Below are positions 1 through 64,000 of a stretch of DNA of 64,000 nt, piece after piece. Origin of the DNA: an uncultured Pelagibacteraceae bacterium. GTDB taxonomy: Bacteria; Pseudomonadota; Alphaproteobacteria; Pelagibacterales; Pelagibacteraceae. Both the position numbers and the translations under genes were made by a program. Under the pieces are notes generated by a model. That model worked only from the letters and a program-made list of their open reading frames with translations, did no database searches and was not told where the DNA came from. The stretch covers positions 1 through 64,000 of the forward strand of contig CACHIV010000004.1 of NCBI GenBank assembly GCA_902579985.1, in the 5' to 3' direction. Positions within the stretch are counted from its first letter, which is position 1; each line of letters opens with the position of its first letter.

Positions 1-287
1 TTTAATTGCAATTGTTGATCTTTTTTTCTCAACTCTTCATCTTTTTTTTTTAGAAAATCATCTTTTTTTTTAATTTCCTCTTCTTTTAGTTTATATTCTT
101 TTTCTATTGATCGAATTCTTTCTAATTCTTTTTTGATTTGTTCTTCTTTTAACTTAATTTCTTTCTTTTCGTTATTTTTTTGTTTTTTTTTGAAATTATC
201 ATAAACTTTGTTTAACAAAAGGCCGATTTTTTTAACATTTTGTTTTTTAATTAATTTTTTATTTTTCTTTATTTTTTTTCTAGTCAT
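1..287 (-). CDS. Lys/Glu-rich coiled-coil protein, N-terminal part
   Basis: The reading frame starts with ATG at 287 and stays open to the left edge, giving 95 residues; the C-terminus is outside the window. It opens with a basic stretch (MTRKKIKKNKKL) and a short mixed segment around residues 20-33 (IGLLLNKVYDNF). It then becomes an almost uninterrupted run of K, E, Q, I and L, typical of a charged single alpha helix or coiled coil. There is no signal peptide or membrane segment. I do not recognise the family. Because low-complexity A/T-rich DNA can give long K/E frames by chance, the absence of any stop over 285 bases is supportive but not decisive. Upstream of it lies about 100 bp of non-coding DNA. 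Confidence 0.5.
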   Translation of the reverse strand, partial: MTRKKIKKNKKLIKKQNVKKIGLLLNKVYDNFKKKQKNNEKKEIKLKEEQIKKELERIRSIEKEYKLKEEEIKKKDDFLKKKDEELRKKDQQLQL

Positions 288-388
288 TTTTTACAAAAGT
301 GATTTCAACAAAAAATTGTACAATTAACAATAGATAAAAAAATATTTTTAAACTAAGACGTTAATAATATGTTTCAACTTATAGGTGA

Positions 389-1717
389 TTATTTTAAAGA
401 GTTATCATCTTTAAAATCAATGTTTTCAACAATTTTAGTTTCATCAGCAGACTTAGGTTCCTCTATTGGTTCAGTTGTTGGATTTAGCTCAATACCTGCA
501 GGAGTGATTGTTTGTGGCATGGCAACAAATTGTGAGTCAGGGTTCTCAACTGTTTTTCTAACTCCCATTCTATAAACTCCAAAAAATCCAATTAGACCAT
601 GAAAGAAAAAAAGAAATATAAAAAATCCATTCGCACCTACAAAATTCATCAATACAGAACAAAGAAATGGTCCACTCATTGCCCCCAATCCAAATGTAAA
701 TTGTAAACCAGCACCGGCAGCAACAAATTTCTCTTTAGGAATATAATCATTTGTATGCGCAAGTATTAAAGAAAACATAGGTAAACTACAAAAAGAAAAT
801 AAAATTAAAAAAACATAAAACCAATTTTTACTAGTAGCTAAATCACCTGGAAGATATATTTGTCTTGAAACTAAAAGTGTTAAAATTGAAAATATAGAAG
901 CTGCAAAAGTAGAAAAAATTATTACTTTTCTTCTATCATAAATATCCGATAATTTTCCAACTGGAAATTGTGAAATAGCACCAGATATTGCTAACATAAA
1001 AGTTACAAGTGATATTTCGAATATACTAAAATTCATTGAAGCTGCATAAACTGCCAACAATGTAAATAATGCTGATTGAATAGTTCCGTAAAAAAGAGAA
1101 CTTACCATACCAAAAGGAGAAGCATCATAAAGTTCTTTAAGTTTCATTACTTTAATTTTTTTAAATTTTGGTGGCTTTTTTTTAGTTAATAAAATTGGAA
1201 TCAGAGCAAAAGAAGTAATGATTGAAATAAGTATGAAAGGCTGAAAATCTTTTGGAGTACTAAAGTTAAGCAAAAACATTCCCACTCCTATAGCTCCATA
1301 TAAAATTACCATGTAAATAGATAAGACACTTCCTCTATTTTTATTACTTGATCTATCATTTAACCAACTTTCAGCAACAGTATAAATACAAACCATACAT
1401 ATTCCTGTTAAAACTCTTAAAATAAACCAAACAAATGGATTAATAAAAACTGAGTGAATAAGAATAACTAATGATGCTAAAGAAGCAAAAGCTGCAAAAA
1501 CTCTTATATGTCCAACTCTAGATATCAAACTTGGAATTGTTATCGCTCCAATAAAATATCCAATAAAGTATCCTGACATCATAAAGCCAGTAGAAGTTAG
1601 ACTAAATTCTTCTCGAACAGCCCTAACTCCAAGTAAAGAACTTTGGAAGCCATAGGCCATCATTATGAAACCCATACCTAAAAATAATGCCCAAGAATTT
1701 TTTAAAACTTTATACAT
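389..1717 (-). CDS. MFS transporter (YcaD-like)
   Basis: A 442-residue integral membrane protein with about 12 hydrophobic segments, as expected for the major facilitator superfamily. MFS signatures are visible: the loop 2-3 region with 'SRVGHIRVF', the TM4-5 region 'RVLTGICMVCIYTVAESWLNDR' split by a short hydrophobic stretch, and in the second half 'GKLSDIYDRRKVI', a classic loop 8-9 motif. The 'AESWLN' element is reminiscent of YcaD-type carriers. A soluble tail of about 50 residues rich in P, E and D follows the last membrane segment. The substrate cannot be told from the sequence. It is transcribed in the same direction as the EamA gene behind it, with a gap of 58 bp. Confidence 0.85.
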   Translation of the reverse strand: MYKVLKNSWALFLGMGFIMMAYGFQSSLLGVRAVREEFSLTSTGFMMSGYFIGYFIGAITIPSLISRVGHIRVFAAFASLASLVILIHSVFINPFVWFILRVLTGICMVCIYTVAESWLNDRSSNKNRGSVLSIYMVILYGAIGVGMFLLNFSTPKDFQPFILISIITSFALIPILLTKKKPPKFKKIKVMKLKELYDASPFGMVSSLFYGTIQSALFTLLAVYAASMNFSIFEISLVTFMLAISGAISQFPVGKLSDIYDRRKVIIFSTFAASIFSILTLLVSRQIYLPGDLATSKNWFYVFLILFSFCSLPMFSLILAHTNDYIPKEKFVAAGAGLQFTFGLGAMSGPFLCSVLMNFVGANGFFIFLFFFHGLIGFFGVYRMGVRKTVENPDSQFVAMPQTITPAGIELNPTTEPIEEPKSADETKIVENIDFKDDNSLK

Positions 1718-1775
1718 AAAATTGATCGTGTCTATTTGGCAATTACTTATAAATCAAGTCTTTATTGTGACGGAT

Positions 1776-2636
1776 CTATGAATTTTTTAATTTTAAAAAT
1801 GAGTGAATAGCTATAGTAGTTATTATAACTAAACCCCCTTGGATCGTTTCTAGACTAGGTTGTTCTTTTATAATTAACCAGACCCAAATGGGTCCAATAA
1901 TAGTTTCTAATAAGAAAAATAAATTAACTTCTGCTGCAGGAATAAACCTAGGAGCAATTGTTACTAAAACAAATGGTATAGCTACACACATTACACACAT
2001 AATAGGAACTATAATTTTATCATTTTCATTTAGATCAAAACTATCAATAAATAATAAAGCAAAAAGAGCCACTATTAATTTTCCAATTACAGCAGCCGGA
2101 ACTAGATTTTTATTTTTTGCAGATCTAATAGTAACTGCACCGATAGCTAAACCTAAAGCAGTTAATAAACCCAATATATCTCCAAAAAAATTACCAAGCC
2201 GCAAAGAGTCATAAAAAATATAAACAGCGGCCGTAAAAGTTACAAAAATTGCAATCCAAGTTTTTTTATCAGGTAATTCATTTAAAAAAATTGTACCCAA
2301 AATAGCCGATAGCATAGGAGCCATAGCAATCATTACTAAAGTATTTGCCACATTTGTATTTTGAATTGAAACAACAAATGTAATATTTGTTATGGAAAAT
2401 GTACAAATATAGATTAATCCATGGTATCCACTTGTAAGCAGTATTTTAAAAAAATTTAATTTGTAGATTATCAACATTCCAATTAACACTGTAATAAAAG
2501 GAATGATTCCTCGATAAAAAACTAAACCCCAAGTATCTATATTTGAAAGTCTTATAAATAAAGAATCTGGAGTTATAAAAATTACTGCAATAAATGCTAG
2601 TAAAGAGCCTTTTTGTTGGTCTGTTAAATTATTCAA
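1776..2636 (-). CDS. DMT-superfamily permease (EamA family)
   Basis: A 286-residue protein with ten predicted membrane helices arranged as two EamA repeats of about 140 residues, the usual length of the drug/metabolite transporter family. The first repeat starts 'GSLLAFIAVIFITPDSLFIR' and ends near 'YIFYDSLR'. The second starts 'GDILGLLTALGLAIGAV' and ends with a 'LLETIIGPIWVWLI' segment followed by a short basic tail. Such proteins export or import amino acids, nucleosides or other metabolites; the substrate is not predictable. It lies between the MFS gene and the HD-domain gene, all on the minus strand, with short spacers, so co-transcription is possible. Confidence 0.85.
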   Translation of the reverse strand: MNNLTDQQKGSLLAFIAVIFITPDSLFIRLSNIDTWGLVFYRGIIPFITVLIGMLIIYKLNFFKILLTSGYHGLIYICTFSITNITFVVSIQNTNVANTLVMIAMAPMLSAILGTIFLNELPDKKTWIAIFVTFTAAVYIFYDSLRLGNFFGDILGLLTALGLAIGAVTIRSAKNKNLVPAAVIGKLIVALFALLFIDSFDLNENDKIIVPIMCVMCVAIPFVLVTIAPRFIPAAEVNLFFLLETIIGPIWVWLIIKEQPSLETIQGGLVIITTIAIHSFLKLKNS

Positions 2637-2675
2637 GTTATTAAATTCTTTTTGAGAGACTTATATTACTAAAAT

Positions 2676-3233
2676 TTACCAATAAGAATAAGGTTTTCTG
2701 GAAAAAACATTTTTTATCATTGGTTCAAAATCTTGAAGGGTTAAACTTTTAAAGTTTGGGTCAAAAGAAGATTGATCCCATTTTTCACAGAAAGCTAAAG
2801 TATCCTTATAATATTTGTGTCCTTTGTATTTATCTCTTTGATTTCTATTTCCTCCTAAATGATGAGCGTAATAGTACATTTGAAATTCACCATGTTTTTG
2901 AATGATCCAGTGTGTTTTTTTACTCACGTACGGTTTTAATATTGAAGCAGCATATTCAGAATGATTTAATGGAGCCAACTCATCTCCAATATCGTGGAGA
3001 AGAGCGGCTACAATCATCTCTTCACTAGCTTTATCGTTAAAAGCTCTTGTAGCTGTTTGAAGTGAATGTTCTAATCTAGTAATTTTATAACCCTCTAGAG
3101 TAGAAGTTAAACCACTCATAAATTTTATAATTCTATCTGCAGTTCTATTAACATATTTTTTTTCCAGTTTATCTAGAAATAAATAATCTTCTTTAGAACC
3201 ATCTTTCATTTCTTTAAATTTTACAGTATTCAT
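2676..3233 (-). CDS. HD-domain protein, PhnZ/TmpB-like oxygenase candidate
   Basis: A 185-residue single-domain HD protein. Likely metal ligands are His56 in 'RLEHSLQTA', His80-Asp81 in 'ALLHDIGDEL', His91 in 'LNHSE', His108 or His114 in 'THWIIQKHGEF', and Asp153 in 'EKWDQSSFDP'. The order and spacing match HD-fold proteins such as PhnZ and TmpB, which use a mixed-valence di-iron site to cleave the C-P bond of hydroxylated aminophosphonates. They also match a broader set of HD proteins annotated only as phosphohydrolases. I see the motif, but function as an oxygenase is inference. The gene ends 1 bp from the purF stop on the same strand (stop-to-start gap), so it may be read with purF. Confidence 0.8.
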   Translation of the reverse strand: MNTVKFKEMKDGSKEDYLFLDKLEKKYVNRTADRIIKFMSGLTSTLEGYKITRLEHSLQTATRAFNDKASEEMIVAALLHDIGDELAPLNHSEYAASILKPYVSKKTHWIIQKHGEFQMYYYAHHLGGNRNQRDKYKGHKYYKDTLAFCEKWDQSSFDPNFKSLTLQDFEPMIKNVFSRKPYSYW

Positions 3234-3234
3234 T

Positions 3235-4716
3235 TTAATTATTAGATGCAGAGCTTAATAAGGACAGTTGAGTAATTTTGTCATCACCCAATTCATCTAT
3301 TGGTTTAACAGGATAATCACCTGTAAAATAATGATCTGTCAATTGAGGATAGGTATTATCTCTTTTTTCAAATCCCATTGCTTTATACATTCCTTTAACA
3401 GATAAAAAATCTAAAGATTTAGCTCCAATATATTCACAAATCTCTTTATTGTTTTTATTTGCAGCTAAAAGCTCTTTTTTAGTTGGTGTATCAACTCCAT
3501 AAAAATCAGGATATTTTATTTCTGGACAAGCTATCCTTACATGAACTTCTTTAGCACCTGCATCGTAAAGCATTTTTACAATTTTATGAGAAGTAGTTCC
3601 TCTTACTAGAGAGTCATCAATTAATATAATTTTTTTTCCTTTTATTGAGGATTTGTTTGCATTAAGTTTTAGCTTTACTCCTAAACTTCTAATTTTTTGA
3701 CTTGGTTCAATAAAAGTTCTACCAACATAATGATTTCTAGTTAAGCCTAGTTCAAAATTTTTGCCTACATGTTGAGCAAATCCAAGCGCAGCTGCATTTC
3801 CTGAGTCTGGAACAGGAACAATAATATCAGCTTCAATCTTATTTTCTTTTGCAAGTTCAATTCCAAAATTTTTTCTGTGTTCATATGCTGATCTGCCATT
3901 TAAGATACTGTCTGGTCTTGCAAAATAAATATATTCGAACACGCAAGGACGTATCTTTCTAGTCGGAAAAGGTTTTATACTTTTTAAAGTATCATTTTCT
4001 ATATATACAACTTCGCCATTTTCTACATCTCTTATATATTTAGCACCAATAATATCTAATGCACAAGTTTCAGATGCAAAAACATAACTATCCTTTATTT
4101 TACCAATTACTAAAGGTCTTATTCCATAGGGATCTCTTACTCCAACTAAAATGTTTTGCGTTAGCATGACTAAAGAATAACCACCTTGAATTTGAAAAAT
4201 TGCATCAATAATTTTATCAATAGTTTTGTTTCTTTTTGATTTAGCAATTAATTGAACAATTGTCTCTGTATCAGATGTTGTGTAAAAAATTGCTCCATCC
4301 TCGACTAGTTTTTTTCTTAAAGATATTGAATTTGTTAAATTGCCATTATGAGCAACTCCAATTCCTCCAGCATTTGTATCAGCGAAAAAAGGCTGTATAT
4401 TTCTCAAAGTATTTTCACCGGTTGTACTGTATCTATTATGTCCAATAGCATAGTTTCCTTTTAGTTTATTGAGCACTTTTTCTTTATTAAAGTTATCTCC
4501 TACTAAACCAAATCTTTTTTCTGAGTAATATTGTTTTCCATCAAATGTGACTATTCCACATCCTTCTTGACCACGATGTTGAAGAGCATGAAGTCCAAGA
4601 GCAGTAAATGCTGAAGCATCTTTGTTGTTGCTAACACCAAACACTCCACACTCTTCTCTCAATTTAGGATCAAAGTTCTTCAATTTTTTCTTTAGAATCT
4701 TGATATGTTTTTTCAT
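3235..4716 (-). CDS. purF: Amidophosphoribosyltransferase
   Basis: PurF catalyses the first step of purine synthesis, forming phosphoribosylamine from PRPP and glutamine. The N-terminal glutaminase starts at the catalytic Cys in 'REECGVFG' (about residue 23), after a short propeptide; 'GLHALQHRGQEG' and 'GHNRYSTTG' follow. The PRPP-binding loop is 'KIILIDDSLVRGTTS' near residue 365. Length (493) is normal. The ATG start overlaps cvpA by 47 bp; an in-frame TTG at 4683 would reduce this to 14 bp and still keep the propeptide, so the start is slightly uncertain. Adjacency to cvpA is conserved in many proteobacteria. The protein is cytoplasmic. Confidence 0.97.
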   Translation of the reverse strand: MKKHIKILKKKLKNFDPKLREECGVFGVSNNKDASAFTALGLHALQHRGQEGCGIVTFDGKQYYSEKRFGLVGDNFNKEKVLNKLKGNYAIGHNRYSTTGENTLRNIQPFFADTNAGGIGVAHNGNLTNSISLRKKLVEDGAIFYTTSDTETIVQLIAKSKRNKTIDKIIDAIFQIQGGYSLVMLTQNILVGVRDPYGIRPLVIGKIKDSYVFASETCALDIIGAKYIRDVENGEVVYIENDTLKSIKPFPTRKIRPCVFEYIYFARPDSILNGRSAYEHRKNFGIELAKENKIEADIIVPVPDSGNAAALGFAQHVGKNFELGLTRNHYVGRTFIEPSQKIRSLGVKLKLNANKSSIKGKKIILIDDSLVRGTTSHKIVKMLYDAGAKEVHVRIACPEIKYPDFYGVDTPTKKELLAANKNNKEICEYIGAKSLDFLSVKGMYKAMGFEKRDNTYPQLTDHYFTGDYPVKPIDELGDDKITQLSLLSSASNN

Positions 4717-5215
4717 TAGGAAATTCTTTCAACAAATAATTACTACCTTTTTCTAAATATGGAAAGGTAAATGACTTATCTAGATTTATTGGCCATTTAT
4801 CATGATTATACACAACATGTATAGCAGAAAACACACAAACAGAAATTATATATGATCTAATAAATCCAAAAAAGAATCCAAAAATAGTATCTAAACTTCC
4901 TAAACCTGTATATCTGACGGCTTTACTTATCCCTTTGTTAATAAGCAGTATCAAAAAAATCACTATTATAAAGATTGTAATTCCTAAACCTACATCTAAT
5001 ACGTACTCATTATCTATAATATCTTTAACATAAGGTTTTAATCTTGGGAAAATGATTAAAGTTATAATATAAGCTAATAACCATTTAGCCATTGCAAGAA
5101 TACTTAAAATAAAGCCTTTTTTATAACATTTGATTAAAGATAAAATTGTAATAGTCAAATAAATTAGATCTATAATTGATATTGCGTCATAAAAATTTTT
5201 TAATATTTCAATCAT
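4670..5215 (-). CDS. cvpA: CvpA family membrane protein
   Basis: A 181-residue inner-membrane protein with four hydrophobic segments, at about residues 15-30, 40-58, 75-92 and 110-130. It has the family's 'GLGSLDTIFGFFFGF' element preceding the last helix. CvpA was first described from colicin V production and is linked to envelope homeostasis; its biochemical role is not settled. It sits directly upstream of purF, as in E. coli and alphaproteobacteria, and overlaps it. In many alphaproteobacteria radA precedes cvpA, but here an RND exporter gene does. Confidence 0.92.
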   Translation of the reverse strand: MIEILKNFYDAISIIDLIYLTITILSLIKCYKKGFILSILAMAKWLLAYIITLIIFPRLKPYVKDIIDNEYVLDVGLGITIFIIVIFLILLINKGISKAVRYTGLGSLDTIFGFFFGFIRSYIISVCVFSAIHVVYNHDKWPINLDKSFTFPYLEKGSNYLLKEFPNEKTYQDSKEKIEEL

Positions 5216-5221
5216 TTAAAT

Positions 5222-7603
5222 CTATTTCCCAAAAGGCTTAACTAGCAGAATCAAAGATGGAAGCAGAGTTAAAACTGATATCATTGCCAATAACATTGCA
5301 ATTCCTGTAAAAATCCCAAAGTAAATAGTAGGTATGAATTTTGATAAAACTAAAATCGAAAACCCAAAAACAATTGTTATAGAAGTATTTAAAATAGCCT
5401 TGCCAACTGTAGAGTGACATAAATTCAGAGTTTTATAATAATCTTTTGAATTTTGAAATTCTTCTTTAAATCTATAAATATAGTGAATGCTATTATCTAC
5501 TGCGATACCAATCGTAATAGCAGCTATAGTAATTGTCATCATATCTAAAGGAATCCCAAGCAAACCTATAATACCTAATATAAAAAAAGCAGCTATAAAA
5601 TTTGGCACTACTCCAATTAAAGATAGTTTGATATTCTTAAAAAGGACTATAAACATTGCAAATATACCAATCATCACTAAACCTAAGGTTAAAATTTGAG
5701 ATTTAAAAAGACTTTGGAGTAAGTTATTAAATAAAATTAAAACACCTGCAAGTTTGAACTCACTATCTTTTAATCCAAAATCATTTTTTAAGTCATGATT
5801 TATTTTTTTTATTAAATCATTTCTTCTTAAGTTCTCTTGTGAGTCTATAATTCTAAGATTAATTCTAGCTTCATTATCTTTTATTGAAATATAAGGATCA
5901 ATTATTTCAGTTTTAATACTATCGGGAATTTTAGTATATAAAACTCCCATTTCTAATGTTCCTAGTGGTTTATTATTATTTAGTGATGTTGCAACATCAA
6001 TAATTGATGAAAATGAAAGTACTTTTCCAACTTGTGGTAAATTATCAAGATAATTATGTATCGACGAAATTCTATCAATTTTATCTTTTGTAAACCAGTA
6101 TTTTTCATCATCCTGATCGTTTTCATCATCCCAATCTTCAAACTCATCATTATCATCGATTACTTTTTCTTTTTCTGGAAATTTTAAAATAACTTCAAGA
6201 GGAGTAGTTCCACCTAATTTTTCATCTATAAGTTTCATTCCTTTATAAATTTCAGTATTTTTACTAAAATAATTTATAAAGCTATTTTCAACTTCAAGAC
6301 GTTTAATACCAACTAAACTTAGAATTATTATTATTCCTGTAATTAAAAATATCATTTTTTGATTAGTTTGAGATATTTTTGCAAAAAAAGATGTAATTTT
6401 AGAATCTTCGTATTTTTTTAAAGAAATATTATCCTTTGGTACTAAATTAATTAAAGTTGGAAGTAAACTAAAAGTAATAATAAATGCTGTCATAAGTCCC
6501 AAAGTCATCATCAGCCCAAAATCAATTATAGGCTTTATCTCGCTAAATATTAATGAAAGAAATGCAATTATAGTAGTCAGAACTGTATATAAAATTGGCC
6601 AAAACATTTTACTTGTAGTTAAAGTAATAAGTTCAAAAATGTTTTTGTTAGGATAGCTTTCTCTAAGCTGTAAAAATCTTGTACTCATGTGAATATTCAT
6701 TGCCATCGTCAAAATTAACATTAGTGCAATAAAGTTAGAGGATATAACAGTTACCTTCCAACCTAATAAACCCAGCATTCCCATCATTATTATAACTGAA
6801 AAGAAACAACTACTGATCGGTACTATAATCCAAATTAATTTTCTAAATACGAACCATAGAGTAAAAATAATAAATAATAGAACACCTAAACCAAAAACAA
6901 TTATATCACTTTTTATAAACGTCATCATATCATCTGCAATCATAGGTATTCCCCCCAAATGTATTTTTCCTATATTGCTATAACTTTTTATAATTTTTCT
7001 TATTTCAAGAATATTTTCATGATTTTTTTTTTTAAATTTATCTTTGTATATTTCAATTTCTTTATTTGTTTTATTTTTAAAATCTTTAAAATTATTTTCT
7101 TTTATATAAACGATGATTCCACTTGTATTACCATCTTCGCTAATTACAAAATTTCTAAATACTGGACTATTTAAAATTTCTGCAAACCCTCTTTCTCTAT
7201 CTACATCCTCATCTTTTAAAGTTTTAAAATTTTTTAATCTTTCTTGAAGAGGTTTTTCTGAGTTGTCTAATAGAGGAATGTCTAATAGAGTAACTACACT
7301 ATGTACCCAATTTAAGCTTTGAATCTTATATTTTAAACTTAATAAATTATTAATTGAAGACTCAGATATCATTCCATTATTAGGAGAATATGTTAGAATT
7401 AAAAATTCTTTTGATCCATATCTATTAGTTACTTCTCTTAAATATTTAAGATCAGGATCTCCTTCAATTAAAAGCGTATCCGAAGAAGCATCTAATCTAA
7501 AATCTTTTGAATGATACCCAAAAAATAATAAAGATATAATTAATATAATAAAAATTGACTTGGGTTTTTTGATTATTGTATTTTGATAAAATTGGGCAAA
7601 CAT
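5222..7603 (-). CDS. RND/MMPL family exporter
   Basis: A 793-residue protein with the two-repeat architecture of single-component RND exporters (MMPL or sterol-sensing-domain-like). TM1 is at about residues 14-30, a periplasmic loop follows, and five helices lie between about 225 and 390. Then come TM7 near 410, a second periplasmic loop, and five helices between about 630 and 790. In the last bundle 'AVDNSIHYIYRFKEEF' is the family signature, with the Asp that normally relays protons; 'MAMNIHMSTRFLQLRESYP' is the equivalent in the first bundle. Relatives export lipids, hopanoids or hydrophobic compounds. The second periplasmic loop carries an unusually acidic D/E-rich insertion around residues 480-500. 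It lies between dnaB and cvpA, a place where alr and radA occur in other alphaproteobacteria. Confidence 0.88.
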   Translation of the reverse strand: MFAQFYQNTIIKKPKSIFIILIISLLFFGYHSKDFRLDASSDTLLIEGDPDLKYLREVTNRYGSKEFLILTYSPNNGMISESSINNLLSLKYKIQSLNWVHSVVTLLDIPLLDNSEKPLQERLKNFKTLKDEDVDRERGFAEILNSPVFRNFVISEDGNTSGIIVYIKENNFKDFKNKTNKEIEIYKDKFKKKNHENILEIRKIIKSYSNIGKIHLGGIPMIADDMMTFIKSDIIVFGLGVLLFIIFTLWFVFRKLIWIIVPISSCFFSVIIMMGMLGLLGWKVTVISSNFIALMLILTMAMNIHMSTRFLQLRESYPNKNIFELITLTTSKMFWPILYTVLTTIIAFLSLIFSEIKPIIDFGLMMTLGLMTAFIITFSLLPTLINLVPKDNISLKKYEDSKITSFFAKISQTNQKMIFLITGIIIILSLVGIKRLEVENSFINYFSKNTEIYKGMKLIDEKLGGTTPLEVILKFPEKEKVIDDNDEFEDWDDENDQDDEKYWFTKDKIDRISSIHNYLDNLPQVGKVLSFSSIIDVATSLNNNKPLGTLEMGVLYTKIPDSIKTEIIDPYISIKDNEARINLRIIDSQENLRRNDLIKKINHDLKNDFGLKDSEFKLAGVLILFNNLLQSLFKSQILTLGLVMIGIFAMFIVLFKNIKLSLIGVVPNFIAAFFILGIIGLLGIPLDMMTITIAAITIGIAVDNSIHYIYRFKEEFQNSKDYYKTLNLCHSTVGKAILNTSITIVFGFSILVLSKFIPTIYFGIFTGIAMLLAMISVLTLLPSLILLVKPFGK

Positions 7604-7625
7604 TTAACCCCTTTTATATTGAAAT

Positions 7626-9044
7626 TTAGTTATTTTGTAGATCTTTAAATTTAGTAAACATTTCCTCAAATTCTAAGCTTATATTACCGGTAGGACCATG
7701 TCTCTGTTTACCAATAATAAGTTCAGCTAAATGGGAAACCTCATTCATTTTTACTTGCCATTCTGCGTGTTCGACAGTTGCTGGTCGAGGTTCTTTGGAT
7801 CTTAAATAATATGATTCTCTATATACAAACATCACAACATCGGCATCTTGCTCAATAGAGCCTGATTCCCTTAAATCTGCTAATATAGGTTTTTTATCGT
7901 CTCTTTGTTCAACAGCTCTTGAAAGTTGAGAAAGAGCTACAACAGGTATTGAGAGTTCTTTAGCAATTGCCTTTAATCCTTGGGTTATTTCAGAAATTTC
8001 CTGAACTCTACCATCTCTATTATTAAAAGTTCCTCTCATTAATTGGATATAATCAACTACAACCATATCGAGACCGTAAAGTCTTTTTATTCTTCTTGCT
8101 CTATTACTCAATGCAGCAATATTTATTGCTGGAGTTTCATCAATAAATAAAGGGAGCTCAGATATATTTTTTGAGGTTTCAATAAATTTATCGAATTGTT
8201 CATCTGAAATTTTTCCCCGTCTTATATCATTAGATTTAATTCTAGATTGTTCTGCTAGAATTCTTGTTGATAATTGCTCAGATGACATTTCTAATGAAAA
8301 AAAAGCTACTGATGATTTTTTTCCGCTTTCTTGAATTTTTTGTGCCGCATTAAAAGCTATATTTGTGGCTAAAGCTGTTTTACCCATGGAAGGACGACCT
8401 GCTATAATAATTAAATCAGAATTATGCAAACCTCCTAATCTATCATCTAAATCTCTCAGTCCTGTTGGCACACCGACTATTCCTTCATCGTTTTTGTATG
8501 CTGCTGACGCCATTTCTATAGTTTGTTTCATAGCCTCATCAAATTTTACTAATGATGAACTAAAAGAACCTTTTTCAGCAAGATCGAATAATAACTTTTC
8601 TGATTTTTCAATTATAATTTGTCCATTAACATTTAATTCATTTAGTTTTGCTAAGTCAATTGTATTTTCTGATATTTTAATTAGTTCTCTTCTTACAAAC
8701 ATATCATAAATTATTCTTGAGTATTCTATAGCTTGTCTAGAGGCAGTAGAAAATTTTGTAATCTTAACTAAATATTCTGGTATATTTAATTCATCTTTCT
8801 CGTTTTCGAAATAATTCTTTAATGTAATTGGGTTTGCTAACATTCCTTTATAAATGAGATTTTCAATAGCTGAAAAAATTTTTTGATGCATTGGATCATA
8901 AAAATTAGTACTTGAAATGATAGTATTTACTTCATCAAATAATTCGTTTGATACCAATATGGATCCAATAACCGATTGTTCAGCCTCTATATTGTTAGGA
9001 AGTTCTTTAAAGTTGTCTTTGACTATACTTAATTTATTTTCCAT
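7626..9044 (-). CDS. dnaB: Replicative DNA helicase
   Basis: DnaB unwinds DNA at the replication fork as a hexameric ring. The N-terminal domain begins 'LPNNIEAEQSVIGSIL', the usual DnaB opening. The RecA-like C-terminal domain has Walker A 'GRPSMGKTALA' near residue 222, 'VAFFSLEMSSEQL', Walker B 'MVVVDYIQLM' and 'ADLRESGSIEQDADVVMFVYR'. Length 472 is normal. No intein or insertion is visible. The gene follows rpsF-rpsR-rplI on the same strand, a gene order seen in many proteobacteria, with a 68 bp spacer. Confidence 0.97.
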   Translation of the reverse strand: MENKLSIVKDNFKELPNNIEAEQSVIGSILVSNELFDEVNTIISSTNFYDPMHQKIFSAIENLIYKGMLANPITLKNYFENEKDELNIPEYLVKITKFSTASRQAIEYSRIIYDMFVRRELIKISENTIDLAKLNELNVNGQIIIEKSEKLLFDLAEKGSFSSSLVKFDEAMKQTIEMASAAYKNDEGIVGVPTGLRDLDDRLGGLHNSDLIIIAGRPSMGKTALATNIAFNAAQKIQESGKKSSVAFFSLEMSSEQLSTRILAEQSRIKSNDIRRGKISDEQFDKFIETSKNISELPLFIDETPAINIAALSNRARRIKRLYGLDMVVVDYIQLMRGTFNNRDGRVQEISEITQGLKAIAKELSIPVVALSQLSRAVEQRDDKKPILADLRESGSIEQDADVVMFVYRESYYLRSKEPRPATVEHAEWQVKMNEVSHLAELIIGKQRHGPTGNISLEFEEMFTKFKDLQNN

Positions 9045-9112
9045 AAATAAATTTTAACTTAAATATTTTTTTAAAAAAATAATAAATATATGTTGGGGAG
9101 AAAATTGTATAA

Positions 9113-9571
9113 TTACTGTGTAGCTTCTGCTGCAATCACATTAACAACAATTTCAAAGTCTACTTCGGAGTGTAAGATAACTTTTACCTTAAATTTACCA
9201 ATTGACTTAATTTCAGTTATTGGTTGTATCATTGATGGTTTAATATCAAGTTTGTCATTTTCTTGTATCAATTTTGAAATTTCTGTTGGTTTTACTGAAC
9301 CGTAAAGTTCTTTGTTTTCCGTACAAAGTTTTTTAATTTTATACTCTTTACCCTTAATTTTTTCTAAAATTTTTTGGGCTTGATTTTTTTTTTCAGCATC
9401 TTTTTTACCTAATTCAATTTTAATTTTATTTACTTCGGCAACATTTTCTTTAGAAGCATAAAGAGCTTTTTTACTTGAAATTAAAAAATTTCTAGCAAAA
9501 CCTCTTTTGACATCTATGATCTCTCCTATAGATCCGATTTTTCTTAAATTTTCTAAAAGAATAACTTTCAT
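9113..9571 (-). CDS. rplI: 50S ribosomal protein L9
   Basis: L9 binds domain V of 23S rRNA and influences frame maintenance. The N-terminal globular domain shows the conserved 'MKVILLENLRKIGSIGEIIDVKRGFARNFLI' pattern (broken here by family variation). A long charged connecting helix follows at about residues 40-75, then a C-terminal domain with 'LYGSVKPTEIS'. Its 152 residues are typical. Its ATG directly follows the rpsR stop on the same strand. Confidence 0.96.
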   Translation of the reverse strand: MKVILLENLRKIGSIGEIIDVKRGFARNFLISSKKALYASKENVAEVNKIKIELGKKDAEKKNQAQKILEKIKGKEYKIKKLCTENKELYGSVKPTEISKLIQENDKLDIKPSMIQPITEIKSIGKFKVKVILHSEVDFEIVVNVIAAEATQ

Positions 9572-9847
9572 TTAAATTAAAGCTAAGTTTCTTGCTCTTT
9601 TGATAGATAAAGAAAGCTCTCTTTGTTTTTTTTGAGAAACATTTGTAATTCTCGAAGGTAATATTTTACCATTTTCTGACACATATTTTTTTAATAATTT
9701 AATGTTTTTATAATCAATTTCAGGTGCACCCTTGACTGATAAAGGACAAGATTTTTTAAATTTATACTTATTTGGTTGAAATATGCTTAGTTTTGCAAAA
9801 TTACTTTGTTTATTTTTTTTATTATTAGCTTTTTTTTTTGATGACAT
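9572..9847 (-). CDS. rpsR: 30S ribosomal protein S18
   Basis: A 91-residue basic protein. The conserved core runs from '[20 protein letters not shown]' to '[28 protein letters not shown]', the S18 region that contacts S6 and 16S rRNA. The N-terminus is extended by about 25 lysine-rich residues, as in other alphaproteobacterial S18 proteins. It lies between rpsF and rplI in the standard order. Confidence 0.96.
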
Positions 9848-9859
9848 AATTAATCTTTT

Positions 9860-10204
9860 TTATACTCTTTTTTTTTCATTTTCATCTTTTTTTTGAAAAT
9901 ATTTTTCTTTTAAATCAAACTTTTTAACTTTGACTGTCATATATCTTAAAAGATTTTTATCTATAGCTTCATTTTTTTCTAGCTCAGCAATAATATTACC
10001 TGCACCTTTTATTTTAAAATGCATGTAAATACCTTTTTTATTTTTTTTAATAGAATAAGCTAAATTTAATAAACCCCATTCTTCTTTTTGCACTATTTTA
10101 CCATCATTTTTCTCTATAATTTTAGAGTATTTTTCAGTTAAAGATTTGATCTGAGCTGGACTTGTATCTTGTCTAGCAACAATGGTATGTTCGTATAAAT
10201 TCAT
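9860..10204 (-). CDS. rpsF: 30S ribosomal protein S6
   Basis: A 114-residue S6 with the usual start 'MNLYEHTIVARQDTS', the 'WGLLNLAYSIKKNKKGIYMHF' core strand-helix, and the C-terminal 'IDKNLLRYMTVKV' strand. It pairs with S18 in the small subunit platform. It is the first gene of the rpsF-rpsR-rplI operon and is divergent from fabD. Confidence 0.96.
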   Translation of the reverse strand: MNLYEHTIVARQDTSPAQIKSLTEKYSKIIEKNDGKIVQKEEWGLLNLAYSIKKNKKGIYMHFKIKGAGNIIAELEKNEAIDKNLLRYMTVKVKKFDLKEKYFQKKDENEKKRV

Positions 10205-10290
10205 AATTGTTCTTTAATAAAAAATGAGGATATACTATTATAATAATTGAATTACAACATTAAAAACCACTATAAACTTTAAATATTTAA
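10205..10290. promoter_or_regulatory. Divergent promoter region rpsF/fabD
   Basis: This 86 bp gap separates the divergent rpsF and fabD start codons, so it must hold both promoters unless they lie in coding DNA. A TATAAT hexamer occurs at 10239-10244 and can be read as a -10-like element for fabD. No convincing -35 box is visible in such A/T-rich DNA. Confidence 0.3.
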
Positions 10291-11223
10291 ATGTTTTCTG
10301 TTATTTTTCCAGGTCAAGGCTCACAATTAGTAGGAATGGGTAAAGACTTTTATGATAAATATAGTTTAGTTCAAAATTTATTCAAAGAAGCAGACGAAAT
10401 TCTTGGATTTTCTTTAACAGATATTATTTTAAATGGTCCTAAGAATGCATTGGATTTAACAGAAAATACACAACCTGCAATATTTTTAATAAGCTACTCA
10501 ATCTTTAAATTAATTAAAGAAGAGTTTAAAATTAATTTAAATAAAGCAAAATTTTTTGCCGGACATTCATTAGGAGAGTATTCAGCTTTAACTTTAGCTG
10601 AATCTTTATCATTTATAGATACTTTAAAAATATTAAAAGTTAGAGGAAAAGCTATGCAAAACTCTTTGCCCGCAGGAGCAGGAGGCATGGTTGCTGTTTT
10701 AGGGTCAGAAATTGAAAAAATTGAGAGCATGATCAATGAAAATCAGAATAAATATGAATGCTTTATTGCAAATGACAATTCAGTTGGTCAAATAGTATTG
10801 AGTGGAAAAATAGAGGATTTAGATAAAATGATGATTGATTTAAAGGCTGCTAATATCAAAAATATTAGATTGCCTGTAAGTGCTCCATTTCATTGCAAAT
10901 TAATGAATAAGGCAACAATCATTATGAATGAAGAAATATCAAAATTAAATTTTAAAGAACCCAAGAATATTTTAATTTCAAATGTAACAGGAAAAGAAAT
11001 ATCTGATGTAAAAGATCTAAAAAGTTTGATGGTTAAGCAAATTGAAAGCAGAGTCCGATGGAGAGAGAGTATTTTATTAATGATTAATAATGGAATTAAT
11101 GAATTTATAGAAATTGGTCCTGGAAAAGTCTTATCGGGTTTAATAAAAAGAATTAATAAAAACGTTAAAGTTAGTGCAATAAATTCAGAAGAAGATATAA
11201 AGCTAATTAATATTAATGACTAG
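10291..11223 (+). CDS. fabD: Malonyl-CoA:ACP transacylase
   Basis: FabD transfers malonyl from CoA to acyl carrier protein for fatty acid synthesis. The start 'MFSVIFPGQGSQLVGMG' is canonical. The nucleophilic serine is in 'AGHSLGEYSAL' near residue 93, and the catalytic His is in 'PVSAPFHCKLM' near residue 200. Also present are 'NVTGKE' and 'FIEIGPGKVLSGL'. Length 310 is normal. Its end overlaps the fabG start by 8 bp, so the two genes are translationally coupled. Confidence 0.97.
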   Translation: MFSVIFPGQGSQLVGMGKDFYDKYSLVQNLFKEADEILGFSLTDIILNGPKNALDLTENTQPAIFLISYSIFKLIKEEFKINLNKAKFFAGHSLGEYSALTLAESLSFIDTLKILKVRGKAMQNSLPAGAGGMVAVLGSEIEKIESMINENQNKYECFIANDNSVGQIVLSGKIEDLDKMMIDLKAANIKNIRLPVSAPFHCKLMNKATIIMNEEISKLNFKEPKNILISNVTGKEISDVKDLKSLMVKQIESRVRWRESILLMINNGINEFIEIGPGKVLSGLIKRINKNVKVSAINSEEDIKLININD

Positions 11224-11953
11224 TTTAAAAAATAAAAATATTATAGTTACAGGCGCTTCTGGAGGCATAGGTAATTCGATAGTTGAAAAATTATTTAAAA
11301 ATGGTGCTAATATTCTAGCAACAGGTACAAAAGTTGAAAAATTAGAAGAACTAAAAAATAAATTTAATAATATCAAAATATTAAAATTTGATATTTCTCA
11401 ACATGAACAAATAGAAGAATTTATAAATAATGCAACGGATACTCTCGGAGGGACACTTGACTGTGTAATTAATAATGCTGGTATTACAAAAGATAACTTA
11501 ACAATTAGGATGAGTCTTGAAGAATGGAAAAAAGTAATTGATACTAATTTAACCTCAACTTTTTTAATGTGTAAATTTTCTATAAAGAAAATGCTTAAAA
11601 ATAAGTCTGGTAAAATCGTTAATATTACATCTGTAGTAAGTCATACAGGTAATGTTGGTCAAGCTAACTATACAGCATCAAAAGCAGGTATAGTCGGTAT
11701 GTCAAAAAGTTTGGCAATAGAGTATGCCAAAAAAAATATTAATATAAATTGTATATCTCCAGGTTTTATTAAAACTGTGATGACAGATCAAATAGAGGAA
11801 AATCATAAAGAGGCTATAATTGCTAAAATTCCATCTAATAGACTAGGTAATCCTAATGATATAGCAAACGCTGTTGCATTCTTAAGCTCTGATCAAGCTG
11901 ACTATATAAATGGAGAGACATTGCATGTTAATGGAGGGATGTATTTAGGTTGA
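11216..11953 (+). CDS. fabG: 3-oxoacyl-ACP reductase
   Basis: A short-chain dehydrogenase of 245 residues that reduces 3-oxoacyl-ACP with NADPH. The nucleotide-binding glycine motif is 'TGASGGIGNSI', 'NNAG' follows, and the catalytic Ser-Tyr-Lys are in 'NITSVVSHTGNVGQANYTASKAG'. The C-terminus 'GETLHVNGGMYLG' is typical of FabG. Its place between fabD and acpP makes FabG more likely than another reductase of the same family. Confidence 0.96.
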   Translation: MTSLKNKNIIVTGASGGIGNSIVEKLFKNGANILATGTKVEKLEELKNKFNNIKILKFDISQHEQIEEFINNATDTLGGTLDCVINNAGITKDNLTIRMSLEEWKKVIDTNLTSTFLMCKFSIKKMLKNKSGKIVNITSVVSHTGNVGQANYTASKAGIVGMSKSLAIEYAKKNININCISPGFIKTVMTDQIEENHKEAIIAKIPSNRLGNPNDIANAVAFLSSDQADYINGETLHVNGGMYLG

Positions 11954-12001
11954 CAAAATTACTTTTTGAACTATTAACGAAATATAACAAAAAGGAAGAT
12001 T

Positions 12002-12241
12002 ATGTCAGAAGATGTTTCAAATAAAGTTAAAAAAATTGTAGCAGATCATTTAGGTATTGATGAAGCTAAAGTGCAAGACGATTCTAGCTTTATAGATGAT
12101 CTTGGTGCAGACAGTTTAGATACTGTTGAATTGGTTATGGCTTTCGAAGAAGAATTTGGATCTGAAATTTCAGATAGTGAAGCTGAAAAAATTCTTACTG
12201 TAGGAGATGCTGTTAAATTTATTGAAGGCAAAGCAAATTAA
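12002..12241 (+). CDS. acpP: Acyl carrier protein
   Basis: A 79-residue acidic protein. The phosphopantetheine attachment Ser lies in '[19 protein letters not shown]' near residue 37. It carries growing acyl chains for fatty acid, lipid A and phospholipid synthesis. Good ribosome binding is suggested by 'AAGGAAG' just before the ATG. The partner fabF, usually next, is absent here; gmk follows after 8 bp. Confidence 0.97.
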
Positions 12242-12249
12242 AGATTTTA

Positions 12250-12882
12250 ATGTCCATAAAAAAAGATGGGATAATGGTAATTCTATCATCCCCATCTGGC
12301 GCAGGAAAGACTACTTTAGTAAAACTTTTATCTACAAATAAAAATTTTTATACTTCTATTTCTCATACTACAAGAAAACCAAGACCTGATGAAATCCCAA
12401 ACCAAGATTATTATTTTGTAGATAATAAAAAATTTGAAAGTTTGATAAAAAATGAGGAATTCTTAGAATACGCAAAAGTATTTAGTCATCTTTATGGAAC
12501 AACAAGATCACCAATAATAGAAAAATTAGAAAAAGGTAGAAATGTAGTATTTGATATAGATTGGCAGGGCGCTGACCAGATTAAGAATAAAAAATTAAAT
12601 TATAAATTAATCACTTTTTTTATTTTACCACCAAGTAAAGAAGTATTATTTAAAAGATTATCTAATAGAGACATGAAAGATAAATTAATTGTAGAAGAAA
12701 GGATGCAAGAATTTAGTAGGGATGTATTACATTGGATTAATTATGATTATGTTATAATTAATGATAATCTAAATGAATGTTACTCTAAAATAAGTAATTT
12801 GATAGATGCTGAAATGAATAATGGTTCAAAAGATTATGATAAAGAATATATTAGAAGACATATCGATAAATTAATTTCTTAA
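12250..12882 (+). CDS. gmk: Guanylate kinase
   Basis: Phosphorylates GMP to GDP. The P-loop is '[16 protein letters not shown]' near residue 12. The GMP-binding segment '[22 protein letters not shown]' follows (given here as a family landmark), then '[13 protein letters not shown]' and 'RLSNRDMKD'. Length 210 is normal. Its last 12 bases overlap the end of the convergent rsmA gene. Confidence 0.96.
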
Positions 12883-13659
12883 ACTTTCAAATTCTTTGAC
12901 TAATTTAAAATATGTTTCAGGTTCAAGGTTTTGCGGTCTAAGATTTAGATCAATATTAAATTTTTTCGATATTTCCTCTGCATTTTTAAAAATTTGATTA
13001 AAAGGCTTTTTTAACATTTTTCTTCTTTGATTGAAAAAAATTCTAGTGAGTTTTTCAAGATTTTGGGCATTGTTTAATTTAAAAAATTTTTTTTTAGGAG
13101 TGAATATCAATAATGAACTATCAATCTTTGGTTGTGGAGAAAAACTCTGAGGCTTAATATCTATTATTTTTTTTATATCTAATTTCCAGTTTGATAAAAT
13201 TGACAATCTACCATAATTTGAATTATTTGATTTAGCTATAATTCTATCAGCAACTTCTTTTTGAAACATTAAAACTAAGCATTCAAACCAAATTTTTGTC
13301 TCCATACTTATAATCCATTTAGAGAGAATTTCTGTTGAAATATTATAAGGTAAATTTCCAAAAACAGTTAATTTGTTTTTAGAGATTTTATTTTCAGAAA
13401 TTTTTAAGATATCATCATTAATGATTTCTATATCATCATTAAATTTTTTTTTTAATAATAAAGATAAATCATTATCTTTTTCTACAACATAAAATTTTTT
13501 TGGATTTTTTTTTAAAATATAAGTCGTTAAATTTCCACTACCAGGACCAATTTCTAAGATTTCTTTATTACTAATATCTACTGTATTTACAATTTGTTTA
13601 AGAATATTTTTATCTATTAAAAAATTTTGACCAAGACTTTTTTTAGTTTTAATATTCAC
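12871..13659 (-). CDS. rsmA: 16S rRNA dimethyladenosine transferase (RsmA/KsgA)
   Basis: Dimethylates two adjacent adenines near the 3' end of 16S rRNA during 30S maturation. The S-adenosylmethionine site is '[16 protein letters not shown]' near residue 35. The catalytic motif is '[14 protein letters not shown]' near residue 95. The start '[11 protein letters not shown]' is diagnostic, and the C-terminal helical domain ends in '[11 protein letters not shown]'. It is the last gene of the lptF-to-rsmA run; its start abuts the pdxA stop. Confidence 0.96.
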
Positions 13660-14622
13660 TTATTTATCTAGAAATTTTAAAGCATTTATTAAGCTTTGAG
13701 GATTAGATAAATTTTTTCCTAACATAGAAGAATTTGGACCATGGTCTGGTGAAATACGAATGAAAGGTAAACCCAAGGTCATATTAATTGCATCAAAACC
13801 TAATAAAGCTTTCATAGGAGTTAGGACCTGATCGTGATACATACCTATAATTATATCAAAATTTTTTAAATTCTCTTTTACAAATATAGTGTCAGCAGGA
13901 AAAGGGCCTTTTACATTGTATTTTCTTTTATTTAAATTTTTTATTGCAGGTAGAATAATTCTATCTTCTTCACAATCCTTAAAATTACTTTCACAGTGAG
14001 GGTTAAGTCCTGTTATTCCAATTTTTGGCTTTTTATTAAAATTTTTTTTATAGAATTTAGTAATAAGTTCTACATGAGTATATATTTTTTTTTTTGAAAT
14101 CATTTTGTTAACATTCTTTAATGCTAGATGTGTAGTTATTGGACTAACTGATAATTTCTTATTAAATATAACCATAGCCACATCTTTGTATTTTGTCTTT
14201 TCTGATAAATATTCAGTAATGCCTAAGTTTTTTCCATTTAAAAAATATTTTTTTGATATGGGGCCATTAATTAAGCCAGAACAGTATTTTTTTTTAAGAA
14301 TTTCTAGGGCAATTTTAAATGATTTATTAATATAGAAATTTGATTTTTTAGAAATTTTATCAAATGGTTTTTTAAAATTAAATTTCACATCTATTAAATT
14401 AATCTTTTTTTTATCTAATATGTTAAAATTTATTTTATTTTTATTGATATCATTTATTTTAAAATTAAATCTTAATTTTTTCATTTGTTTTAAAACTAAT
14501 TCTTTAGAGGCAATTAAAATAATTGGCTTTTTTAATTTCATTTTTTTTTTAGATTTAAAAAATATTTCAAGAAAAATACTATAGGGCTCTCCAGCAACAA
14601 TAATTATAGGTTTATTATTCAC
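13660..14622 (-). CDS. pdxA: 4-hydroxythreonine-4-phosphate dehydrogenase
   Basis: PdxA oxidises 4-phosphohydroxy-L-threonine in the DXP-dependent vitamin B6 pathway. Landmarks: 'VAGEPYSIFLEI' at the start (usual GDPAGIGPE region, degenerate here), 'GLINGPISKKYF', 'ITTHLALKNV' with a metal-binding His, 'ITGLNPHCESN', 'PFPADTIF', 'GMYHDQVLTPMKAL', and 'IRISPDHGPNSSM' for the C-terminal ligands. Length 320. The N-terminal half is unusually lysine-rich and diverged. It overlaps surA by 8 bp. The surA-pdxA-rsmA order is conserved in proteobacteria. Confidence 0.93.
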   Translation of the reverse strand: MNNKPIIIVAGEPYSIFLEIFFKSKKKMKLKKPIILIASKELVLKQMKKLRFNFKINDINKNKINFNILDKKKINLIDVKFNFKKPFDKISKKSNFYINKSFKIALEILKKKYCSGLINGPISKKYFLNGKNLGITEYLSEKTKYKDVAMVIFNKKLSVSPITTHLALKNVNKMISKKKIYTHVELITKFYKKNFNKKPKIGITGLNPHCESNFKDCEEDRIILPAIKNLNKRKYNVKGPFPADTIFVKENLKNFDIIIGMYHDQVLTPMKALLGFDAINMTLGLPFIRISPDHGPNSSMLGKNLSNPQSLINALKFLDK

Positions 14623-15535
14623 TTATTACGGAATTTAGTTTAATTTTATTAAAATAAATAATTGAAAATTGATTATATTGTTTATTTGTTTCAAAATTAA
14701 TTGTTTCAGCTATTAATTTTTCTTTATCCATAACAATTTTTTTTTGTTTTTTATCATCAATTTTTAAAATCATAAATCCATTTGTTATATTTATAGGTTG
14801 CGATATTTCACCTATTTTTAAATTTATAATAGCAGTTAGAGCTGCTTGTGATAATTGTTTTTCATCAAACCAACCTATACTACCTCCAAATTTTGATGAG
14901 TCTGATATACTATGTATATTGGCAGCGTTTTTAAAACCTTGTTCATTAATATCTTTTTTAATTAATTCTACTTTATTATTTAATTCAGCGCTATCAGTAA
15001 TTTGAAAAATAATTTCAGATAATTGATATTCTGTTGCAAGTTCATTTTTATTCATTCTTTCTTCTACTTGTTGTCTTATTAATTCGTCATTTATATTTAT
15101 TTGGTTATTATACTTTGCGCCAATTAACTTATTCCAAAGCATTTCAATTTCAATTTTATTTTTAACTATTTCTAATTCTAAATCATATTCACTTAAATAA
15201 TTTTCAAATTCATTTAAATTATTCATACCTACTTTTTTGTAAAAAATTTCAATAACATCGTTTAAGTAATCAGAAGATGTGCCAAATTCATAGTATTTCT
15301 CTAGTTCATTTTTTTTAATTTTTTCTTTTATTATCGACTCTTTTGATAATTTAAGTAAGGTATTTTTATCAGTATTTTTTAATTCATTATTTAAAGCAAC
15401 CAAATATTTGTATTCAGTCTCTAGGTCTATATTGGTGACTATTTCATTATTTACTTTAAATGAAATGTAGCTTTCAATTGATTTTACAGGTGTAAATAAT
15501 ATTAAAATAAAAAATATATAACTAATTAATTTCAT
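14615..15535 (-). CDS. surA: Periplasmic peptidyl-prolyl isomerase (SurA-like)
   Basis: A 306-residue exported chaperone/isomerase for outer-membrane proteins. A signal peptide occupies about residues 1-18. The SurA N-domain includes 'VNNEIVTNIDLETEYKYL'. One parvulin domain covers about residues 165-265, with 'YQLSEIIFQI', 'GGSIGWFDEKQLSQAALTAI' and 'GEISQPINITNGFMILKI'. E. coli SurA has two parvulin domains; one is common in alphaproteobacteria. It overlaps lptD by 4 bp, consistent with a joint role in folding LptD. Confidence 0.9.
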   Translation of the reverse strand: MKLISYIFFILILFTPVKSIESYISFKVNNEIVTNIDLETEYKYLVALNNELKNTDKNTLLKLSKESIIKEKIKKNELEKYYEFGTSSDYLNDVIEIFYKKVGMNNLNEFENYLSEYDLELEIVKNKIEIEMLWNKLIGAKYNNQININDELIRQQVEERMNKNELATEYQLSEIIFQITDSAELNNKVELIKKDINEQGFKNAANIHSISDSSKFGGSIGWFDEKQLSQAALTAIINLKIGEISQPINITNGFMILKIDDKKQKKIVMDKEKLIAETINFETNKQYNQFSIIYFNKIKLNSVISE

Positions 15536-17946
15536 TTTTGATTTAAATTTGGTGAATTAACTTTTCCAAAAGGCATTATAGTAATTGAAAAAAATAATTG
15601 TTCATCTGGTTTTAAAGAACCATCGCTATAAAAATCCTTCTTATATTCTAAGCCTGCAACAAGACAATCATTTTTATATTGATATATTAAGTTATAATAT
15701 TCTGTTAAATCTTTCTCTTTATTTTTTCTTGTTTTAAAGCTTAAAGATGAACTTTCATTAAGTATAAGTTTTGATTCATTTGATATATAACTATTAGTAC
15801 CTATTACATTCTTTTTTTCTAAAAAATCGAAAGTCGATATAAATTTGTTAAAGTTAAAAGTAGATTTAATTTGATTTAAATTTAAAGTTTTTAAATCATT
15901 ATCTAAAGCAAAATTATAGTTAAGGTCTAAAAATTTATTTGCATTAAAATCTATATTGCCAAATACATTAGAATGTTTGTCTCCAAGTGTGCTATTTTTT
16001 GGTAATTTATCATTTTTTTCATCCCTAAAAGCTGTAGCTAGGTCAACAGATAGAATCTCTCTATTATTATCTTTACTATCAAATAATGAATATTTATTTC
16101 CTATAGTAATTGATTGGCCTCCCTCAACTGTGTCAGAGGAACCAATTCTATTTATTGAAAAGATATTATCAACATCTATTTCTCTATCATCTTTAGACCT
16201 ATTCTTTGATTTATTTGGGCTATATCTTAAAGACATAGTTGGTGTAATTGTACTTAAAAAATTTTTACTTATTTTTTGTAGAGGGTATTTCATTTCATAA
16301 TTTATAATAGATTGCAGAGATGTTTCTGCTTTATTCTTATAATTTGTAGATCTTTTTGAATCAGCATTAAAATTTTTTATCAAAATTTCATAATTACTTA
16401 CTAATCCTAAGGAACTAATTCTATTAAAGGATTTGTAGCTTAAATCGTTTACAAGTGTTTTTTCATAAATATTTGTATTAAATAATTTACTGACCCCTGA
16501 AGTTTCTAAAGACAGGTTTCCAGTTTCAAAATCTTTGATATTTTTTGATATATTTATATTAGGAAATATGTATTCATATCTATCACTCTCTAAACGATTT
16601 AAATTTTCATATGTTTCAGCTGACAAATCGATATTTAGATCATCTCTATTGAAATTAAGATCTAAGCTTGAATGTAAAATATTTTCGGAATCTATTAATG
16701 GTGATTTTAATTTGTAAGTTTTTAAATATTCATCATTAGATGTTTGCTGAATTTTCAAATCTAATTTTGCACTATCAAAATTGTTTGAGTTTAAATTGAA
16801 TTCAGATTTTAAAAAAAAATGTGTTGGATTATCTTTTTCTTCATTAAAAGATAATATATTTTCATTTTTTATACTCATATCAACTATATGTTTAGAATTT
16901 TTTTTATAATTTCTGTATTCCGCTTGATATACCGCTTTACCATTATCATAAATTCTTGGAGAGAAAGTTAAATCAGTTGAGTCTGAAATAGCAAAAAAGT
17001 AAGGAGTTGAAGTATAATTTCCGAGATTATTTGATTGTGAAAATCTAGGAATTAAAAAACCAGACTGTCTTTTAACAGTGTGATCAGGATGAAAAAATTT
17101 TGGAAAATATAATACTGGAATATCATATATTTTTAATAAAGCATTTTTATAATTTAGAGTTTTTTTAACTTTGTCGTGTTGGATTTCTTCTGATTCCAAA
17201 ACCCATGGTGGACAATCATCATTTTTTTTACAAGTTGTAAAAACTCCTTTATTAATTTTAGTTTTGTCTTTTTTTAAGAATAAAGCATTACCTTTAAGTC
17301 TAGGCTCATTGCCATTAGATTTCATACTAGAGTTGTTAAAATTTAAACTTAAATCTTTTCCAAGAATTTCATTGGTTTTCATATTATAGCTAATATTTTC
17401 TATTTCATATAAATTACCCTCATAATCACTTATATTTACACCACTAGCAGTTAAAACCTCATTAATTGTTGAAAAATTAAAATTTCTTAAATTAAATTTA
17501 TTATTATTATTGTCAGTGATAAAAGTTTTTTCTTTTGAATAAATTTTGTTCAAATTTCTATCATGTGTAATATTTGAAGATTTGATGATATGACCTGTAT
17601 TCAATTCAATTATTGTTTCATCTTTTGAGATAATTTTATTTAATTTTTTAAAAAAAATAATATTATTAGATTTTAAAAGGCTTCCATCTTTATTATCTTT
17701 TACTAAAATTTTTTCTTTAACATTTAATATAGATTTAATTTTATCAAATTTAAATTCTTCACCTGTAATTACTAGACCTAATCCATCGTCAATTTCAATA
17801 CCACCAGTACCTTTCAATAAGTTTCCATTATCAAGAGTTTCTATCTCTGAAGCATTAAATTTTAGTACATCACTTAAAACTAAATTTGGAAAAAAAATCA
17901 AAAAGATAAAAAAAATTTTTATTATATAATGAAATTTATTTTTCAT
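15532..17946 (-). CDS. lptD: LPS-assembly outer membrane protein LptD
   Basis: LptD is the beta-barrel that places lipopolysaccharide in the outer leaflet, together with LptE. A signal peptide lies at about residues 1-25 (ending 'FFPNLVLS'), then an OstA/LptA-like jellyroll to about residue 230. The 'FTTCKKNDDCPPWVLES' cysteine region marks the junction, and the 'PVLYFPKFFHPDHTVKRQSGFL' plug region is typical of LptD (two parts). The barrel runs to the C-terminus with alternating hydrophobic strands and ends in 'EQLFFSITIMPFG' plus 8 residues. Length 804 is normal. It overlaps both neighbours, lptG and surA. Confidence 0.94.
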   Translation of the reverse strand: MKNKFHYIIKIFFIFLIFFPNLVLSDVLKFNASEIETLDNGNLLKGTGGIEIDDGLGLVITGEEFKFDKIKSILNVKEKILVKDNKDGSLLKSNNIIFFKKLNKIISKDETIIELNTGHIIKSSNITHDRNLNKIYSKEKTFITDNNNNKFNLRNFNFSTINEVLTASGVNISDYEGNLYEIENISYNMKTNEILGKDLSLNFNNSSMKSNGNEPRLKGNALFLKKDKTKINKGVFTTCKKNDDCPPWVLESEEIQHDKVKKTLNYKNALLKIYDIPVLYFPKFFHPDHTVKRQSGFLIPRFSQSNNLGNYTSTPYFFAISDSTDLTFSPRIYDNGKAVYQAEYRNYKKNSKHIVDMSIKNENILSFNEEKDNPTHFFLKSEFNLNSNNFDSAKLDLKIQQTSNDEYLKTYKLKSPLIDSENILHSSLDLNFNRDDLNIDLSAETYENLNRLESDRYEYIFPNINISKNIKDFETGNLSLETSGVSKLFNTNIYEKTLVNDLSYKSFNRISSLGLVSNYEILIKNFNADSKRSTNYKNKAETSLQSIINYEMKYPLQKISKNFLSTITPTMSLRYSPNKSKNRSKDDREIDVDNIFSINRIGSSDTVEGGQSITIGNKYSLFDSKDNNREILSVDLATAFRDEKNDKLPKNSTLGDKHSNVFGNIDFNANKFLDLNYNFALDNDLKTLNLNQIKSTFNFNKFISTFDFLEKKNVIGTNSYISNESKLILNESSSLSFKTRKNKEKDLTEYYNLIYQYKNDCLVAGLEYKKDFYSDGSLKPDEQLFFSITIMPFGKVNSPNLNQK

Positions 17947-19015
17947 TAATCCTCACTAAGCCAACAGAACAAAATAATAGTAATATGAATTGAACAAACC
18001 AAACAGAAAACATTAAAGAAATTTTTTGATTTTCAACTAAAACATTAAATAAATAATTTGCATAGAAGACTATTACAGATACTAAGATGCCTATTATTAA
18101 ATAAAAAATACGCGGTTTATTATGTCCAATATTTAACATCAGAATAGACGCAATACAAACCATTATAGACAAATAGATTGGATACATATAGAGATTTAAA
18201 AGATGAGAATTTATTTTTACTGTCGAATAACCTAGTGAAGTGTAATCTTTTTTTAATTTATTTAATTTTATTAAATCTAGTGCAGATAAATTAGAAAAAA
18301 GTGTTGAAATTATTTCAACATCAAAATTAGTCCTAAATATCATCGGTTCTTGTTTTTTTATTGTAATATTGTCCTCAGTAATATTAGCATTTTTTATTAC
18401 CCAGTTCTTATTTTTAATATTTATATTTTCTGATGAAATTAATCTTAAAAAATTATGATCATTGTCAAACTGACTTATTATCACTTCTTTTAAATTTTCA
18501 TTGTATATATTTTTAGCATTTATATAATTAATTTTCTCACTTACATAATCTTTAATCCAAAGGCCATTAGCCGTAATAACAGCCAAATATTTATCATCTT
18601 TTGTATGGTTGTTTTTAATATCCAAGTATAAAAATTTTAAATTTGATGAAATATTATAAAAAATTAAAACTAAAAAAACTCCAAGAAAAAAAGAGGTACT
18701 TAAAACAACACCGATGATTTTTAAGTTGGATAGACCAAAACTTTTATAAATGATTAATTCATTTTTATCCAAAATTTCAATAAAAAAATTCATTGCACCA
18801 ATTAAAAAGATGAAAGGGAATACATCAAATAAAACTGAGGAGGCATTTAGTAATGTTAAATAAAAAGGAATAAAAAAACCAACATCTAGATTTTTAAAAA
18901 AAATTATTTCTTGAAGAATATTGAGGATCAAAATTAAGCTGAAAAAGAAAATACTAAAATTAAATATATTTTTTAAAAAAGAAAAAATTATATTTTTTTT
19001 ATAGGTTAAAATCAT
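17936..19015 (-). CDS. lptG: LPS export ABC transporter permease LptG
   Basis: A 359-residue YjgP/YjgQ-family permease. Two membrane segments near the N-terminus and one near residue 100 are followed by a periplasmic beta-jellyroll of about 150 residues, then three C-terminal helices. 'NALINASSVLFDVFPFIFLIGAM' is the family's second-helix region (in part). LptG pairs with LptF and the ATPase LptB, which is not in the window, to extract LPS from the inner membrane. It overlaps lptF by 4 bp and lptD by 11 bp. Confidence 0.92.
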   Translation of the reverse strand: MILTYKKNIIFSFLKNIFNFSIFFFSLILILNILQEIIFFKNLDVGFFIPFYLTLLNASSVLFDVFPFIFLIGAMNFFIEILDKNELIIYKSFGLSNLKIIGVVLSTSFFLGVFLVLIFYNISSNLKFLYLDIKNNHTKDDKYLAVITANGLWIKDYVSEKINYINAKNIYNENLKEVIISQFDNDHNFLRLISSENINIKNKNWVIKNANITEDNITIKKQEPMIFRTNFDVEIISTLFSNLSALDLIKLNKLKKDYTSLGYSTVKINSHLLNLYMYPIYLSIMVCIASILMLNIGHNKPRIFYLIIGILVSVIVFYANYLFNVLVENQKISLMFSVWFVQFILLLFCSVGLVRINEK

Positions 19016-20154
19016 CTTTTATACTTAGTGTAATTATTTTTTTTATAAAAAAGTATATATAAAATTAAAAATAAAATTATAGGAAATACTAATGAAACCA
19101 CTAGATTAAAATCTGATACCCCAGAAAAATTTACTGATATTTCAGAAAGAACAATTAAAGCTACACCAAGAAAGAAAATTAAAAATTTAATATTCTTAAA
19201 TTTTTTTTCTTCATGATTACTCATGAGTAAAAAAATTACAATAGAAGATAGTAAAAATAAATAGAATGGTTTGTAAATTCTTTTATAGATTTCAGATACA
19301 ATTTCATCAATACCATCTTTATTACAAATTAAATACTCTTCTATATAAGATATTTTTTTTATTAAAATATAGTTTACACATCTCAATAACTCTGTAATGT
19401 ATGTTTCTTGTACTTTTCTATATGTAGTTGATTTAGTTACAAATTTAGAAAGATTAAAATCAGTTTTTTCAAAATTAAAAGACGAACTTTTTCCATCTCT
19501 ATACATATTCAAAAATTTTCCATCATAAAGTCTTAATATTCTTCTATTATCTTGAGAAATTAATTGACCTTTTTTTGCAATTATAATTCTAGGTGATGAG
19601 CCACTGTCATCTTTTAAATAAATATTTCTTAAATCATTCATTGAGTTTTTTGTCTCAATAAAAATTGTTAATTTTTCAACTGTATCAATAAATTTTTTTT
19701 CTTGAAATAAAGATGGAAAAAAATCCAAAGTTGAGTCCTGAATAAACTCTCTAGCCTTATTTTGCATATATGGACTTAAAATAGTACTTATAAAAACTTG
19801 AATTAGAAAAAATAAAAATGTGTAACGTAAAATAACATTATAAAAATTAATTTTGTTTATTCCATTAATCCAAAATATTTTAAGTTCATTATTATTTTCA
19901 TATTTGATTATATTATAGAATAAAGACGTAAAAAATATTATAGGTAGTACTTGGCCAAAAATTTTTGGGAAAACTAAGAGTGTATAATTTACATAAATAA
20001 AAAAACTGTGTCCATCCTCAGATACTATATCTAGATTATTTACAGCTCTAATGGCCCAAACAATAAATGTTATACTAAGTGAGGTTAATAAAAAAAAATA
20101 AGTATTTTGTGTTAAAAATTTTTTAAAGACAATTTTTTCATTGATAAATAGCAT
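19012..20154 (-). CDS. lptF: LPS export ABC transporter permease LptF
   Basis: A 380-residue YjgP/YjgQ-family permease with the same layout as LptG: N-terminal helices near residues 15-35, 60-80 and 105-125, a periplasmic jellyroll, then C-terminal helices from about 290 onward. The 'LVFPKIFGQVLPIIFFTSL' segment is typical. It is the first gene of the LPS-assembly operon lptF-lptG-lptD-surA-pdxA-rsmA. It is divergent from pepA across only 48 bp, an arrangement also known from E. coli. Confidence 0.92.
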   Translation of the reverse strand: MLFINEKIVFKKFLTQNTYFFLLTSLSITFIVWAIRAVNNLDIVSEDGHSFFIYVNYTLLVFPKIFGQVLPIIFFTSLFYNIIKYENNNELKIFWINGINKINFYNVILRYTFLFFLIQVFISTILSPYMQNKAREFIQDSTLDFFPSLFQEKKFIDTVEKLTIFIETKNSMNDLRNIYLKDDSGSSPRIIIAKKGQLISQDNRRILRLYDGKFLNMYRDGKSSSFNFEKTDFNLSKFVTKSTTYRKVQETYITELLRCVNYILIKKISYIEEYLICNKDGIDEIVSEIYKRIYKPFYLFLLSSIVIFLLMSNHEEKKFKNIKFLIFFLGVALIVLSEISVNFSGVSDFNLVVSLVFPIILFLILYILFYKKNNYTKYKR

Positions 20155-20202
20155 TTTTAATTTATAAGACCTTTCAACTAGAAGTATATATATATAAAAT
20201 CA
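20155..20202. promoter_or_regulatory. Divergent promoter region lptF/pepA
   Basis: A 48 bp gap between the divergent start codons of lptF and pepA. An alternating 'ATATATATATAAAAT' tract lies just before the pepA ATG and could serve as a -10 region, which would leave pepA nearly leaderless. No operator-like repeat is visible. Confidence 0.3.
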
Positions 20203-21666
20203 ATGACTGTTCAAGTTCTCTATAAAAATAAGTTAAAATTATCTAATACGGGTGTAATTGCTTTATTTACACAGGACAAATTCAAAACAAAAAATTTAAA
20301 GACTTTTTTATCGAAAAAAGAAGCAGCTTATGTTGAAAAAATTTTGAAAAATAGGAAAGAAAATAAAGAGAAAATTATTTCTTTTAATATAAATGAAAAA
20401 ACTAATCTTATATTAATTTCTTTAAAAAAAGATTTAAAAGAGTCAGATATTGAAAATTTAGGAGCAGAATTTTACAATTTTATAAAAAAAAATTTATTCA
20501 ATGATATATCTATAATTACTGAAAGTATTCAAAGAAAATCAATTGAAAATTTTGTAGGTCATTTTATTCATGGATTTAAATTGAAATCGTATGAATTTAA
20601 TATTTATAAATCAAAAAAAGTCAAAAACAATATAATAATAAATTTAATTGGAAAACAAAGTGATTTATTTTTAAAAAATAAATTAAAATTTAAAGCGTTA
20701 GAAGAAGGAACATTTTTTACTAGAGATTTAGTTTCTGAACCAGGAAATATTTTGCATCCAGACGAATATGCAAAGAGATTAATGAAATTAAGAAAGTATG
20801 GATTAAAAGTTACAGTTTATGATCAAAAAAAATTAAAAAAATTAGGATGCAATGCTTTATTAGGAGTTGGACAGGGAAGCATAAGAGGTTCATATCTCGT
20901 AACTATTGAATGGAACGGAAGTAAATCTAAATCAAAACCTTTAGCATTTGTTGGTAAAGGAGTTTGTTTCGATACTGGCGGTTATTCACTAAAACCTGCA
21001 AGATTTATGGAAGACATGACTTATGATATGGCTGGCTCAGCTGCAGTAGTAGGTTTAATGAAAACTTTAGCTTTAAGAAAAGCAAAAATTAATGCTGTTG
21101 GTACGGTAGGTCTTGTTGAAAATATGGTAAGTGGAAATGCTCAAAGACCGGGTGATATAGTAAAATCTTATAGTGGAAAAACTATAGAGGTATTAAATAC
21201 TGATGCTGAAGGTAGATTAGTTTTAGCAGATGCTTTAACTTTTACAGAGAAAAAATTTAATCCTAAATTCATGATTGATTTAGCAACATTAACTGGAGCT
21301 ATTATTGTTTCTTTAGGTTCAGAGTATGCAGGACTTTTTTCTAACAATGATGAACTTTCAAAACAATTACTTGAAGCTGGTAAAAGAGTTGATGAAAAAT
21401 TATGGAGAATGCCTCTTCATAAAAATTATGACAAACTTATGGACTCTAAAAATGCAGATATGCAAAATATAAACTATGTAGGAGGAGCTGGTTCAACAAC
21501 AGCAGCACAATTTTTACAAAGATTTATTATTAACAAAACTCCTTGGGCTCATCTTGATATAGCTGGAATGGCTTTTTCAAAATATGGTGGAGCTTTAAAT
21601 CCTAGTGGAGCAACAGGGTATGGAGTAAGATTATTAAATCAATTAGTAGAAGATAATTATGAGTAA
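20203..21666 (+). CDS. pepA: Leucyl aminopeptidase (M17)
   Basis: A 487-residue two-zinc cytosolic aminopeptidase. The catalytic C-terminal domain shows '[18 protein letters not shown]' (Lys and Asp ligands), '[12 protein letters not shown]' (Asp), and '[17 protein letters not shown]' (Asp and Glu, with the catalytic Arg). The N-terminal domain (about 1-165) is lysine-rich and diverged. The family's 'FDSGG' reads 'FDTGG' here, a conservative change. It overlaps ndk by 8 bp. Confidence 0.95.
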
Positions 21667-22069
21667 TTTAGAAAAGACTTTATCAATAATTAAACCTGAT
21701 GCAGTTGAAAGAAATTTAGAAAATGAAATAAAGGGAATGTTTACGAATAATGGTTTTAATATTGTAAAAAATAAAAAAATTCAAATATCCAAATCTGAAG
21801 CAGAACAATTTTATAAGGTACATGAAACAAAGCCATTTTATAATGATTTATGTAATTATCTATCATCAGGTCCAATAGTTGTAATGATACTGGAAAAAGA
21901 AAATGCCATTCAAGAAAATAGAGATTTAATGGGATCAACAAAACCAGAAGATGCCGCAGAGGGAACAATAAGAAAAAAGTATGGAATTTCTATCGATAAA
22001 AACTCTGTACATGGCTCAGATAGCTTAGAAAACGCCAAAATAGAAATCAATTTTTTTTTTAAAGATTAA
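21659..22069 (+). CDS. ndk: Nucleoside diphosphate kinase
   Basis: A 136-residue enzyme that balances NTP pools. It starts '[15 protein letters not shown]'. The catalytic His is in '[12 protein letters not shown]' near residue 118, and '[14 protein letters not shown]' is the conserved nucleotide-binding loop. Its last 4 bases overlap the end of the convergent purN. Confidence 0.96.
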
Positions 22070-22644
22070 CTAAAAATTTTCATTATTGCTGCAGGATATA
22101 ATTTATGTTCTTCTTTAAGAACTTTTTTTGCCAAAGATATTGCATTATCTTTAGATGTAATTTTTATTTTTTTTTGTAATATTTTCTTACCAGAGTCTAA
22201 TTTTGCAGTTACATAATGAACTGTACATCCTGCAAATTTATCTTTATTTTTAATAGCTTTGTGATGAGTATTTAAACCTTTATACTTTGGAAGCAAGGAA
22301 GGATGTATATTAATTATTTTTCCTTTAAAATTTTTTATGAAATTTTTTGATAAAATTTTCATAAAACCTGCAAGAGCAATAAACTTTATATTTCTATTTT
22401 TCAATAATGATAATATTTTTTTTTCTGATTCTTTTAAATTTTTAAAATTAAATATTTTTTTTCTTATTCCAAATTGATTTGCAAACCTTAAGCCTTTGGC
22501 TTTAGGTGTATTTGAAATAATTAAGTCTACTGTTATAGGTGAATTTTTATTTTTAGAAAATTTAATAATATTTTTTAAATTACTTCCTTTTCCAGAAATA
22601 AAAATTGCAGTTTTTATTTTTTTAGGACCAATTAATTTTCCCAT
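22066..22644 (-). CDS. purN: Phosphoribosylglycinamide formyltransferase
   Basis: Transfers formyl from 10-formyl-THF to GAR in purine synthesis. The phosphate-binding loop is 'FISGKGSNLKNII', and the catalytic Asn-His are in 'GKIINIHPSLLPKYKG'. The later 'CTVHYVTAKLDSGKKI' contains the conserved His and Asp. Length 192 is usual. It starts inside the end of purM, with a 23 bp overlap on the same strand, so the pair is translationally coupled. Confidence 0.95.
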   Translation of the reverse strand: MGKLIGPKKIKTAIFISGKGSNLKNIIKFSKNKNSPITVDLIISNTPKAKGLRFANQFGIRKKIFNFKNLKESEKKILSLLKNRNIKFIALAGFMKILSKNFIKNFKGKIINIHPSLLPKYKGLNTHHKAIKNKDKFAGCTVHYVTAKLDSGKKILQKKIKITSKDNAISLAKKVLKEEHKLYPAAIMKIFS

Positions 22645-23650
22645 TAATTTTTACTTTATCTTTTCCTGAAGAAATAGTTCCAATGATATATGGTTTAAAT
22701 TCTTTACTAAAAAATTTTTCAATTTTATTAATATTTTTTGGATTTACAATTAAGCAAAAACCAACTCCACAATTAAAAGTTTTTAACATTTCTTTATCTT
22801 CTATATTTTTCATTTTTAACCATTTAAAAATTTTTTTAGTTTTAATCTTGTTCAAATCAATATTTGCTACTAACCCATCTGGAATCACTCTCTTGATATT
22901 TTCTGATAATCCTCCACCAGTAATATTTGCACATCCATTTATTAGGTTGTTATTAATTAGTTTCAAAACTTCATCTACATAAATTTTGGTTGGCTTTAAC
23001 ATTTCATTTTTTAAGAAATTATTATTTTTAAGATTAATTCTTCCTTTTTTCAAAATATATCTAACTAAAGAATAGCCATTGGAGTGCATTCCACTTGAAG
23101 GTATTGCCATTATTAAATCATTTTTTTTAATTTTTTTTTTATTTAGAATTTTTTTTTCATCAACGACACCAACCGCAAACCCAGCAATATCGAACTTGTT
23201 TTTTTCATATGTACCTGGCATTTCTGCAGTTTCTCCTCCAACAAGTTCACATTTAGAAATTTTACACCCTTTTATGATACCTTTGATAATTGATTTTAAT
23301 TTTTTTATATCAATTTTATTAATCGATATATAATCTAAAAATAATAACGGTTTAGCTCCTTGAACAATTAGATCATTTACACTCATAGCAACTAGATCAA
23401 TTCCAATTGTGTCATATTTTTTAAGTATATTTGCAATTTCGATTTTTGTTCCAACCCCATCAGTACACGCTACAATTTTAGGTTTTTTTAGGTTTTTTGG
23501 AATACTTGAAATTGAACCAAAACCACCAATATTACTAAACTTTTTTTTGCCTCTATTATTTGTTGAAATTGAAGATATAAATTTAACAAAATTATCAGCA
23601 GCATTTATGTTTACACCACTTTTTTCATAGGTAAATTTTTCTTTTTTCAT
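22622..23650 (-). CDS. purM: Phosphoribosylformylglycinamidine cyclo-ligase
   Basis: AIR synthetase, 342 residues. Landmarks: 'TYEKSGVNINAADNFV' at the start, 'VACTDGVGTKIEIAN', 'GIDLVAMSVNDLIVQGAKPLLFLDY' (family core, given in part), 'GGETAEMPGTY', 'MHSNGYSLVR', and 'ITGGGLSENIKRVIP'. It precedes purN in the same operon. Its start codon lies only 11 bp from the start of the divergent DUF2066 gene. Confidence 0.96.
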   Translation of the reverse strand: MKKEKFTYEKSGVNINAADNFVKFISSISTNNRGKKKFSNIGGFGSISSIPKNLKKPKIVACTDGVGTKIEIANILKKYDTIGIDLVAMSVNDLIVQGAKPLLFLDYISINKIDIKKLKSIIKGIIKGCKISKCELVGGETAEMPGTYEKNKFDIAGFAVGVVDEKKILNKKKIKKNDLIMAIPSSGMHSNGYSLVRYILKKGRINLKNNNFLKNEMLKPTKIYVDEVLKLINNNLINGCANITGGGLSENIKRVIPDGLVANIDLNKIKTKKIFKWLKMKNIEDKEMLKTFNCGVGFCLIVNPKNINKIEKFFSKEFKPYIIGTISSGKDKVKINGKINWS

Positions 23651-23661
23651 TAGTATAAAGT

Positions 23662-24741
23662 ATGCAAATTATTAATAAATTATTTAGATTAAAAAAAGTA
23701 TATATTTTTTTTACTTCATTCTTTCTATTTATAATAATTTTTTCCACAACTTTTTTACAAGCAAGTACTTTTAAAGTAACTGATATTGAAATATCTTCAC
23801 CATTTGAGCTTAATTTTAATAAAAATACGGTAATCGATGAAGGTTTTCGAACTTCATTTTCAAATTTATTATCTATGATTACAACCTCAGGTGATAAAAA
23901 TAGAATTGAAAAAATTTCTATGAAAGAAATTAAGAGTATGATTGACTCTTTTACTATTAGTAATGAAAAATTTATTAATAATGAATATTTTGCTCAATTG
24001 GAAACTTCGTTTAATAAAAAAAAGATATTGAATTTTCTAGAGAGAAAAAGTGTATTTCCATCCATGCCAATTAAAAATAAAGTTTTATTGGTACCAATAA
24101 TTGTAGATACAGAAACAGATAATATTTATTTATTTAATAACAACATTTTTTATGAAAGATGGAATGATATAAAAAAAAATTATCAATTACTAGAATACCT
24201 TTTACCAAATGAAGATATTGAGGATTTAAATAAGATTCAAAAAATGTCAAATGATATAGAAACATATAATTTTTCAAATCTAATAAAGAAATATGATCTA
24301 AAAGATTATATAATTTCAATTATATATAAAGATAAAGAAGAAATTAAAATATTATCAAAAATTAATTTAAATGATTCACTTAAAATTAATAATCAAAAAT
24401 ATTCTAATTTAAAATTTAATAATGAAAAAGATATCAATAAAATTTTAGAAAACTTAAAAAATGTATATGAAGATCAATGGAAAAGAAATAATGAGATAAA
24501 TACTTCTATTAAATTACCTTTGACAGTATCTATAGATTCTAAAAATTATGATAAAATTTTAAAATTAGAAGCTATACTTGATAATTATGATTTAATTTCA
24601 GATTTTTATATTTTAAAGTTTGATAGTCAGAACATTCAATATAAAATAATTTACAATGGTTCTCCTAAAACATTTTTAAATGACATGAGTAAGAAAAATT
24701 TTGATTTGGTAATGGAAAATAATATTTGGAAAGTTCAATGA
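23662..24741 (+). CDS. DUF2066 family exported protein
   Basis: A 359-residue protein with an N-terminal hydrophobic segment (about residues 12-34, ending 'TTFLQAS') that reads as a signal peptide or anchor. The region 'FKVTDIEISSPFELNFNKNTVIDEGF' (its first half) and 'ERKSVFPSMPIKNKVLLVPII' resemble DUF2066 proteins, which lie next to purM and hda in alphaproteobacteria. The function of the family is unknown to me. The stop overlaps the hda start as ATGA. The promoter must lie inside purM because the divergent gap is only 11 bp. Confidence 0.75.
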   Translation: MQIINKLFRLKKVYIFFTSFFLFIIIFSTTFLQASTFKVTDIEISSPFELNFNKNTVIDEGFRTSFSNLLSMITTSGDKNRIEKISMKEIKSMIDSFTISNEKFINNEYFAQLETSFNKKKILNFLERKSVFPSMPIKNKVLLVPIIVDTETDNIYLFNNNIFYERWNDIKKNYQLLEYLLPNEDIEDLNKIQKMSNDIETYNFSNLIKKYDLKDYIISIIYKDKEEIKILSKINLNDSLKINNQKYSNLKFNNEKDINKILENLKNVYEDQWKRNNEINTSIKLPLTVSIDSKNYDKILKLEAILDNYDLISDFYILKFDSQNIQYKIIYNGSPKTFLNDMSKKNFDLVMENNIWKVQ

Positions 24742-25400
24742 AAAATTTGAATCAATTATTATTAGATTTTGATTTTGAACAAAATTTTAAAGACGATGAT
24801 TTTTATGTAAGTAAAAGTAATTTTTACACTTTTGAATTAATTCATAAATGGCCTAATTGGGAAAAAAACATTTTGAATATAAGTGGAGAAAAATTCTCTG
24901 GGAAGACTCATTTAGTAAATATTTTTTTAAAAAAATTTAATGGAATTCGAATTGAGACTGACTTACTAAATAATGAAAGCTTCAAATCAGTTAGAATTTA
25001 TCAAAATATTATTTTAGAGGATTTGAGTTTAGATGTTGATGAAAAACTTATTTATACACTTTTTAATTTAGTAGACCAAAATAACAAATTTCTCATAATC
25101 ACATCAAAAAAACCAATAGTTGAAATGAATTTTAAACTTAAAGATCTTAGGTCAAGAACTAAAAACTGTCTTTTAGCAAAAATTGATATACCAGATGATG
25201 AACTTATGTTTGCCTTAATTCTGAAAAATTTTTCTGACCGACAGATTATTATAGATAAAAAATTGATTGATTTTATTATTAAAAGAATAGATAGATCGTA
25301 TGACAAAATATTTGAATTCATATATAAAATTGATGAATTAAGTTTAAAAAAAAAAAAACGAATTGATATTAAATCGATCAAAGAAGTATTGAAAGCTTAG
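24738..25400 (+). CDS. hda: DnaA-related regulatory protein Hda
   Basis: A 220-residue AAA+ protein like the DnaA ATPase domain without the DNA-binding domain IV. Hda, with the DNA clamp, promotes ATP hydrolysis by DnaA and prevents re-initiation. It starts 'MKNLNQLLLDFDFEQNF', which resembles a clamp-binding N-terminus. Walker A is 'SGEKFSGKTHLVN' near residue 50, and a Walker B-like 'IILEDLSLDVDEK' follows. I choose ATG 24738, which overlaps the preceding stop as ATGA, over an upstream TTG at 24726. Synteny with purM and DUF2066 supports the call. Confidence 0.85.
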   Translation: MKNLNQLLLDFDFEQNFKDDDFYVSKSNFYTFELIHKWPNWEKNILNISGEKFSGKTHLVNIFLKKFNGIRIETDLLNNESFKSVRIYQNIILEDLSLDVDEKLIYTLFNLVDQNNKFLIITSKKPIVEMNFKLKDLRSRTKNCLLAKIDIPDDELMFALILKNFSDRQIIIDKKLIDFIIKRIDRSYDKIFEFIYKIDELSLKKKKRIDIKSIKEVLKA

Positions 25401-25401
25401 C

Positions 25402-27183
25402 TTGAATAAATATAGAACACATAATTGTAGCGAATTAACAAAAAAAAATAATGCTGAGAATGTTATTTTATCTGGCTGGATAAATAAAAAACGTGACCAT
25501 GGAAATTTACTTTTTATAGATTTGAGAGATAACTACGGCGTGACTCAATGTGTCATTGATAAAAGTAACAAATATTTCATTAAGTTAGAAAAGATTCAGT
25601 TAGAAAGTGTAATTAAGATATTAGGCAAAGTTGTTAATAGAAGTAATGAAACTATTAACTCCGAACTTAAAACCGGTGAAATTGAAGTCATTATAGATTC
25701 TTTTGAAACTCTAGGTAATTGTAAAGAACTTCCAATGCCAGTATTTACTGATCAAGAATACTCTGAGGAAATAAGACTTAAATATAGATTTTTGGATTTA
25801 AGAAGAAAAAAAATACATGAAAATATTATTTTACGATCAAAAGTTATTTCTTTTATAAGAAAAGAAATGAATGAATTAGGTTTTTTAGAATTTCAAACAC
25901 CTATACTTACATCTTCAAGCCCTGAAGGTGCTAGAGATTTTCTAGTACCAAGTAGATTAAATCCTGGTAAATTTTATGCTCTTCCACAAGCTCCACAACA
26001 ATTTAAACAATTAATTATGGTTTCAGGTTTTGATAAATATTTTCAAATAGCACCTTGTTTTAGGGATGAAGATGCAAGAGCTGACAGAAGTCCAGGGGAA
26101 TTTTACCAGTTAGATTTGGAAATGTCATTTGTCGAACAAGAGGATGTTTTTAATGTTGTAGAAAAATTGATGAAAAATTTATTTAAAAAATTTTCATCAA
26201 AAAAATTCTTATATAATAAGTTTCCAAGAATTCCATATAAAGAGGCAATGTTAAAATATGGTACTGATAAACCAGATTTACGAAATCCATTATTAATAAA
26301 TGATTTAACAAGTATTTTTACAAGGGAAGATGTAAAATTTGACATTTTCAAAAAATTGGTAAAATCAGGATCAAAAGTAAGAGCAATTATTACAAAAAAT
26401 ACAAAGGATAAACCTAGAAGCTTTTTTGATAATATAGATAAATGGGCTAAAGACCAAGGAGCCTCAGGTTTGGCATATTTCACTATTGAAAATGGTAAAG
26501 AAATTTCTGCAAAAGGACCAGTAGGTAAATTTTTTTCATCAGAGTCATTAAATGAAATAATGAAAACTACAGGAGCAAAAGTAGGGGATAGTATATTTTT
26601 TGCATGTGGAAAAATAAATGAAGTTGAAAAAATTTCTTCTATTGCGAGAGAAAAAATAGCTCAAGATTTAGATTTAATTGATAAAAGTTCTTTCGCTTTC
26701 TGTTGGATAGTTGATTACCCAATGTTTGAAATAGATGATAATAATAAGATTAAATTTAGCCATAATCCTTTTTCAATGCCACAAGGAGAGATTGAAAAAG
26801 TTGATTTTAAAAATCCATTAAACATAAAAGCTTATCAGTATGATATTGTTTGTAATGGTGTCGAATTATCTTCAGGTGCTATTAGAAATCATAAACCAGA
26901 TTTGATGTATAAATTATTTTCTATTGCAGGTTATGATAAAAAACAAGTAGATAATAAATTCAGTGGTATGATAAATGCTTTAAGTTATGGAGCTCCCCCG
27001 CATGGAGGTATAGCGCCAGGAATTGACAGAATTGTTATGCTTTTAGCTGAAGAAAAAAATATAAGAGAAGTAACAATGTTTCCTATGAATCAGAATGCGC
27101 AAGATTTGATGATGAACGCACCTTCAGAAATTAATGAAGATCAACTTAAAGAATTAGGATTAGCTTTAAAGTCTAAAAAATAA
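25402..27183 (+). CDS. aspS: Aspartyl-tRNA synthetase
   Basis: Class II aminoacyl-tRNA synthetase of 593 residues, bacterial type with a GAD insertion. It uses a TTG start immediately after the hda stop. The anticodon-binding OB fold holds 'LSGWINKKRDHGNLLFIDLRD' (in part). Motif 2 is 'APCFRDEDARADRSPGEFYQLD', seen near residue 220, and motif 3 is 'GGIAPGIDRIVMLL' near the C-terminus. In organisms lacking AsnRS the enzyme can also charge tRNA-Asn, but that cannot be judged here. Confidence 0.97.
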   Translation: MNKYRTHNCSELTKKNNAENVILSGWINKKRDHGNLLFIDLRDNYGVTQCVIDKSNKYFIKLEKIQLESVIKILGKVVNRSNETINSELKTGEIEVIIDSFETLGNCKELPMPVFTDQEYSEEIRLKYRFLDLRRKKIHENIILRSKVISFIRKEMNELGFLEFQTPILTSSSPEGARDFLVPSRLNPGKFYALPQAPQQFKQLIMVSGFDKYFQIAPCFRDEDARADRSPGEFYQLDLEMSFVEQEDVFNVVEKLMKNLFKKFSSKKFLYNKFPRIPYKEAMLKYGTDKPDLRNPLLINDLTSIFTREDVKFDIFKKLVKSGSKVRAIITKNTKDKPRSFFDNIDKWAKDQGASGLAYFTIENGKEISAKGPVGKFFSSESLNEIMKTTGAKVGDSIFFACGKINEVEKISSIAREKIAQDLDLIDKSSFAFCWIVDYPMFEIDDNNKIKFSHNPFSMPQGEIEKVDFKNPLNIKAYQYDIVCNGVELSSGAIRNHKPDLMYKLFSIAGYDKKQVDNKFSGMINALSYGAPPHGGIAPGIDRIVMLLAEEKNIREVTMFPMNQNAQDLMMNAPSEINEDQLKELGLALKSKK

Positions 27184-27185
27184 TA

Positions 27186-28007
27186 TTACTTTTTACCCTT
27201 AAGACTGATTTTTATATCTGATAAATCAACAAGGTTTTTTTTATAATTATTTCTTACAAAACCTTTACTAGTAATATCCCTTACAATTTTAAGTAATTGA
27301 TTTTGACCTTCAGAATTATCTTCATCAACGTAAGATTTGTCATTACTACCAATAGCAGGTGTGTGTGCTAAATCTTCTCTATTTTGATAAGAAATTGCAA
27401 GCTCTCTAAATATATAGTCTAATATAGAGGAAGCGCTCATTATTCTATCATTACCAATAACTTTTCCCGAGGGTTCAAATTTTGTGCCAACATATGCACT
27501 GATAAACTCATCTAAAGGGACACCATATTGAAGACCTAAAGAGATTGCTATTGCAAAGTTATTCATTAGGGCTTTTACCAACTCTCCTTCTTTACTCGTA
27601 TCAATAAAAATTTCACCTATTTTTCCATCTTCATATTCACCAGTATGTAAATAAACTTTATGGTCTCCTATAGATGCTTTTTGAATATACCCTTTCCTTC
27701 TATCTGGCATGCTAAATCTTTTACTTACTTTATTATTAATATTCTTAATAAAGTTAACATTATCTTCTTTTGATATAGTTTTAGTCTGATTTTTCTGAGC
27801 TATTATATCTACTTTTTTAGGTTCAGATATATTATTTTTACCATCTAAACTTTTCGTTTTTCTGGTATCAAGTTTAACATCTATAACTTCAAATTTTCCA
27901 TCATCACGCTTTTCTAAGTTTGCTAGTTCTGTCTCGTTAACATCTTCTAGATAATGATTAACTTTAAAGGTACATGTATAATAAGTTTCGACTAAGTATT
28001 TTGCCAT
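27186..28007 (-). CDS. Stand-alone TSCPD protein, NrdJ C-terminus-like
   Basis: A 273-residue protein whose middle and C-terminal parts resemble the region after the catalytic barrel of B12-dependent ribonucleotide reductase (NrdJ). Visible landmarks are '[20 protein letters not shown]', '[15 protein letters not shown]', '[22 protein letters not shown]', '[14 protein letters not shown]' and '[16 protein letters not shown]'. The catalytic ten-stranded barrel and its active-site cysteines are absent. The N-terminus ('[20 protein letters not shown]') does not look like a truncated reductase, and the frame is clean, so this is a dedicated small protein rather than a decayed gene. Its role is unknown; a regulatory or accessory part in nucleotide reduction is a guess. 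Confidence 0.8.
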
Positions 28008-28121
28008 TTTTCCTCTTATAATTATTTATTTTGAATCTTTTAATAATTAATTTATATACAAATTCATACTTTAGTCTAATTTAAATTATACAATTTTGAA
28101 TTGAAGAAATATTAAAATTAT

Positions 28122-28481
28122 ATGTTGACACTTTTTAAAAAAATTTTCATTTGGTGGAATCAAGAAACAATTGGCACAAAACTTAAAACATTTTTTTCAG
28201 GAAAATTAGTTGGAACCGATTTATATGGAAATAAATATTATCAGAGTAAAGCTGGAAAGAGGTGGGTTATTTATAAAGGTGAAATAGATGCTTCAAAAAT
28301 ACCCATAGAGTGGTATTCATGGATTCATTTTACAAATAATAGAATAGAAAATAATCATGATTTAAAAAAATATGATTGGCAAAAACCTCATCAATCTAAT
28401 CAAACAGGTACAAAAAATGCTCATCATCCCAATAAAAATAATGAACAAATTAAAAAAAAATATACCAGTTGGAATAGTTAA
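28122..28481 (+). CDS. NADH:ubiquinone oxidoreductase NDUFA12-like subunit
   Basis: A 119-residue homologue of the mitochondrial complex I accessory subunit NDUFA12 (B17.2), found in alphaproteobacteria. Landmarks are 'FIWWNQETIGTKLKTFF', 'GTDLYGNKYYQSK', 'RWVIYKGEIDASKIPIEWYSWIH' (in part) and 'YDWQKPHQSNQTGT'. It is expected to sit at the cytoplasmic face of complex I. It overlaps the DUF2155 gene by 41 bp and is often next to it in alphaproteobacteria. Confidence 0.92.
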   Translation: MLTLFKKIFIWWNQETIGTKLKTFFSGKLVGTDLYGNKYYQSKAGKRWVIYKGEIDASKIPIEWYSWIHFTNNRIENNHDLKKYDWQKPHQSNQTGTKNAHHPNKNNEQIKKKYTSWNS

Positions 28482-28845
28482 TTTTACTTTAATAATATTT
28501 TATCTTTTTATAACTTTATCTAACCCTTTACATAGCTCAGAAAATTCTAATACAAAATTTATCGAAATGAAAGTATTAGATAAAGTTAGTTCTAAAACTA
28601 ATCTTTTAAAATTAAAAATAGGTGAAGAAAAGAAGTTTCAAAATTTGTTAATTAAAAGTTTTAAATGTAAAAATTCAGAATTTGACGACGATCCAGAAAT
28701 AACAGCATATATTCAAGTAAAAGACATAACAAATAAAAATAATGATGAAGTTTTTATATTTAATGGATGGACTTTTTCATCAAGTCCTGCAGTTAACCCA
28801 TTTGATCATCCAGTTTATGATATTTGGTTAACTAAATGTTATTAA
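28441..28845 (+). CDS. DUF2155 family exported protein
   Basis: A 134-residue protein with a signal-like hydrophobic segment at about residues 10-28. The DUF2155 core follows: 'VLDKVSSKTNLLKLKIGEE', 'LLIKSFKCKNSE', 'AYIQVKDI' and 'FNGWTFSSSPAVNPFDHPVYDIWL'. The family is alphaproteobacterial; its function is unsettled. I choose the ATG at 28441 because it gives a clean signal peptide. Longer in-frame starts run further back into the NDUFA12 gene. The stop overlaps the convergent accC stop by 4 bp. Confidence 0.85.
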   Translation: MNKLKKNIPVGIVNFTLIIFYLFITLSNPLHSSENSNTKFIEMKVLDKVSSKTNLLKLKIGEEKKFQNLLIKSFKCKNSEFDDDPEITAYIQVKDITNKNNDEVFIFNGWTFSSSPAVNPFDHPVYDIWLTKCY

Positions 28846-30179
28846 AAAATTTTTTCATTATCTAACCAACTTACATTAAAATCAGAGTCAATAAATTTTT
28901 TGTGACTCAGTAAGATTTTATGAAGAGGTATTGTTGTAGTAATACCTTCAATTACAAATTCATCTAAAGATCTATTCATTCTTTGAATAGCTTCAGTTCT
29001 ATTTCTTCCGTGGGTAATTACTTTACAAACCATGCTATCATAAAATGGAGTGACTTTATAACCTTGAAATATAGACCCATCTACTCTTGTTCTAAAACCT
29101 GAGGGTTGGTGACACATTCCAATAGTTCCTGGAGACGGTTGAAAATTTTTACTTGCATCCTCAGCATTTATTCTACACTCAATCGCATGTCCCCTTGGTA
29201 CAATATCAGACTGTTTTAAGGCTGTATTACCCGTATGGGCTATCCATATTTGTTCTTTAATGATGTCAATTCCTGTCACCATCTCTGTAACAGGATGTTC
29301 AACTTGAACTCGTGTATTCATTTCTAAGAAATAAAATTTTCCATCTTCATAAATAAATTCTACTGTGCCTGCACCTTCATAGTCAATTTTATTAACCATA
29401 CTTACTGTTTTTTCAAAAAGGTCTTTTCTAATTTCATCAGTTAAAACTGGACTTGGAGTTTCTTCGATTAATTTTTGATGACGTCTTTGTACAGAACAAT
29501 CTCTCTCATGTAAATGAACTGTTCCATTTTTACCAGATAAAACTTGAACTTCGATATGTCTTGGATTTTGAAAAAATTTTTCTATATAAACTTCATCGTT
29601 TCCAAAATATTTTTTTGCTTCAGATTTTGCTGTTGAAAAAAGCGTTTCAAATTCATCCTCTTTAAATACAATTTTCATTCCTTTTCCACCACCTCCACCT
29701 GAGGCTTTAATCAAAATTGGGAAACCTATTTTTTTACAAAGTTCTTTTGCTTTGTTTATATCATTAACTCCACCTTCAGAACCTTCAATAACTGGCAATC
29801 CATGTTCTTTCGCAATTTTTTTAGCCTGAATTTTGTCTCCCATCATCTTAATTAATTTTGATGAAGGTCCAATAAATTTGATATTACTTTCTTCCAAAAT
29901 TTTAGCAAAATTGAAATTTTCAGATAAAAATCCGTACCCTGGATGTACAGCTTCAGCTTTTGTTAATTCTATTGCTGACATTATTGCTGGTATATTTAAA
30001 TAGCTATTTGCGGGTTGGTGGGGTCCAATGCAAACACTTTCATCTGCAAGTCTTACATGCATACTATTTTTATCTACATCAGAATGAACTGCAACAGTAG
30101 CTATTCCCCATTCTTTACAAGCTCTTATAACCCGAACTGCGATTTCTCCACGATTAGCAATTAATATTTTTTTAAACAT
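28842..30179 (-). CDS. accC: Acetyl-CoA carboxylase, biotin carboxylase subunit
   Basis: ATP-dependent carboxylation of biotin on AccB, the first half of acetyl-CoA carboxylation. A canonical 445-residue protein: 'KILIANRGEIAVRVIRACKE' at the start, the ATP-grasp glycine loop 'KASGGGGGKGMKIV', 'HLHERDCSVQRRHQKLIEE' and 'FLEMNTRVQVEHPVTEM'. The start shares one base with the accB stop, so accB-accC are coupled. Confidence 0.97.
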   Translation of the reverse strand: MFKKILIANRGEIAVRVIRACKEWGIATVAVHSDVDKNSMHVRLADESVCIGPHQPANSYLNIPAIMSAIELTKAEAVHPGYGFLSENFNFAKILEESNIKFIGPSSKLIKMMGDKIQAKKIAKEHGLPVIEGSEGGVNDINKAKELCKKIGFPILIKASGGGGGKGMKIVFKEDEFETLFSTAKSEAKKYFGNDEVYIEKFFQNPRHIEVQVLSGKNGTVHLHERDCSVQRRHQKLIEETPSPVLTDEIRKDLFEKTVSMVNKIDYEGAGTVEFIYEDGKFYFLEMNTRVQVEHPVTEMVTGIDIIKEQIWIAHTGNTALKQSDIVPRGHAIECRINAEDASKNFQPSPGTIGMCHQPSGFRTRVDGSIFQGYKVTPFYDSMVCKVITHGRNRTEAIQRMNRSLDEFVIEGITTTIPLHKILLSHKKFIDSDFNVSWLDNEKIF

Positions 30180-30535
30180 TACTCTAAAACTACAAGCACT
30201 TGACCAAATTCAACTGGCTGACCATCTTCAACAGAAATTTTTTTTATAGTCCCATCTAAAGTAGACGGAACATGGTTCATTGTTTTCATAGCTTCTACTA
30301 TCATTATAGTATCACCTTTTTTAATTTTTTTTCCAACTTCTGCAAAATGTTTTCCTCCTGGCTCAGGAGCTAAATAGGCCGTTCCAATTATTGGACTTTT
30401 TATTGCTTTTGAATTATCAACTTCTTCCTCTATTGTTTCTTGGGTATTAATTTCTTCGTTATTATCTTTTAAAGATTTTTTTAAATCTTCTAAAGCATCG
30501 ATTAATTTTTTGATTATTTTTTTATCTATTTCCAT
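30179..30535 (-). CDS. accB: Biotin carboxyl carrier protein
   Basis: The 118-residue carrier subunit of acetyl-CoA carboxylase. The biotinylated Lys is in 'VEAMKTMNHV', flanked by 'VKSPIIGTAYLAPEPGG'-type sequence (here 'IKSPIIGTAYLAPEPG'). The N-terminal helix 'KKIIKKLIDALEDLKKSL' and an acidic linker precede the lipoyl-like domain. ATG 30535 matches family starts; the frame extends 8 codons further into aroQ, but that start is unlikely. It is unusually short, mostly in the linker. Confidence 0.94.
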   Translation of the reverse strand: MEIDKKIIKKLIDALEDLKKSLKDNNEEINTQETIEEEVDNSKAIKSPIIGTAYLAPEPGGKHFAEVGKKIKKGDTIMIVEAMKTMNHVPSTLDGTIKKISVEDGQPVEFGQVLVVLE

Positions 30536-30971
30536 TTTTAAGCAATTCTTGCATTGCAATTATGGCTAAAATATAACCATTATCTCCAAGGCCAAAAATT
30601 CCTCCAGACGCAATGTCACTAATAAGAGATTTCTGTCTGAATTCTTCTCTTTTATAGATATTAGATATATGAAGTTCAATAATTGGTTTCTTGTAAACAT
30701 CTAAAGCATCTCGAATAGCAACAGAAGTGTGAGTAAATCCTGCAGCATTAATAATTATGCCATCAAATTTTTTTTTTGCTTCTTGTATAGTTGTGACAAT
30801 TTCACCTTCTATATTTGATTGAAAAAATTCTAGATTTACATTTAATTCTTTAGCTTTATTTAAACTTTTTTCTTTTAATTCTTTAAAAGTTATTGACCCA
30901 TATTGTGATTGTTCTCTTTCACCTAATAGATTAAGATTAGGTCCATTAATAATTATAATATTATTAGTCAT
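30522..30971 (-). CDS. aroQ: 3-dehydroquinate dehydratase, type II
   Basis: A 149-residue dodecameric-type dehydratase of the shikimate pathway. It has 'IIINGPNLNLLGEREQSQYG' with the catalytic Arg and Tyr region, 'FQSNIEGEIV', 'INAAGFTHTSVAIRDAL', and 'IELHISNIYKREEFR' with the catalytic His. The aroQ-accB-accC order is common in proteobacteria. It is divergent from thiS across 16 bp. Confidence 0.96.
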   Translation of the reverse strand: MTNNIIIINGPNLNLLGEREQSQYGSITFKELKEKSLNKAKELNVNLEFFQSNIEGEIVTTIQEAKKKFDGIIINAAGFTHTSVAIRDALDVYKKPIIELHISNIYKREEFRQKSLISDIASGGIFGLGDNGYILAIIAMQELLKNGNR

Positions 30972-30987
30972 TCAGCACTTATACAGT

Positions 30988-31206
30988 ATGAAAAAAATAA
31001 AAAAAATAAAAATTAAGATAAATGGTAAATTTTCATTAATTAATCACAATTTAAGCCTGTTAATTTTTTTAAGAAAATTAAAAATTCCTCTTAAAAAAGT
31101 AGCAATTGAATTAAATCAAGAAATAATAGATAAAAATAAATTAAATAAGATCAAATTAAAAAACAATGATAAAATTGAAATTGTTCATTTTATTGGAGGT
31201 GGGTGA
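30988..31206 (+). CDS. thiS: Thiamine sulfur carrier protein ThiS
   Basis: A 72-residue ubiquitin-fold protein ending in Gly-Gly ('IVHFIGGG'). This C-terminus is adenylated and converted to a thiocarboxylate to supply sulfur to the thiazole ring. 'VAIELNQEIID' is the usual central motif. The stop overlaps the thiG GTG start (GTGA), so thiS-thiG are coupled. Confidence 0.9.
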   Translation: MKKIKKIKIKINGKFSLINHNLSLLIFLRKLKIPLKKVAIELNQEIIDKNKLNKIKLKNNDKIEIVHFIGGG

Positions 31207-31982
31207 AATTGAAAATAGATAAATTAATAGTAGCTAAAAAAAAATTTAATTCTAGATTAATTGTTGGAACTGGAAAATATAAGAATATGAACGAATGTGC
31301 TAAAGCTATTAAAATTTCTGGAGCAGATATTGTTACAGTTGCAGTAAGAAGAGTTAATATCTCTAATAAAAAAAAACCTTTGTTAATGGATTATATTGAT
31401 CCAAAAAAAATTACTTATCTTCCAAATACAGCAGGATGTTTTAATTCAGAAGATGCACTTAGAACATTAAGATTAGCTAGAGAAATTGGTGGATGGAAAT
31501 TAGTAAAATTAGAAGTTTTAGGGGAAAAAAAGAATTTATTTCCAGACATGATTGAAACTTTAAAGTCTACGGAAGTATTAACTAAAGAAGGTTTTAAAGT
31601 AATGGTCTATTGTAATGATGATCCGTTAATGGCTAAAAGATTGGAAAATGTAGGAGCTTGTGCAATTATGCCATTGGCGGCTCCTATTGGTTCCGGTTTA
31701 GGAATTCAAAATAAAATAAATATAAAGATTATGAGAAACCAAACTAAATTACCTCTAATAATTGATGCCGGATTAGGTCAAGCTTCTGATGCAACAATCG
31801 CAATGGAATTAGGATGTGATGGTGTTTTAGTCAATACAGCTATAGCAAAAGCAAAAAAACCTTTCGAAATGGCAAAGGCATTTAAAAATGCAGTATTAGC
31901 AGGCAGACAGTCTTTTTTAGCTGGGCGAATAGACAAAACTATTTATGGGAGAGCTTCCTCACCATCAAAAGGAATTATTTAA
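31203..31982 (+). CDS. thiG: Thiazole synthase
   Basis: ThiG makes thiazole phosphate from deoxyxylulose phosphate, dehydroglycine and ThiS thiocarboxylate. It has 'SRLIVGTGKYKN', 'VTVAVRR', 'LPNTAGCFNSEDA', the Schiff-base Lys in 'WKLVKLEVLGE', 'PLAAPIGSGLGI', 'IIDAGLGQASDATIAMELG', and 'DGVLVNTAIA'. It uses a GTG start overlapping the thiS stop. Length 259. No thiC, thiE or thiO is in the window. The stop overlaps the convergent RNase E/G gene by 4 bp. Confidence 0.96.
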   Translation: MKLKIDKLIVAKKKFNSRLIVGTGKYKNMNECAKAIKISGADIVTVAVRRVNISNKKKPLLMDYIDPKKITYLPNTAGCFNSEDALRTLRLAREIGGWKLVKLEVLGEKKNLFPDMIETLKSTEVLTKEGFKVMVYCNDDPLMAKRLENVGACAIMPLAAPIGSGLGIQNKINIKIMRNQTKLPLIIDAGLGQASDATIAMELGCDGVLVNTAIAKAKKPFEMAKAFKNAVLAGRQSFLAGRIDKTIYGRASSPSKGII

Positions 31983-33799
31983 GCTGCAGGTTTTTTAAAA
32001 AATTTTTTCTTTTTATAAGATTTTTTCTTATAAGATTTTTTAATAGTTGATTTTACAAAAGATTTATTTTCTTTCTTTTGCTCGTCAAGATTTTTTAATT
32101 TTTCAAAATGTTCTACTATTTCAATTGTTTTTTTAGTTTTAGTTTGAAGATCAATTATATATTCAGGGATAATAAGAGAATTATCAGCAATAATATCTAT
32201 TTTAATTAAATTTTTTTTTTCAAAATATTTTAAATCTTCAATGAAATTTTCTTTCATAAAATCTGATATTTTCTTACAGATTTTTAATTTTACAAACTTA
32301 GCTTTTGTTGAAACAGCTTTAAATTCTATAAATTTTAAAATCTTTAAAGCAAAAGATTCATCTGTAAGAGCAACTTTCCATTTAACAGCACTTTCACGCA
32401 GTCTCTGTCTAGACATTTCTAATAATCCAAAATTACTTATTCTACCTATTTGAATTCTTGCTCGATCAGTTCTACATTTTTCTTTAATTTTTCTTTCAAC
32501 TAATCTTCTATTTCCAAAACTAATCATATCAATAAAATCAATAATTATTAGACCTGATAAGTCTCTTATCTTAATCTGTCTTGATATTTCTTCTGCAGCT
32601 TCAAGATTAGTATCTAGGGCAGTGCTTTCGACATTTTTTTGTTTAATTGAACTTCCTGAATTTACATCAATTGAAACAAGTGCTTCAGTTTGATTAATTA
32701 CTAAATATCCTCCAGATTTTAATTTAATTTCTGAGTCATAAATTTGATTCAATTTTTCTTCTATATTTTCTTTAAAAAATAATGGTATTTTATCTCTATA
32801 TTTTTTTATTTTTTTAACATGAGACGGCATCATTAATTTCATAAAACTCTGAGCTTTTTTATAACCTTCGTTACCTTCAATCACTACTTTTATTGTATCT
32901 TCATCATAAATATCTCTTAAAGTTCTTTTTATAATATCACTCTCTTGATGAATTAATGATGGAGCTATAGAATTTAAAGCAGTTTCTTTAATTCCATTCC
33001 AAATTTTTATTAATGTTTGAAGGTCATGATCTATTTCGTTTTTTGTTTTATTTGATCCAGCTGTCCTTACAATTAATCCCATTTCTCTTGGAATATTTAT
33101 TTCATTTAAGATAGATCTAATTTTTTTTCTCTCTCCTGGGTTAAATATTTTTCGAGATATTCCTCCTCCTTTTGGAGTATTAGGCATTAAAACGATATAT
33201 TTTCCTGCAATAGAAATAAAAGTACTTAATGCGGCCCCTTTTTGTCCTCTTTCATCTTTTAATACTTGAACTAATATTACTTGGTTTGGTTTTATTACTT
33301 CCTGTATCTTATATCTTTTTGATCTAAACTTTGTTTCTTTTTTTTTTATATCAAGAGCTTGAATATCTTGACCACTAAATTCACTTGGAACTTGTTGATC
33401 TTGAATTATTGTTTCAACAGGCTGAACTTCAACAGGGTCATTAACATTTAAGTTACCCTCATTGATATTTTTTTGTTCTTCTTTTTCGCTTTCTTTTAAA
33501 AGATCTTCTCTTGCTTTTTCTTCTTCTTCTTTAATTTTATCTAAATCACTTTGAGGAATTTGATAATAATCTGACTGAATATCATTAAAAGATAAAAACC
33601 CATGTCTTTCTCTTCCAAAGTCAATAAATGCAGCTTGAAGAGAAGGCTCAACGCGACTTACCTTTCCTAAGTAAATGTTATTTTTAATGAGGCTATTTTT
33701 TAAACCTTCATATTCGTAATCTTCAATATTTTCGCCTGATTTAAGAACGACTCTAGTTTCATTAGGATGCGAAGCATCAATATATAAATTTTTTTCCAT
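31979..33799 (-). CDS. rne: Ribonuclease E/G
   Basis: An endoribonuclease of the RNase E/G family, 606 residues. An S1 domain near the N-terminus ('NIYLGKVSRVEPSLQAAFIDFGRERHGFL', read in parts) is interrupted by an acidic insertion around residues 85-150. The catalytic DNase I-like part has 'ALVSIDVNSGS' and 'IIIDFIDM', which supply the magnesium aspartates, and 'GRISNFGLLEMSRQRLR'. After that motif the CPxCxG Zn-link, normally present, is missing. The C-terminus is short and lysine-rich ('KKSYKKKKFFKKPAA') instead of a long degradosome scaffold. Confidence 0.92.
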   Translation of the reverse strand: MEKNLYIDASHPNETRVVLKSGENIEDYEYEGLKNSLIKNNIYLGKVSRVEPSLQAAFIDFGRERHGFLSFNDIQSDYYQIPQSDLDKIKEEEEKAREDLLKESEKEEQKNINEGNLNVNDPVEVQPVETIIQDQQVPSEFSGQDIQALDIKKKETKFRSKRYKIQEVIKPNQVILVQVLKDERGQKGAALSTFISIAGKYIVLMPNTPKGGGISRKIFNPGERKKIRSILNEINIPREMGLIVRTAGSNKTKNEIDHDLQTLIKIWNGIKETALNSIAPSLIHQESDIIKRTLRDIYDEDTIKVVIEGNEGYKKAQSFMKLMMPSHVKKIKKYRDKIPLFFKENIEEKLNQIYDSEIKLKSGGYLVINQTEALVSIDVNSGSSIKQKNVESTALDTNLEAAEEISRQIKIRDLSGLIIIDFIDMISFGNRRLVERKIKEKCRTDRARIQIGRISNFGLLEMSRQRLRESAVKWKVALTDESFALKILKFIEFKAVSTKAKFVKLKICKKISDFMKENFIEDLKYFEKKNLIKIDIIADNSLIIPEYIIDLQTKTKKTIEIVEHFEKLKNLDEQKKENKSFVKSTIKKSYKKKSYKKKKFFKKPAA

Positions 33800-33899
33800 A
33801 TTTTTTTGATTTGTTGTTTCATTTTATTTAAATAAATTTAAATTTTTTTTGAATTTTGTTGCCTTAACTTTAACAGATTCACATGTATATTGCACTAAA

Positions 33900-36233
33900 A
33901 TGCATAGAATTATAAAAAAAATATTTATATTAACTTTTACCTTTATTTTATTAAGTGTATTTTCTGTATTAGCTGTTTTATGGGCTTTTTCTAATAATCT
34001 ACCAGATTATAAATTTCTTAAGAATTATAAACCACCAGTTTCAAGCAAAGTTTATTCTGGAGAGGGTGAACTGGTGAATGATTTTTCAACTGAAAAAAGA
34101 ATTTTTGTTCCTTATAATGCAATATCAGACAAAGTAATAAAATCCTTTTTGTCAGCAGAGGATAAGAATTTTTATTCACATCCTGGAGTTGATGCAAAGG
34201 GAGTTTTGAGAGCAACAATAAACAACATTTCTAATATTATTTCATCAAAAAGGTTAGAAGGAGCATCCACAATAACACAACAAGTAGCAAAAAATTTTTT
34301 ATTAACTAATGAAGTTAGTTTAAATAGAAAAATAAAAGAAGCAATTTTAGCATTTAGAATAGAAAGAGCTCTTTCGAAAGAAAGAATATTAGAATTATAT
34401 CTTAATCAAATCTATCTTGGAGGAGGAGCTTATGGTGTAGCTTCAGCAAGTTTAGAATATTTTGATAAACCAATCAGTGAGTTAAATTATTATGAAGCAG
34501 CACTATTAGCTGCTTTACCTAAGGCTCCCAGCAGATATAATCCATATAAAAATATTAAGTTAGCAAAATTTAGGAGAGATTTAGTTTTAAAAAATTTATT
34601 TGAGAATAACTATATAACAGAAAAAGAGTATAAAAAATTTGTTAAAAAAAAGATTATATTAAAAAAAAGAAAAAAAACTTTTAGAGAAGATACTAGTTAT
34701 TATGTAGAGGATATTAGAAAAAATGTTATTGATCGATTAGGTTATGATAAAGTTTATAAAGAAGGATTAAATATTAGCACTCCGATAGATCTTAATTTAC
34801 AAAAAATTGCCATTAAAGCTTTAAGAGATGGATTAATAAGTTATGATAAAAGAAAAGGTTGGCAAGGGGCACTGTTAAGAAATCAAAACCCAGATAGCTG
34901 GAAAAATAAAATAGACGATTTTAGATTAGAAAAATCAATTAATTGGCAATTAGCAATAATAAATAAAGTTGATAAATTTTTTGTAGAAATTGAAACTGAA
35001 GATGAACAAATTGGAACAATTAGGTATGAAAATATTTCTTGGATTAAAAAAGAATTCGATGAGATTCTAAAAGTCGGTGATGTTGTTTATGTAGAAAAAA
35101 TAAAAAACAATATATTTAGTTTGAAACAACTACCTTCTGTTAATGGAGGCATAGTGGTAATGGATCCTTTTACAGGAAGAGTGATGGCTTTAAGTGGTGG
35201 TTTTAGTTTTAAAAAAAGTGAATTTAACAGAGCAACACAAGCTTTAAGGCAACCAGGTTCAGCATTTAAACCTTTTATTTATGCTTTAGCACTTGAAAAT
35301 GGTTATACACCATCAACTTTGATTTTAGATGCACCATTAGTTTTAGAACAAGGAACAGATTTAAAAATGTGGAAACCAGAAAATTATGGAAAAAAGTTTT
35401 ACGGACCATCAACCTTAAGAATGGGATTAGAGAAATCTCGAAATTTAATGACTGTTAGAATAGCACAAGATCTTGGTTTAAAAAAAATTGTAAATTTCTC
35501 AAAACAATTGGGTATTTATGAAAATCCAAGCGAACTTTTATCTATTTCTTTAGGTTCTGCTGAAACAACTCTTTTAAAACTTACATCAGCCTATTCATCA
35601 TTTGTTAATGGTGGGAAATTAGTAAAACCAATTATGATTGATAGAATTCAAGATAGTGAAGGAAATACAATACTTAACAATGAAAAAAGAAAATGTGTTA
35701 ATTGTAGTGAAATATCTTTTTTAAATGATAATTATCCAGAAATAGAAGATTCTTTTCTTCAAATTTTCTCTCCTCAAACTGCTTACCAAATGACATCGAT
35801 ATTAGAAGGTACAATTCAAAATGGAACTGGAAAAAAATTAAAAAAACTTAATTTAGACTTGGGTGGAAAAACAGGAACTACTAATGGTAATACCGATACA
35901 TGGTTTATTGGTTTTACGTCAAAACTTGCTATAGGAGTGTATGTTGGTTCAGATAATCCAAAATCACTAGGAAAGTACGAAACCGGAGCAAAAACAGCAT
36001 TGCCAATATTTGGTAATTTTGTAAAAAATGCAATTAAAAAAAAAGATGCGAGACCATTTAAAGTTGCTGATAATATTTTAATGAAAGTGATTGATCCTTT
36101 AACTGGAAAGAAAGTAGAAAGTGAGAGCAAATCAACTATTATTGAAGTTTACAAAAATATAGAAATAAATAGTTTATTAAATAAGGATATTAATAATAGA
36201 ATGAAAAACAAAAATATATTAAAATTCTACTAA
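33900..36233 (+). CDS. mrcA: Penicillin-binding protein 1A
   Basis: A bifunctional peptidoglycan glycosyltransferase/transpeptidase of 777 residues. The ATG at 33900 places a membrane anchor at about residues 5-28. GT51 motifs are 'SAEDKNFYSHPGVD' (catalytic Glu), 'EGASTITQQVAKNFLL' and 'ILELYLNQIYLGGGAYGV'. The transpeptidase has SxxK 'QPGSAFKPF', SxN 'EKSRNLMTV' and 'GKTGTTNGNTDTWF'. An upstream in-frame TTG gives 17 extra non-conserved residues and is rejected. The stop overlaps the prfB start as TAATG. Confidence 0.95.
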   Translation: MHRIIKKIFILTFTFILLSVFSVLAVLWAFSNNLPDYKFLKNYKPPVSSKVYSGEGELVNDFSTEKRIFVPYNAISDKVIKSFLSAEDKNFYSHPGVDAKGVLRATINNISNIISSKRLEGASTITQQVAKNFLLTNEVSLNRKIKEAILAFRIERALSKERILELYLNQIYLGGGAYGVASASLEYFDKPISELNYYEAALLAALPKAPSRYNPYKNIKLAKFRRDLVLKNLFENNYITEKEYKKFVKKKIILKKRKKTFREDTSYYVEDIRKNVIDRLGYDKVYKEGLNISTPIDLNLQKIAIKALRDGLISYDKRKGWQGALLRNQNPDSWKNKIDDFRLEKSINWQLAIINKVDKFFVEIETEDEQIGTIRYENISWIKKEFDEILKVGDVVYVEKIKNNIFSLKQLPSVNGGIVVMDPFTGRVMALSGGFSFKKSEFNRATQALRQPGSAFKPFIYALALENGYTPSTLILDAPLVLEQGTDLKMWKPENYGKKFYGPSTLRMGLEKSRNLMTVRIAQDLGLKKIVNFSKQLGIYENPSELLSISLGSAETTLLKLTSAYSSFVNGGKLVKPIMIDRIQDSEGNTILNNEKRKCVNCSEISFLNDNYPEIEDSFLQIFSPQTAYQMTSILEGTIQNGTGKKLKKLNLDLGGKTGTTNGNTDTWFIGFTSKLAIGVYVGSDNPKSLGKYETGAKTALPIFGNFVKNAIKKKDARPFKVADNILMKVIDPLTGKKVESESKSTIIEVYKNIEINSLLNKDINNRMKNKNILKFY

Positions 36234-37328
36234 TGGATAATGAATATATAAATTATAAAACTGAAATTGAAAAAATTAATCAAAGAATTAAGGAGTATCT
36301 TTGAAAAAAATAGCATTTATTTAAGATTAGAAAATAATAATAAAAAAATGCTAGAAAGTAATTTTTGGCAAAATAAATCTTTTTCTCAAAAGATAATTAA
36401 AGAAAAAAAGTTTTACGAAGATTTAATAAATTCATATTATTATTCAGTAAAAACTTTGAATGAACTACAAGAATTAAATGAATTAGCTTTAGAGGAAAAA
36501 AATCAATCAATAATTAATGAAGTCCTAGAAAGTATAAAAAATTTAAAAAAATTAACAAAAAAAAATGAAACTAAATGTTTTTTATCAAAAGAAACTGACA
36601 GCTTAGACGGATATATAGAAATACACGCTGGTGCTGGGGGAACTGAAAGTCAAGATTGGGCGGAAATGTTAAGAAGAATGTATTTAAAATGGTCAGATAT
36701 AAAAGGATTTAAATCACATTTAATAAGTGAACATAAAGGAGATGAAGCGGGCATAAAATCATCAACAATTAAGATTGAAGGAGATTATGTTTTTGGGTGG
36801 TTAAAATCAGAATCTGGAATTCATAGATTAGTCAGAATCTCTCCGTTTGATTCTGGAGCTAGACGTCACACAAGTTTTGCTAGTGTATGGATTTATCCAG
36901 TAGTTGATGAAAATATCGACATTGAAATTAAAGAAAAAGATTTAAGAGTCGACACTTACAGATCAAGTGGTGCAGGAGGACAACATGTAAATACCACAGA
37001 TAGTGCTGTTAGAATTACGCATATTCCATCTAAAATTGTTGTTCAATGTCAAAACGAAAGATCACAACATAAAAATAAAGAAACTTGTATGAATATGCTG
37101 CGAGCAAGACTTTATGACTTTGAGATGAAAAAAAGAAATCAAGAAAATAAAAATCTTGAATCTTCCAAATCTGATATTGGCTGGGGTCATCAAATAAGAT
37201 CTTATGTTCTTCATCCATACAGATTGGTTAAAGATAACAGAACAAATTTTGAAAGCTCTGACCCAGATAAAATATTAGATGGTGAAATAGATGAATTTTT
37301 AGAAAATTCTCTTTATAATTCTATATAA
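36233..37328 (+). CDS. prfB: Peptide chain release factor 2, programmed frameshift
   Basis: RF2 terminates translation at UGA and UAA. The gene begins with ATG at 36233, overlapping the mrcA stop. It encodes 23 residues up to an in-frame TGA at 36302-36304, and continues in the +1 frame from GAA at 36303 to 37328, giving about 364 residues, the normal RF2 length. The RF2 specificity tripeptide 'SPF' (in 'RISPFDSGARRH') and the catalytic 'GGQ' (in 'SSGAGGQHVNTTDSA') are present. A single-frame reading from TTG 36267 would give the wrong N-terminus. The order mrcA-prfB is common in proteobacteria. Confidence 0.95.
36291..36305 (+). promoter_or_regulatory. prfB +1 frameshift signal
   Basis: The sequence AGGAG-TAT-CTT-TGA matches the classical RF2 autoregulation site: a Shine-Dalgarno-like AGGAG (36291-36295), then TAT, the slippery CTT (36299-36301) and the TGA stop (36302-36304). 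When RF2 is scarce, the ribosome slips from CUU to UUU and reads on in the +1 frame. The spacing between AGGAG and CTT equals that in E. coli prfB. Confidence 0.95.
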
Positions 37329-37583
37329 TTAATATTGAATTTCTAAAATAAAAAAAATATTTATTAATTTAATTTTAAAAGACCACTACATATAGTGTTT
37401 AGTTCAATTCTAAGTAGAAAATAATAATTATTAAAAATAGACTTAAATTAAAAATATTAGTTAAATTGAATAATGGCTATTAGGAAAAAAAAAGTTGTTC
37501 AAGCCAAGACCAAAAAAAGAAAACTAAAGTTGGTCAAATCATCTAAAAATAAAAAAAAAAGTAAAAAAAAAGGAGTAGTAAAA
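37329..37583 (+). other. Leader region with Lys-rich upstream frame
   Basis: These 255 bp precede the aldehyde dehydrogenase ATG I prefer. From an ATG at 37473 an in-frame, stop-free stretch of 37 codons encodes a very basic peptide (MAIRKKKVV... to KKKG-VVK) that would form an N-terminal extension. No Shine-Dalgarno precedes that ATG, whereas AGGAG at 37571-37575 lies 8 bp before ATG 37584. A weak 5 bp hairpin (CACTA-CATA-TAGTG) is near 37383. Confidence 0.4.
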
Positions 37584-39128
37584 ATGAGCGCAGAAGCAAT
37601 GAAAGTGTCTTCTGTTCTAGATACTTCTCATTTAAAGGTTAAGTTTCCTTTTAAAGCTAAATATGGAAACTATATCAACGGAAAATTTGTTGAACCTAAA
37701 TCTGGTAAATACTTTGATAATGTTAGCCCGATATCTAATGAGAAAATCTGTTCAGTAGCACGATCAAATGAAAAAGACGTGGAAGCAGCTTTAGATGCAG
37801 CCCACGCAGCTTTCCCAGAGTGGGGAAAGACTGACATCACGACAAGATCAAATATCTTATATAAAATCGCTGATATATTAGAAAAAAATCTAAACTTATT
37901 AGCAGTGGCTGAGTGTTTAGATAATGGAAAACCTATAAGAGAGTGTATGGCAGCAGATTTACCTTTGGTAATTGATCACTGGAGATATTTTGCTGGTGTA
38001 ATTAGAGCAGAAGAAGGTTCAATTGCAGAAATAAGTAATAATCAATACTCATACAACTTCCATGAACCTTTAGGAGTAGTAGGTCAGATAGTTCCATGGA
38101 ATTTCCCATTATTAATGGCAACATGGAAATTAGCACCAGCTCTTGCAGCAGGAAATTGTTCAGTTTTAAAACCAGCAGAGCAAACACCCGCTTCAATTAT
38201 GGTAATGATGGAACTTATTGGAGATCTATTACCTCCAGGAGTTGTAAACATTGTTAGTGGTTTTGGATTAGAAGCAGGTAAACCTTTAGCATCATCTAAA
38301 AGAGTTGCTAAAGTTGCATTTACAGGTGAAACAACAACTGGAAGATTGATTATGCAGTACGCTGCACAAAATATAATTCCAATAACTTTGGAATTAGGTG
38401 GAAAATCTCCAAACATTTTCTTTGAAGACGTCTTGGATAAAGATGATGACTTCTTTGATAAGTGTATTGAAGGTTTTGTTATGTTCAATCTTAACCAAGG
38501 TGAAGTTTGTACTTGTCCAAGTAGAGCTTTAATACAAGAGTCAATCTATGATAAATTCATGGAAAGAGCTATTGCAAGAACTAAAGCTGTAGTACAAGAC
38601 AATCCTTTAAAAATGGAAACAATGATTGGAGCTCAAGCATCTGTTGAGCAAATGGAGAAGATTAAATCTTATCTTGAGCTAGGTAAAAAAGAAGGTGCTA
38701 AAGTTCTGACAGGAGGAAGCGTTGCCAAGCTTAATAGTGGATTGGAAAAGGGTAATTACATCCAACCAACTATTTTTGAAGCAAAAAATAGCATGCGTAT
38801 ATCTCAAGAAGAGATCTTTGGACCTGTTGTATCTGTGATTAAATTTAAAGATGAAGCAGAGGCATTGAAAATTGCCAATGATACTCTTTATGGTTTAGGT
38901 GCAGCTGTATGGACTAGAAATGGAAATATAGCTCACAGAATGGGCAGAGAAATACAAGCGGGTATAGTATGGACTAATTGTTATCATGCTTATCCAGCTC
39001 ATTCTCCATTTGGTGGTTACAAACAATCTGGAGTTGGAAGAGAAACTCACAAAATGATGCTTAATCATTATAGACAGAATAAGAACTTGCATGTCTCTTA
39101 TGCTGAAAAAAAATTAGGCTTCTTTTAA
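37584..39128 (+). CDS. NAD-dependent aldehyde dehydrogenase (AcoD/ExaC type)
   Basis: A 514-residue aldehyde dehydrogenase. The start '[24 protein letters not shown]' (in part) and the region '[21 protein letters not shown]' resemble AcoD/ExaC acetaldehyde dehydrogenases. The general base Glu is in '[15 protein letters not shown]', and the nucleophile Cys is in '[13 protein letters not shown]'. It is directly followed by a DUF779 gene, the usual partner of this type, which supports short-chain (acetaldehyde-like) substrates. I choose ATG 37584 for its AGGAG at good spacing. An in-frame ATG at 37473 would add 37 lysine-rich residues unlike the family. Confidence 0.93.
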
Positions 39129-39142
39129 ACAAATAATATATA

Positions 39143-39171
39143 CTGGTCCATGATTCGATATCATGGGCCAG
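39143..39171. terminator. Intercistronic hairpin after aldehyde dehydrogenase
   Basis: An inverted repeat with a 12 bp stem (39143-39154 pairing with 39160-39171, one G-T pair) and a 5-base loop TCGAT. It lies between the aldehyde dehydrogenase stop and the DUF779 start. No T-run follows, so it may be an mRNA-stabilising or processing structure rather than a strict terminator. It contains the ATG at 39163, which argues against that codon as the DUF779 start. Confidence 0.7.
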
Positions 39172-39180
39172 AGAAAACAA

Positions 39181-39534
39181 ATGAAAGTATCAGCAACACA
39201 TTCAGCTTTAAATTTACTATCTGAGTTAAAAGAAAGATATGGTGAGAAATTAATGTTTCATCAATCAGGGGGATGTTGTGATGGAAGTGCTCCAATGTGT
39301 TTTCAAGAAGGTGAATTTCCTTTAGGAGATAATGATATAAAATTAGGAGAAATTGGAGGAGTTCCTTTTTACATGAATGGCGACCAATATGAAAAGTGGA
39401 AACATACTGATCTTACAATTGATGCTGTAAAAGGTATCGGTGGCATGTTTTCTTTGGATAACGGTACGGGGAGAAGATTTTTAACTAAATCTGAGATATG
39501 TCTAATAGTAGATAATGATAATCCAAATCATTAA
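39181..39534 (+). CDS. DUF779 family protein, aldehyde dehydrogenase partner
   Basis: A 117-residue protein starting 'MKVSATHSALNLLSELKERYG', with the family's 'MFHQSGGCCDGSAPMCF' cysteine cluster and 'EIGGVPFYMNGDQYEKW'. DUF779 genes usually accompany AcoD/ExaC-type aldehyde dehydrogenases, as here. The clustered Cys residues suggest metal or redox chemistry, but the role is not established. I use the ATG at 39181; the one at 39163 is buried in a hairpin. Confidence 0.88.
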   Translation: MKVSATHSALNLLSELKERYGEKLMFHQSGGCCDGSAPMCFQEGEFPLGDNDIKLGEIGGVPFYMNGDQYEKWKHTDLTIDAVKGIGGMFSLDNGTGRRFLTKSEICLIVDNDNPNH

Positions 39535-39555
39535 GAATTAATCAATATAAAAAAG

Positions 39556-40026
39556 ATGTCTGTATATTTAAGTTCTCAAAAAATTATTAGTAATTGGATT
39601 GATTATAATAATCATATGAATGTAGCTTATTATCTATTGATATTTGATAAATATGGTGCGGATGTTTTAAATGACATTTTTAAAATGGGTGAACTCTCAG
39701 CCAAAACAACTGGAAAAAGTACAATGATTGTCGAGTCTTACATCACCTACAATAAAGAACTTCAGCTCAATGATGAAGTAGATATCAATTGTCTTTACTT
39801 TGATCATGATAAAAAAAGACTTCAGTATAAGATGGAAATGATACATAAAGAAAAAAAATATCTTGCCTCAACAATTGAAATTTTAGCTTTATATGTTGAT
39901 TTAAACGAAAGAAAAGTTACTGAATTTGAGGAGGAAAAAATAAAGATAATGGATGAATTTATTAATAAAAATAAATCTAAATTTGATTATGAAAATTTAA
40001 AATTTTCATCTAAGCTTAAAAAATAG
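39556..40026 (+). CDS. Hot-dog thioesterase (betainyl-CoA thioesterase-like)
   Basis: A 156-residue single hot-dog domain protein. 'NWIDYNNHMNVAYYLLIFD' is the signature of 4-hydroxybenzoyl-CoA/acyl-CoA thioesterases, with the Asp-Tyr-Asn-x-His pattern also seen in betainyl-CoA thioesterases of carnitine breakdown. 'ESYITYNKELQLNDEVDI' is the second conserved strand region. The exact acyl-CoA is unknown. A betaine-related substrate would fit the hydroxylase at 44-45 kb and the betaine transporter at 51-55 kb, but they are not in one operon. Confidence 0.8.
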   Translation: MSVYLSSQKIISNWIDYNNHMNVAYYLLIFDKYGADVLNDIFKMGELSAKTTGKSTMIVESYITYNKELQLNDEVDINCLYFDHDKKRLQYKMEMIHKEKKYLASTIEILALYVDLNERKVTEFEEEKIKIMDEFINKNKSKFDYENLKFSSKLKK

Positions 40027-40029
40027 ATA

Positions 40030-40056
40030 TAACTTCCAGCCAAAGGCTGGAAGTTA
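40030..40056. terminator. Bidirectional intrinsic terminator
   Basis: A perfect 12 bp stem, 40030-40041 pairing with 40045-40056 around an AAA loop (stem core CTTCCAGCC/GGCTGGAAG). It lies between the convergent thioesterase and GYD genes. A- and T-rich flanks on both sides allow it to act in both directions. Confidence 0.9.
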
Positions 40057-40066
40057 AATTTTCTAA

Positions 40067-40384
40067 TTACTGCCCTGGTGGTTTGTACCCTATTTTGCTT
40101 GCTTTAGTTGTGGCTTTTGTAAAATCTATAGCCTCCAACATTGTCATGTTCTTGACAGCACCTGATGCTTCTACAACCAGTTTAATAGCAGCAAAGTCAT
40201 CGAATGATCCTACATCTGTTATAACTATAAAATCATATGAACCTCTTACAATATCCATACTATGTATAGTTCCACCAACAGCTTTTGTTAACTGCTCTAC
40301 AACAGCTTTTCTGTCACTTGATGGATCTTTTAAAAATCCTTGAAAAGCTTTTTCTGTATAATTTCCCATTATATATGCTTTCAT
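40067..40384 (-). CDS. GYD-domain protein
   Basis: A 105-residue GYD (dimeric alpha/beta-barrel-like) protein. The name motif appears as 'VRGSYDFIVITD' near residue 48, and 'DPSSDRKAVVEQLTKAVGG' precedes it. The ATG at 40384 has GGAGTT upstream at good spacing. A further in-frame start 10 codons upstream is less likely. It is a clear paralogue of the GYD protein at 48572-48895: both share DPS(S/A)DR, VRGxxD and a following (A/V)xALK-like helix. The function of the family is unknown. Confidence 0.85.
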   Translation of the reverse strand: MKAYIMGNYTEKAFQGFLKDPSSDRKAVVEQLTKAVGGTIHSMDIVRGSYDFIVITDVGSFDDFAAIKLVVEASGAVKNMTMLEAIDFTKATTKASKIGYKPPGQ

Positions 40385-40484
40385 TTGTAACTCCTTTTTA
40401 TAAAAACTTATCATTGTTATAAAACTATTTGATGTGCAAAAATAACATAGTAGACAGTACCTAAAGTAATGCTAAATTAAAATT

Positions 40485-41927
40485 ATGTACGAAAGATATG
40501 GACAATTTATAGATGGAAAGTGGCAAGCGTCTTCAAATAAAGAAACATATGAAGTAATAAATCCTGCAACTGAAGAAGTTATAGGTCATGCTTCTAAGGC
40601 AACTTCTGGTGATGTTGAAAGGGCATTAAAGTCTGCAGAAAAAGGATTGCAAATTTGGAAGAAAACTCCTCCTTGGCAGAGATCTTACGTCTTAAGAAAA
40701 ATAGCTGACAAGATGAGAGAAAAGAAAGATGTACTTGCTAAGTGGATGACTTTAGAAAATGGAAAACCTTTAGTTGAAGGTATTGCTGAAATAAATGGAG
40801 CAGCTGATATTTTTGAATGGAATGCTGAAGAAACAAAAAGAATTTATGGACAAACTATTGAAAGTAGATTTAAAGATACCAGAGTGCATGTTTATTATCA
40901 ACCCGTAGGTGTTGTTGCTGCATTATCTCCTTGGAACTTTCCACTTGTTTTAGCCGCAAGAAAAATTGCAACTGCATTAGGAGCAGGATGTTCAGTAATT
41001 ATTAAACCTGATGTAATTACTCCCGGAGTAGTAATGGAGTTAGTTGATATTTGTAGAGAAAGTGGTATTCCTTCCGGAGTAGTAAATCTTTTATCTGGTG
41101 ATCCTCCAACTATAGCATCTCAATTAATTCAATCTGATATAATTAAAAAAATTTCTATTACTGGATCAGTAAGAGTAGGAAAGTTAATTTTAAAACAGGC
41201 TGCGGATAAAGTTCAAAGAGTAACTATGGAGTTAAGTGGACATTCCCCATTTATAGTTTTTGATGATGCCGATATTAAAAAAGCAGCTGATATGGCAATT
41301 GCAGCAAAATTTAGAAATAATGGACAAGTATGTATTTCACCTAATAGATTTTATATTCAAGAATCTAAAAAAGAAGAGTTTATAAAATTATTTATCGAAA
41401 AAACTAAAAAATTGAAAATTGGTAATGGAATGGACCCAGAAACTCAATTAGGTCCATTAACAACTCTAAAAAGATTAAATGAAGTAGAAGAATTAGTTGA
41501 AAAAACCAAAAAAGAAGGTGCAAAAGTTTTATTAGGCGGTAAAAGACCTGCTGGTTTTAACAAGGGTTTTTTTTACGAACCAACAATTTTTGATAATGTA
41601 AAAGATGATTTTACTATTATGAAACAAGAACCATTTGGCCCTTTAGTACCAATGTTGTCATTTAAATCTTTTGATGAAGTTATAGAAAGAGCCAATAATC
41701 ATGAATTAGGTCTTTGTAGTTATGTTTGTACTAATTCTATGGAAACTGCTCATTTAGCATCTGAACAATTAGAAACAGGTTCAGTAGCAGTAAATACAGG
41801 ATTTGTAGCAATTGCTGAAGCTCCATTTGGTGGAATTAAACAAAGTGGATATGGCAGAGAAGGTGGGTCAATGGCAATTAAAGACTATCTTAACATTAAA
41901 TATACCCATATGGGTATTAAAGGTTAA
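40485..41927 (+). CDS. NAD(P)-dependent aldehyde dehydrogenase (SSADH-like)
   Basis: A 480-residue aldehyde dehydrogenase. 'VVAALSPWNFPLVLAARKIATAL' (family core, in part), Glu in 'VTMELSGHSPFIVFDDADI', and Cys in 'FRNNGQVCISPNRFYIQ' are the catalytic landmarks. The overall look is of succinate-semialdehyde/glutarate-semialdehyde dehydrogenases. It is followed after 4 bp by an FAH-family hydrolase, so the two probably act in one catabolic route, for example of hydroxylated acids or aromatic ring-cleavage products. The substrate is not predictable. Confidence 0.92.
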   Translation: MYERYGQFIDGKWQASSNKETYEVINPATEEVIGHASKATSGDVERALKSAEKGLQIWKKTPPWQRSYVLRKIADKMREKKDVLAKWMTLENGKPLVEGIAEINGAADIFEWNAEETKRIYGQTIESRFKDTRVHVYYQPVGVVAALSPWNFPLVLAARKIATALGAGCSVIIKPDVITPGVVMELVDICRESGIPSGVVNLLSGDPPTIASQLIQSDIIKKISITGSVRVGKLILKQAADKVQRVTMELSGHSPFIVFDDADIKKAADMAIAAKFRNNGQVCISPNRFYIQESKKEEFIKLFIEKTKKLKIGNGMDPETQLGPLTTLKRLNEVEELVEKTKKEGAKVLLGGKRPAGFNKGFFYEPTIFDNVKDDFTIMKQEPFGPLVPMLSFKSFDEVIERANNHELGLCSYVCTNSMETAHLASEQLETGSVAVNTGFVAIAEAPFGGIKQSGYGREGGSMAIKDYLNIKYTHMGIKG

Positions 41928-41931
41928 TTAA

Positions 41932-42774
41932 GTGAAATTATTAAGGTTGGGAGTTGCTGGTAAAGAAATTCCAGCAGTAATTGATAATAAAGGAAAGTAT
42001 AGAGATCTTTCTTTTCATCTAAATGATTTAAATCCAGATACAATTAATTTTAAAACTCTTAATGAATTAGGAAAAATTAATTTAGAAGATTTAAAAGAAA
42101 TAGATAAAAATGTTAGAATCGGACCTTGTATAAATAAACCAGGAAATTTTTTTGCAATAGGATTAAATTATACTAAACATGCTAAAGAGACTGGTGCAGA
42201 ACCGCCAGATAATCCAGTGCTTTTCAATAAATCTGTTCACTCAATAATTGGACCTAATGACAATGTTATAATTCCCAAAGGTTCAGAGAAACTTGATCAT
42301 GAAATAGAAATTGCAATTATAATTGGGAAAAAAGCAAAAAGAGTTAAAGAAGAAGAAGGTCAAGATTATATTTTTGGGTATTGTATTTGCAATGATGTTA
42401 GTGAACGTGACTGGCAAAAAAATAAAGGTGGACAGTGGGTAAAAGGTAAATCAGGTGATACCTTTGCGCCTTTAGGCCCTTATTTAGTTACTGGAGATGA
42501 AATTAAAAATTTAAAAAATATTAATTTATCTTTAGATGTAAATGGAGAAAGACATCAAACAGGAAATACAAATCAAATGATTTTTGATTTTAATTTTTTA
42601 GTTTCTCATATCAGTAGTTTTATTACTTTGATGCCTGGTGATATTATAACAACAGGTACACCTCCAGGTGTAGGACTTGGGATGGATCCTCCTCAATTTT
42701 TAAAGCATGGTGACAAAATGGAATTATCAGTAGATAATCTTGGAACTCAAACAATAAAAGTGATAGCTGAATAA
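41932..42774 (+). CDS. Fumarylacetoacetate hydrolase family protein
   Basis: A 280-residue FAH-family enzyme with a GTG start. The catalytic core has 'FAIGLNYTKHAKETGAEPP', 'PVLFNKS', metal ligands Glu-x-Glu in 'LDHEIEIAIIIGKKAK', 'YIFGYCICNDVSERDWQ' with the metal-binding Asp, 'KSGDTFAPLGPYLVT' and 'GDIITTGTPPGVG'. Members hydrolyse or tautomerise 2-keto acids and acylpyruvates. Coupling with the upstream aldehyde dehydrogenase suggests one pathway. Confidence 0.92.
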   Translation: MKLLRLGVAGKEIPAVIDNKGKYRDLSFHLNDLNPDTINFKTLNELGKINLEDLKEIDKNVRIGPCINKPGNFFAIGLNYTKHAKETGAEPPDNPVLFNKSVHSIIGPNDNVIIPKGSEKLDHEIEIAIIIGKKAKRVKEEEGQDYIFGYCICNDVSERDWQKNKGGQWVKGKSGDTFAPLGPYLVTGDEIKNLKNINLSLDVNGERHQTGNTNQMIFDFNFLVSHISSFITLMPGDIITTGTPPGVGLGMDPPQFLKHGDKMELSVDNLGTQTIKVIAE

Positions 42775-42780
42775 TTATAT

Positions 42781-43488
42781 ATGATAGAATTATTTATTGC
42801 ATTTGGAGCTGGACTAATAAGTTTTTTATCTCCATGTGTTTTACCATTAATACCAGGTTATATTTCTTTTATTTCAGGAGCTTCATTAAATGAGTTATTA
42901 GAAAAAAAAAGAATAAATCCAGTTCCATTAATATTATTTTCATTAGGTTTTTCTTTTGTTTTTATTATTTTTGGAGCAGCAGCTTCTTTTTTGGGACAAT
43001 TACTTTTAGAGAATTCAAGAACATTAAGAATGATTGCAGGTTTAATTATTATAATTTTTTCTTTTCAGTTGATAGGAATTATAAATATTAATTTTTTAAA
43101 TTTTGAAAAAAAAATATATACTCGAAGAAGTAATAATATTTGGTTCTCATTTATAGTTGGAATGGCATTTGGTTTTGGTTGGACACCTTGCATAGGACCT
43201 ATTCTTGGATCTATTTTAGCATTAGCATCAACAGAGGAAACTATACTTAGAGCTATAATTTTACTAACTTTTTATTCATTAGGTTTAGCTATACCATTTA
43301 TTTTATCTGGATATTTAATTCAAAGATTTTTAATGTTTTCAAAGAATTTTAATAAAAATATTAATTTAGTCTCAAAAATAGGTGGATTTATACTTTTGAT
43401 AACAGGAATATTAATTTTAACTAATCAATTACAAGTTCTCGGTTATTATATTTTAAATATCTTTCCATTTATGCAAAATTTCGGATAG
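42781..43488 (+). CDS. ccdA: Cytochrome c biogenesis protein CcdA
   Basis: A 235-residue membrane protein with six helices. It carries electrons from cytoplasmic thioredoxin to periplasmic thiol partners. The redox cysteines are in 'FLSPCVLPLIPGYISFISG' and 'GFGWTPCIGPILGSILA', at the conserved positions in helices 1 and 4. It starts 6 bp after the FAH gene stop, which may only reflect genome compaction. Confidence 0.93.
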   Translation: MIELFIAFGAGLISFLSPCVLPLIPGYISFISGASLNELLEKKRINPVPLILFSLGFSFVFIIFGAAASFLGQLLLENSRTLRMIAGLIIIIFSFQLIGIININFLNFEKKIYTRRSNNIWFSFIVGMAFGFGWTPCIGPILGSILALASTEETILRAIILLTFYSLGLAIPFILSGYLIQRFLMFSKNFNKNINLVSKIGGFILLITGILILTNQLQVLGYYILNIFPFMQNFG

Positions 43489-43497
43489 TTATTAATT

Positions 43498-44079
43498 ATG
43501 AAAATTTATCAAATTGACTCTAGTGCAAGAAAAAAAGGTTCAACCTCGAGAGCTTTAGCAAAAAAATTAATAGAAAAAATTAAAAAACCTGGTGATGAAG
43601 TTGTTTATAGAGATCTAGATGACGAAATGCTTTTTGTCTCAGGCTTAACAGAGTCTGGAATGAAAATTCCAGAAAATGAGAGAACAGAACAACATAAAAA
43701 GATGTTTGAGCTATCTGATAAACTTGTATTAGAACTTAAAGAAAGTGATGTTATAATAATTTCAGCTCCAATTTATAATTTTGGACCGCCTGCAACATTA
43801 AAAGCTTGGTCAGATTTAGCTGCGCGAGTTAAAGAAACATTTAGATATAATGAAGATGGAAGTAGAGTTGGATTATTACAAGATAAACAAGTTTATTTAG
43901 TTATTACTTCAGGAGGAACAAAAATAAATAGTAAAGAAGATTTTTTAACACCATGGTTAATTCATGTTTTAAATTTCTTTGGAATTAAAAAAATTAAGAT
44001 AATTGCAGCAGATCAAATGGCTATAGATTATGATAAATCAGTTAAGGCAGCTGAAGATCAAATTAATAAAATATCTTAA
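43498..44079 (+). CDS. FMN-dependent NADH-quinone/azo reductase
   Basis: A 193-residue flavodoxin-like protein of the AcpD/AzoR family. It starts 'KIYQIDSSARKKGSTSRALAKK', the FMN phosphate loop. 'DVIIISAPIYNFGPPATLKAW' is the conserved second FMN-binding segment (in part), and 'VYLVITSGG' follows. Members reduce quinones, probably for detoxification. Its last 4 bases overlap the end of the convergent dioxygenase gene. Confidence 0.9.
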   Translation: MKIYQIDSSARKKGSTSRALAKKLIEKIKKPGDEVVYRDLDDEMLFVSGLTESGMKIPENERTEQHKKMFELSDKLVLELKESDVIIISAPIYNFGPPATLKAWSDLAARVKETFRYNEDGSRVGLLQDKQVYLVITSGGTKINSKEDFLTPWLIHVLNFFGIKKIKIIAADQMAIDYDKSVKAAEDQINKIS

Positions 44080-45176
44080 TTGTCAAAATTTCTTTTTAAA
44101 TGTCTCAATTTTCCTTCGCTACTGTCATAATCAATATAACAACCCTGTAAATATCTTTTTCCCTCATTAGGATTATATGCGGTTCTACCGTGTAACAATC
44201 GATAGTTGTCCATCATCAGAAGATCACCTGGTATTAATTTAAATTCAATTTTAAATTTGTCTGAATTATAAAGATCAGAAATTTTTTTCCTTGCTTTATA
44301 GTATAAGTCTAATTCATTTTTTTTTAAAATAGGAACAAAATCTAATCTAGTACTAAATCTAACTTGTTTAAGATTTTTATTCTCATCTAATTCAATTAAT
44401 TGACCATTATTTTCTAAAACAACATTTTTATCAGTAAATTTAAATTTAACTTTAATTTTTGTTAAGATTCTAAAAAAACTAGGATTAATTTTTTTGAGGT
44501 AATTAGCGACTTTAAATCCATCAACTAAAGTCGAACGACCACCACTTACTTCATTTTCTATACAATGTAGTAATTGAATACATGGAATAGGTTTACGATA
44601 TGGATTATCTGTATGTGGAGAGAGAGGAAGAGAAGTATAAGCTAAATCGTTTGGACGATATATAGATTTTACATTGAAGAATTCTCCAAAGTTAGTTGGT
44701 CTTACATTTCCTATAGAATTTGCAAAATTAATTATAAAATTATTTTTAGTCGGAAGATTTTTTATTATTACAAAACCATATTTATAAAAAGATTTTAGTA
44801 AATTATACATTTCTTTACTTTTAAAAAAGTTTTTTTTATAGAAATATTTTGGATATCTTTTTAATGAAGAGTCCCATAAATTTACTTTTACTGTGTTAAA
44901 TAGATTATTTGTGTCAAGAAATTCAGATGTAAGTTCATTTATTCGAAATTTAGAATGAACTCCATCATTAAAAGTTAATTCCAGGATATTTCCTTTAATT
45001 ATTGCATCTTTAATTTTAATATTTTCAAGAAAAGATGGGTCAAAAAGTCTTTGAGCAGTATTTTGGTCTAAATATTCCTTACTATTGACTCTTTCACGAA
45101 GCCACATAGGATGAATTTCAGTTTTTTTTTTTTTATTATTAAAAACGACAGTATTATTATTTACTTCAATTTTCAT
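44076..45176 (-). CDS. Gamma-butyrobetaine-hydroxylase-like Fe(II)/2-OG dioxygenase
   Basis: A 366-residue TauD/TfdA-fold oxygenase of the BBOX type. The N-terminal small domain has 'IHPMWLRERV' and 'QNTAQRLFDPSFL'. The iron triad is His188-x-Asp190 in 'SPHTDNPYRKP' and His329 in 'RLLHGRTAYNP', with the 2-oxoglutarate Arg near 341 ('GKRYLQGCYIDY'). 'NPYRKPIPCIQLLHC' is typical of gamma-butyrobetaine and trimethyl-ammonium substrates. Candidates are gamma-butyrobetaine hydroxylase, trimethyllysine hydroxylase, or TmpA acting on trimethylaminoethylphosphonate. The N-domain lacks the Zn cysteines of the mitochondrial enzyme. It is monocistronic. Confidence 0.88.
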   Translation of the reverse strand: MKIEVNNNTVVFNNKKKKTEIHPMWLRERVNSKEYLDQNTAQRLFDPSFLENIKIKDAIIKGNILELTFNDGVHSKFRINELTSEFLDTNNLFNTVKVNLWDSSLKRYPKYFYKKNFFKSKEMYNLLKSFYKYGFVIIKNLPTKNNFIINFANSIGNVRPTNFGEFFNVKSIYRPNDLAYTSLPLSPHTDNPYRKPIPCIQLLHCIENEVSGGRSTLVDGFKVANYLKKINPSFFRILTKIKVKFKFTDKNVVLENNGQLIELDENKNLKQVRFSTRLDFVPILKKNELDLYYKARKKISDLYNSDKFKIEFKLIPGDLLMMDNYRLLHGRTAYNPNEGKRYLQGCYIDYDSSEGKLRHLKRNFDN

Positions 45177-45241
45177 ATATTTAGAGGATTATTTAAAATT
45201 AAGCTTTAATCAACATAAATTAAATAGTATGAGTTTTCTTG

Positions 45242-46048
45242 ATGATTTTATTAAAACCTAAAGAATATAAGTTATATGCTAACTTTTTAAATAATTTAGC
45301 TCAAGATTTAACCAAGTTTTATTATTCAAAATTAAATAAACCTTTCAAAATCTCAAATAAACAAAAAGGTAGGGGATATGATCCGGTAACTAGTGCAGAT
45401 AAAGCTTTTGAAAAATTTATTAGAAATAAAATATTAAAACAATTTCCGAATCATCAAGTAAAAGGAGAGGAATTTGGATTTAAAAAATCAAAAAGTAATT
45501 TTACTTGGATAATTGATCCGATAGATGGCACTCGATCTTTTGTTATAGGTAATCCAAGTTGGAGTAATTTGATTTCTCTAAATTATAAAGGTTATCCTGT
45601 TATAGGACTTGCAAATTTTCCTATTCTTAAAAAATATTATCTTAATTATTCAAATAAACTTGCTTATGTAGTTGAAGGTAAAAAAAGAAAAAAAATAAAA
45701 GTTAATAAAAAAGTATTATATTCAAATATTAAAATGTCAGCAGCATTTCATGGAGATCTTTCCTTAAATCAACAAAAAAAAATTCCAAAAATTTTGAAAT
45801 TAATGCAGTTTCCTTGCTCTGATGCTTTAAGTTATTCTCATCTTGCTGAAGGTAAAATTGATGTCGTAATTCAGTGTGGTAATAAAATTTGGGATATTCA
45901 TCCTTTAATTCCTATTATTGAAGCAGCAGGCGGTGTAGTTACAACTTGGAGCAATGGTAACGCTGTTAAAGCTGGAAACATATTAGTGTCTGCCAATAGA
46001 AATATTCACAATAGGATATTAAAAATATTAAAACCAGTTTTTAAGTAG
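45242..46048 (+). CDS. hisN: Inositol monophosphatase family phosphatase (HisN-like)
   Basis: A 268-residue Mg-dependent phosphatase. The motifs are 'GYDPVTSADKAFEKF', 'VKGEEFGF' (metal Glu), 'WIIDPIDGTRSFVIGNPSWS' (metal Asps) and 'IWDIHPLIPIIEAAGG'. 'DGTRSFVIGNPSW' closely resembles the HisN-type histidinol-phosphate phosphatase rather than SuhB or CysQ, so histidine synthesis is likely but not certain. The ATG at 45242 follows a TTG one codon earlier. It overlaps the convergent SMR gene by 8 bp. Confidence 0.85.
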   Translation: MILLKPKEYKLYANFLNNLAQDLTKFYYSKLNKPFKISNKQKGRGYDPVTSADKAFEKFIRNKILKQFPNHQVKGEEFGFKKSKSNFTWIIDPIDGTRSFVIGNPSWSNLISLNYKGYPVIGLANFPILKKYYLNYSNKLAYVVEGKKRKKIKVNKKVLYSNIKMSAAFHGDLSLNQQKKIPKILKLMQFPCSDALSYSHLAEGKIDVVIQCGNKIWDIHPLIPIIEAAGGVVTTWSNGNAVKAGNILVSANRNIHNRILKILKPVFK

Positions 46049-46376
46049 TTTTACCTATAAGGTTAACAATTAATACTCCTGCAATAATTAGTATCAAACC
46101 AATGATTGTAAATAAATCTGGCACTTGATTAAATTTATATACTCCAATAATTGTTGTTGCTATAATACATAATCCAGCAAATGAAGCATAGGTAATACCA
46201 ACTGGAATTGATTTCATAACTATTGAAAGAGTGTACATACATCCAACTATAGCTATTGCTGTTAAAACACTTGGTATCAATAAAGTAAACCCTTGTGCAT
46301 CTTTAGCAAAACCATTAGCTGTAGTACCCAAAACAACTGCAATCAGTAAAACTATGTAAGCTGTAATATTACCCAT
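46041..46376 (-). CDS. SMR-family transporter lacking Glu14
   Basis: A 111-residue protein with four helices, colinear with EmrE: 'GTTANGFAKDAQGFTLLIPS' and 'SIPVGITYASFAGLCIIAT' match 'GTT..KFSEGFTRLWPS' and 'YIPTGIAYAIWSGVGIV'. The essential Glu14 of EmrE, in 'LAEVIGTT', is Val14 here ('IAVVLGTT'). It is thus unlikely to be a proton/drug antiporter, and may be a structural partner or have a different coupling. The ATG at 46376 follows the stop of the small membrane peptide by 1 bp. It is the last gene of the 46-49.7 kb run. Confidence 0.85.
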   Translation of the reverse strand: MGNITAYIVLLIAVVLGTTANGFAKDAQGFTLLIPSVLTAIAIVGCMYTLSIVMKSIPVGITYASFAGLCIIATTIIGVYKFNQVPDLFTIIGLILIIAGVLIVNLIGKTT

Positions 46377-46377
46377 T

Positions 46378-46479
46378 TTATAAAAATCCAATACCGTTTT
46401 TATAAAAATAGATACCTAAAAGTAAAACCAAAATGATATAAATTGTAATATAGAATGTATATTTGAAAAATTTTTTCAT
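46378..46479 (-). CDS. 33-residue single-pass membrane peptide
   Basis: A short frame of 33 codons begins with ATG at 46479, 1 bp after the stop of the tautomerase gene, and ends 1 bp before the SMR start. The peptide has a basic start (MKKFFKY), then a hydrophobic stretch ('ITIYIILVLLLGIYFY') and a short tail ('KNGIGFL'). The exact fit between two stop/start junctions supports a real gene, but there is no strong Shine-Dalgarno and A/T-rich DNA makes such helices by chance. It may assist the adjacent SMR protein. Confidence 0.45.
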   Translation of the reverse strand: MKKFFKYTFYITIYIILVLLLGIYFYKNGIGFL

Positions 46480-46480
46480 T

Positions 46481-46921
46481 TTATTTTTCCATTTTCAAAA
46501 GTTTATTTTTTAATTTTCTGGGTAAATTGTTAAACCATTTTTTTTCTTTACCAGACTCTGGCAATACAGTCCCATATTCAATCATTTGAGATGGAGGCAA
46601 ATCAACTATGTAAACCCACACTTGAGTTACATCTAACTTGGAATTTTTAACCAAAATATTCTTTAAATCTAAAATTAATTTGTCTTTTATTTTCTTTGGC
46701 CTTCCAGCTCTTATTTGGCCAAGTAAAAATAACGATGGTTCTTTAACTTTTTTTCCTCCCATAAAATGATTATTTTTTTTTGTTTTATTAAAAATAACTT
46801 GTGCAAAATAGGTGTTTGCACCTGTCACAATATTGTGAACTTTGGTTATACCCTGAGCTAAATTTTTTTGCTGTTTTGTGGTTAGATTAAAATTTGAATT
46901 AGTTACTGTATAAGTTGGCAT
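46481..46921 (-). CDS. Tautomerase, cis-3-chloroacrylate dehalogenase-like
   Basis: A 146-residue protein of the tautomerase superfamily, a fused-dimer beta-alpha-beta fold with catalytic Pro1 after Met removal ('MPTYTV'). Numbering from Pro1, all six catalytic residues of cis-CaaD are kept: Pro1, His28, Arg70, Arg73, Tyr103 and Glu114, in contexts 'KVHNIV', 'GQIRAGRPKK', 'QVWVYIVDLPPSQMIEYG'. The C-terminus 'KKWFNNLP' also matches 'GEWFDNL'. The related Cg10062 shares these residues yet prefers propiolate and similar substrates, so the real substrate here is open. It belongs to the small-gene operon. Confidence 0.85.
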   Translation of the reverse strand: MPTYTVTNSNFNLTTKQQKNLAQGITKVHNIVTGANTYFAQVIFNKTKKNNHFMGGKKVKEPSLFLLGQIRAGRPKKIKDKLILDLKNILVKNSKLDVTQVWVYIVDLPPSQMIEYGTVLPESGKEKKWFNNLPRKLKNKLLKMEK

Positions 46922-46941
46922 ATAATGAAAAAAGGATAATC

Positions 46942-47163
46942 TTATTTAGTAATTTTATCTACTAATTTTTTTATAGGAGGGCCAACTAAAAGAGCAGCAA
47001 ATATAGCAATAGGCAAGCTTACAGACCAAGCTCTTAAGAATCTTTTATAATATTCATTGTCCATACCTGTATTAATGAAGGTTATTATTAACGTCATTAA
47101 TAAACTCATACCAAAACCCATAATCAATATGAATAACAAATTGGAATATTTTTTTGAAAACAC
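46942..47163 (-). CDS. DUF2798 family membrane protein
   Basis: A 73-residue protein with two membrane helices, at about residues 8-30 and 45-62. 'GMSLLMTLIITFINTG' and 'RAWSVSLPIAIFAALLVGPPIKKLV' (in part) match the DUF2798 pattern. Its role is unknown. It is in the small-gene operon, 20 bp upstream of the tautomerase gene. Confidence 0.75.
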   Translation of the reverse strand: MFSKKYSNLLFILIMGFGMSLLMTLIITFINTGMDNEYYKRFLRAWSVSLPIAIFAALLVGPPIKKLVDKITK

Positions 47164-47179
47164 TTATTTTAATTAGAAA

Positions 47180-47500
47180 CTATTTTGGCATTTTAGTTGC
47201 ACCTGTTTCTTGGTATACAACTTTACCATCTTTAAATTTATAATAAGTCATTACAGCTTCTTTATTACCATCATTAAAGTCAACCATTGCATGTTCAAAG
47301 CCAACCTCATCATTTTCAAAAAGTACTCTTACATTACTTTTTTTAACATCTTTCATACCTACCCAGCCAACTACATCTTTTTTAGATAGGCTTTTTCCAG
47401 ATGAATGCATTAAAAATTGATAATCATCATGTATTAGTTGTTCAGCACCCGCTGTGTCGCCATCATTTATTATTTTTGACATTTTTTCTATAATTGACAT
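47180..47500 (-). CDS. SnoaL/NTF2-like small protein
   Basis: A 106-residue protein with an NTF2-like outline: a short N-terminal helix ('KMSKIINDGDTAGAEQLIHDDYQFLMH'-type start, here residues 6-30), then 'SKKDVVGWV' and beta strands 'NVRVLFENDEVGFEHAMVDF', 'EAVMTYYKFKDGKVVYQE'. Such folds serve as small enzymes or ligand-binding subunits. No catalytic residues can be assigned. It is 16 bp upstream of the DUF2798 gene. Confidence 0.7.
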   Translation of the reverse strand: MSIIEKMSKIINDGDTAGAEQLIHDDYQFLMHSSGKSLSKKDVVGWVGMKDVKKSNVRVLFENDEVGFEHAMVDFNDGNKEAVMTYYKFKDGKVVYQETGATKMPK

Positions 47501-47516
47501 TGTTTTTCTATCTTAT

Positions 47517-47933
47517 TTAAACGTAAATTTTATCTGCAAGACCATAGCAAAGCACTGCACTTAAAACAGTTAGAACTAATGGGGCATATATCGCTTCGTC
47601 CGAGGTTTTATCTGTATGTCCAAGTTTATTTATTTTTGTACTATAAAAACCAACAATAAAAGCTGATAAGTTTTGCAAAAATATTAGATTAAAGAATGCC
47701 CAAGTTGCTTCCAAACCATTAGGCCTAATAAATCCTACATAAATAGCCATCACTGTAGATCCAATAAATATTGATCCAAAAAATCTAACTATCCCGGCTC
47801 CTGTATCATGCATTCCATATTGATTTAAAAAAGATTGTGTTTGAAAAACACATCTAAATCCATAGTAAGCAAATCCTATAAAATGAATTAAAAATACTGC
47901 TAAGTAAATAATCCCGTTAAATTTATCAATCAT
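47517..47933 (-). CDS. Four-helix membrane protein, unknown
   Basis: A 138-residue membrane protein with four hydrophobic segments near residues 7-27, 50-68, 76-96 and 115-133. A conserved-looking 'GYGMHDTGAGIVRFFGSIFIG'-type loop (here 'QYGMHDTGAGIVRFFGS') follows the first helix. I do not recognise the family. GGAG stands 5 bp before the ATG. It is part of the small-gene operon. Confidence 0.7.
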   Translation of the reverse strand: MIDKFNGIIYLAVFLIHFIGFAYYGFRCVFQTQSFLNQYGMHDTGAGIVRFFGSIFIGSTVMAIYVGFIRPNGLEATWAFFNLIFLQNLSAFIVGFYSTKINKLGHTDKTSDEAIYAPLVLTVLSAVLCYGLADKIYV

Positions 47934-47953
47934 TTAAACTCCTTTAAAATATT

Positions 47954-48262
47954 TTAACTAAAAATTGGTCTTATCTCATCTTCGATTGTACCTTCTATCG
48001 CAACTTCTTTCAATTGCTCTAAAAGCTTTATAAATTCAGGGTCTGCAGACATATTCGCATCAGCTTCATTATCACCTTCAAACATAGGTCCAATTACAGT
48101 TTCCCTTATTGTTCTTGGATCTCCACCCATTTGAAAAGAAAAATAAACATCATGATTAGGATAATGTTTTTTTCTAACTGTCGCTAAACCTTTTCCAATT
48201 TCCATTGCTTTTCCTAAGCCGTCGTCTTTTACTCTCATTGTTCTTGTGTAAATTACTTTCAT
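47954..48262 (-). CDS. Small soluble protein, unknown
   Basis: A 102-residue protein starting 'MKVIYTRTMRVKDDGLGKAM', with 'HYPNHDVYFSFQMGGDPRTIRE' (in part) and an acidic C-terminal half. The pattern of an N-terminal strand, a helix ('GKAMEIGKGLATVRKK') and a strand ('VYFSFQMGG') suggests a ferredoxin-like dimeric alpha/beta barrel such as NIPSNAP or ABM proteins. This is inferred from the pattern only. It follows the next upstream gene by 7 bp. Confidence 0.65.
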   Translation of the reverse strand: MKVIYTRTMRVKDDGLGKAMEIGKGLATVRKKHYPNHDVYFSFQMGGDPRTIRETVIGPMFEGDNEADANMSADPEFIKLLEQLKEVAIEGTIEDEIRPIFS

Positions 48263-48269
48263 TTTTTTC

Positions 48270-48554
48270 CTATTTTACTTTTGTTAAATCATATATTGAA
48301 TAGCTATCTAAAACAGCATCCATGATAGGTTTTGATACTTCAGTTCCTTCAATGAACTTGTGTAATGCGGGTTCATCAGTACAAAATATCTTAAACATTA
48401 CAGTACTTTTATCTGGTGTTACCGTTCCAATAGTTTTTTCTACTACTGCAACTTTAGCTCTTTCTGCTAAACCCTCAGGTGATTGCATAAAGCTCATAAA
48501 CTTTTCGAAAGTACCTTCTTTTAATTTAGCTACTACTAACATCTCTTTTTCCAT
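48270..48554 (-). CDS. Small ferredoxin-like-fold protein, unknown
   Basis: A 94-residue protein: 'MLVVAKLKEGTFEKFMSFMQS' (strand-helix), 'KAVVEKTIGTVTPDKSTVMFKIF' (two strands, in part), 'EPALHKFIEGTEVSKPIMDAVLDSY' (helix) and 'YDLTKVK'. The layout fits a beta-alpha-beta-beta-alpha-beta ferredoxin-like fold, as in the neighbouring GYD protein. I do not recognise the family with confidence. AAAGGAG precedes the ATG at ideal spacing, which suggests strong translation. Confidence 0.7.
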   Translation of the reverse strand: MEKEMLVVAKLKEGTFEKFMSFMQSPEGLAERAKVAVVEKTIGTVTPDKSTVMFKIFCTDEPALHKFIEGTEVSKPIMDAVLDSYSIYDLTKVK

Positions 48555-48571
48555 TTTTTTCTCCTTTATTT

Positions 48572-48895
48572 TTATTTTCCTGGTTTAATAACACTGTTAG
48601 CTGCGTTAGCAGCGTTAGTAAATGCTTTATTGTAGTTAATTACTTCATGAATCATTAAATCATCCATTAGACCAGAATTTTTAAAAGCTATTTTTAAAGC
48701 AACAGCCTGTTCGTACTCACCCTCAACACACGAAATTACATCAAATCTTCCTCTTACCCAATCATAACTGATTAATTTTAATCCTGCTGCCTCAGTGACT
48801 TTTTTAGTTGAAGCGTATCTATCAGCAGACGGATCATTTTGCATACGTTGCATTAAATCCTGACTAATCTTTCCAATCAAATAAAATTTTGACAT
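48572..48895 (-). CDS. GYD-domain protein
   Basis: A 107-residue GYD protein. 'DPSADRYASTKKVTEAAGLKL' (in part), 'YDWVRGRFDVISCVEG' and 'AVALKIAFKNSGLMDDL' align with the GYD protein at 40067-40384, so these are paralogues about 8 kb apart. AAAGGAG lies at ideal spacing before the ATG. It sits in the small-gene operon between an NTF2-like gene and a ferredoxin-like-fold gene. Confidence 0.8.
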   Translation of the reverse strand: MSKFYLIGKISQDLMQRMQNDPSADRYASTKKVTEAAGLKLISYDWVRGRFDVISCVEGEYEQAVALKIAFKNSGLMDDLMIHEVINYNKAFTNAANAANSVIKPGK

Positions 48896-48919
48896 TATTT
48901 TTCTCCTTTATTATCAATT

Positions 48920-49303
48920 CTATTTTTTCATTGCATTATACATTGAAAGTGTATCGTCAAAGGTCATCATAACTTTAGTTTTTCCTTCATCGCTTACCTC
49001 AAAATAGTGACCAAACATGGTATCCAAGTTATCTGCAGTTGCATGAACTCTTGCAAAAACTTTATTTCCCTCACTTATCATATCTAAAACTTTTAAATGA
49101 AAATTCGGCCATGTAGCTGGGATTTTAGACATTGCGGTCATCATAGCTTGTTTTCCTTTATGTACTCCAGAAAGTGGATGAACACCTTCTTTACCTGGAA
49201 ATGTCCAAACAATATTATCATCGATCATATCTTTGAAAAATGTTTCCATATCGCCAGAACCAAATAGTTCATATGCTTTCTTTGTTTGCTCTTTTACATC
49301 CAT
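48920..49303 (-). CDS. SnoaL/NTF2-like protein
   Basis: A 127-residue NTF2-fold protein: 'KKAYELFGSGDMETFFKDMIDDNIVWTFPG' (in part; helix then strand) is the typical SnoaL opening. It is followed by 'GVHKGKQAMMTAM', 'VLDMISEGNKVFARVHATAD' and 'KVMMTFDDTLSMYNAM'. SnoaL-like proteins include cyclases, hydrolases, isomerases and non-enzymatic binders. A strong GGAAGG lies before the ATG. It is the second gene of the small-gene operon. Confidence 0.8.
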   Translation of the reverse strand: MDVKEQTKKAYELFGSGDMETFFKDMIDDNIVWTFPGKEGVHPLSGVHKGKQAMMTAMSKIPATWPNFHLKVLDMISEGNKVFARVHATADNLDTMFGHYFEVSDEGKTKVMMTFDDTLSMYNAMKK

Positions 49304-49328
49304 TTTGTTTTCCTTCCTCTTTTTTATT

Positions 49329-49703
49329 TTAATATAAAGTTTGGACTACTTTTTTTACTCTTTCAGCTCCATTTGGAACCAAAGCCTCAACAAATGTATG
49401 ACATTTTTCAGTTTTAGCTTCATCATATTTTGAACCGTAATATTTATCTACTGCTTTATTCACTCCATCATCCCAGTCTTTTTCAGGAATACCTATTTCA
49501 AGGGCATATTCTTTAAGAACCTTTGCAGTTGAAATAGATTTTTCTTTCATACCATATTCAAATTCTTCACCAGGCGGAAGAAAGTAGTTAGCCATGTAAA
49601 TACCTACACAGTCCCAAGCTTTTGATTTATCGCTTTTACTCATATCCGCGTGAGCAGATGTAAAAATAAAAAAAGTTAAAAGTAATATTAAATATTTTTT
49701 CAT
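49329..49703 (-). CDS. Exported protein with two cysteines, unknown
   Basis: A 124-residue protein with a clean signal peptide ('MKKYLILLLTFFIFTSAHA', cleavage after residue 19). The mature part is mostly helical, with two Cys residues ('AWDCVGIYMANYF' and 'TEKCHTFVEAL') that could form a disulfide. I do not recognise the family. As the first gene of the small-gene operon it suggests that at least part of the system acts in the periplasm. The 86 bp upstream, to the cysK end, holds its probable promoter. Confidence 0.75.
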   Translation of the reverse strand: MKKYLILLLTFFIFTSAHADMSKSDKSKAWDCVGIYMANYFLPPGEEFEYGMKEKSISTAKVLKEYALEIGIPEKDWDDGVNKAVDKYYGSKYDEAKTEKCHTFVEALVPNGAERVKKVVQTLY

Positions 49704-49789
49704 AAACCTCCAAAGTTTGTAGATATTGTAAAGTTAGCTAATATTATTCTAAAAATGTAAATGTTTTATTACATGGCTGGTATGCGTTA

Positions 49790-50791
49790 TTATATCCAGC
49801 TAGGAATAGGTAGGTTTTTTTCCTTTAAAAAAGATTTATTAAACATCTTGGAGTTGTACTTGTCGGATTTGTCACAGAGTATAGTTATAATAGTTTTTCC
49901 AGGGCCTAACTCTTTTCCTAATCTAATTGCTCCTGCAATATTAATCCCACAACTAGTGCCTAAGCTTAAACCCTCATTTTGAATTAGATCATAAAGAATA
50001 GATAAAGCCTCAGGGTCTTCTATTGAAAAAGCATCATCAATTTTAGCATTTTCAAAATTTTTAGTAATTCTACTTGAACCAATTCCTTCAGTGATTGAAC
50101 TTCCTTCTGATTTTAATTCACCATTTTTAATATAATTATAAAGAGCAGAGCCTTTTGGATCAGATAAATAAATTTTTACATTTTTATTTTTTTCTTTAAG
50201 AGCATTACTCACACCTGAAATTGTTCCACCTGTTCCAGATGAACATACAAATCCATCAACTTTTCCCTCAGTTTGTTCCCAAATTTCTCTTCCTGTTCCT
50301 TCGTAATGACCTTTGGCATTTGCTGTATTATCAAATTGATTAGCCCAGATAACTCCATTATTATTTGTAGGTCTTAATTCATCAGCTAATCTTGCAGCAA
50401 CTTTTACAAAATTATTTTCATCTTTATATGGTTTAGCTGGAACTAATCTTAATTCAGCTCCAAGATTTCTCAATGTATCTTTTTTTTCTTGAGTTTGATT
50501 ATCATTCATTACAATGATTGTTTTATAACCTAAGGAATTTCCGAGAAGACCTAAACCTATACCAGTATTACCTGCAGTTCCTTCAACAATAATTCCTCCT
50601 TTAGAAATTAATTTTTTACTTTCAGCGTCTTTGATTAAAGCTAATGCAGCTCTGTCTTTTACGGAACCACCTGGATTTAAGAATTCAGCTTTTCCATAAA
50701 TATTACAACCAGTTATTTCAGATGCAGCTTTTAATTTAATTAAAGGAGTGTTACCAATTCCAGAAATAAAATTTTCTTGATTCTTTATCAT
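49790..50791 (-). CDS. cysK: Cysteine synthase (PLP-dependent)
   Basis: A 333-residue fold-type II PLP enzyme that makes cysteine from O-acetylserine and sulfide. The PLP Lys is in 'LNPGGSVKDRAALA', the substrate loop is 'VEGTAGNTGIGLGL', and the phosphate cup is 'SSGTGGTISGVS'. It is directly downstream of cysE and shares one base with its stop (TAATG-type junction), so acetylserine is made and used by coupled products. Confidence 0.93.
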   Translation of the reverse strand: MIKNQENFISGIGNTPLIKLKAASEITGCNIYGKAEFLNPGGSVKDRAALALIKDAESKKLISKGGIIVEGTAGNTGIGLGLLGNSLGYKTIIVMNDNQTQEKKDTLRNLGAELRLVPAKPYKDENNFVKVAARLADELRPTNNNGVIWANQFDNTANAKGHYEGTGREIWEQTEGKVDGFVCSSGTGGTISGVSNALKEKNKNVKIYLSDPKGSALYNYIKNGELKSEGSSITEGIGSSRITKNFENAKIDDAFSIEDPEALSILYDLIQNEGLSLGTSCGINIAGAIRLGKELGPGKTIITILCDKSDKYNSKMFNKSFLKEKNLPIPSWI

Positions 50792-51366
50792 TAATTGTCT
50801 TTTTTAGAATCTTCCGTAACAGCATAAGGTTTAAATTCACCCGATGTTGTTCCAACATTTTTTGCTGGTATACCAATCATTACTGCGTTATCTGGTACAT
50901 CTTTTATTACTACAGCATTAGCTCCAACTTTTGCATTTTTACCAATTATAACAGGTCCTAAAATTTGTGCACCAGAACCAATTATAACATTATCCATTAG
51001 CGTTGGATGTCTTTTGATTTTTCTTTGGTTGTTAGAATCAATACTAGGAGAGATACCTCCTAATGTCACCATATGATAGATTGTTACATTATCTCCAATT
51101 TCTGATGTTTCGCCAATTACTACACCCATACCATGATCGATGAATAAATTTTTTCCAATTTTTGCTCCTGGATGAATTTCAATTCCAGTTAAGAATCTAG
51201 AAAGTTGTGAGATAAATCTAGCAGCAAGATCAATCTTTGCTAAATAAAAAAAATTTGCAATTTTATGAAAAAAAACTGCCTTAATTCCTGGATAAGTTAA
51301 AATTAAACTTAGCTTAGACTTAGCAGCCGGATCTCTATCAATTATAGATTGTAAAAACTCATTCAT
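50791..51366 (-). CDS. cysE: Serine O-acetyltransferase
   Basis: A 191-residue left-handed beta-helix acyltransferase with hexapeptide repeats: '[23 protein letters not shown]' (in part), '[11 protein letters not shown]', '[18 protein letters not shown]' and '[15 protein letters not shown]'. '[21 protein letters not shown]' near the start is the short EpsC-type N-domain. Compared with the E. coli enzyme it is short and lacks the longer regulatory tail. It forms an operon with cysK and is divergent from proX. Confidence 0.93.
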
Positions 51367-51546
51367 AACTTATTGATCTTTTTTTTTAAGTGATAATAGA
51401 ACTTATATAATATTTATTAATTAAATTAAAAGAGACCAATTTGAACTATAAAAATACGTATTTTGGTCATTTTATTCTTTGACTCACTCAAAAGTTTACA
51501 GTTAAATTTATCTTTATAAATTTAACAAATATATAAAGGGGTATTA
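51367..51546 (+). promoter_or_regulatory. cysE/proX divergent region with 5' leader hairpins
   Basis: This 180 bp gap is the largest between confidently placed genes. It contains a GACCAA/TTGGTC inverted repeat around 51431-51465 enclosing the palindrome AAATACGTATTT. A perfect 11 bp hairpin (51501-51511 with 51516-51526, loop CTTT) lies just before an AAAGGGG ribosome-binding site of proX. It may hold a regulator site and a structured proX leader. I cannot match it to a known riboswitch. Confidence 0.5.
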
Positions 51547-52509
51547 ATGAGAATAATAAAAACTACGCTTGTAGCTGGATTGATTTCTTTATTAGCAACT
51601 TTTTCAACATATGCAGAAAAAGTTAAAATTGGAGATCCAGGCTGGACAGGTGCCACAGCTATAGCAAATTTATTAGCTGCAGTTGTCACAGATAAAATGG
51701 GTGGAGAAGCAGAACTTGTTCCAGGAAACAACACTGCAATCTATGGAGCAATTGATAGAAGCAAAGGTGAAATAGAAGTTCATCCAGATATTTGGTTACC
51801 TAATCAAGAAGCTTATACTAATGATTTAGTTCCAAAAGGAACTCTTAGATTAAGTAATAATTCTTATGAGGGAAACCAAGGCTATTGTGTTTCACAAAAA
51901 TTTGCAAAAAAAATGAATATTACTGCAATCGAAGATTTAGGAAGACCTGAAGTTGTTAAAGCTATGGATAGTGACGGCAATGGTAAAGGGGAATTTTGGA
52001 TTGGTGCAGATGGTTGGGCTTCAGCAAATGTTAATGAAGTAAAAGTAAGAGATTACAAATTACTTGATGCAGGGATTGAACCAATTAGAGCCGCAGAGGC
52101 AGTTAAAAATGCTAGAGTTTTAGACTCTATTAAAAAAGATGAAGGTTATGCATTCTACTGTTATAAACCTCACGCTATTTGGGGTATGGCAGATGTAGTA
52201 ATGTTAGAAGAGCCTAAACATGATCCAGCTAAATATAAAATGATACAGCCTAAAGCTGATCCTGATTGGTATAAAAAATCTTATGTTGCATCTAAAGATG
52301 CTCTTAAGAAAATCCAAATTGGTTGGGGAACTTCTTTAGAAAAAAAATCACCTGCTATAGTTGAATTTTTCAAAAAATTTCAAATAACTGCAGATGATGT
52401 ATCTACTATGGCTTATCAAATTTCAGTTGAAAAGAAACAACCAGCTGATGTTGCAAGAGCTTGGATGAAAGCTAATAAATCAACAGTTGACGGTTGGTTA
52501 GGACTATAA
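51547..52509 (+). CDS. proX: Glycine betaine-type ABC transporter binding protein
   Basis: A 320-residue periplasmic OpuAC/ProX-family binding protein with a signal peptide of about 22 residues ('LLATFSTYA'). The mature start 'EKVKIGDPGWTGATAIANLL' has the Trp that helps form the cage for quaternary ammonium groups. 'VHPDIWLPNQEAY', 'WIGADGWASANV' and 'YKPHAIWGMADVVML' add further aromatic residues. The likely ligands are glycine betaine, proline betaine or choline-like osmolytes. It is the first gene of proX-proV-proW; a hairpin follows it. Confidence 0.92.
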   Translation: MRIIKTTLVAGLISLLATFSTYAEKVKIGDPGWTGATAIANLLAAVVTDKMGGEAELVPGNNTAIYGAIDRSKGEIEVHPDIWLPNQEAYTNDLVPKGTLRLSNNSYEGNQGYCVSQKFAKKMNITAIEDLGRPEVVKAMDSDGNGKGEFWIGADGWASANVNEVKVRDYKLLDAGIEPIRAAEAVKNARVLDSIKKDEGYAFYCYKPHAIWGMADVVMLEEPKHDPAKYKMIQPKADPDWYKKSYVASKDALKKIQIGWGTSLEKKSPAIVEFFKKFQITADDVSTMAYQISVEKKQPADVARAWMKANKSTVDGWLGL

Positions 52510-52530
52510 GTAGTTAAATTAAATTACATT

Positions 52531-52558
52531 TACCTGGCGACAAATAAGTTGCCAGGTA
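52531..52558 (+). terminator. Hairpin between proX and proV
   Basis: An 11 bp stem (52531-52541 with 52548-52558, one G-T pair) with loop AAATAA, core ACCTGGC/GCCAGGT. It lies 22 bp after the proX stop and is followed by only a modest T-rich run. It probably acts as a partial terminator or 3'-end protector, so that binding-protein mRNA exceeds proVW mRNA. Confidence 0.75.
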
Positions 52559-52597
52559 TTATCTTCTATTAAGTTTAAATATATACAATATTTCTTT

Positions 52598-53647
52598 ATG
52601 GAAACAGCTATCCAAATTCAAAATGTGTGGAAAATATTTGGAAATACTTCAAATGAAGCTTTAGATGCTATTCAAAATAAAAATATTTCAAAACAAGAAG
52701 CATTAGAAAAATATAATTCTGTAATAGGAGTTTCAGATGTTTCATTTAATGTAAATAAAGGAGAAATATTTTGTGTAATGGGTCTTTCTGGAAGTGGAAA
52801 ATCTACATTAGTAAGACATATCAATAGACTATTAGAACCAACCTCAGGAAAAATATTAATTAATAATCAAGACGTAATGCAATTTGATAAAGAAAGTCTA
52901 CGAGAATTGCGAAATAAAAAAATAGGAATGGTATTCCAGAATTTTGCTTTAATGCCACATAGATCAGTTTTAGATAATATCGCAATGCCTTTAGAAATAA
53001 GAGGTGTGAGTAAAAATGATAGATTAGATGCTGCAACTAATATTTTAAATATTGTAGAGCTTCAAGGGTGGGGGAATAAATACGCTCATGAATTATCTGG
53101 AGGTATGCAACAAAGAGTAGGTTTAGCTCGAGCACTTGCTGCAGATCCAGAATTTTTATTAATGGATGAGCCTTTCAGCGCATTAGATCCATTGATTAGA
53201 AGACAACTTCAATCAGAATTTATAAAACTTTCCAAAAAAATGAAGAAAACAACTGTGTTTATCACACATGATTTAGATGAGGCGGTAAGAGTAGGGCATC
53301 GAATAGCTATAATGAGAGATGGTGAGGTAGTTCAAATTGGAACCCCGGAGGAAATTGTAGTTAATCCTGCAGATGAATATGTAGCTGATTTTGTTAAGGG
53401 AATTTCAAGATTAAAAGTTGTGCAAGCAAAAACAATTATGAAATCAATTAAAGAGCATGAAAATAAATTTGGTTCACTTGAAAATAATGAATTAGTTAAT
53501 GAAAATGATGTTTTAAGTAAATTAATTGAAACTTCAATTTCAAAAAATAGACCAATTATTGTTACAAATAGCAATAATGAAAAAATAGGAGTTATTACTC
53601 AATCTGATCTTTTAAAAGCTGTTGTTGAAGGAAATGAAAATGAATAA
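52598..53647 (+). CDS. proV: Glycine betaine-type ABC transporter ATPase
   Basis: A 349-residue ATPase. Walker A is 'GLSGSGKSTLVRHINRL', the signature is 'LSGGMQQRVGLARALA', and Walker B is 'FLLMDEPFSALDPL'. The N-terminal extension 'WKIFGNTSNEALDAIQN' is typical of ProV/OpuAA. The C-terminal 70 residues look like a single CBS-type half ('PIIVTNSNNEKIGVITQSDLLKAV'-like, in part), which in relatives senses ionic strength. It overlaps proW by 8 bp. Confidence 0.95.
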   Translation: METAIQIQNVWKIFGNTSNEALDAIQNKNISKQEALEKYNSVIGVSDVSFNVNKGEIFCVMGLSGSGKSTLVRHINRLLEPTSGKILINNQDVMQFDKESLRELRNKKIGMVFQNFALMPHRSVLDNIAMPLEIRGVSKNDRLDAATNILNIVELQGWGNKYAHELSGGMQQRVGLARALAADPEFLLMDEPFSALDPLIRRQLQSEFIKLSKKMKKTTVFITHDLDEAVRVGHRIAIMRDGEVVQIGTPEEIVVNPADEYVADFVKGISRLKVVQAKTIMKSIKEHENKFGSLENNELVNENDVLSKLIETSISKNRPIIVTNSNNEKIGVITQSDLLKAVVEGNENE

Positions 53648-55142
53648 AGAAAATAAAAATTTATCTAGATCAGAACTTATTAGAAATTTTGTTATCACAA
53701 ATCATGAATATTACATTAAAGAATTTAAAAAGATTGGTAGTAAACCATCGTATTCTTTTTCATATAATTTATTTGCATCATTATTAGGACCAATTTGGTT
53801 TGGAATGAGAAATATTTGGAATTATGCTTTAGCCTTTTTAATAGTTGAAACTTTTGCTTTTGTTCAGATTATTAGAGGTTTATTTGGAAATATAACTAAA
53901 GATGCTTTTGAAAAGATCGACAAAATTCAATCAACAATAAATTTTAGAACTCAACAACTTGAAGCTGCAATTAAAAATAATCCAGAAAAAGTTGAAGTTT
54001 ATAAAAGATCAATAAATTCTTTAGAAGAAGCTATGAAAGAGTATGTTTTAGATGTTCAACAAATCGAAGCTTCAGCTATTTGGATAACATTTTTTGGTTT
54101 TGCTTTATTAATTTTTGTTAAGTTAATTCAAGGTATATTGGCAAATACAATTTTAGAAAAAAGATATTCTGAATGGCTTTCAAATAAATCAATCAGTCCT
54201 GGAATGAAAATAAAAAATTTTATATTAAGTGGAATTTTTACTTCAGTAATAATGTTATTTTCGGTAGTTCACTATAGCTTTCCTGGCTTGATGGATATTA
54301 TGAATGATTTTCCAACTCATCCAGAAATTAGACTTACTTCTATAAAATGGGTTGAAACAATATTTGATTATGCAGTTATTAAAGGAGATGCTTTATTTAC
54401 TGCTATTACAATTGGAATTAGATCTGTATTAGACTTTTTAGAGTTGCTTTTTGTAAAAACTCCTTGGATAGTTATTATAACAACTATCGTAGTGCTTACA
54501 GCTTTATCAGCTGGAATTAGAACGGCAATATATTCTGCTGGATTTTTAGCTTACATGGGTTTTCTTGGTTTTTGGGTAAAAGCTATGACTACACTTGCTT
54601 TACTTGGTACAGCAGCAATTTTAAGTATTGTTATTGGAATTCCATTAGGGATTTATTGTGCAAGACGTCAAAGATTTTACTCGATGATAAGACCGATTAT
54701 GGATTTTATGCAAACTATGCCAGCTTTTGTATTTATGATTCCTGTTATTGCTTTTTTTGGAACAGGAAAAGTTGCTGCAGTAATTATTACAATGATTTTT
54801 GGAGGAACCCCTGTGGTTAGATTAACTGTTTTGGGATTAAGGGGTGTACCTGAAACGATAAGAGAAGCAGCAATAGCATATGGTGCATCCAAGTGGTACT
54901 TGTTAAGAAAAGTAGATTTACCTTTGGCTACTCCTTCAATTTTAGCAGGAGTTAACCAGACAGTAATGTTGAGTTTAGCCATGGTAGTAGTTGCATCTTT
55001 AATAGGAGCAAAAGGATTAGGTCAGGATGTACTAGAGGCATTACAATATGCAAATGTTGGACAAGGAATACTTGCTGGTATTGCTATATTATTTGTTGCT
55101 TTGATTTTAGATAGAGTTGTTCAAGGTAAAAAGAGAGTTTAA
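53640..55142 (+). CDS. proW: Glycine betaine-type ABC permease with N-terminal extension
   Basis: A 500-residue permease. The C-terminal half is a usual ProW domain with 'TALSAGIRTAIYSAGFLA', the EAA-like loop 'PETIREAAIAYGASKWYLLRKVDLPLATPS' (in parts) and 'GAKGLGQDVLEAL'. The first 180 residues are unusual: a DUF2628-like start ('YNLFASLLGPIWFGMRNIW'), membrane segments, and a soluble, partly coiled-coil stretch of about 50 residues. I use ATG 53640, with GAAGGA at good spacing; ATG 53634 is two codons earlier. Confidence 0.92.
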   Translation: MNKENKNLSRSELIRNFVITNHEYYIKEFKKIGSKPSYSFSYNLFASLLGPIWFGMRNIWNYALAFLIVETFAFVQIIRGLFGNITKDAFEKIDKIQSTINFRTQQLEAAIKNNPEKVEVYKRSINSLEEAMKEYVLDVQQIEASAIWITFFGFALLIFVKLIQGILANTILEKRYSEWLSNKSISPGMKIKNFILSGIFTSVIMLFSVVHYSFPGLMDIMNDFPTHPEIRLTSIKWVETIFDYAVIKGDALFTAITIGIRSVLDFLELLFVKTPWIVIITTIVVLTALSAGIRTAIYSAGFLAYMGFLGFWVKAMTTLALLGTAAILSIVIGIPLGIYCARRQRFYSMIRPIMDFMQTMPAFVFMIPVIAFFGTGKVAAVIITMIFGGTPVVRLTVLGLRGVPETIREAAIAYGASKWYLLRKVDLPLATPSILAGVNQTVMLSLAMVVVASLIGAKGLGQDVLEALQYANVGQGILAGIAILFVALILDRVVQGKKRV

Positions 55143-55152
55143 TAAAAGTAAC

Positions 55153-55767
55153 ATGTACTATCTAATACTTGGTTTTTTTACCGGTTTAAGTTTAATTTTA
55201 GCAATTGGAGCACAAAATATTTTTGTTATCGAACAAGGTTTAAAAAAACAGTATGTATTTTTAGTTTGTTTAATTTGTTCTATTTCAGATTTAATTCTTA
55301 TATTTTTAGGAATATTTTTATTTGAATATTTTAAAATTTATTTTACAAAAAACGTTGAATTATTTTTAAATATATTACTTTTTATTTTCTTAATTTATTT
55401 TATTTATACTAAAGTTAGATCTTTATATAGAAAAACTGAAATAAATTTTGAAAATAACAACTTATCTTTAAAAAATATAATTACCAAAACTCTAGGTTTT
55501 ACATATTTAAACCCACATGTTTATTCAGATACTGTTTTTTTTTTAGGAAATTTCTCAAAAAATTTTTTAATTTCTAATAAATATTTTTTTGGTATTGGAG
55601 CATCTATTGCATCAATTTTATTTTTTTTTTCATTAGGCTATTTAGCTAAATTTTTTTCAAATTACTTAATAACTTCTAAAGTATGGCAAGTCATAAATTT
55701 TTTTATAATTATATTTATGACAGTTTTGTCGAGTTATGTGTTTTTAGATATAATTGATTTAATTTAA
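55153..55767 (+). CDS. LysE/ArgO family amino acid exporter
   Basis: A 204-residue membrane protein with six helices. The start 'GFFTGLSLILAIGAQNIFVIEQGL' (in part) is the LysE signature, and 'TLGFTYLNPHVYSDTVFFLG' is the conserved central element. Relatives export lysine, arginine or related basic amino acids. The ATG at 55153 lies 10 bp after proW. Co-transcription with the betaine transporter is possible. Confidence 0.88.
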   Translation: MYYLILGFFTGLSLILAIGAQNIFVIEQGLKKQYVFLVCLICSISDLILIFLGIFLFEYFKIYFTKNVELFLNILLFIFLIYFIYTKVRSLYRKTEINFENNNLSLKNIITKTLGFTYLNPHVYSDTVFFLGNFSKNFLISNKYFFGIGASIASILFFFSLGYLAKFFSNYLITSKVWQVINFFIIIFMTVLSSYVFLDIIDLI

Positions 55768-55846
55768 AAAAAAATCTTATGTGTCAAGATGCTACACCTT
55801 GTTTGCTTGAAAATTTATTAATTATATCTATATGTTTGAATGTGTT

Positions 55847-56269
55847 ATGAAATACTTTTTAATTTTAATTTTATCTCTTTTCTCTTTCACAGCTTATGCT
55901 GCCGATGTAACTGTTGAAATGCTTAATAAATTAGGCAATGAAACAATGGTTTATTCAGAAAAAGTGGTAAGAATTGATGTCGGTAATAAGGTGATTTGGA
56001 AAGCTACTGACAAGGGACACAATGTAGAATTTATAAAAGGCGGTGTTCCTGAAGGTGTTGAAAAATTTAAATCTAAATTTAATCAGGACGTAGAGTACAC
56101 TTTTACAATTCCAGGTATATATGCATACTGGTGTACCCCTCATAAAAATATGGGAATGATTGGGTTTGTGGTAGTAGGTAACGATAAGTCAAATTTAGAA
56201 GCTATAAAAAATTTAAGATTTTCAGCTAGATCAAAAAAAATTGCTCCGGGATTGATTGATTCTCTTTAA
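55847..56269 (+). CDS. Pseudoazurin-like blue copper protein
   Basis: A 140-residue periplasmic cupredoxin with a signal peptide ending 'FTAYA' (about residue 18). The type 1 copper ligands are visible: His58 in 'DKGHNVEFI', Cys96 and His99 in 'YWCTPHKN', and Met104 in 'NMGMIG'; the Cys-x2-His-x4-Met spacing is that of pseudoazurin. It likely shuttles electrons in the periplasm, but its partner is not evident nearby. ATG 55847 gives the cleaner signal peptide; an ATG five codons earlier is possible. Confidence 0.9.
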   Translation: MKYFLILILSLFSFTAYAADVTVEMLNKLGNETMVYSEKVVRIDVGNKVIWKATDKGHNVEFIKGGVPEGVEKFKSKFNQDVEYTFTIPGIYAYWCTPHKNMGMIGFVVVGNDKSNLEAIKNLRFSARSKKIAPGLIDSL

Positions 56270-56271
56270 AA

Positions 56272-57561
56272 TTATTTATTAGAATATCCGTATTTTCTTA
56301 GCCTAACGTCGCCAGTTCTTGCATGAGCTTCCATTCCTTCATATCTTGAAATTCTTGCAGCTGCAGCTCCCACTTCTTTTGTAGATTCTTTAGTCATTCT
56401 TTGAAAACTTAGTGTTTTAATGAATTTACCAACAAATAAACCTCCAGTGTATCTACCAGCACCCTTTGTTGGCAATATATGATTTGTTCCAGAGCATTTA
56501 TCACCATAGGCAACAGTTGTTTCTTCACCTATGAATAAAGATCCATAATTTTTTAATTTTTCATGAAACCACTTTAGATTTTTAGTTTGTACTTCTAAAT
56601 GTTCTGGCGCATATTCATCACTGATCTTGACCATTTCTTCATCTGTATCACAGAGAATTACCTCTCCATAATTTTTCCAAGCCGCCTCGGCACTTATTCT
56701 TGGAACTTCAGGTAAATTTGCAATTAATTCTGGTATTATTTTAATAACTTCATCAGCAACTTTTTTACTAGTTGTAAATAACCAGGCTGGTGAATTATAT
56801 CCATGTTCCGCTTGACCTACTAAATCTACAGCAACAATTTCTGGATCTGCTGTTTCATCAGCAATTACAGCAATTTCAGTTGGGCCAGCAAATAAATCAA
56901 TACCAACTTTTCCAAATAATATTCTTTTTGCTTCAGCTACAAATTGATTTCCTGGACCTACTAAAATATCTGCTGGTGAATTTCCAAACATTCCATATGT
57001 CATTGCAGCAATAGCTGGAACACCACCTAAATTTAAAATAACATCAGCACCACATAGATTGGCTGTATAAACAATAGCAGGATGAGCACCAATACCTTCT
57101 TTTGGCGGACTACAAGCAATAATATTTTTTACACCAGCGACTTTAGCTGTTGTTACACTCATCACTGCAGAGGCTATATGAGCATATCTACCACCTGGAA
57201 TATAACATCCAGCTGTATTAACAGGAATTAACTTTTGCCCTGCATATAATCCTTTTGAAAGCTCAACTTCGAAATCTTGTCCATAATTTTTTAATTGTGC
57301 TTCTGCAAATTTTCTAACCCTGTCATAAGAAAATTTAATATCATCTTTTGTTTTTTGATCTAACGTTTTATTAATTTCTTCAATTTTTTCTTTTGATACA
57401 ATAATTTCACCATCATACTTATCGAATTTTTTTGTAAGTTCTTTACAACCATCTTCTCTTGATTTTTCTAAATCATGTAGAAGATTTTGAACAATTTCTC
57501 TTGTTTTTAAATCATCAGTTGATGAAGTTTTTGGTGATTTTTTTAAGTATTTAATTGCCAT
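56272..57561 (-). CDS. Histidinol dehydrogenase family, HpsN-like
   Basis: A 429-residue HisD-fold dehydrogenase. 'MAIKYLKKS' at the start, 'NTAGCYIPGGRYAHIASAVM' and 'QAEHGYNSPAWLFTT' differ from true HisD, where the last reads like QAEHxxxAQA. They resemble sulfopropanediol 3-dehydrogenase (HpsN), which oxidises (R)-2,3-dihydroxypropanesulfonate to sulfolactate. Catalytic 'APEHLEVQTKN' is conserved. It ends a run with Pta, an Ldh2 enzyme and a TauABC-like transporter, not with his genes. The HpsN assignment is inference. Confidence 0.82.
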   Translation of the reverse strand: MAIKYLKKSPKTSSTDDLKTREIVQNLLHDLEKSREDGCKELTKKFDKYDGEIIVSKEKIEEINKTLDQKTKDDIKFSYDRVRKFAEAQLKNYGQDFEVELSKGLYAGQKLIPVNTAGCYIPGGRYAHIASAVMSVTTAKVAGVKNIIACSPPKEGIGAHPAIVYTANLCGADVILNLGGVPAIAAMTYGMFGNSPADILVGPGNQFVAEAKRILFGKVGIDLFAGPTEIAVIADETADPEIVAVDLVGQAEHGYNSPAWLFTTSKKVADEVIKIIPELIANLPEVPRISAEAAWKNYGEVILCDTDEEMVKISDEYAPEHLEVQTKNLKWFHEKLKNYGSLFIGEETTVAYGDKCSGTNHILPTKGAGRYTGGLFVGKFIKTLSFQRMTKESTKEVGAAAARISRYEGMEAHARTGDVRLRKYGYSNK

Positions 57562-57591
57562 AAAATTTTTTAAGAGTTTTTAAATCATTAA

Positions 57592-58503
57592 TTAGTCTAA
57601 TGCAACTACTGCAGCAGCAATAGAAGCAAGTCTTGCTGGTGCTTCATCAGATCTACTAGTTATTACAACTGGAACTTTTCCACCTATTACAACTCCAGCA
57701 GCACAAGCACCCATAAAATATATCATCATTTTAACTAAAGCATTTCCAGCTTCTACATTTGGAACTAATAATATATCAGCTTGACCAGCAACTGAATTTT
57801 TTATTCCTTTTATAGAGGCTGATTTTTTAGAAATACTATTATCAAATGCAAGTGGTCCAAACACTTCAGCATTAATATTTTCTTTTTTAGCTAATTCAGT
57901 TATTTCTTTTGCATCTATAGAACTTTGCACACTATCAATAACTTCTTCAGTTGCAGACAACACGGATACTTTTGGTTTAGATATTCCAATTCTATGAGAA
58001 AAATCAACAACATTTCTAATGATATGCATTTTAGTTTTAATATTTGGAGAAACATTTAAAGCCCCATCAGTTATTATTAATGGTTTATCATCTTTATTTA
58101 GTGTCATATGCCAGATGTGACTTAATCTGGTTTTTCCAAGTAAATTATATTCTCTTTTCAATACTTCTTTCATTAAAACATCTGTGTGAATATGACCTTT
58201 AACAATAATTCTAACTTTTTTTTTACTTGCTAATTTAGTAGCAATAGCAGCTGTATTATTTTCTATAGGCTCATTTATAATTTCGTAATCTGAAATGTCC
58301 CACTTTAAATCTTCAGCACATTTTAAAATTTCTTTTTCATCTCCGATAAAAACTGGTTCAATTAAATTTTCATTAACTGCATCTTGAACGGAAATCATAG
58401 GCAAAGGTTTACCAGCATTAACTATTGCTGCTTTTACAACTTTTTTTTTATGAGCCACATCTAAAAGGTTGTCAGGGCAAATTATTTCTTTGTTTGATAG
58501 CAT
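57592..58503 (-). CDS. pta: Phosphate acetyl/butyryltransferase
   Basis: A 303-residue PTA_PTB-family enzyme: 'VKAAIVNAGKPLPMISVQDAV' (in part), 'LIEPVFIGDE', 'KGHIHTDVLMKEVL', 'HIWHMTLNKDDKPLIITDGALNV' (in part) and 'GQADILLVPNVEAGNALVKMM' (in part) are its landmarks. It converts acetyl phosphate to acetyl-CoA, or acts on a related acyl group. In taurine and sulfonate catabolism, Pta takes over acetyl phosphate formed by sulfoacetaldehyde acetyltransferase (Xsc). Xsc is not in this window. It lies between the HpsN-like and Ldh2 genes. Confidence 0.9.
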   Translation of the reverse strand: MLSNKEIICPDNLLDVAHKKKVVKAAIVNAGKPLPMISVQDAVNENLIEPVFIGDEKEILKCAEDLKWDISDYEIINEPIENNTAAIATKLASKKKVRIIVKGHIHTDVLMKEVLKREYNLLGKTRLSHIWHMTLNKDDKPLIITDGALNVSPNIKTKMHIIRNVVDFSHRIGISKPKVSVLSATEEVIDSVQSSIDAKEITELAKKENINAEVFGPLAFDNSISKKSASIKGIKNSVAGQADILLVPNVEAGNALVKMMIYFMGACAAGVVIGGKVPVVITSRSDEAPARLASIAAAVVALD

Positions 58504-58507
58504 AAAA

Positions 58508-59515
58508 TTAATTACTAAGATTTTTTAAATCTTTTTTTACTGTCTCTGTAATTTTAATATCCTTTTTTGAATTTGTTTTGAACCTATAAAATTTGTTTTC
58601 TCCAGGATACATAATTTTTTTAATACTTTTAACTTTTGGTAATTTTTTAATTGTTTTAATGTTATTTTTTATTCGATTATTATAATTCTTTACAAATAAA
58701 TTTGTTTTAAATGTGATAAATAAATGTCCAATATTTTGTGGACCAGAAAAATCATCAAAGGGATCTTTAACTCTACCTGCATGATTACTTCCAGTTAATA
58801 CACCACTTAAGATATCAACCATCCATGCTAATCCAGATCCTCTGAAACCTGCTATTGGTAACTGAACTCCCTCTAAAGCTTTTTTTGCATCAATAGTCGG
58901 TTTGCCAAATTTATCTAAAGCAACTCCTTCAGGAATTTTTTTATTATTTCTTGCAGCAACTCTAATTTTTCCTCTATTTATCATAGAAATAGATGTATCT
59001 AAAATAAAAGGAATTTTCGATCCTGTTGGAGTTCCAAAACAAATTGGATTAGTTCCAAATAAACTTTTCGATGCACCATAAGGTGCTACTGCAGGAGGGG
59101 CACTTGTATAAATCATAGTAATTAAATTTTTTTTTACGGCTTGTTCTGCGTAATATCCAGAGAGACCGTAATGACCACTATTTTTTACAGCAACCATTCC
59201 GATCCCAGTTTTTTTTGCATTTTGAATTGATTTTTTTATAGCAATGTCAGCTGCAACAAAACCTATGCTATTGTCTGCATCAATAAGAGAGATAGACTGA
59301 GAAATTTTTTTGATTTTAATTTTAGGTTTTGGATTAATAACCTTTTTTGAAATTCTTTCACAATACATTTTCAGTCTTGATAAACCATGGCCATAGGCAC
59401 CAACATACTCAGCATTTATTATGGCATCAGATGAAATCTTTGCATGAGTTCGGTTTAAACCATGATTTTTAAAAATTTCTGTAATTATCTTTTTTAATTT
59501 TTTTCCATTAGCCAT
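58508..59515 (-). CDS. Ldh2/ComC family NAD(P)-dependent dehydrogenase
   Basis: A 335-residue malate/L-lactate/sulfolactate dehydrogenase-family protein. Landmarks are 'YGHGLSRLKMY', 'SIGFVAADIAI', 'VKNSGHYGLSGYYA' with the catalytic His, 'TSAPPAVAPYGASKSLFGTNPI' (in part) and 'GFRGSGLAWMVDIL'. ComC oxidises sulfolactate to sulfopyruvate; other members use malate, ureidoglycolate or related acids. The neighbouring HpsN-like gene makes a sulfolactate role attractive but unproven. It overlaps the PQQ-type dehydrogenase gene by 22 bp. Confidence 0.88.
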   Translation of the reverse strand: MANGKKLKKIITEIFKNHGLNRTHAKISSDAIINAEYVGAYGHGLSRLKMYCERISKKVINPKPKIKIKKISQSISLIDADNSIGFVAADIAIKKSIQNAKKTGIGMVAVKNSGHYGLSGYYAEQAVKKNLITMIYTSAPPAVAPYGASKSLFGTNPICFGTPTGSKIPFILDTSISMINRGKIRVAARNNKKIPEGVALDKFGKPTIDAKKALEGVQLPIAGFRGSGLAWMVDILSGVLTGSNHAGRVKDPFDDFSGPQNIGHLFITFKTNLFVKNYNNRIKNNIKTIKKLPKVKSIKKIMYPGENKFYRFKTNSKKDIKITETVKKDLKNLSN

Positions 59516-60555
59516 AGTGCTTCATTAGTTAATAAGTATATCTTACCAGTGGTTGGATGAACTTGTATATCTCTAATTCGTCCAATTTGATTTTTAAAAA
59601 CAATGTTCTCTTTGACATCTTTTAGGTTTGAAAAATCAAGGCTTCTTAAAGACATATCTTTTAATGAAGTTATTAAAGCAAATCCATTCCACTCTTTAAA
59701 TTCTTTGCCTTTATAAATTGTAATTGCACTTACAGCTATTGACGGAACCCAATATTTAATCGCTTTTGTAAAACCTGGTTTCCATTTTGGACCAATTTTT
59801 GTTCCACTATAATTTGTTCCACCCCATCCTAATATTTTCCAACCATAATTTTCTCCTTTTTTTACCTCACCAAACCAATCTCCACCTTTCGCACCATGAT
59901 TACTCATATAAATTTTATTATCAAATGGTGATAAAAAAAGACCCTGTGGATTCCTGATGCCAATTTGATAAATTTCAGGTAACCAATTATCTTTACCAGT
60001 AAATTTTGGATTATCTTTTGGAATACTTCCATCTAAATGTATTCGAATAATACTTCCAGGGTGCTTAGTTGGATCTTGAGCAATCATACCTTGACCTCTT
60101 TCTCCTGCTGATGCGTACAAAAAGTTATTTTTAATTACCAACCTTGATCCAAAGTGATATCCAGAGTCAATTGGTGGATTTGCTTGAAATATATTTGAAA
60201 AATATAATTTATTTTTGTTTAGTTTTGCCTTTGCAATAGAAGTACTAGTTTTCCAATCTCCTCTATTTTCAGAGTATGAAATCCATAGATAATCATCTCT
60301 ATACAAAATGTCTAATAAACCGCCCTGTCCATAAACTAGGTAATTTAAATTATGCTCTATATCTGAAATATTTTTGTTAACAATATTAACAATTTTAATT
60401 TTCCCTTCTTTTTCTGTAAGAATAATTTCCTCATTATTAATAAATGTTGATCCCCATGGTTTGTTTAAAGATACAATTTTACTGAATTTGATTTCATCCG
60501 CTTCAGAAGTAGATGAAATAAACAATAAAACAATTATTAACCTTTTCCACGCCAT
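59494..60555 (-). CDS. PQQ-dependent sugar dehydrogenase (Asd/sorbosone type)
   Basis: A 353-residue periplasmic six-bladed beta-propeller of the soluble glucose/sorbosone dehydrogenase family, with a signal peptide of about 19 residues. Conserved parts are 'SLNKPWGSTFINNEEIILTEKEGKIKIV' (in part), 'GGLLDILYRDDYLWISYSE', 'HFGSRLVIKNNFLYASAGERG' (in part), 'QIGIRNPQGLFLSPFDNKIYMSNHGAKGGDWFGEV' (in parts) and 'YGWKILGWGG'. The His in 'SNHGAKGGDE'-like context is kept. Its cofactor would be PQQ. It overlaps both flanking genes, so it belongs to the transporter/dehydrogenase operon. Confidence 0.88.
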   Translation of the reverse strand: MAWKRLIIVLLFISSTSEADEIKFSKIVSLNKPWGSTFINNEEIILTEKEGKIKIVNIVNKNISDIEHNLNYLVYGQGGLLDILYRDDYLWISYSENRGDWKTSTSIAKAKLNKNKLYFSNIFQANPPIDSGYHFGSRLVIKNNFLYASAGERGQGMIAQDPTKHPGSIIRIHLDGSIPKDNPKFTGKDNWLPEIYQIGIRNPQGLFLSPFDNKIYMSNHGAKGGDWFGEVKKGENYGWKILGWGGTNYSGTKIGPKWKPGFTKAIKYWVPSIAVSAITIYKGKEFKEWNGFALITSLKDMSLRSLDFSNLKDVKENIVFKNQIGRIRDIQVHPTTGKIYLLTNEALWLMEKN

Positions 60556-62462
60556 GGAATAGTTTTATCGATTATTTTTCTTAATGTAATGTCGAATAAT
60601 AGTCCCAGCATTCCCATGATAAAAATAGTTATCCAAATAACCTCATACTGAAAGTATTTTTTTGCAACATTTTCCACAAATCCAATTCCTGTTGTTCCTG
60701 CTAAAAATTCTGCAGCTACTAAAGTTCCCCAGCACATACCAACCGCTACTCTAATACCGGTCAGAATTTCAGGTAATGAATTAGGAAATATTACATATCT
60801 AAGTATTTGTTTTTTAGACGCTCCTAATGAATGTGCAGCATGAATTTTTGAAAGTTGAGTACCAGACGCTCCAGCTCTTGCAGAGATTATCATAATTGAT
60901 AATGAAACCATAAATAATAGGAATACTTTTCCTGTATTATCAATTCCTAAAACTGAAATAATTAGTGGAGCCCAAGCTAGAGGTGGAACAGGTCTATACA
61001 ATTCTATTAAAGGGTCAAAGAAACCCTTAGCAAATCTATTAAGACCCATGAATAATCCTAATGGAACACCAATTAATATTCCAAAAACTAAACCTAGAAA
61101 AACTCTTAAAAAGGAATCCCAAATATGTCCATATGGTACTGGCACTTTTAATAATTTAAAGTCGCCTGTTACAACTTTAAGAACTGTACCTTTAAAGTTT
61201 TGTTTTACAATTCCATCTTTAGTGTGAATAGGATATTCCCCTGGTAAAATGTCAGCTATCCAATCAGGTAAAATAAAACCTATCATTTTACTAACATCCA
61301 CCATATCAATCCATAGAAGAGGAATATCTTTATAACCGACACTTGGTTTTGACATTAAAATAAATTTATTAAATGTATCTGAAGGTTTTGGCAGCCATCT
61401 TCCTGAACCTTGTTCTGAACAACTTGGACCACTAGCAACGATTGTTCCTGCAGGAAATAAAAAGATATCAACAAATCTTAATCCACCTTGAGCTTTCTTT
61501 TTTGCATTGTCAAATTTGATGATAGCACTCTGCATTTTATCTAATGCATTTGGGGGATAGATACTTGCAAATTCTATTCTTCTTGCAATTTTAACAATAT
61601 TTTTAGCATATGTTGAGGCAACCTCTTCACTATCGTTCAAGTTTTTTCTATAAAGTTTGATTTCATCTTTAATTTCTTTTATTTTCTTTTTAAATTCTGG
61701 ATTATGGTTACGTAATTTAAAAAATTTATCACTTATTAAGTTTAATTCTTGAGCTGCTGTATGAAATTTTAAACCTCTATCAGTTGCTGGTATCAAAGGC
61801 ACTTCAATTGTATTTTCAATAGTGCCTGATCCGGCATTTACTTTTGTAATACCCCAACCACCTTCTTCATTTACAGCTTTTAGTCTGTCATTAAGCTCTT
61901 GTTCAGTTTCGAAAGGATAATCAACTTTTTGAAAATTTTCAGTTAAAAGATTAATTTGTCCAGTTATATCATTTATTTTTTGTTTAGTTTCGTTTTCAAG
62001 TAAATCTTCATTAGTTAACAATGGAATTAATTGATTAGTTTTATTTATGAAATTAAAAAGAATTGTTTTTTGTTGATTATTAAGTTCTTCCGAATCTCTT
62101 ATTTCTATTGAGATATTCTTAAGATTTTTATTTTCTTGTTTAATTTGAGAAGTACTTTTTAATTCTCTTTCTTCAATAGGAAATTGATATTTTAATCCAA
62201 GTAATGAATCATTTACTTTTGCTACTTGACAAAGTTCATTTGCAGATTTTGGATAAAAGCCTTTTGCAATATCCCACGAATAATATAGCCATATTAAAAG
62301 AATAAAACTGCTTCCAACTATAACCCAGTGAGTACCACCCAATGCTCTTTCAGGGTTTCCAAAAACTGCATCAACTCTTTCGGTTCTAATTAAACGTCTT
62401 CCATAAATAATGCAGCTAATAACCGCAAAAAATATTAAAAAAGTTAATATTTGGGTAAGCAT
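60537..62462 (-). CDS. TauC-type ABC permease with large periplasmic insertion
   Basis: A 641-residue protein. The last 200 residues are an ordinary SsuC/TauC permease: 'RVFLGLVFGILIGVPLGLFMGL', the EAA motif region 'AAHSLGASKKQILRYVIFPNSLPEIL' (in part), and 'GTTGIGFVENVAKKYF'. The preceding 440 residues are unusual: two N-terminal helices at about 5-20 and 45-65, then a soluble, helical, partly coiled-coil region of about 300 residues presumably in the periplasm. Standard TauC has 275 residues. It lies between the ATPase and the PQQ-type dehydrogenase genes. Confidence 0.9.
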   Translation of the reverse strand: MLTQILTFLIFFAVISCIIYGRRLIRTERVDAVFGNPERALGGTHWVIVGSSFILLIWLYYSWDIAKGFYPKSANELCQVAKVNDSLLGLKYQFPIEERELKSTSQIKQENKNLKNISIEIRDSEELNNQQKTILFNFINKTNQLIPLLTNEDLLENETKQKINDITGQINLLTENFQKVDYPFETEQELNDRLKAVNEEGGWGITKVNAGSGTIENTIEVPLIPATDRGLKFHTAAQELNLISDKFFKLRNHNPEFKKKIKEIKDEIKLYRKNLNDSEEVASTYAKNIVKIARRIEFASIYPPNALDKMQSAIIKFDNAKKKAQGGLRFVDIFLFPAGTIVASGPSCSEQGSGRWLPKPSDTFNKFILMSKPSVGYKDIPLLWIDMVDVSKMIGFILPDWIADILPGEYPIHTKDGIVKQNFKGTVLKVVTGDFKLLKVPVPYGHIWDSFLRVFLGLVFGILIGVPLGLFMGLNRFAKGFFDPLIELYRPVPPLAWAPLIISVLGIDNTGKVFLLFMVSLSIMIISARAGASGTQLSKIHAAHSLGASKKQILRYVIFPNSLPEILTGIRVAVGMCWGTLVAAEFLAGTTGIGFVENVAKKYFQYEVIWITIFIMGMLGLLFDITLRKIIDKTIPWRGKG

Positions 62463-63260
62463 CTAAATTTCTTTCCCCATAATTTCTTCTTCCATGTTCC
62501 AAATCATTTCCAGTATTTCTTCTCGTGTTTCAGAAAATTCTTTGTTTTTTTTTATTTCTCTTAAATCTTCTTTTAATCCCATTGAGGCAAATGGTAGATT
62601 ATATTCTTTATGAATGCGACCTGGTCTGGGAGCCATTACATATAGTCTTTCACCAAGTAATAAAGCTTCCTCAACTGAGTGAGTGATTAAAATAATTGTT
62701 TTTCCAGTTTCCTTCCAAATTTTTAAAACTAATGACTGCATTTTTTCTCTTGTTAACGCATCAAGAGCTCCTAAAGGCTCATCCATTAAAATTAAATCTG
62801 GATTATTTATTAAACATCTTGCTAGAGCTACTCTTTGTTGCATACCTCCAGATAATTGATATGTGGGAGTGTTTCCAAATCCTTTCAATCCAACAATTTC
62901 TAGCCACTCATCTACTTTTTTTTGAGTTTCAACAGGATCTTCTTTTTTCATTCTTAATCCAAAGTTTACGTTTTCCGATACAGTCAGCCATTCAAACAAA
63001 GCTCCTTGTTGAAAAACCATACCTCTTTCAACGCCTGGGCCATCAATTTCTTTATTATTTAAAGTAATACTTCCAGAGGTTGGTCTAATAAATCCTGCAG
63101 TGATATTTAACAAGGTTGTTTTTCCACAACCTGATGGTCCAAGAACTGTTAATAGTTCTCCTTTTTTAAGTGTAAAATTTAAATCTTTTAAGGCATGAAC
63201 TGTTTCTCCTTTAGGAGTTTTAAAAATCATATTTAGATTTTGTGAAACAAGATCACTCAT
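62463..63260 (-). CDS. TauB-type ABC transporter ATPase
   Basis: A 265-residue ATPase of the nitrate/sulfonate/taurine group. Walker A is 'TVLGPSGCGKTTLLNITAG', signature 'YQLSGGMQQRVALARCL', Walker B 'DLILMDEPLGALDALT', and the H-loop is 'ILITHSVEEALLLGERLYVM'. It precedes the permease gene with no gap. Substrate specificity comes from the upstream binding protein. Confidence 0.94.
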   Translation of the reverse strand: MSDLVSQNLNMIFKTPKGETVHALKDLNFTLKKGELLTVLGPSGCGKTTLLNITAGFIRPTSGSITLNNKEIDGPGVERGMVFQQGALFEWLTVSENVNFGLRMKKEDPVETQKKVDEWLEIVGLKGFGNTPTYQLSGGMQQRVALARCLINNPDLILMDEPLGALDALTREKMQSLVLKIWKETGKTIILITHSVEEALLLGERLYVMAPRPGRIHKEYNLPFASMGLKEDLREIKKNKEFSETREEILEMIWNMEEEIMGKEI

Positions 63261-63293
63261 AAAACAACTCTATTTTAGAATATTTATTAAAAA

Positions 63294-63326
63294 AATAGGC
63301 ACCAATTTTATAAATTGGTGCCTATT
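63294..63326 (-). terminator. Strong hairpin between binding-protein and ATPase genes
   Basis: A perfect 15 bp stem (63294-63308 with 63312-63326) with a 3-base loop (TAT/ATA), core GGCACC/GGTGCC. On the minus strand it is followed by a T-run (TTTTTAATAA), so it is a good intrinsic terminator for the tauA-like gene. Genes beyond it in the operon would depend on read-through or an extra promoter. Confidence 0.95.
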
Positions 63327-63347
63327 AAATTTCTTTTATCTATAAAA

Positions 63348-64000
63348 TTATAGAGGTAAGAAACTAGTGTCCACGTTTCCTCTTGGTGTACCCATTCCTT
63401 TTAAGAATGCATCAAGATTTCCACTTTCCATAGATTGTTTAGTTTCAGCGGGTGTTAAAAATTTGAAACCGCTTAAAGTTTCTTTCATATCACCAACTTT
63501 CATTTCAGAAGCTTTAGCCATAACATTCATATCGCTTTTACCAGCTTTGTATCTAGCGTTAGCTTCGTGAGTTACTTCTATAAAAGTTCTAAGCATACCT
63601 GGGTTTTCCTTCATAAACTTTGTAGTCACTGAAGTTATATCAATTCCTAGTATACCTGCAGCTCTAGCTTCATCTACAGTAAGCAATCTTGATCCTACAG
63701 CAGTTGCTGCTTTAATAGAATTACCTCCAAATAAACATGCCATTACAACATCACCGCTCACTAAAGCAGCAGCTCCTTCTTCAGGGTCCATTTGAATAAT
63801 ATCCATTTTACCTCTGTCAGCTCCAACAACTTTCATACTTTCATCAAAAACGTATTCAGCCATTGTTCCTAGTGGAACAGCAACTTTTTTACCTTCTAAT
63901 TCAGTAGCATTTGCTTTTGTAATTCCAGAAGCATTAGAAGTAACACAAGTTGTTCCTCCCATTCCGTATTCCATAGCAATATCAACTAGTTTGATTGGTG
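63348..64000 (-). CDS. TauA-type ABC transporter binding protein, C-terminal part
   Basis: The frame runs off the right edge without a start; 216 residues are visible. It is a periplasmic NMT1/SsuA/TauA-like binding protein: 'ELEGKKVAVPLGTMAEYVFDES', 'GAAALVSGDVVMACLFGGNSI' and 'LGIDITSVTTKFMKENPGMLRTFIEV' (in part) are the typical hinge and helix segments. The ligand is probably an organosulfonate such as taurine, judging by its family and downstream enzymes. The N-terminus and signal peptide lie outside the window. Confidence 0.9.
   Translation of the reverse strand, partial: PIKLVDIAMEYGMGGTTCVTSNASGITKANATELEGKKVAVPLGTMAEYVFDESMKVVGADRGKMDIIQMDPEEGAAALVSGDVVMACLFGGNSIKAATAVGSRLLTVDEARAAGILGIDITSVTTKFMKENPGMLRTFIEVTHEANARYKAGKSDMNVMAKASEMKVGDMKETLSGFKFLTPAETKQSMESGNLDAFLKGMGTPRGNVDTSFLPL

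Follow-up and report, generated by a model that had tools for sequence, protein, structure and literature searches.

What does an enzyme with the active site of cis-3-chloroacrylate dehalogenase (cis-CaaD) do in an ocean bacterium? The best-known members of the cis-CaaD subgroup of tautomerases come from soil bacteria. A preliminary description of a 64,000-nt stretch of DNA from an uncultured member of the Pelagibacteraceae (the window, hereafter) had claimed a tautomerase with all six catalytic residues of cis-CaaD at the exact positions, and proposed it as a hydratase or dehalogenase for a haloacrylate or acetylenic acid. The gene belongs to SAR11, which makes up the majority of ocean bacteria according to the available text of PMC8437039. 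Our best reading is that the enzyme is predicted to hydrate a small monocarboxylate, either alpha,beta-unsaturated or acetylenic, with a probability of about one in two. The observed basis of this reading consists of family membership, the monomer fold, the six residues, their conservation, and purifying selection.

Table 1. Tautomerase gene and neighbouring features of the window
Feature	Coordinates	Strand	Remarks
cis-CaaD-subgroup tautomerase	46481..46921	-	146 aa, ATG start; Pro1, His28, Arg70, Arg73, Tyr103, Glu114
ExaC-type acetaldehyde dehydrogenase, 551 aa	37473..39128	+	NF050026, 862.7 bits, just under the cut-off of 900
Small protein, DUF779-like	39163..39534	+	tblastn, 48% over 105 residues to an annotated Cupriavidus protein
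Eight small genes upstream of the tautomerase gene	46942..49703	-	SnoaL_2, GYD-like (below cut-off), the rest without a clear family

Family membership and active-site residues

Residues of the window tautomerase were numbered from Pro1, after removal of Met. In a Pfam scan, the protein scored 42.3 bits against Tautomerase_3 (PF14832; cut-off 25.7) and 24.6 bits against PF01361 (cut-off 22), and it combines the PF14832 score with the N-terminal Pro1 and the five further residues that mark the cis-CaaD subgroup. The best phmmer matches among PDB sequences were Cg10062 (98.4 bits), cis-CaaD (78), and N1 (75.8), which cover most or all of the protein; the T34A variant of cis-CaaD scored 78.8 bits. 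All of the top 23 PDB sequence matches were Cg10062, cis-CaaD, variants or a chimera of these, or N1, and the phmmer alignment to Cg10062 ran without gaps over residues 2-145. The cis-CaaD reference sequence was confirmed against PDB chain 9nff_B (150/150 residues), and all six catalytic residues of the window protein were found to share alignment columns with those of cis-CaaD. The residue numbers given in the preliminary description were correct, and the flanking motifs it had aligned, QVWVY and QMIEYG, are both present in the protein.

The six-residue match is not a chance result, given that PF14832 scores above its cut-off and that all 104 SAR11 homologs keep the six residues, reading PHRRYE at these positions. 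The 104 comprise 24 homologs from the search of the window's family (window and one fragment excluded) and 80 from a scan of species genomes. As a fused tautomerase, the window protein belongs to the cis-CaaD subgroup and has the full six-residue set. Because the set characterises SAR11 homologs in general, it does not single out the window copy. We also evaluated a hand-chosen alignment of 57 sequences (25 from SAR11), which left out L115, L117, and L119 as near relatives of aligned rows, the weak or partial L127-L129, and the interrupted L121. The full set was observed in 45 of the 57, and 17 of the 28 other proteobacterial relatives keep all six. Among the 12 without it, six are Linker-1-like and lack Tyr103, three have Tyr28, His103, and Ile114, and three have Ala for Pro1. 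Within this alignment, the six residues do discriminate within the wider tautomerase family.

Predicted fold and phylogeny

The window tautomerase was modelled with AlphaFold2 as a monomer only, from an alignment of 25 SAR11 sequences, giving a pLDDT of 90.3 and a pTM of 0.83. By fold comparison, this monomer model has the fold of two fused beta-alpha-beta units with a C-terminal extension. It matched PDB chains of Cg10062 (Z 19.6), N1 (19.1), and cis-CaaD (18.7) over 143-145 residues, the match to Cg10062 and cis-CaaD taking in the predicted C-terminal tail; full-length chains of this set had Z scores of 18.5-19.6. Fold scores were lower for Linker 1 (15.5), Linker 2 (15.3), fused 4-OT (at most 15.2), and MIF (at most 13.8). 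A better match to a non-hydratase tautomerase subgroup, which the preliminary description had asked about, was not found, as the cis-CaaD group comes first by both sequence and fold. A PDB sequence search up to E 10 (44 sequences) gave no chain named MSAD, nor did the 50 fold matches listed, which does not exclude MSAD.

In a tree of 54 rows, SAR11 fell within a branch (96/88) that also holds Burkholderiales sequences, some others, and cis-CaaD, and was set apart from the Cg10062/N1 branch (99/90). Within the larger branch, cis-CaaD joins the Burkholderiales sequences, not SAR11, on a long branch; Linker 1 is on a long branch too, and the tree should be read with this in mind. Constraining SAR11 with the Cg10062 branch gave a p-AU of 0.033 for a group that was named post hoc, after the tree had been seen, and constraining SAR11 with cis-CaaD alone, likewise named post hoc, gave 0.052. 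The placement of SAR11 outside the Cg10062/N1 branch and in the larger branch of cis-CaaD is a lean of the sequence data, not proof. Raw scores perhaps favour Cg10062 because cis-CaaD has diverged more.

At position 117, three residues after Glu114, cis-CaaD and Cg10062 have Arg and N1 has Lys. Arg was observed in none of the 104 SAR11 homologs, which have A (64), E (33), T (4), S (1), V (1), or K (1). This bears on a dedicated cis-3-haloacrylate dehalogenase acting on natural marine haloacrylates, which we consider very improbable. The six residues and the grouping with cis-CaaD and Burkholderiales, apart from Cg10062/N1, would agree with such an enzyme, and Asparagopsis taxiformis is a reported producer of haloacrylic acids in the available text of PMC10919026; yet cis-CaaD, on its long branch, joins Burkholderiales and not SAR11, the p-AU for SAR11 with cis-CaaD alone is 0.052, Arg117 is missing, and no haloacid-named family was found among the 19 neighbouring window proteins scanned, four of which had no Pfam match. 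Nothing but homology favours haloacrylates as the substrate. What stands of the proposed hydratase or dehalogenase is a cis-CaaD-subgroup protein with the full residue set in SAR11, while a specific substrate does not, given the absent Arg117 and the lack of a haloacid-family neighbour. The accompanying caution, that Cg10062 shows these six residues do not fix the substrate, applies here.

Distribution and conservation

Matches to the tautomerase were present in 26 of the 147 genomes of the window's family (16 of 54 high-quality genomes; 5 of 14 genera), one of the matches being a 46-residue fragment at a contig end. The species-genome scan returned 235 relatives in 290 pattern matches; the 80 kept were all titled Pelagibacteraceae or Pelagibacterales, and named SAR11 records matched the window at 79-90%, which is the basis for assigning the window to SAR11. 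At the level of the class, 7 of 289 genomes matched the SAR11 profile, of which five have Linker-1-like proteins without Tyr103, while the window genome and G160 have all six residues. Eight of 398 genomes of the phylum, the window's included, matched at E 1e-20: two have Ala1, and in one (G587:C1:1722526-1722954) the reading frame is interrupted by a TAG; the contig of this relative has a further, partial match ~25 kb from it. The family of G659 had 50 matches in 200 genomes at E 0.001, 15 of them strong (E < 1e-45), and of the 14 strong matches readable from the start, seven have the full set, and the remaining seven differ from it by Ala1 alone. Twelve plasmid records matched (Caballeronia 5, Paraburkholderia 4, Microvirga 1, Cupriavidus 1, Methylobacterium 1), and none of the 33 stretches of viral contigs that fit the pattern encodes a relative. 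The tautomerase has a scattered distribution in Pseudomonadota, with frequent occurrence in parts of SAR11.

Among SAR11 sequences, the median dN/dS was 0.060 and the maximum 0.156, as computed over the 137 of 253 pairs among 23 scan loci with a dS of 0.1-1, a range that excludes the window pairs (dS > 1). The SAR11 gene is under strong purifying selection as a protein.

Ala1 was found in all seven strong matches of the group f199 g328, seven genomes of ~2 Mb (L199, L202-L207) whose proteins keep the other five residues; L123, L124, and L235 denote three of these loci. The three Ala1 relatives included in the tree nest among SAR11 sequences within a starred branch, and this nesting suggests transfer between the f199 g328 group and SAR11, in either direction. 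By sequence, they would be natural Pro1-less members of the cis-CaaD subgroup.

Gene neighbourhood

In the window, the ExaC homolog is encoded ~7 kb from the tautomerase gene on the opposite strand, and the DUF779-like protein, encoded behind the ExaC homolog, had no NCBIfam match at E 1e-10. Other genomes of the genus have much of the eight-gene run together, but without a tautomerase gene at its end; in G730:C10, the four matches span 46928-48574 and 49314-49760 apart from small gaps, and the tautomerase gene lies outside all of them. The tie of the tautomerase to this run looks local. An FAA hydrolase and a second aldehyde dehydrogenase (40485-42774) were rejected as partners, both being below specific NCBIfam cut-offs, and neither ranked with the best matches in the DNA surrounding the 80 SAR11 loci from the scan. 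Separately, a TauD-family dioxygenase (44076-45176) scored 343 bits to the 2-trimethylaminoethylphosphonate dioxygenase TmpA (cut-off 400), and a gene for an OpuAC-type substrate-binding protein lies ~6 kb from it, at 51547.

Across these 80 SAR11 loci, the tautomerase gene was observed directly after a gamma-carbonic-anhydrase-like gene in 56 and directly after a fabI-like gene in 5. An ExaC-type aldehyde dehydrogenase gene directly follows it in 16, and in a 17th after one small ORF. Unscanned neighbours, such as the fabI-like, MFS, and PNPOx-like genes, were named by eye from sequence. The gamma-carbonic-anhydrase-like protein scored 187.7 bits against a specific NCBIfam model (cut-off 250). 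The pairing is common in the window's genus, but the window genome's copy is damaged and other lineages lack the pairing, so we rejected the gene as a partner and treat the association as one of position only. That copy (C1:40278-40739, L160) contains a TAG, matches only from residue 17 on, and lies away from the tautomerase gene.

A third context was found in the family search, where the tautomerase gene sits between mtnP (442 bits, cut-off 437) and mtnA (414.9 bits, cut-off 279; NCBIfam) in 13 of 24 loci, or 13 of all 104 SAR11 loci. In nine of these mtn loci (L161-L167, L172, L178; genus g4), the tautomerase gene starts 4-6 bp after mtnP and runs into the beginning of mtnA, with an overlap of 1-4 bp in eight loci and, by first-start calling, 64 bp in the remaining one. 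In all nine, mtnA is followed by a class II aldolase gene, with one extra ORF between in two, and this in turn by a fused speD-speE in eight, the ninth stopping at a contig end; the aldolase reached no specific NCBIfam cut-off. The g4 arrangement, mtnP-tautomerase-mtnA-class II aldolase-speD-speE, places production and salvage of methylthioadenosine in one operon.

This order, with its nearly touching or overlapping genes, could point to a step in 5'-methylthioadenosine (MTA) salvage, in which the enzyme would act on a methylthio intermediate near the reactions of MtnP, MtnA, and the class II aldolase. We regard such a role as improbable. All 13 loci belong to one clade (SH-aLRT 99), so the context represents one event, and L176, from the window's genus, has mtnP directly next to mtnA, with the tautomerase gene ~7.5 kb away. 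MtnA occurs in 108 of 147 family genomes versus 26 for the tautomerase, and four genomes with the tautomerase (G032, G048, G093, G143) have no MtnA match at E 1e-40, although the operon of G093 meets a contig end. The window genome has its MtnA at C1:50125, not beside the tautomerase gene. The DHAP shunt leads from MTA to 2-methylthioacetaldehyde (PMC10986504), and this aldolase product has no carboxylate for Arg70 and Arg73. A constant place in the mtnP-mtnA-aldolase operon (MTA salvage, DHAP shunt) was not found across the 104 SAR11 loci. DmdA was considered near the tautomerase gene in L171 and rejected, the GcvT-like protein there scoring 238.7 bits against a demethylase cut-off of 410.

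We recognise only four kinds of site: gamma-carbonic-anhydrase-like, mtn, fabI-like, and that of the window. Mapping gave 11 site changes, a number that overstates the moves because eight unplaced loci each formed their own class. The gene changes place among SAR11 genomes, and any one of its contexts, taken by itself, says little about function.

Outside SAR11, a Cupriavidus oxalaticus plasmid carries, in divergent orientation to the tautomerase gene, genes for a DUF779 protein and an aldehyde dehydrogenase, the dehydrogenase being 68% to the window ExaC homolog; MFS, PLP transferase, and GntG-type (threonine-aldolase-like) aldolase genes lie onward in this locus. A GntG-type aldolase gene is found just upstream of the tautomerase gene in Caballeronia zhejiangensis, and in G795 (L233) the ExaC-type dehydrogenase and DUF779 are ~4 kb from it. 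Among 22 non-SAR11 stretches (9-19 kb, E 1e-8; L182, a near-copy of L181, was left out), ExaC-type dehydrogenase/DUF779 was present in 2 and absent from 20.

The varying neighbourhoods and the patchy presence in family genomes would suit a general enol-keto tautomerase or broad-specificity detoxifying enzyme, whose hydratase residues are inherited and whose cellular job is not the hydration of a specific acid. Four annotated Burkholderiaceae plasmids, with mixed neighbours (MFS transporters, MarR regulators, dehydrogenases), point the same way. In the available text of PMC5818174, phenylenolpyruvate tautomerase activity is found in every enzyme of the linker series, but it drops stepwise towards cis-CaaD. 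The SAR11 six-residue set is, moreover, complete and invariant, with the Tyr103 that Linker 1 is without. We hold this possibility to be real but rather unlikely.

Proposed function and mechanism

We consider hydration likeliest because of the literature on the cis-CaaD subgroup (PMC5818174) and because of PDB titles, which name acetylenecarboxylic acid hydration by Cg10062 and cis-CaaD variants and decarboxylation by cis-CaaD variants. In PMC5818174, Pro1 is the general acid in the dehalogenases, and the linker-series enzymes with the complete set, cis-CaaD and Cg10062, have cis-CaaD activity, with a trace in Linker 2 and none in Linker 1, which lacks Tyr103; the function of Cg10062 is given there as unknown.

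The trimer, the roles of single residues, and hydration itself we infer by analogy with characterised relatives. The tautomerase would be a homotrimer and, as a member of the cis-CaaD subgroup, would work through Pro1: Arg70, Arg73, and His28 would hold the substrate carboxylate, Glu114 and Tyr103 (the latter from the adjacent subunit) would activate water, and Pro1 would deliver a proton to C2. The product would be a malonate-semialdehyde-type acid, and a possible further decarboxylation would give an aldehyde, which could be oxidised by an ExaC-type dehydrogenase. Cg10062 reportedly also decarboxylates. The ExaC-type neighbour would suit, if thinly, a tautomerase that also decarboxylates malonate semialdehyde to acetaldehyde; a joint role of the two enzymes is something we only infer. 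The GntG/threonine-aldolase-like gene of Cupriavidus is a possible alternative source of acetaldehyde. For hydration speak the ExaC-type gene, which in SAR11 lies behind the tautomerase gene at 17 of the 80 loci, and its divergent counterpart in Cupriavidus; against it stand the replacement of Arg117 in all SAR11 homologs, an identity of 31-35% to the characterised full-set enzymes, the lack of a constant partner gene, and the occurrence of ExaC with DUF779 in just 2 of 22 non-SAR11 loci.

A more specific form of the hydration reading seems improbable to us, namely that part of SAR11 hydrates natural 3-substituted acrylates and thereby frees the substituent. This would be halide in the case of algal haloacrylates and methanethiol in that of 3-methylthioacrylate. 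A 3-substituted acrylate would then pass to malonate semialdehyde and on to acetaldehyde. If true, such substituent release would give cis-CaaD chemistry a physiological role in a marine group of high abundance, and release of the methylthio substituent would add a new route to methanethiol. Most SAR11 bacteria are not known to have DmdD. The 3-methylthioacrylate idea would follow by chemical analogy from the hydration of methylthioacryloyl-CoA by DmdD (available text of PMC5395565).

Comparison with known enzymes

The open-licence literature on SAR11, cis-CaaD, Cg10062, and marine chloroacrylate dehalogenases, in the text available, gave no description of this SAR11 tautomerase. What is new is a SAR11 branch of an already known enzyme subgroup. 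This branch is large and strongly conserved, with a complete active site, a different residue 117, and an Ala1 side branch, and it may bear on the natural purpose of cis-CaaD chemistry and on SAR11 turnover of haloacrylates or organosulfur acids.

Four characterised or structurally known proteins stand nearest to the window protein. Cg10062 (CgX, Corynebacterium glutamicum, PDB 3n4g among others) shares the full-length fold, the six residues, and 35.2% identity, and has the highest PDB sequence score, but it differs in its tree branch (with N1 and Methylobacterium, 99/90), at residue 117, and in the loop of residues 32-38, which reads AHAPKYL in Cg10062, TGANTYF in the window protein, and TGTQHFL in cis-CaaD. 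With cis-CaaD, the window protein has in common the six residues, Thr32, Gly33, Gln111, Met112, and the larger branch, whereas identity is 31.5% and the window protein has Ala34 for Thr34 and Phe38 for Leu38, and is without Arg117. N1 (PDB 7m58, a cis-CaaD family member) has the same fold and six residues at 31.2% identity, yet belongs to the Cg10062 branch. Linker 1 (Ps01740, PDB 5uif) has Pro1, His28, both Arg residues, and Glu114 as in the window protein, but has Ala for Tyr103 and 28.8% identity over 125 columns.
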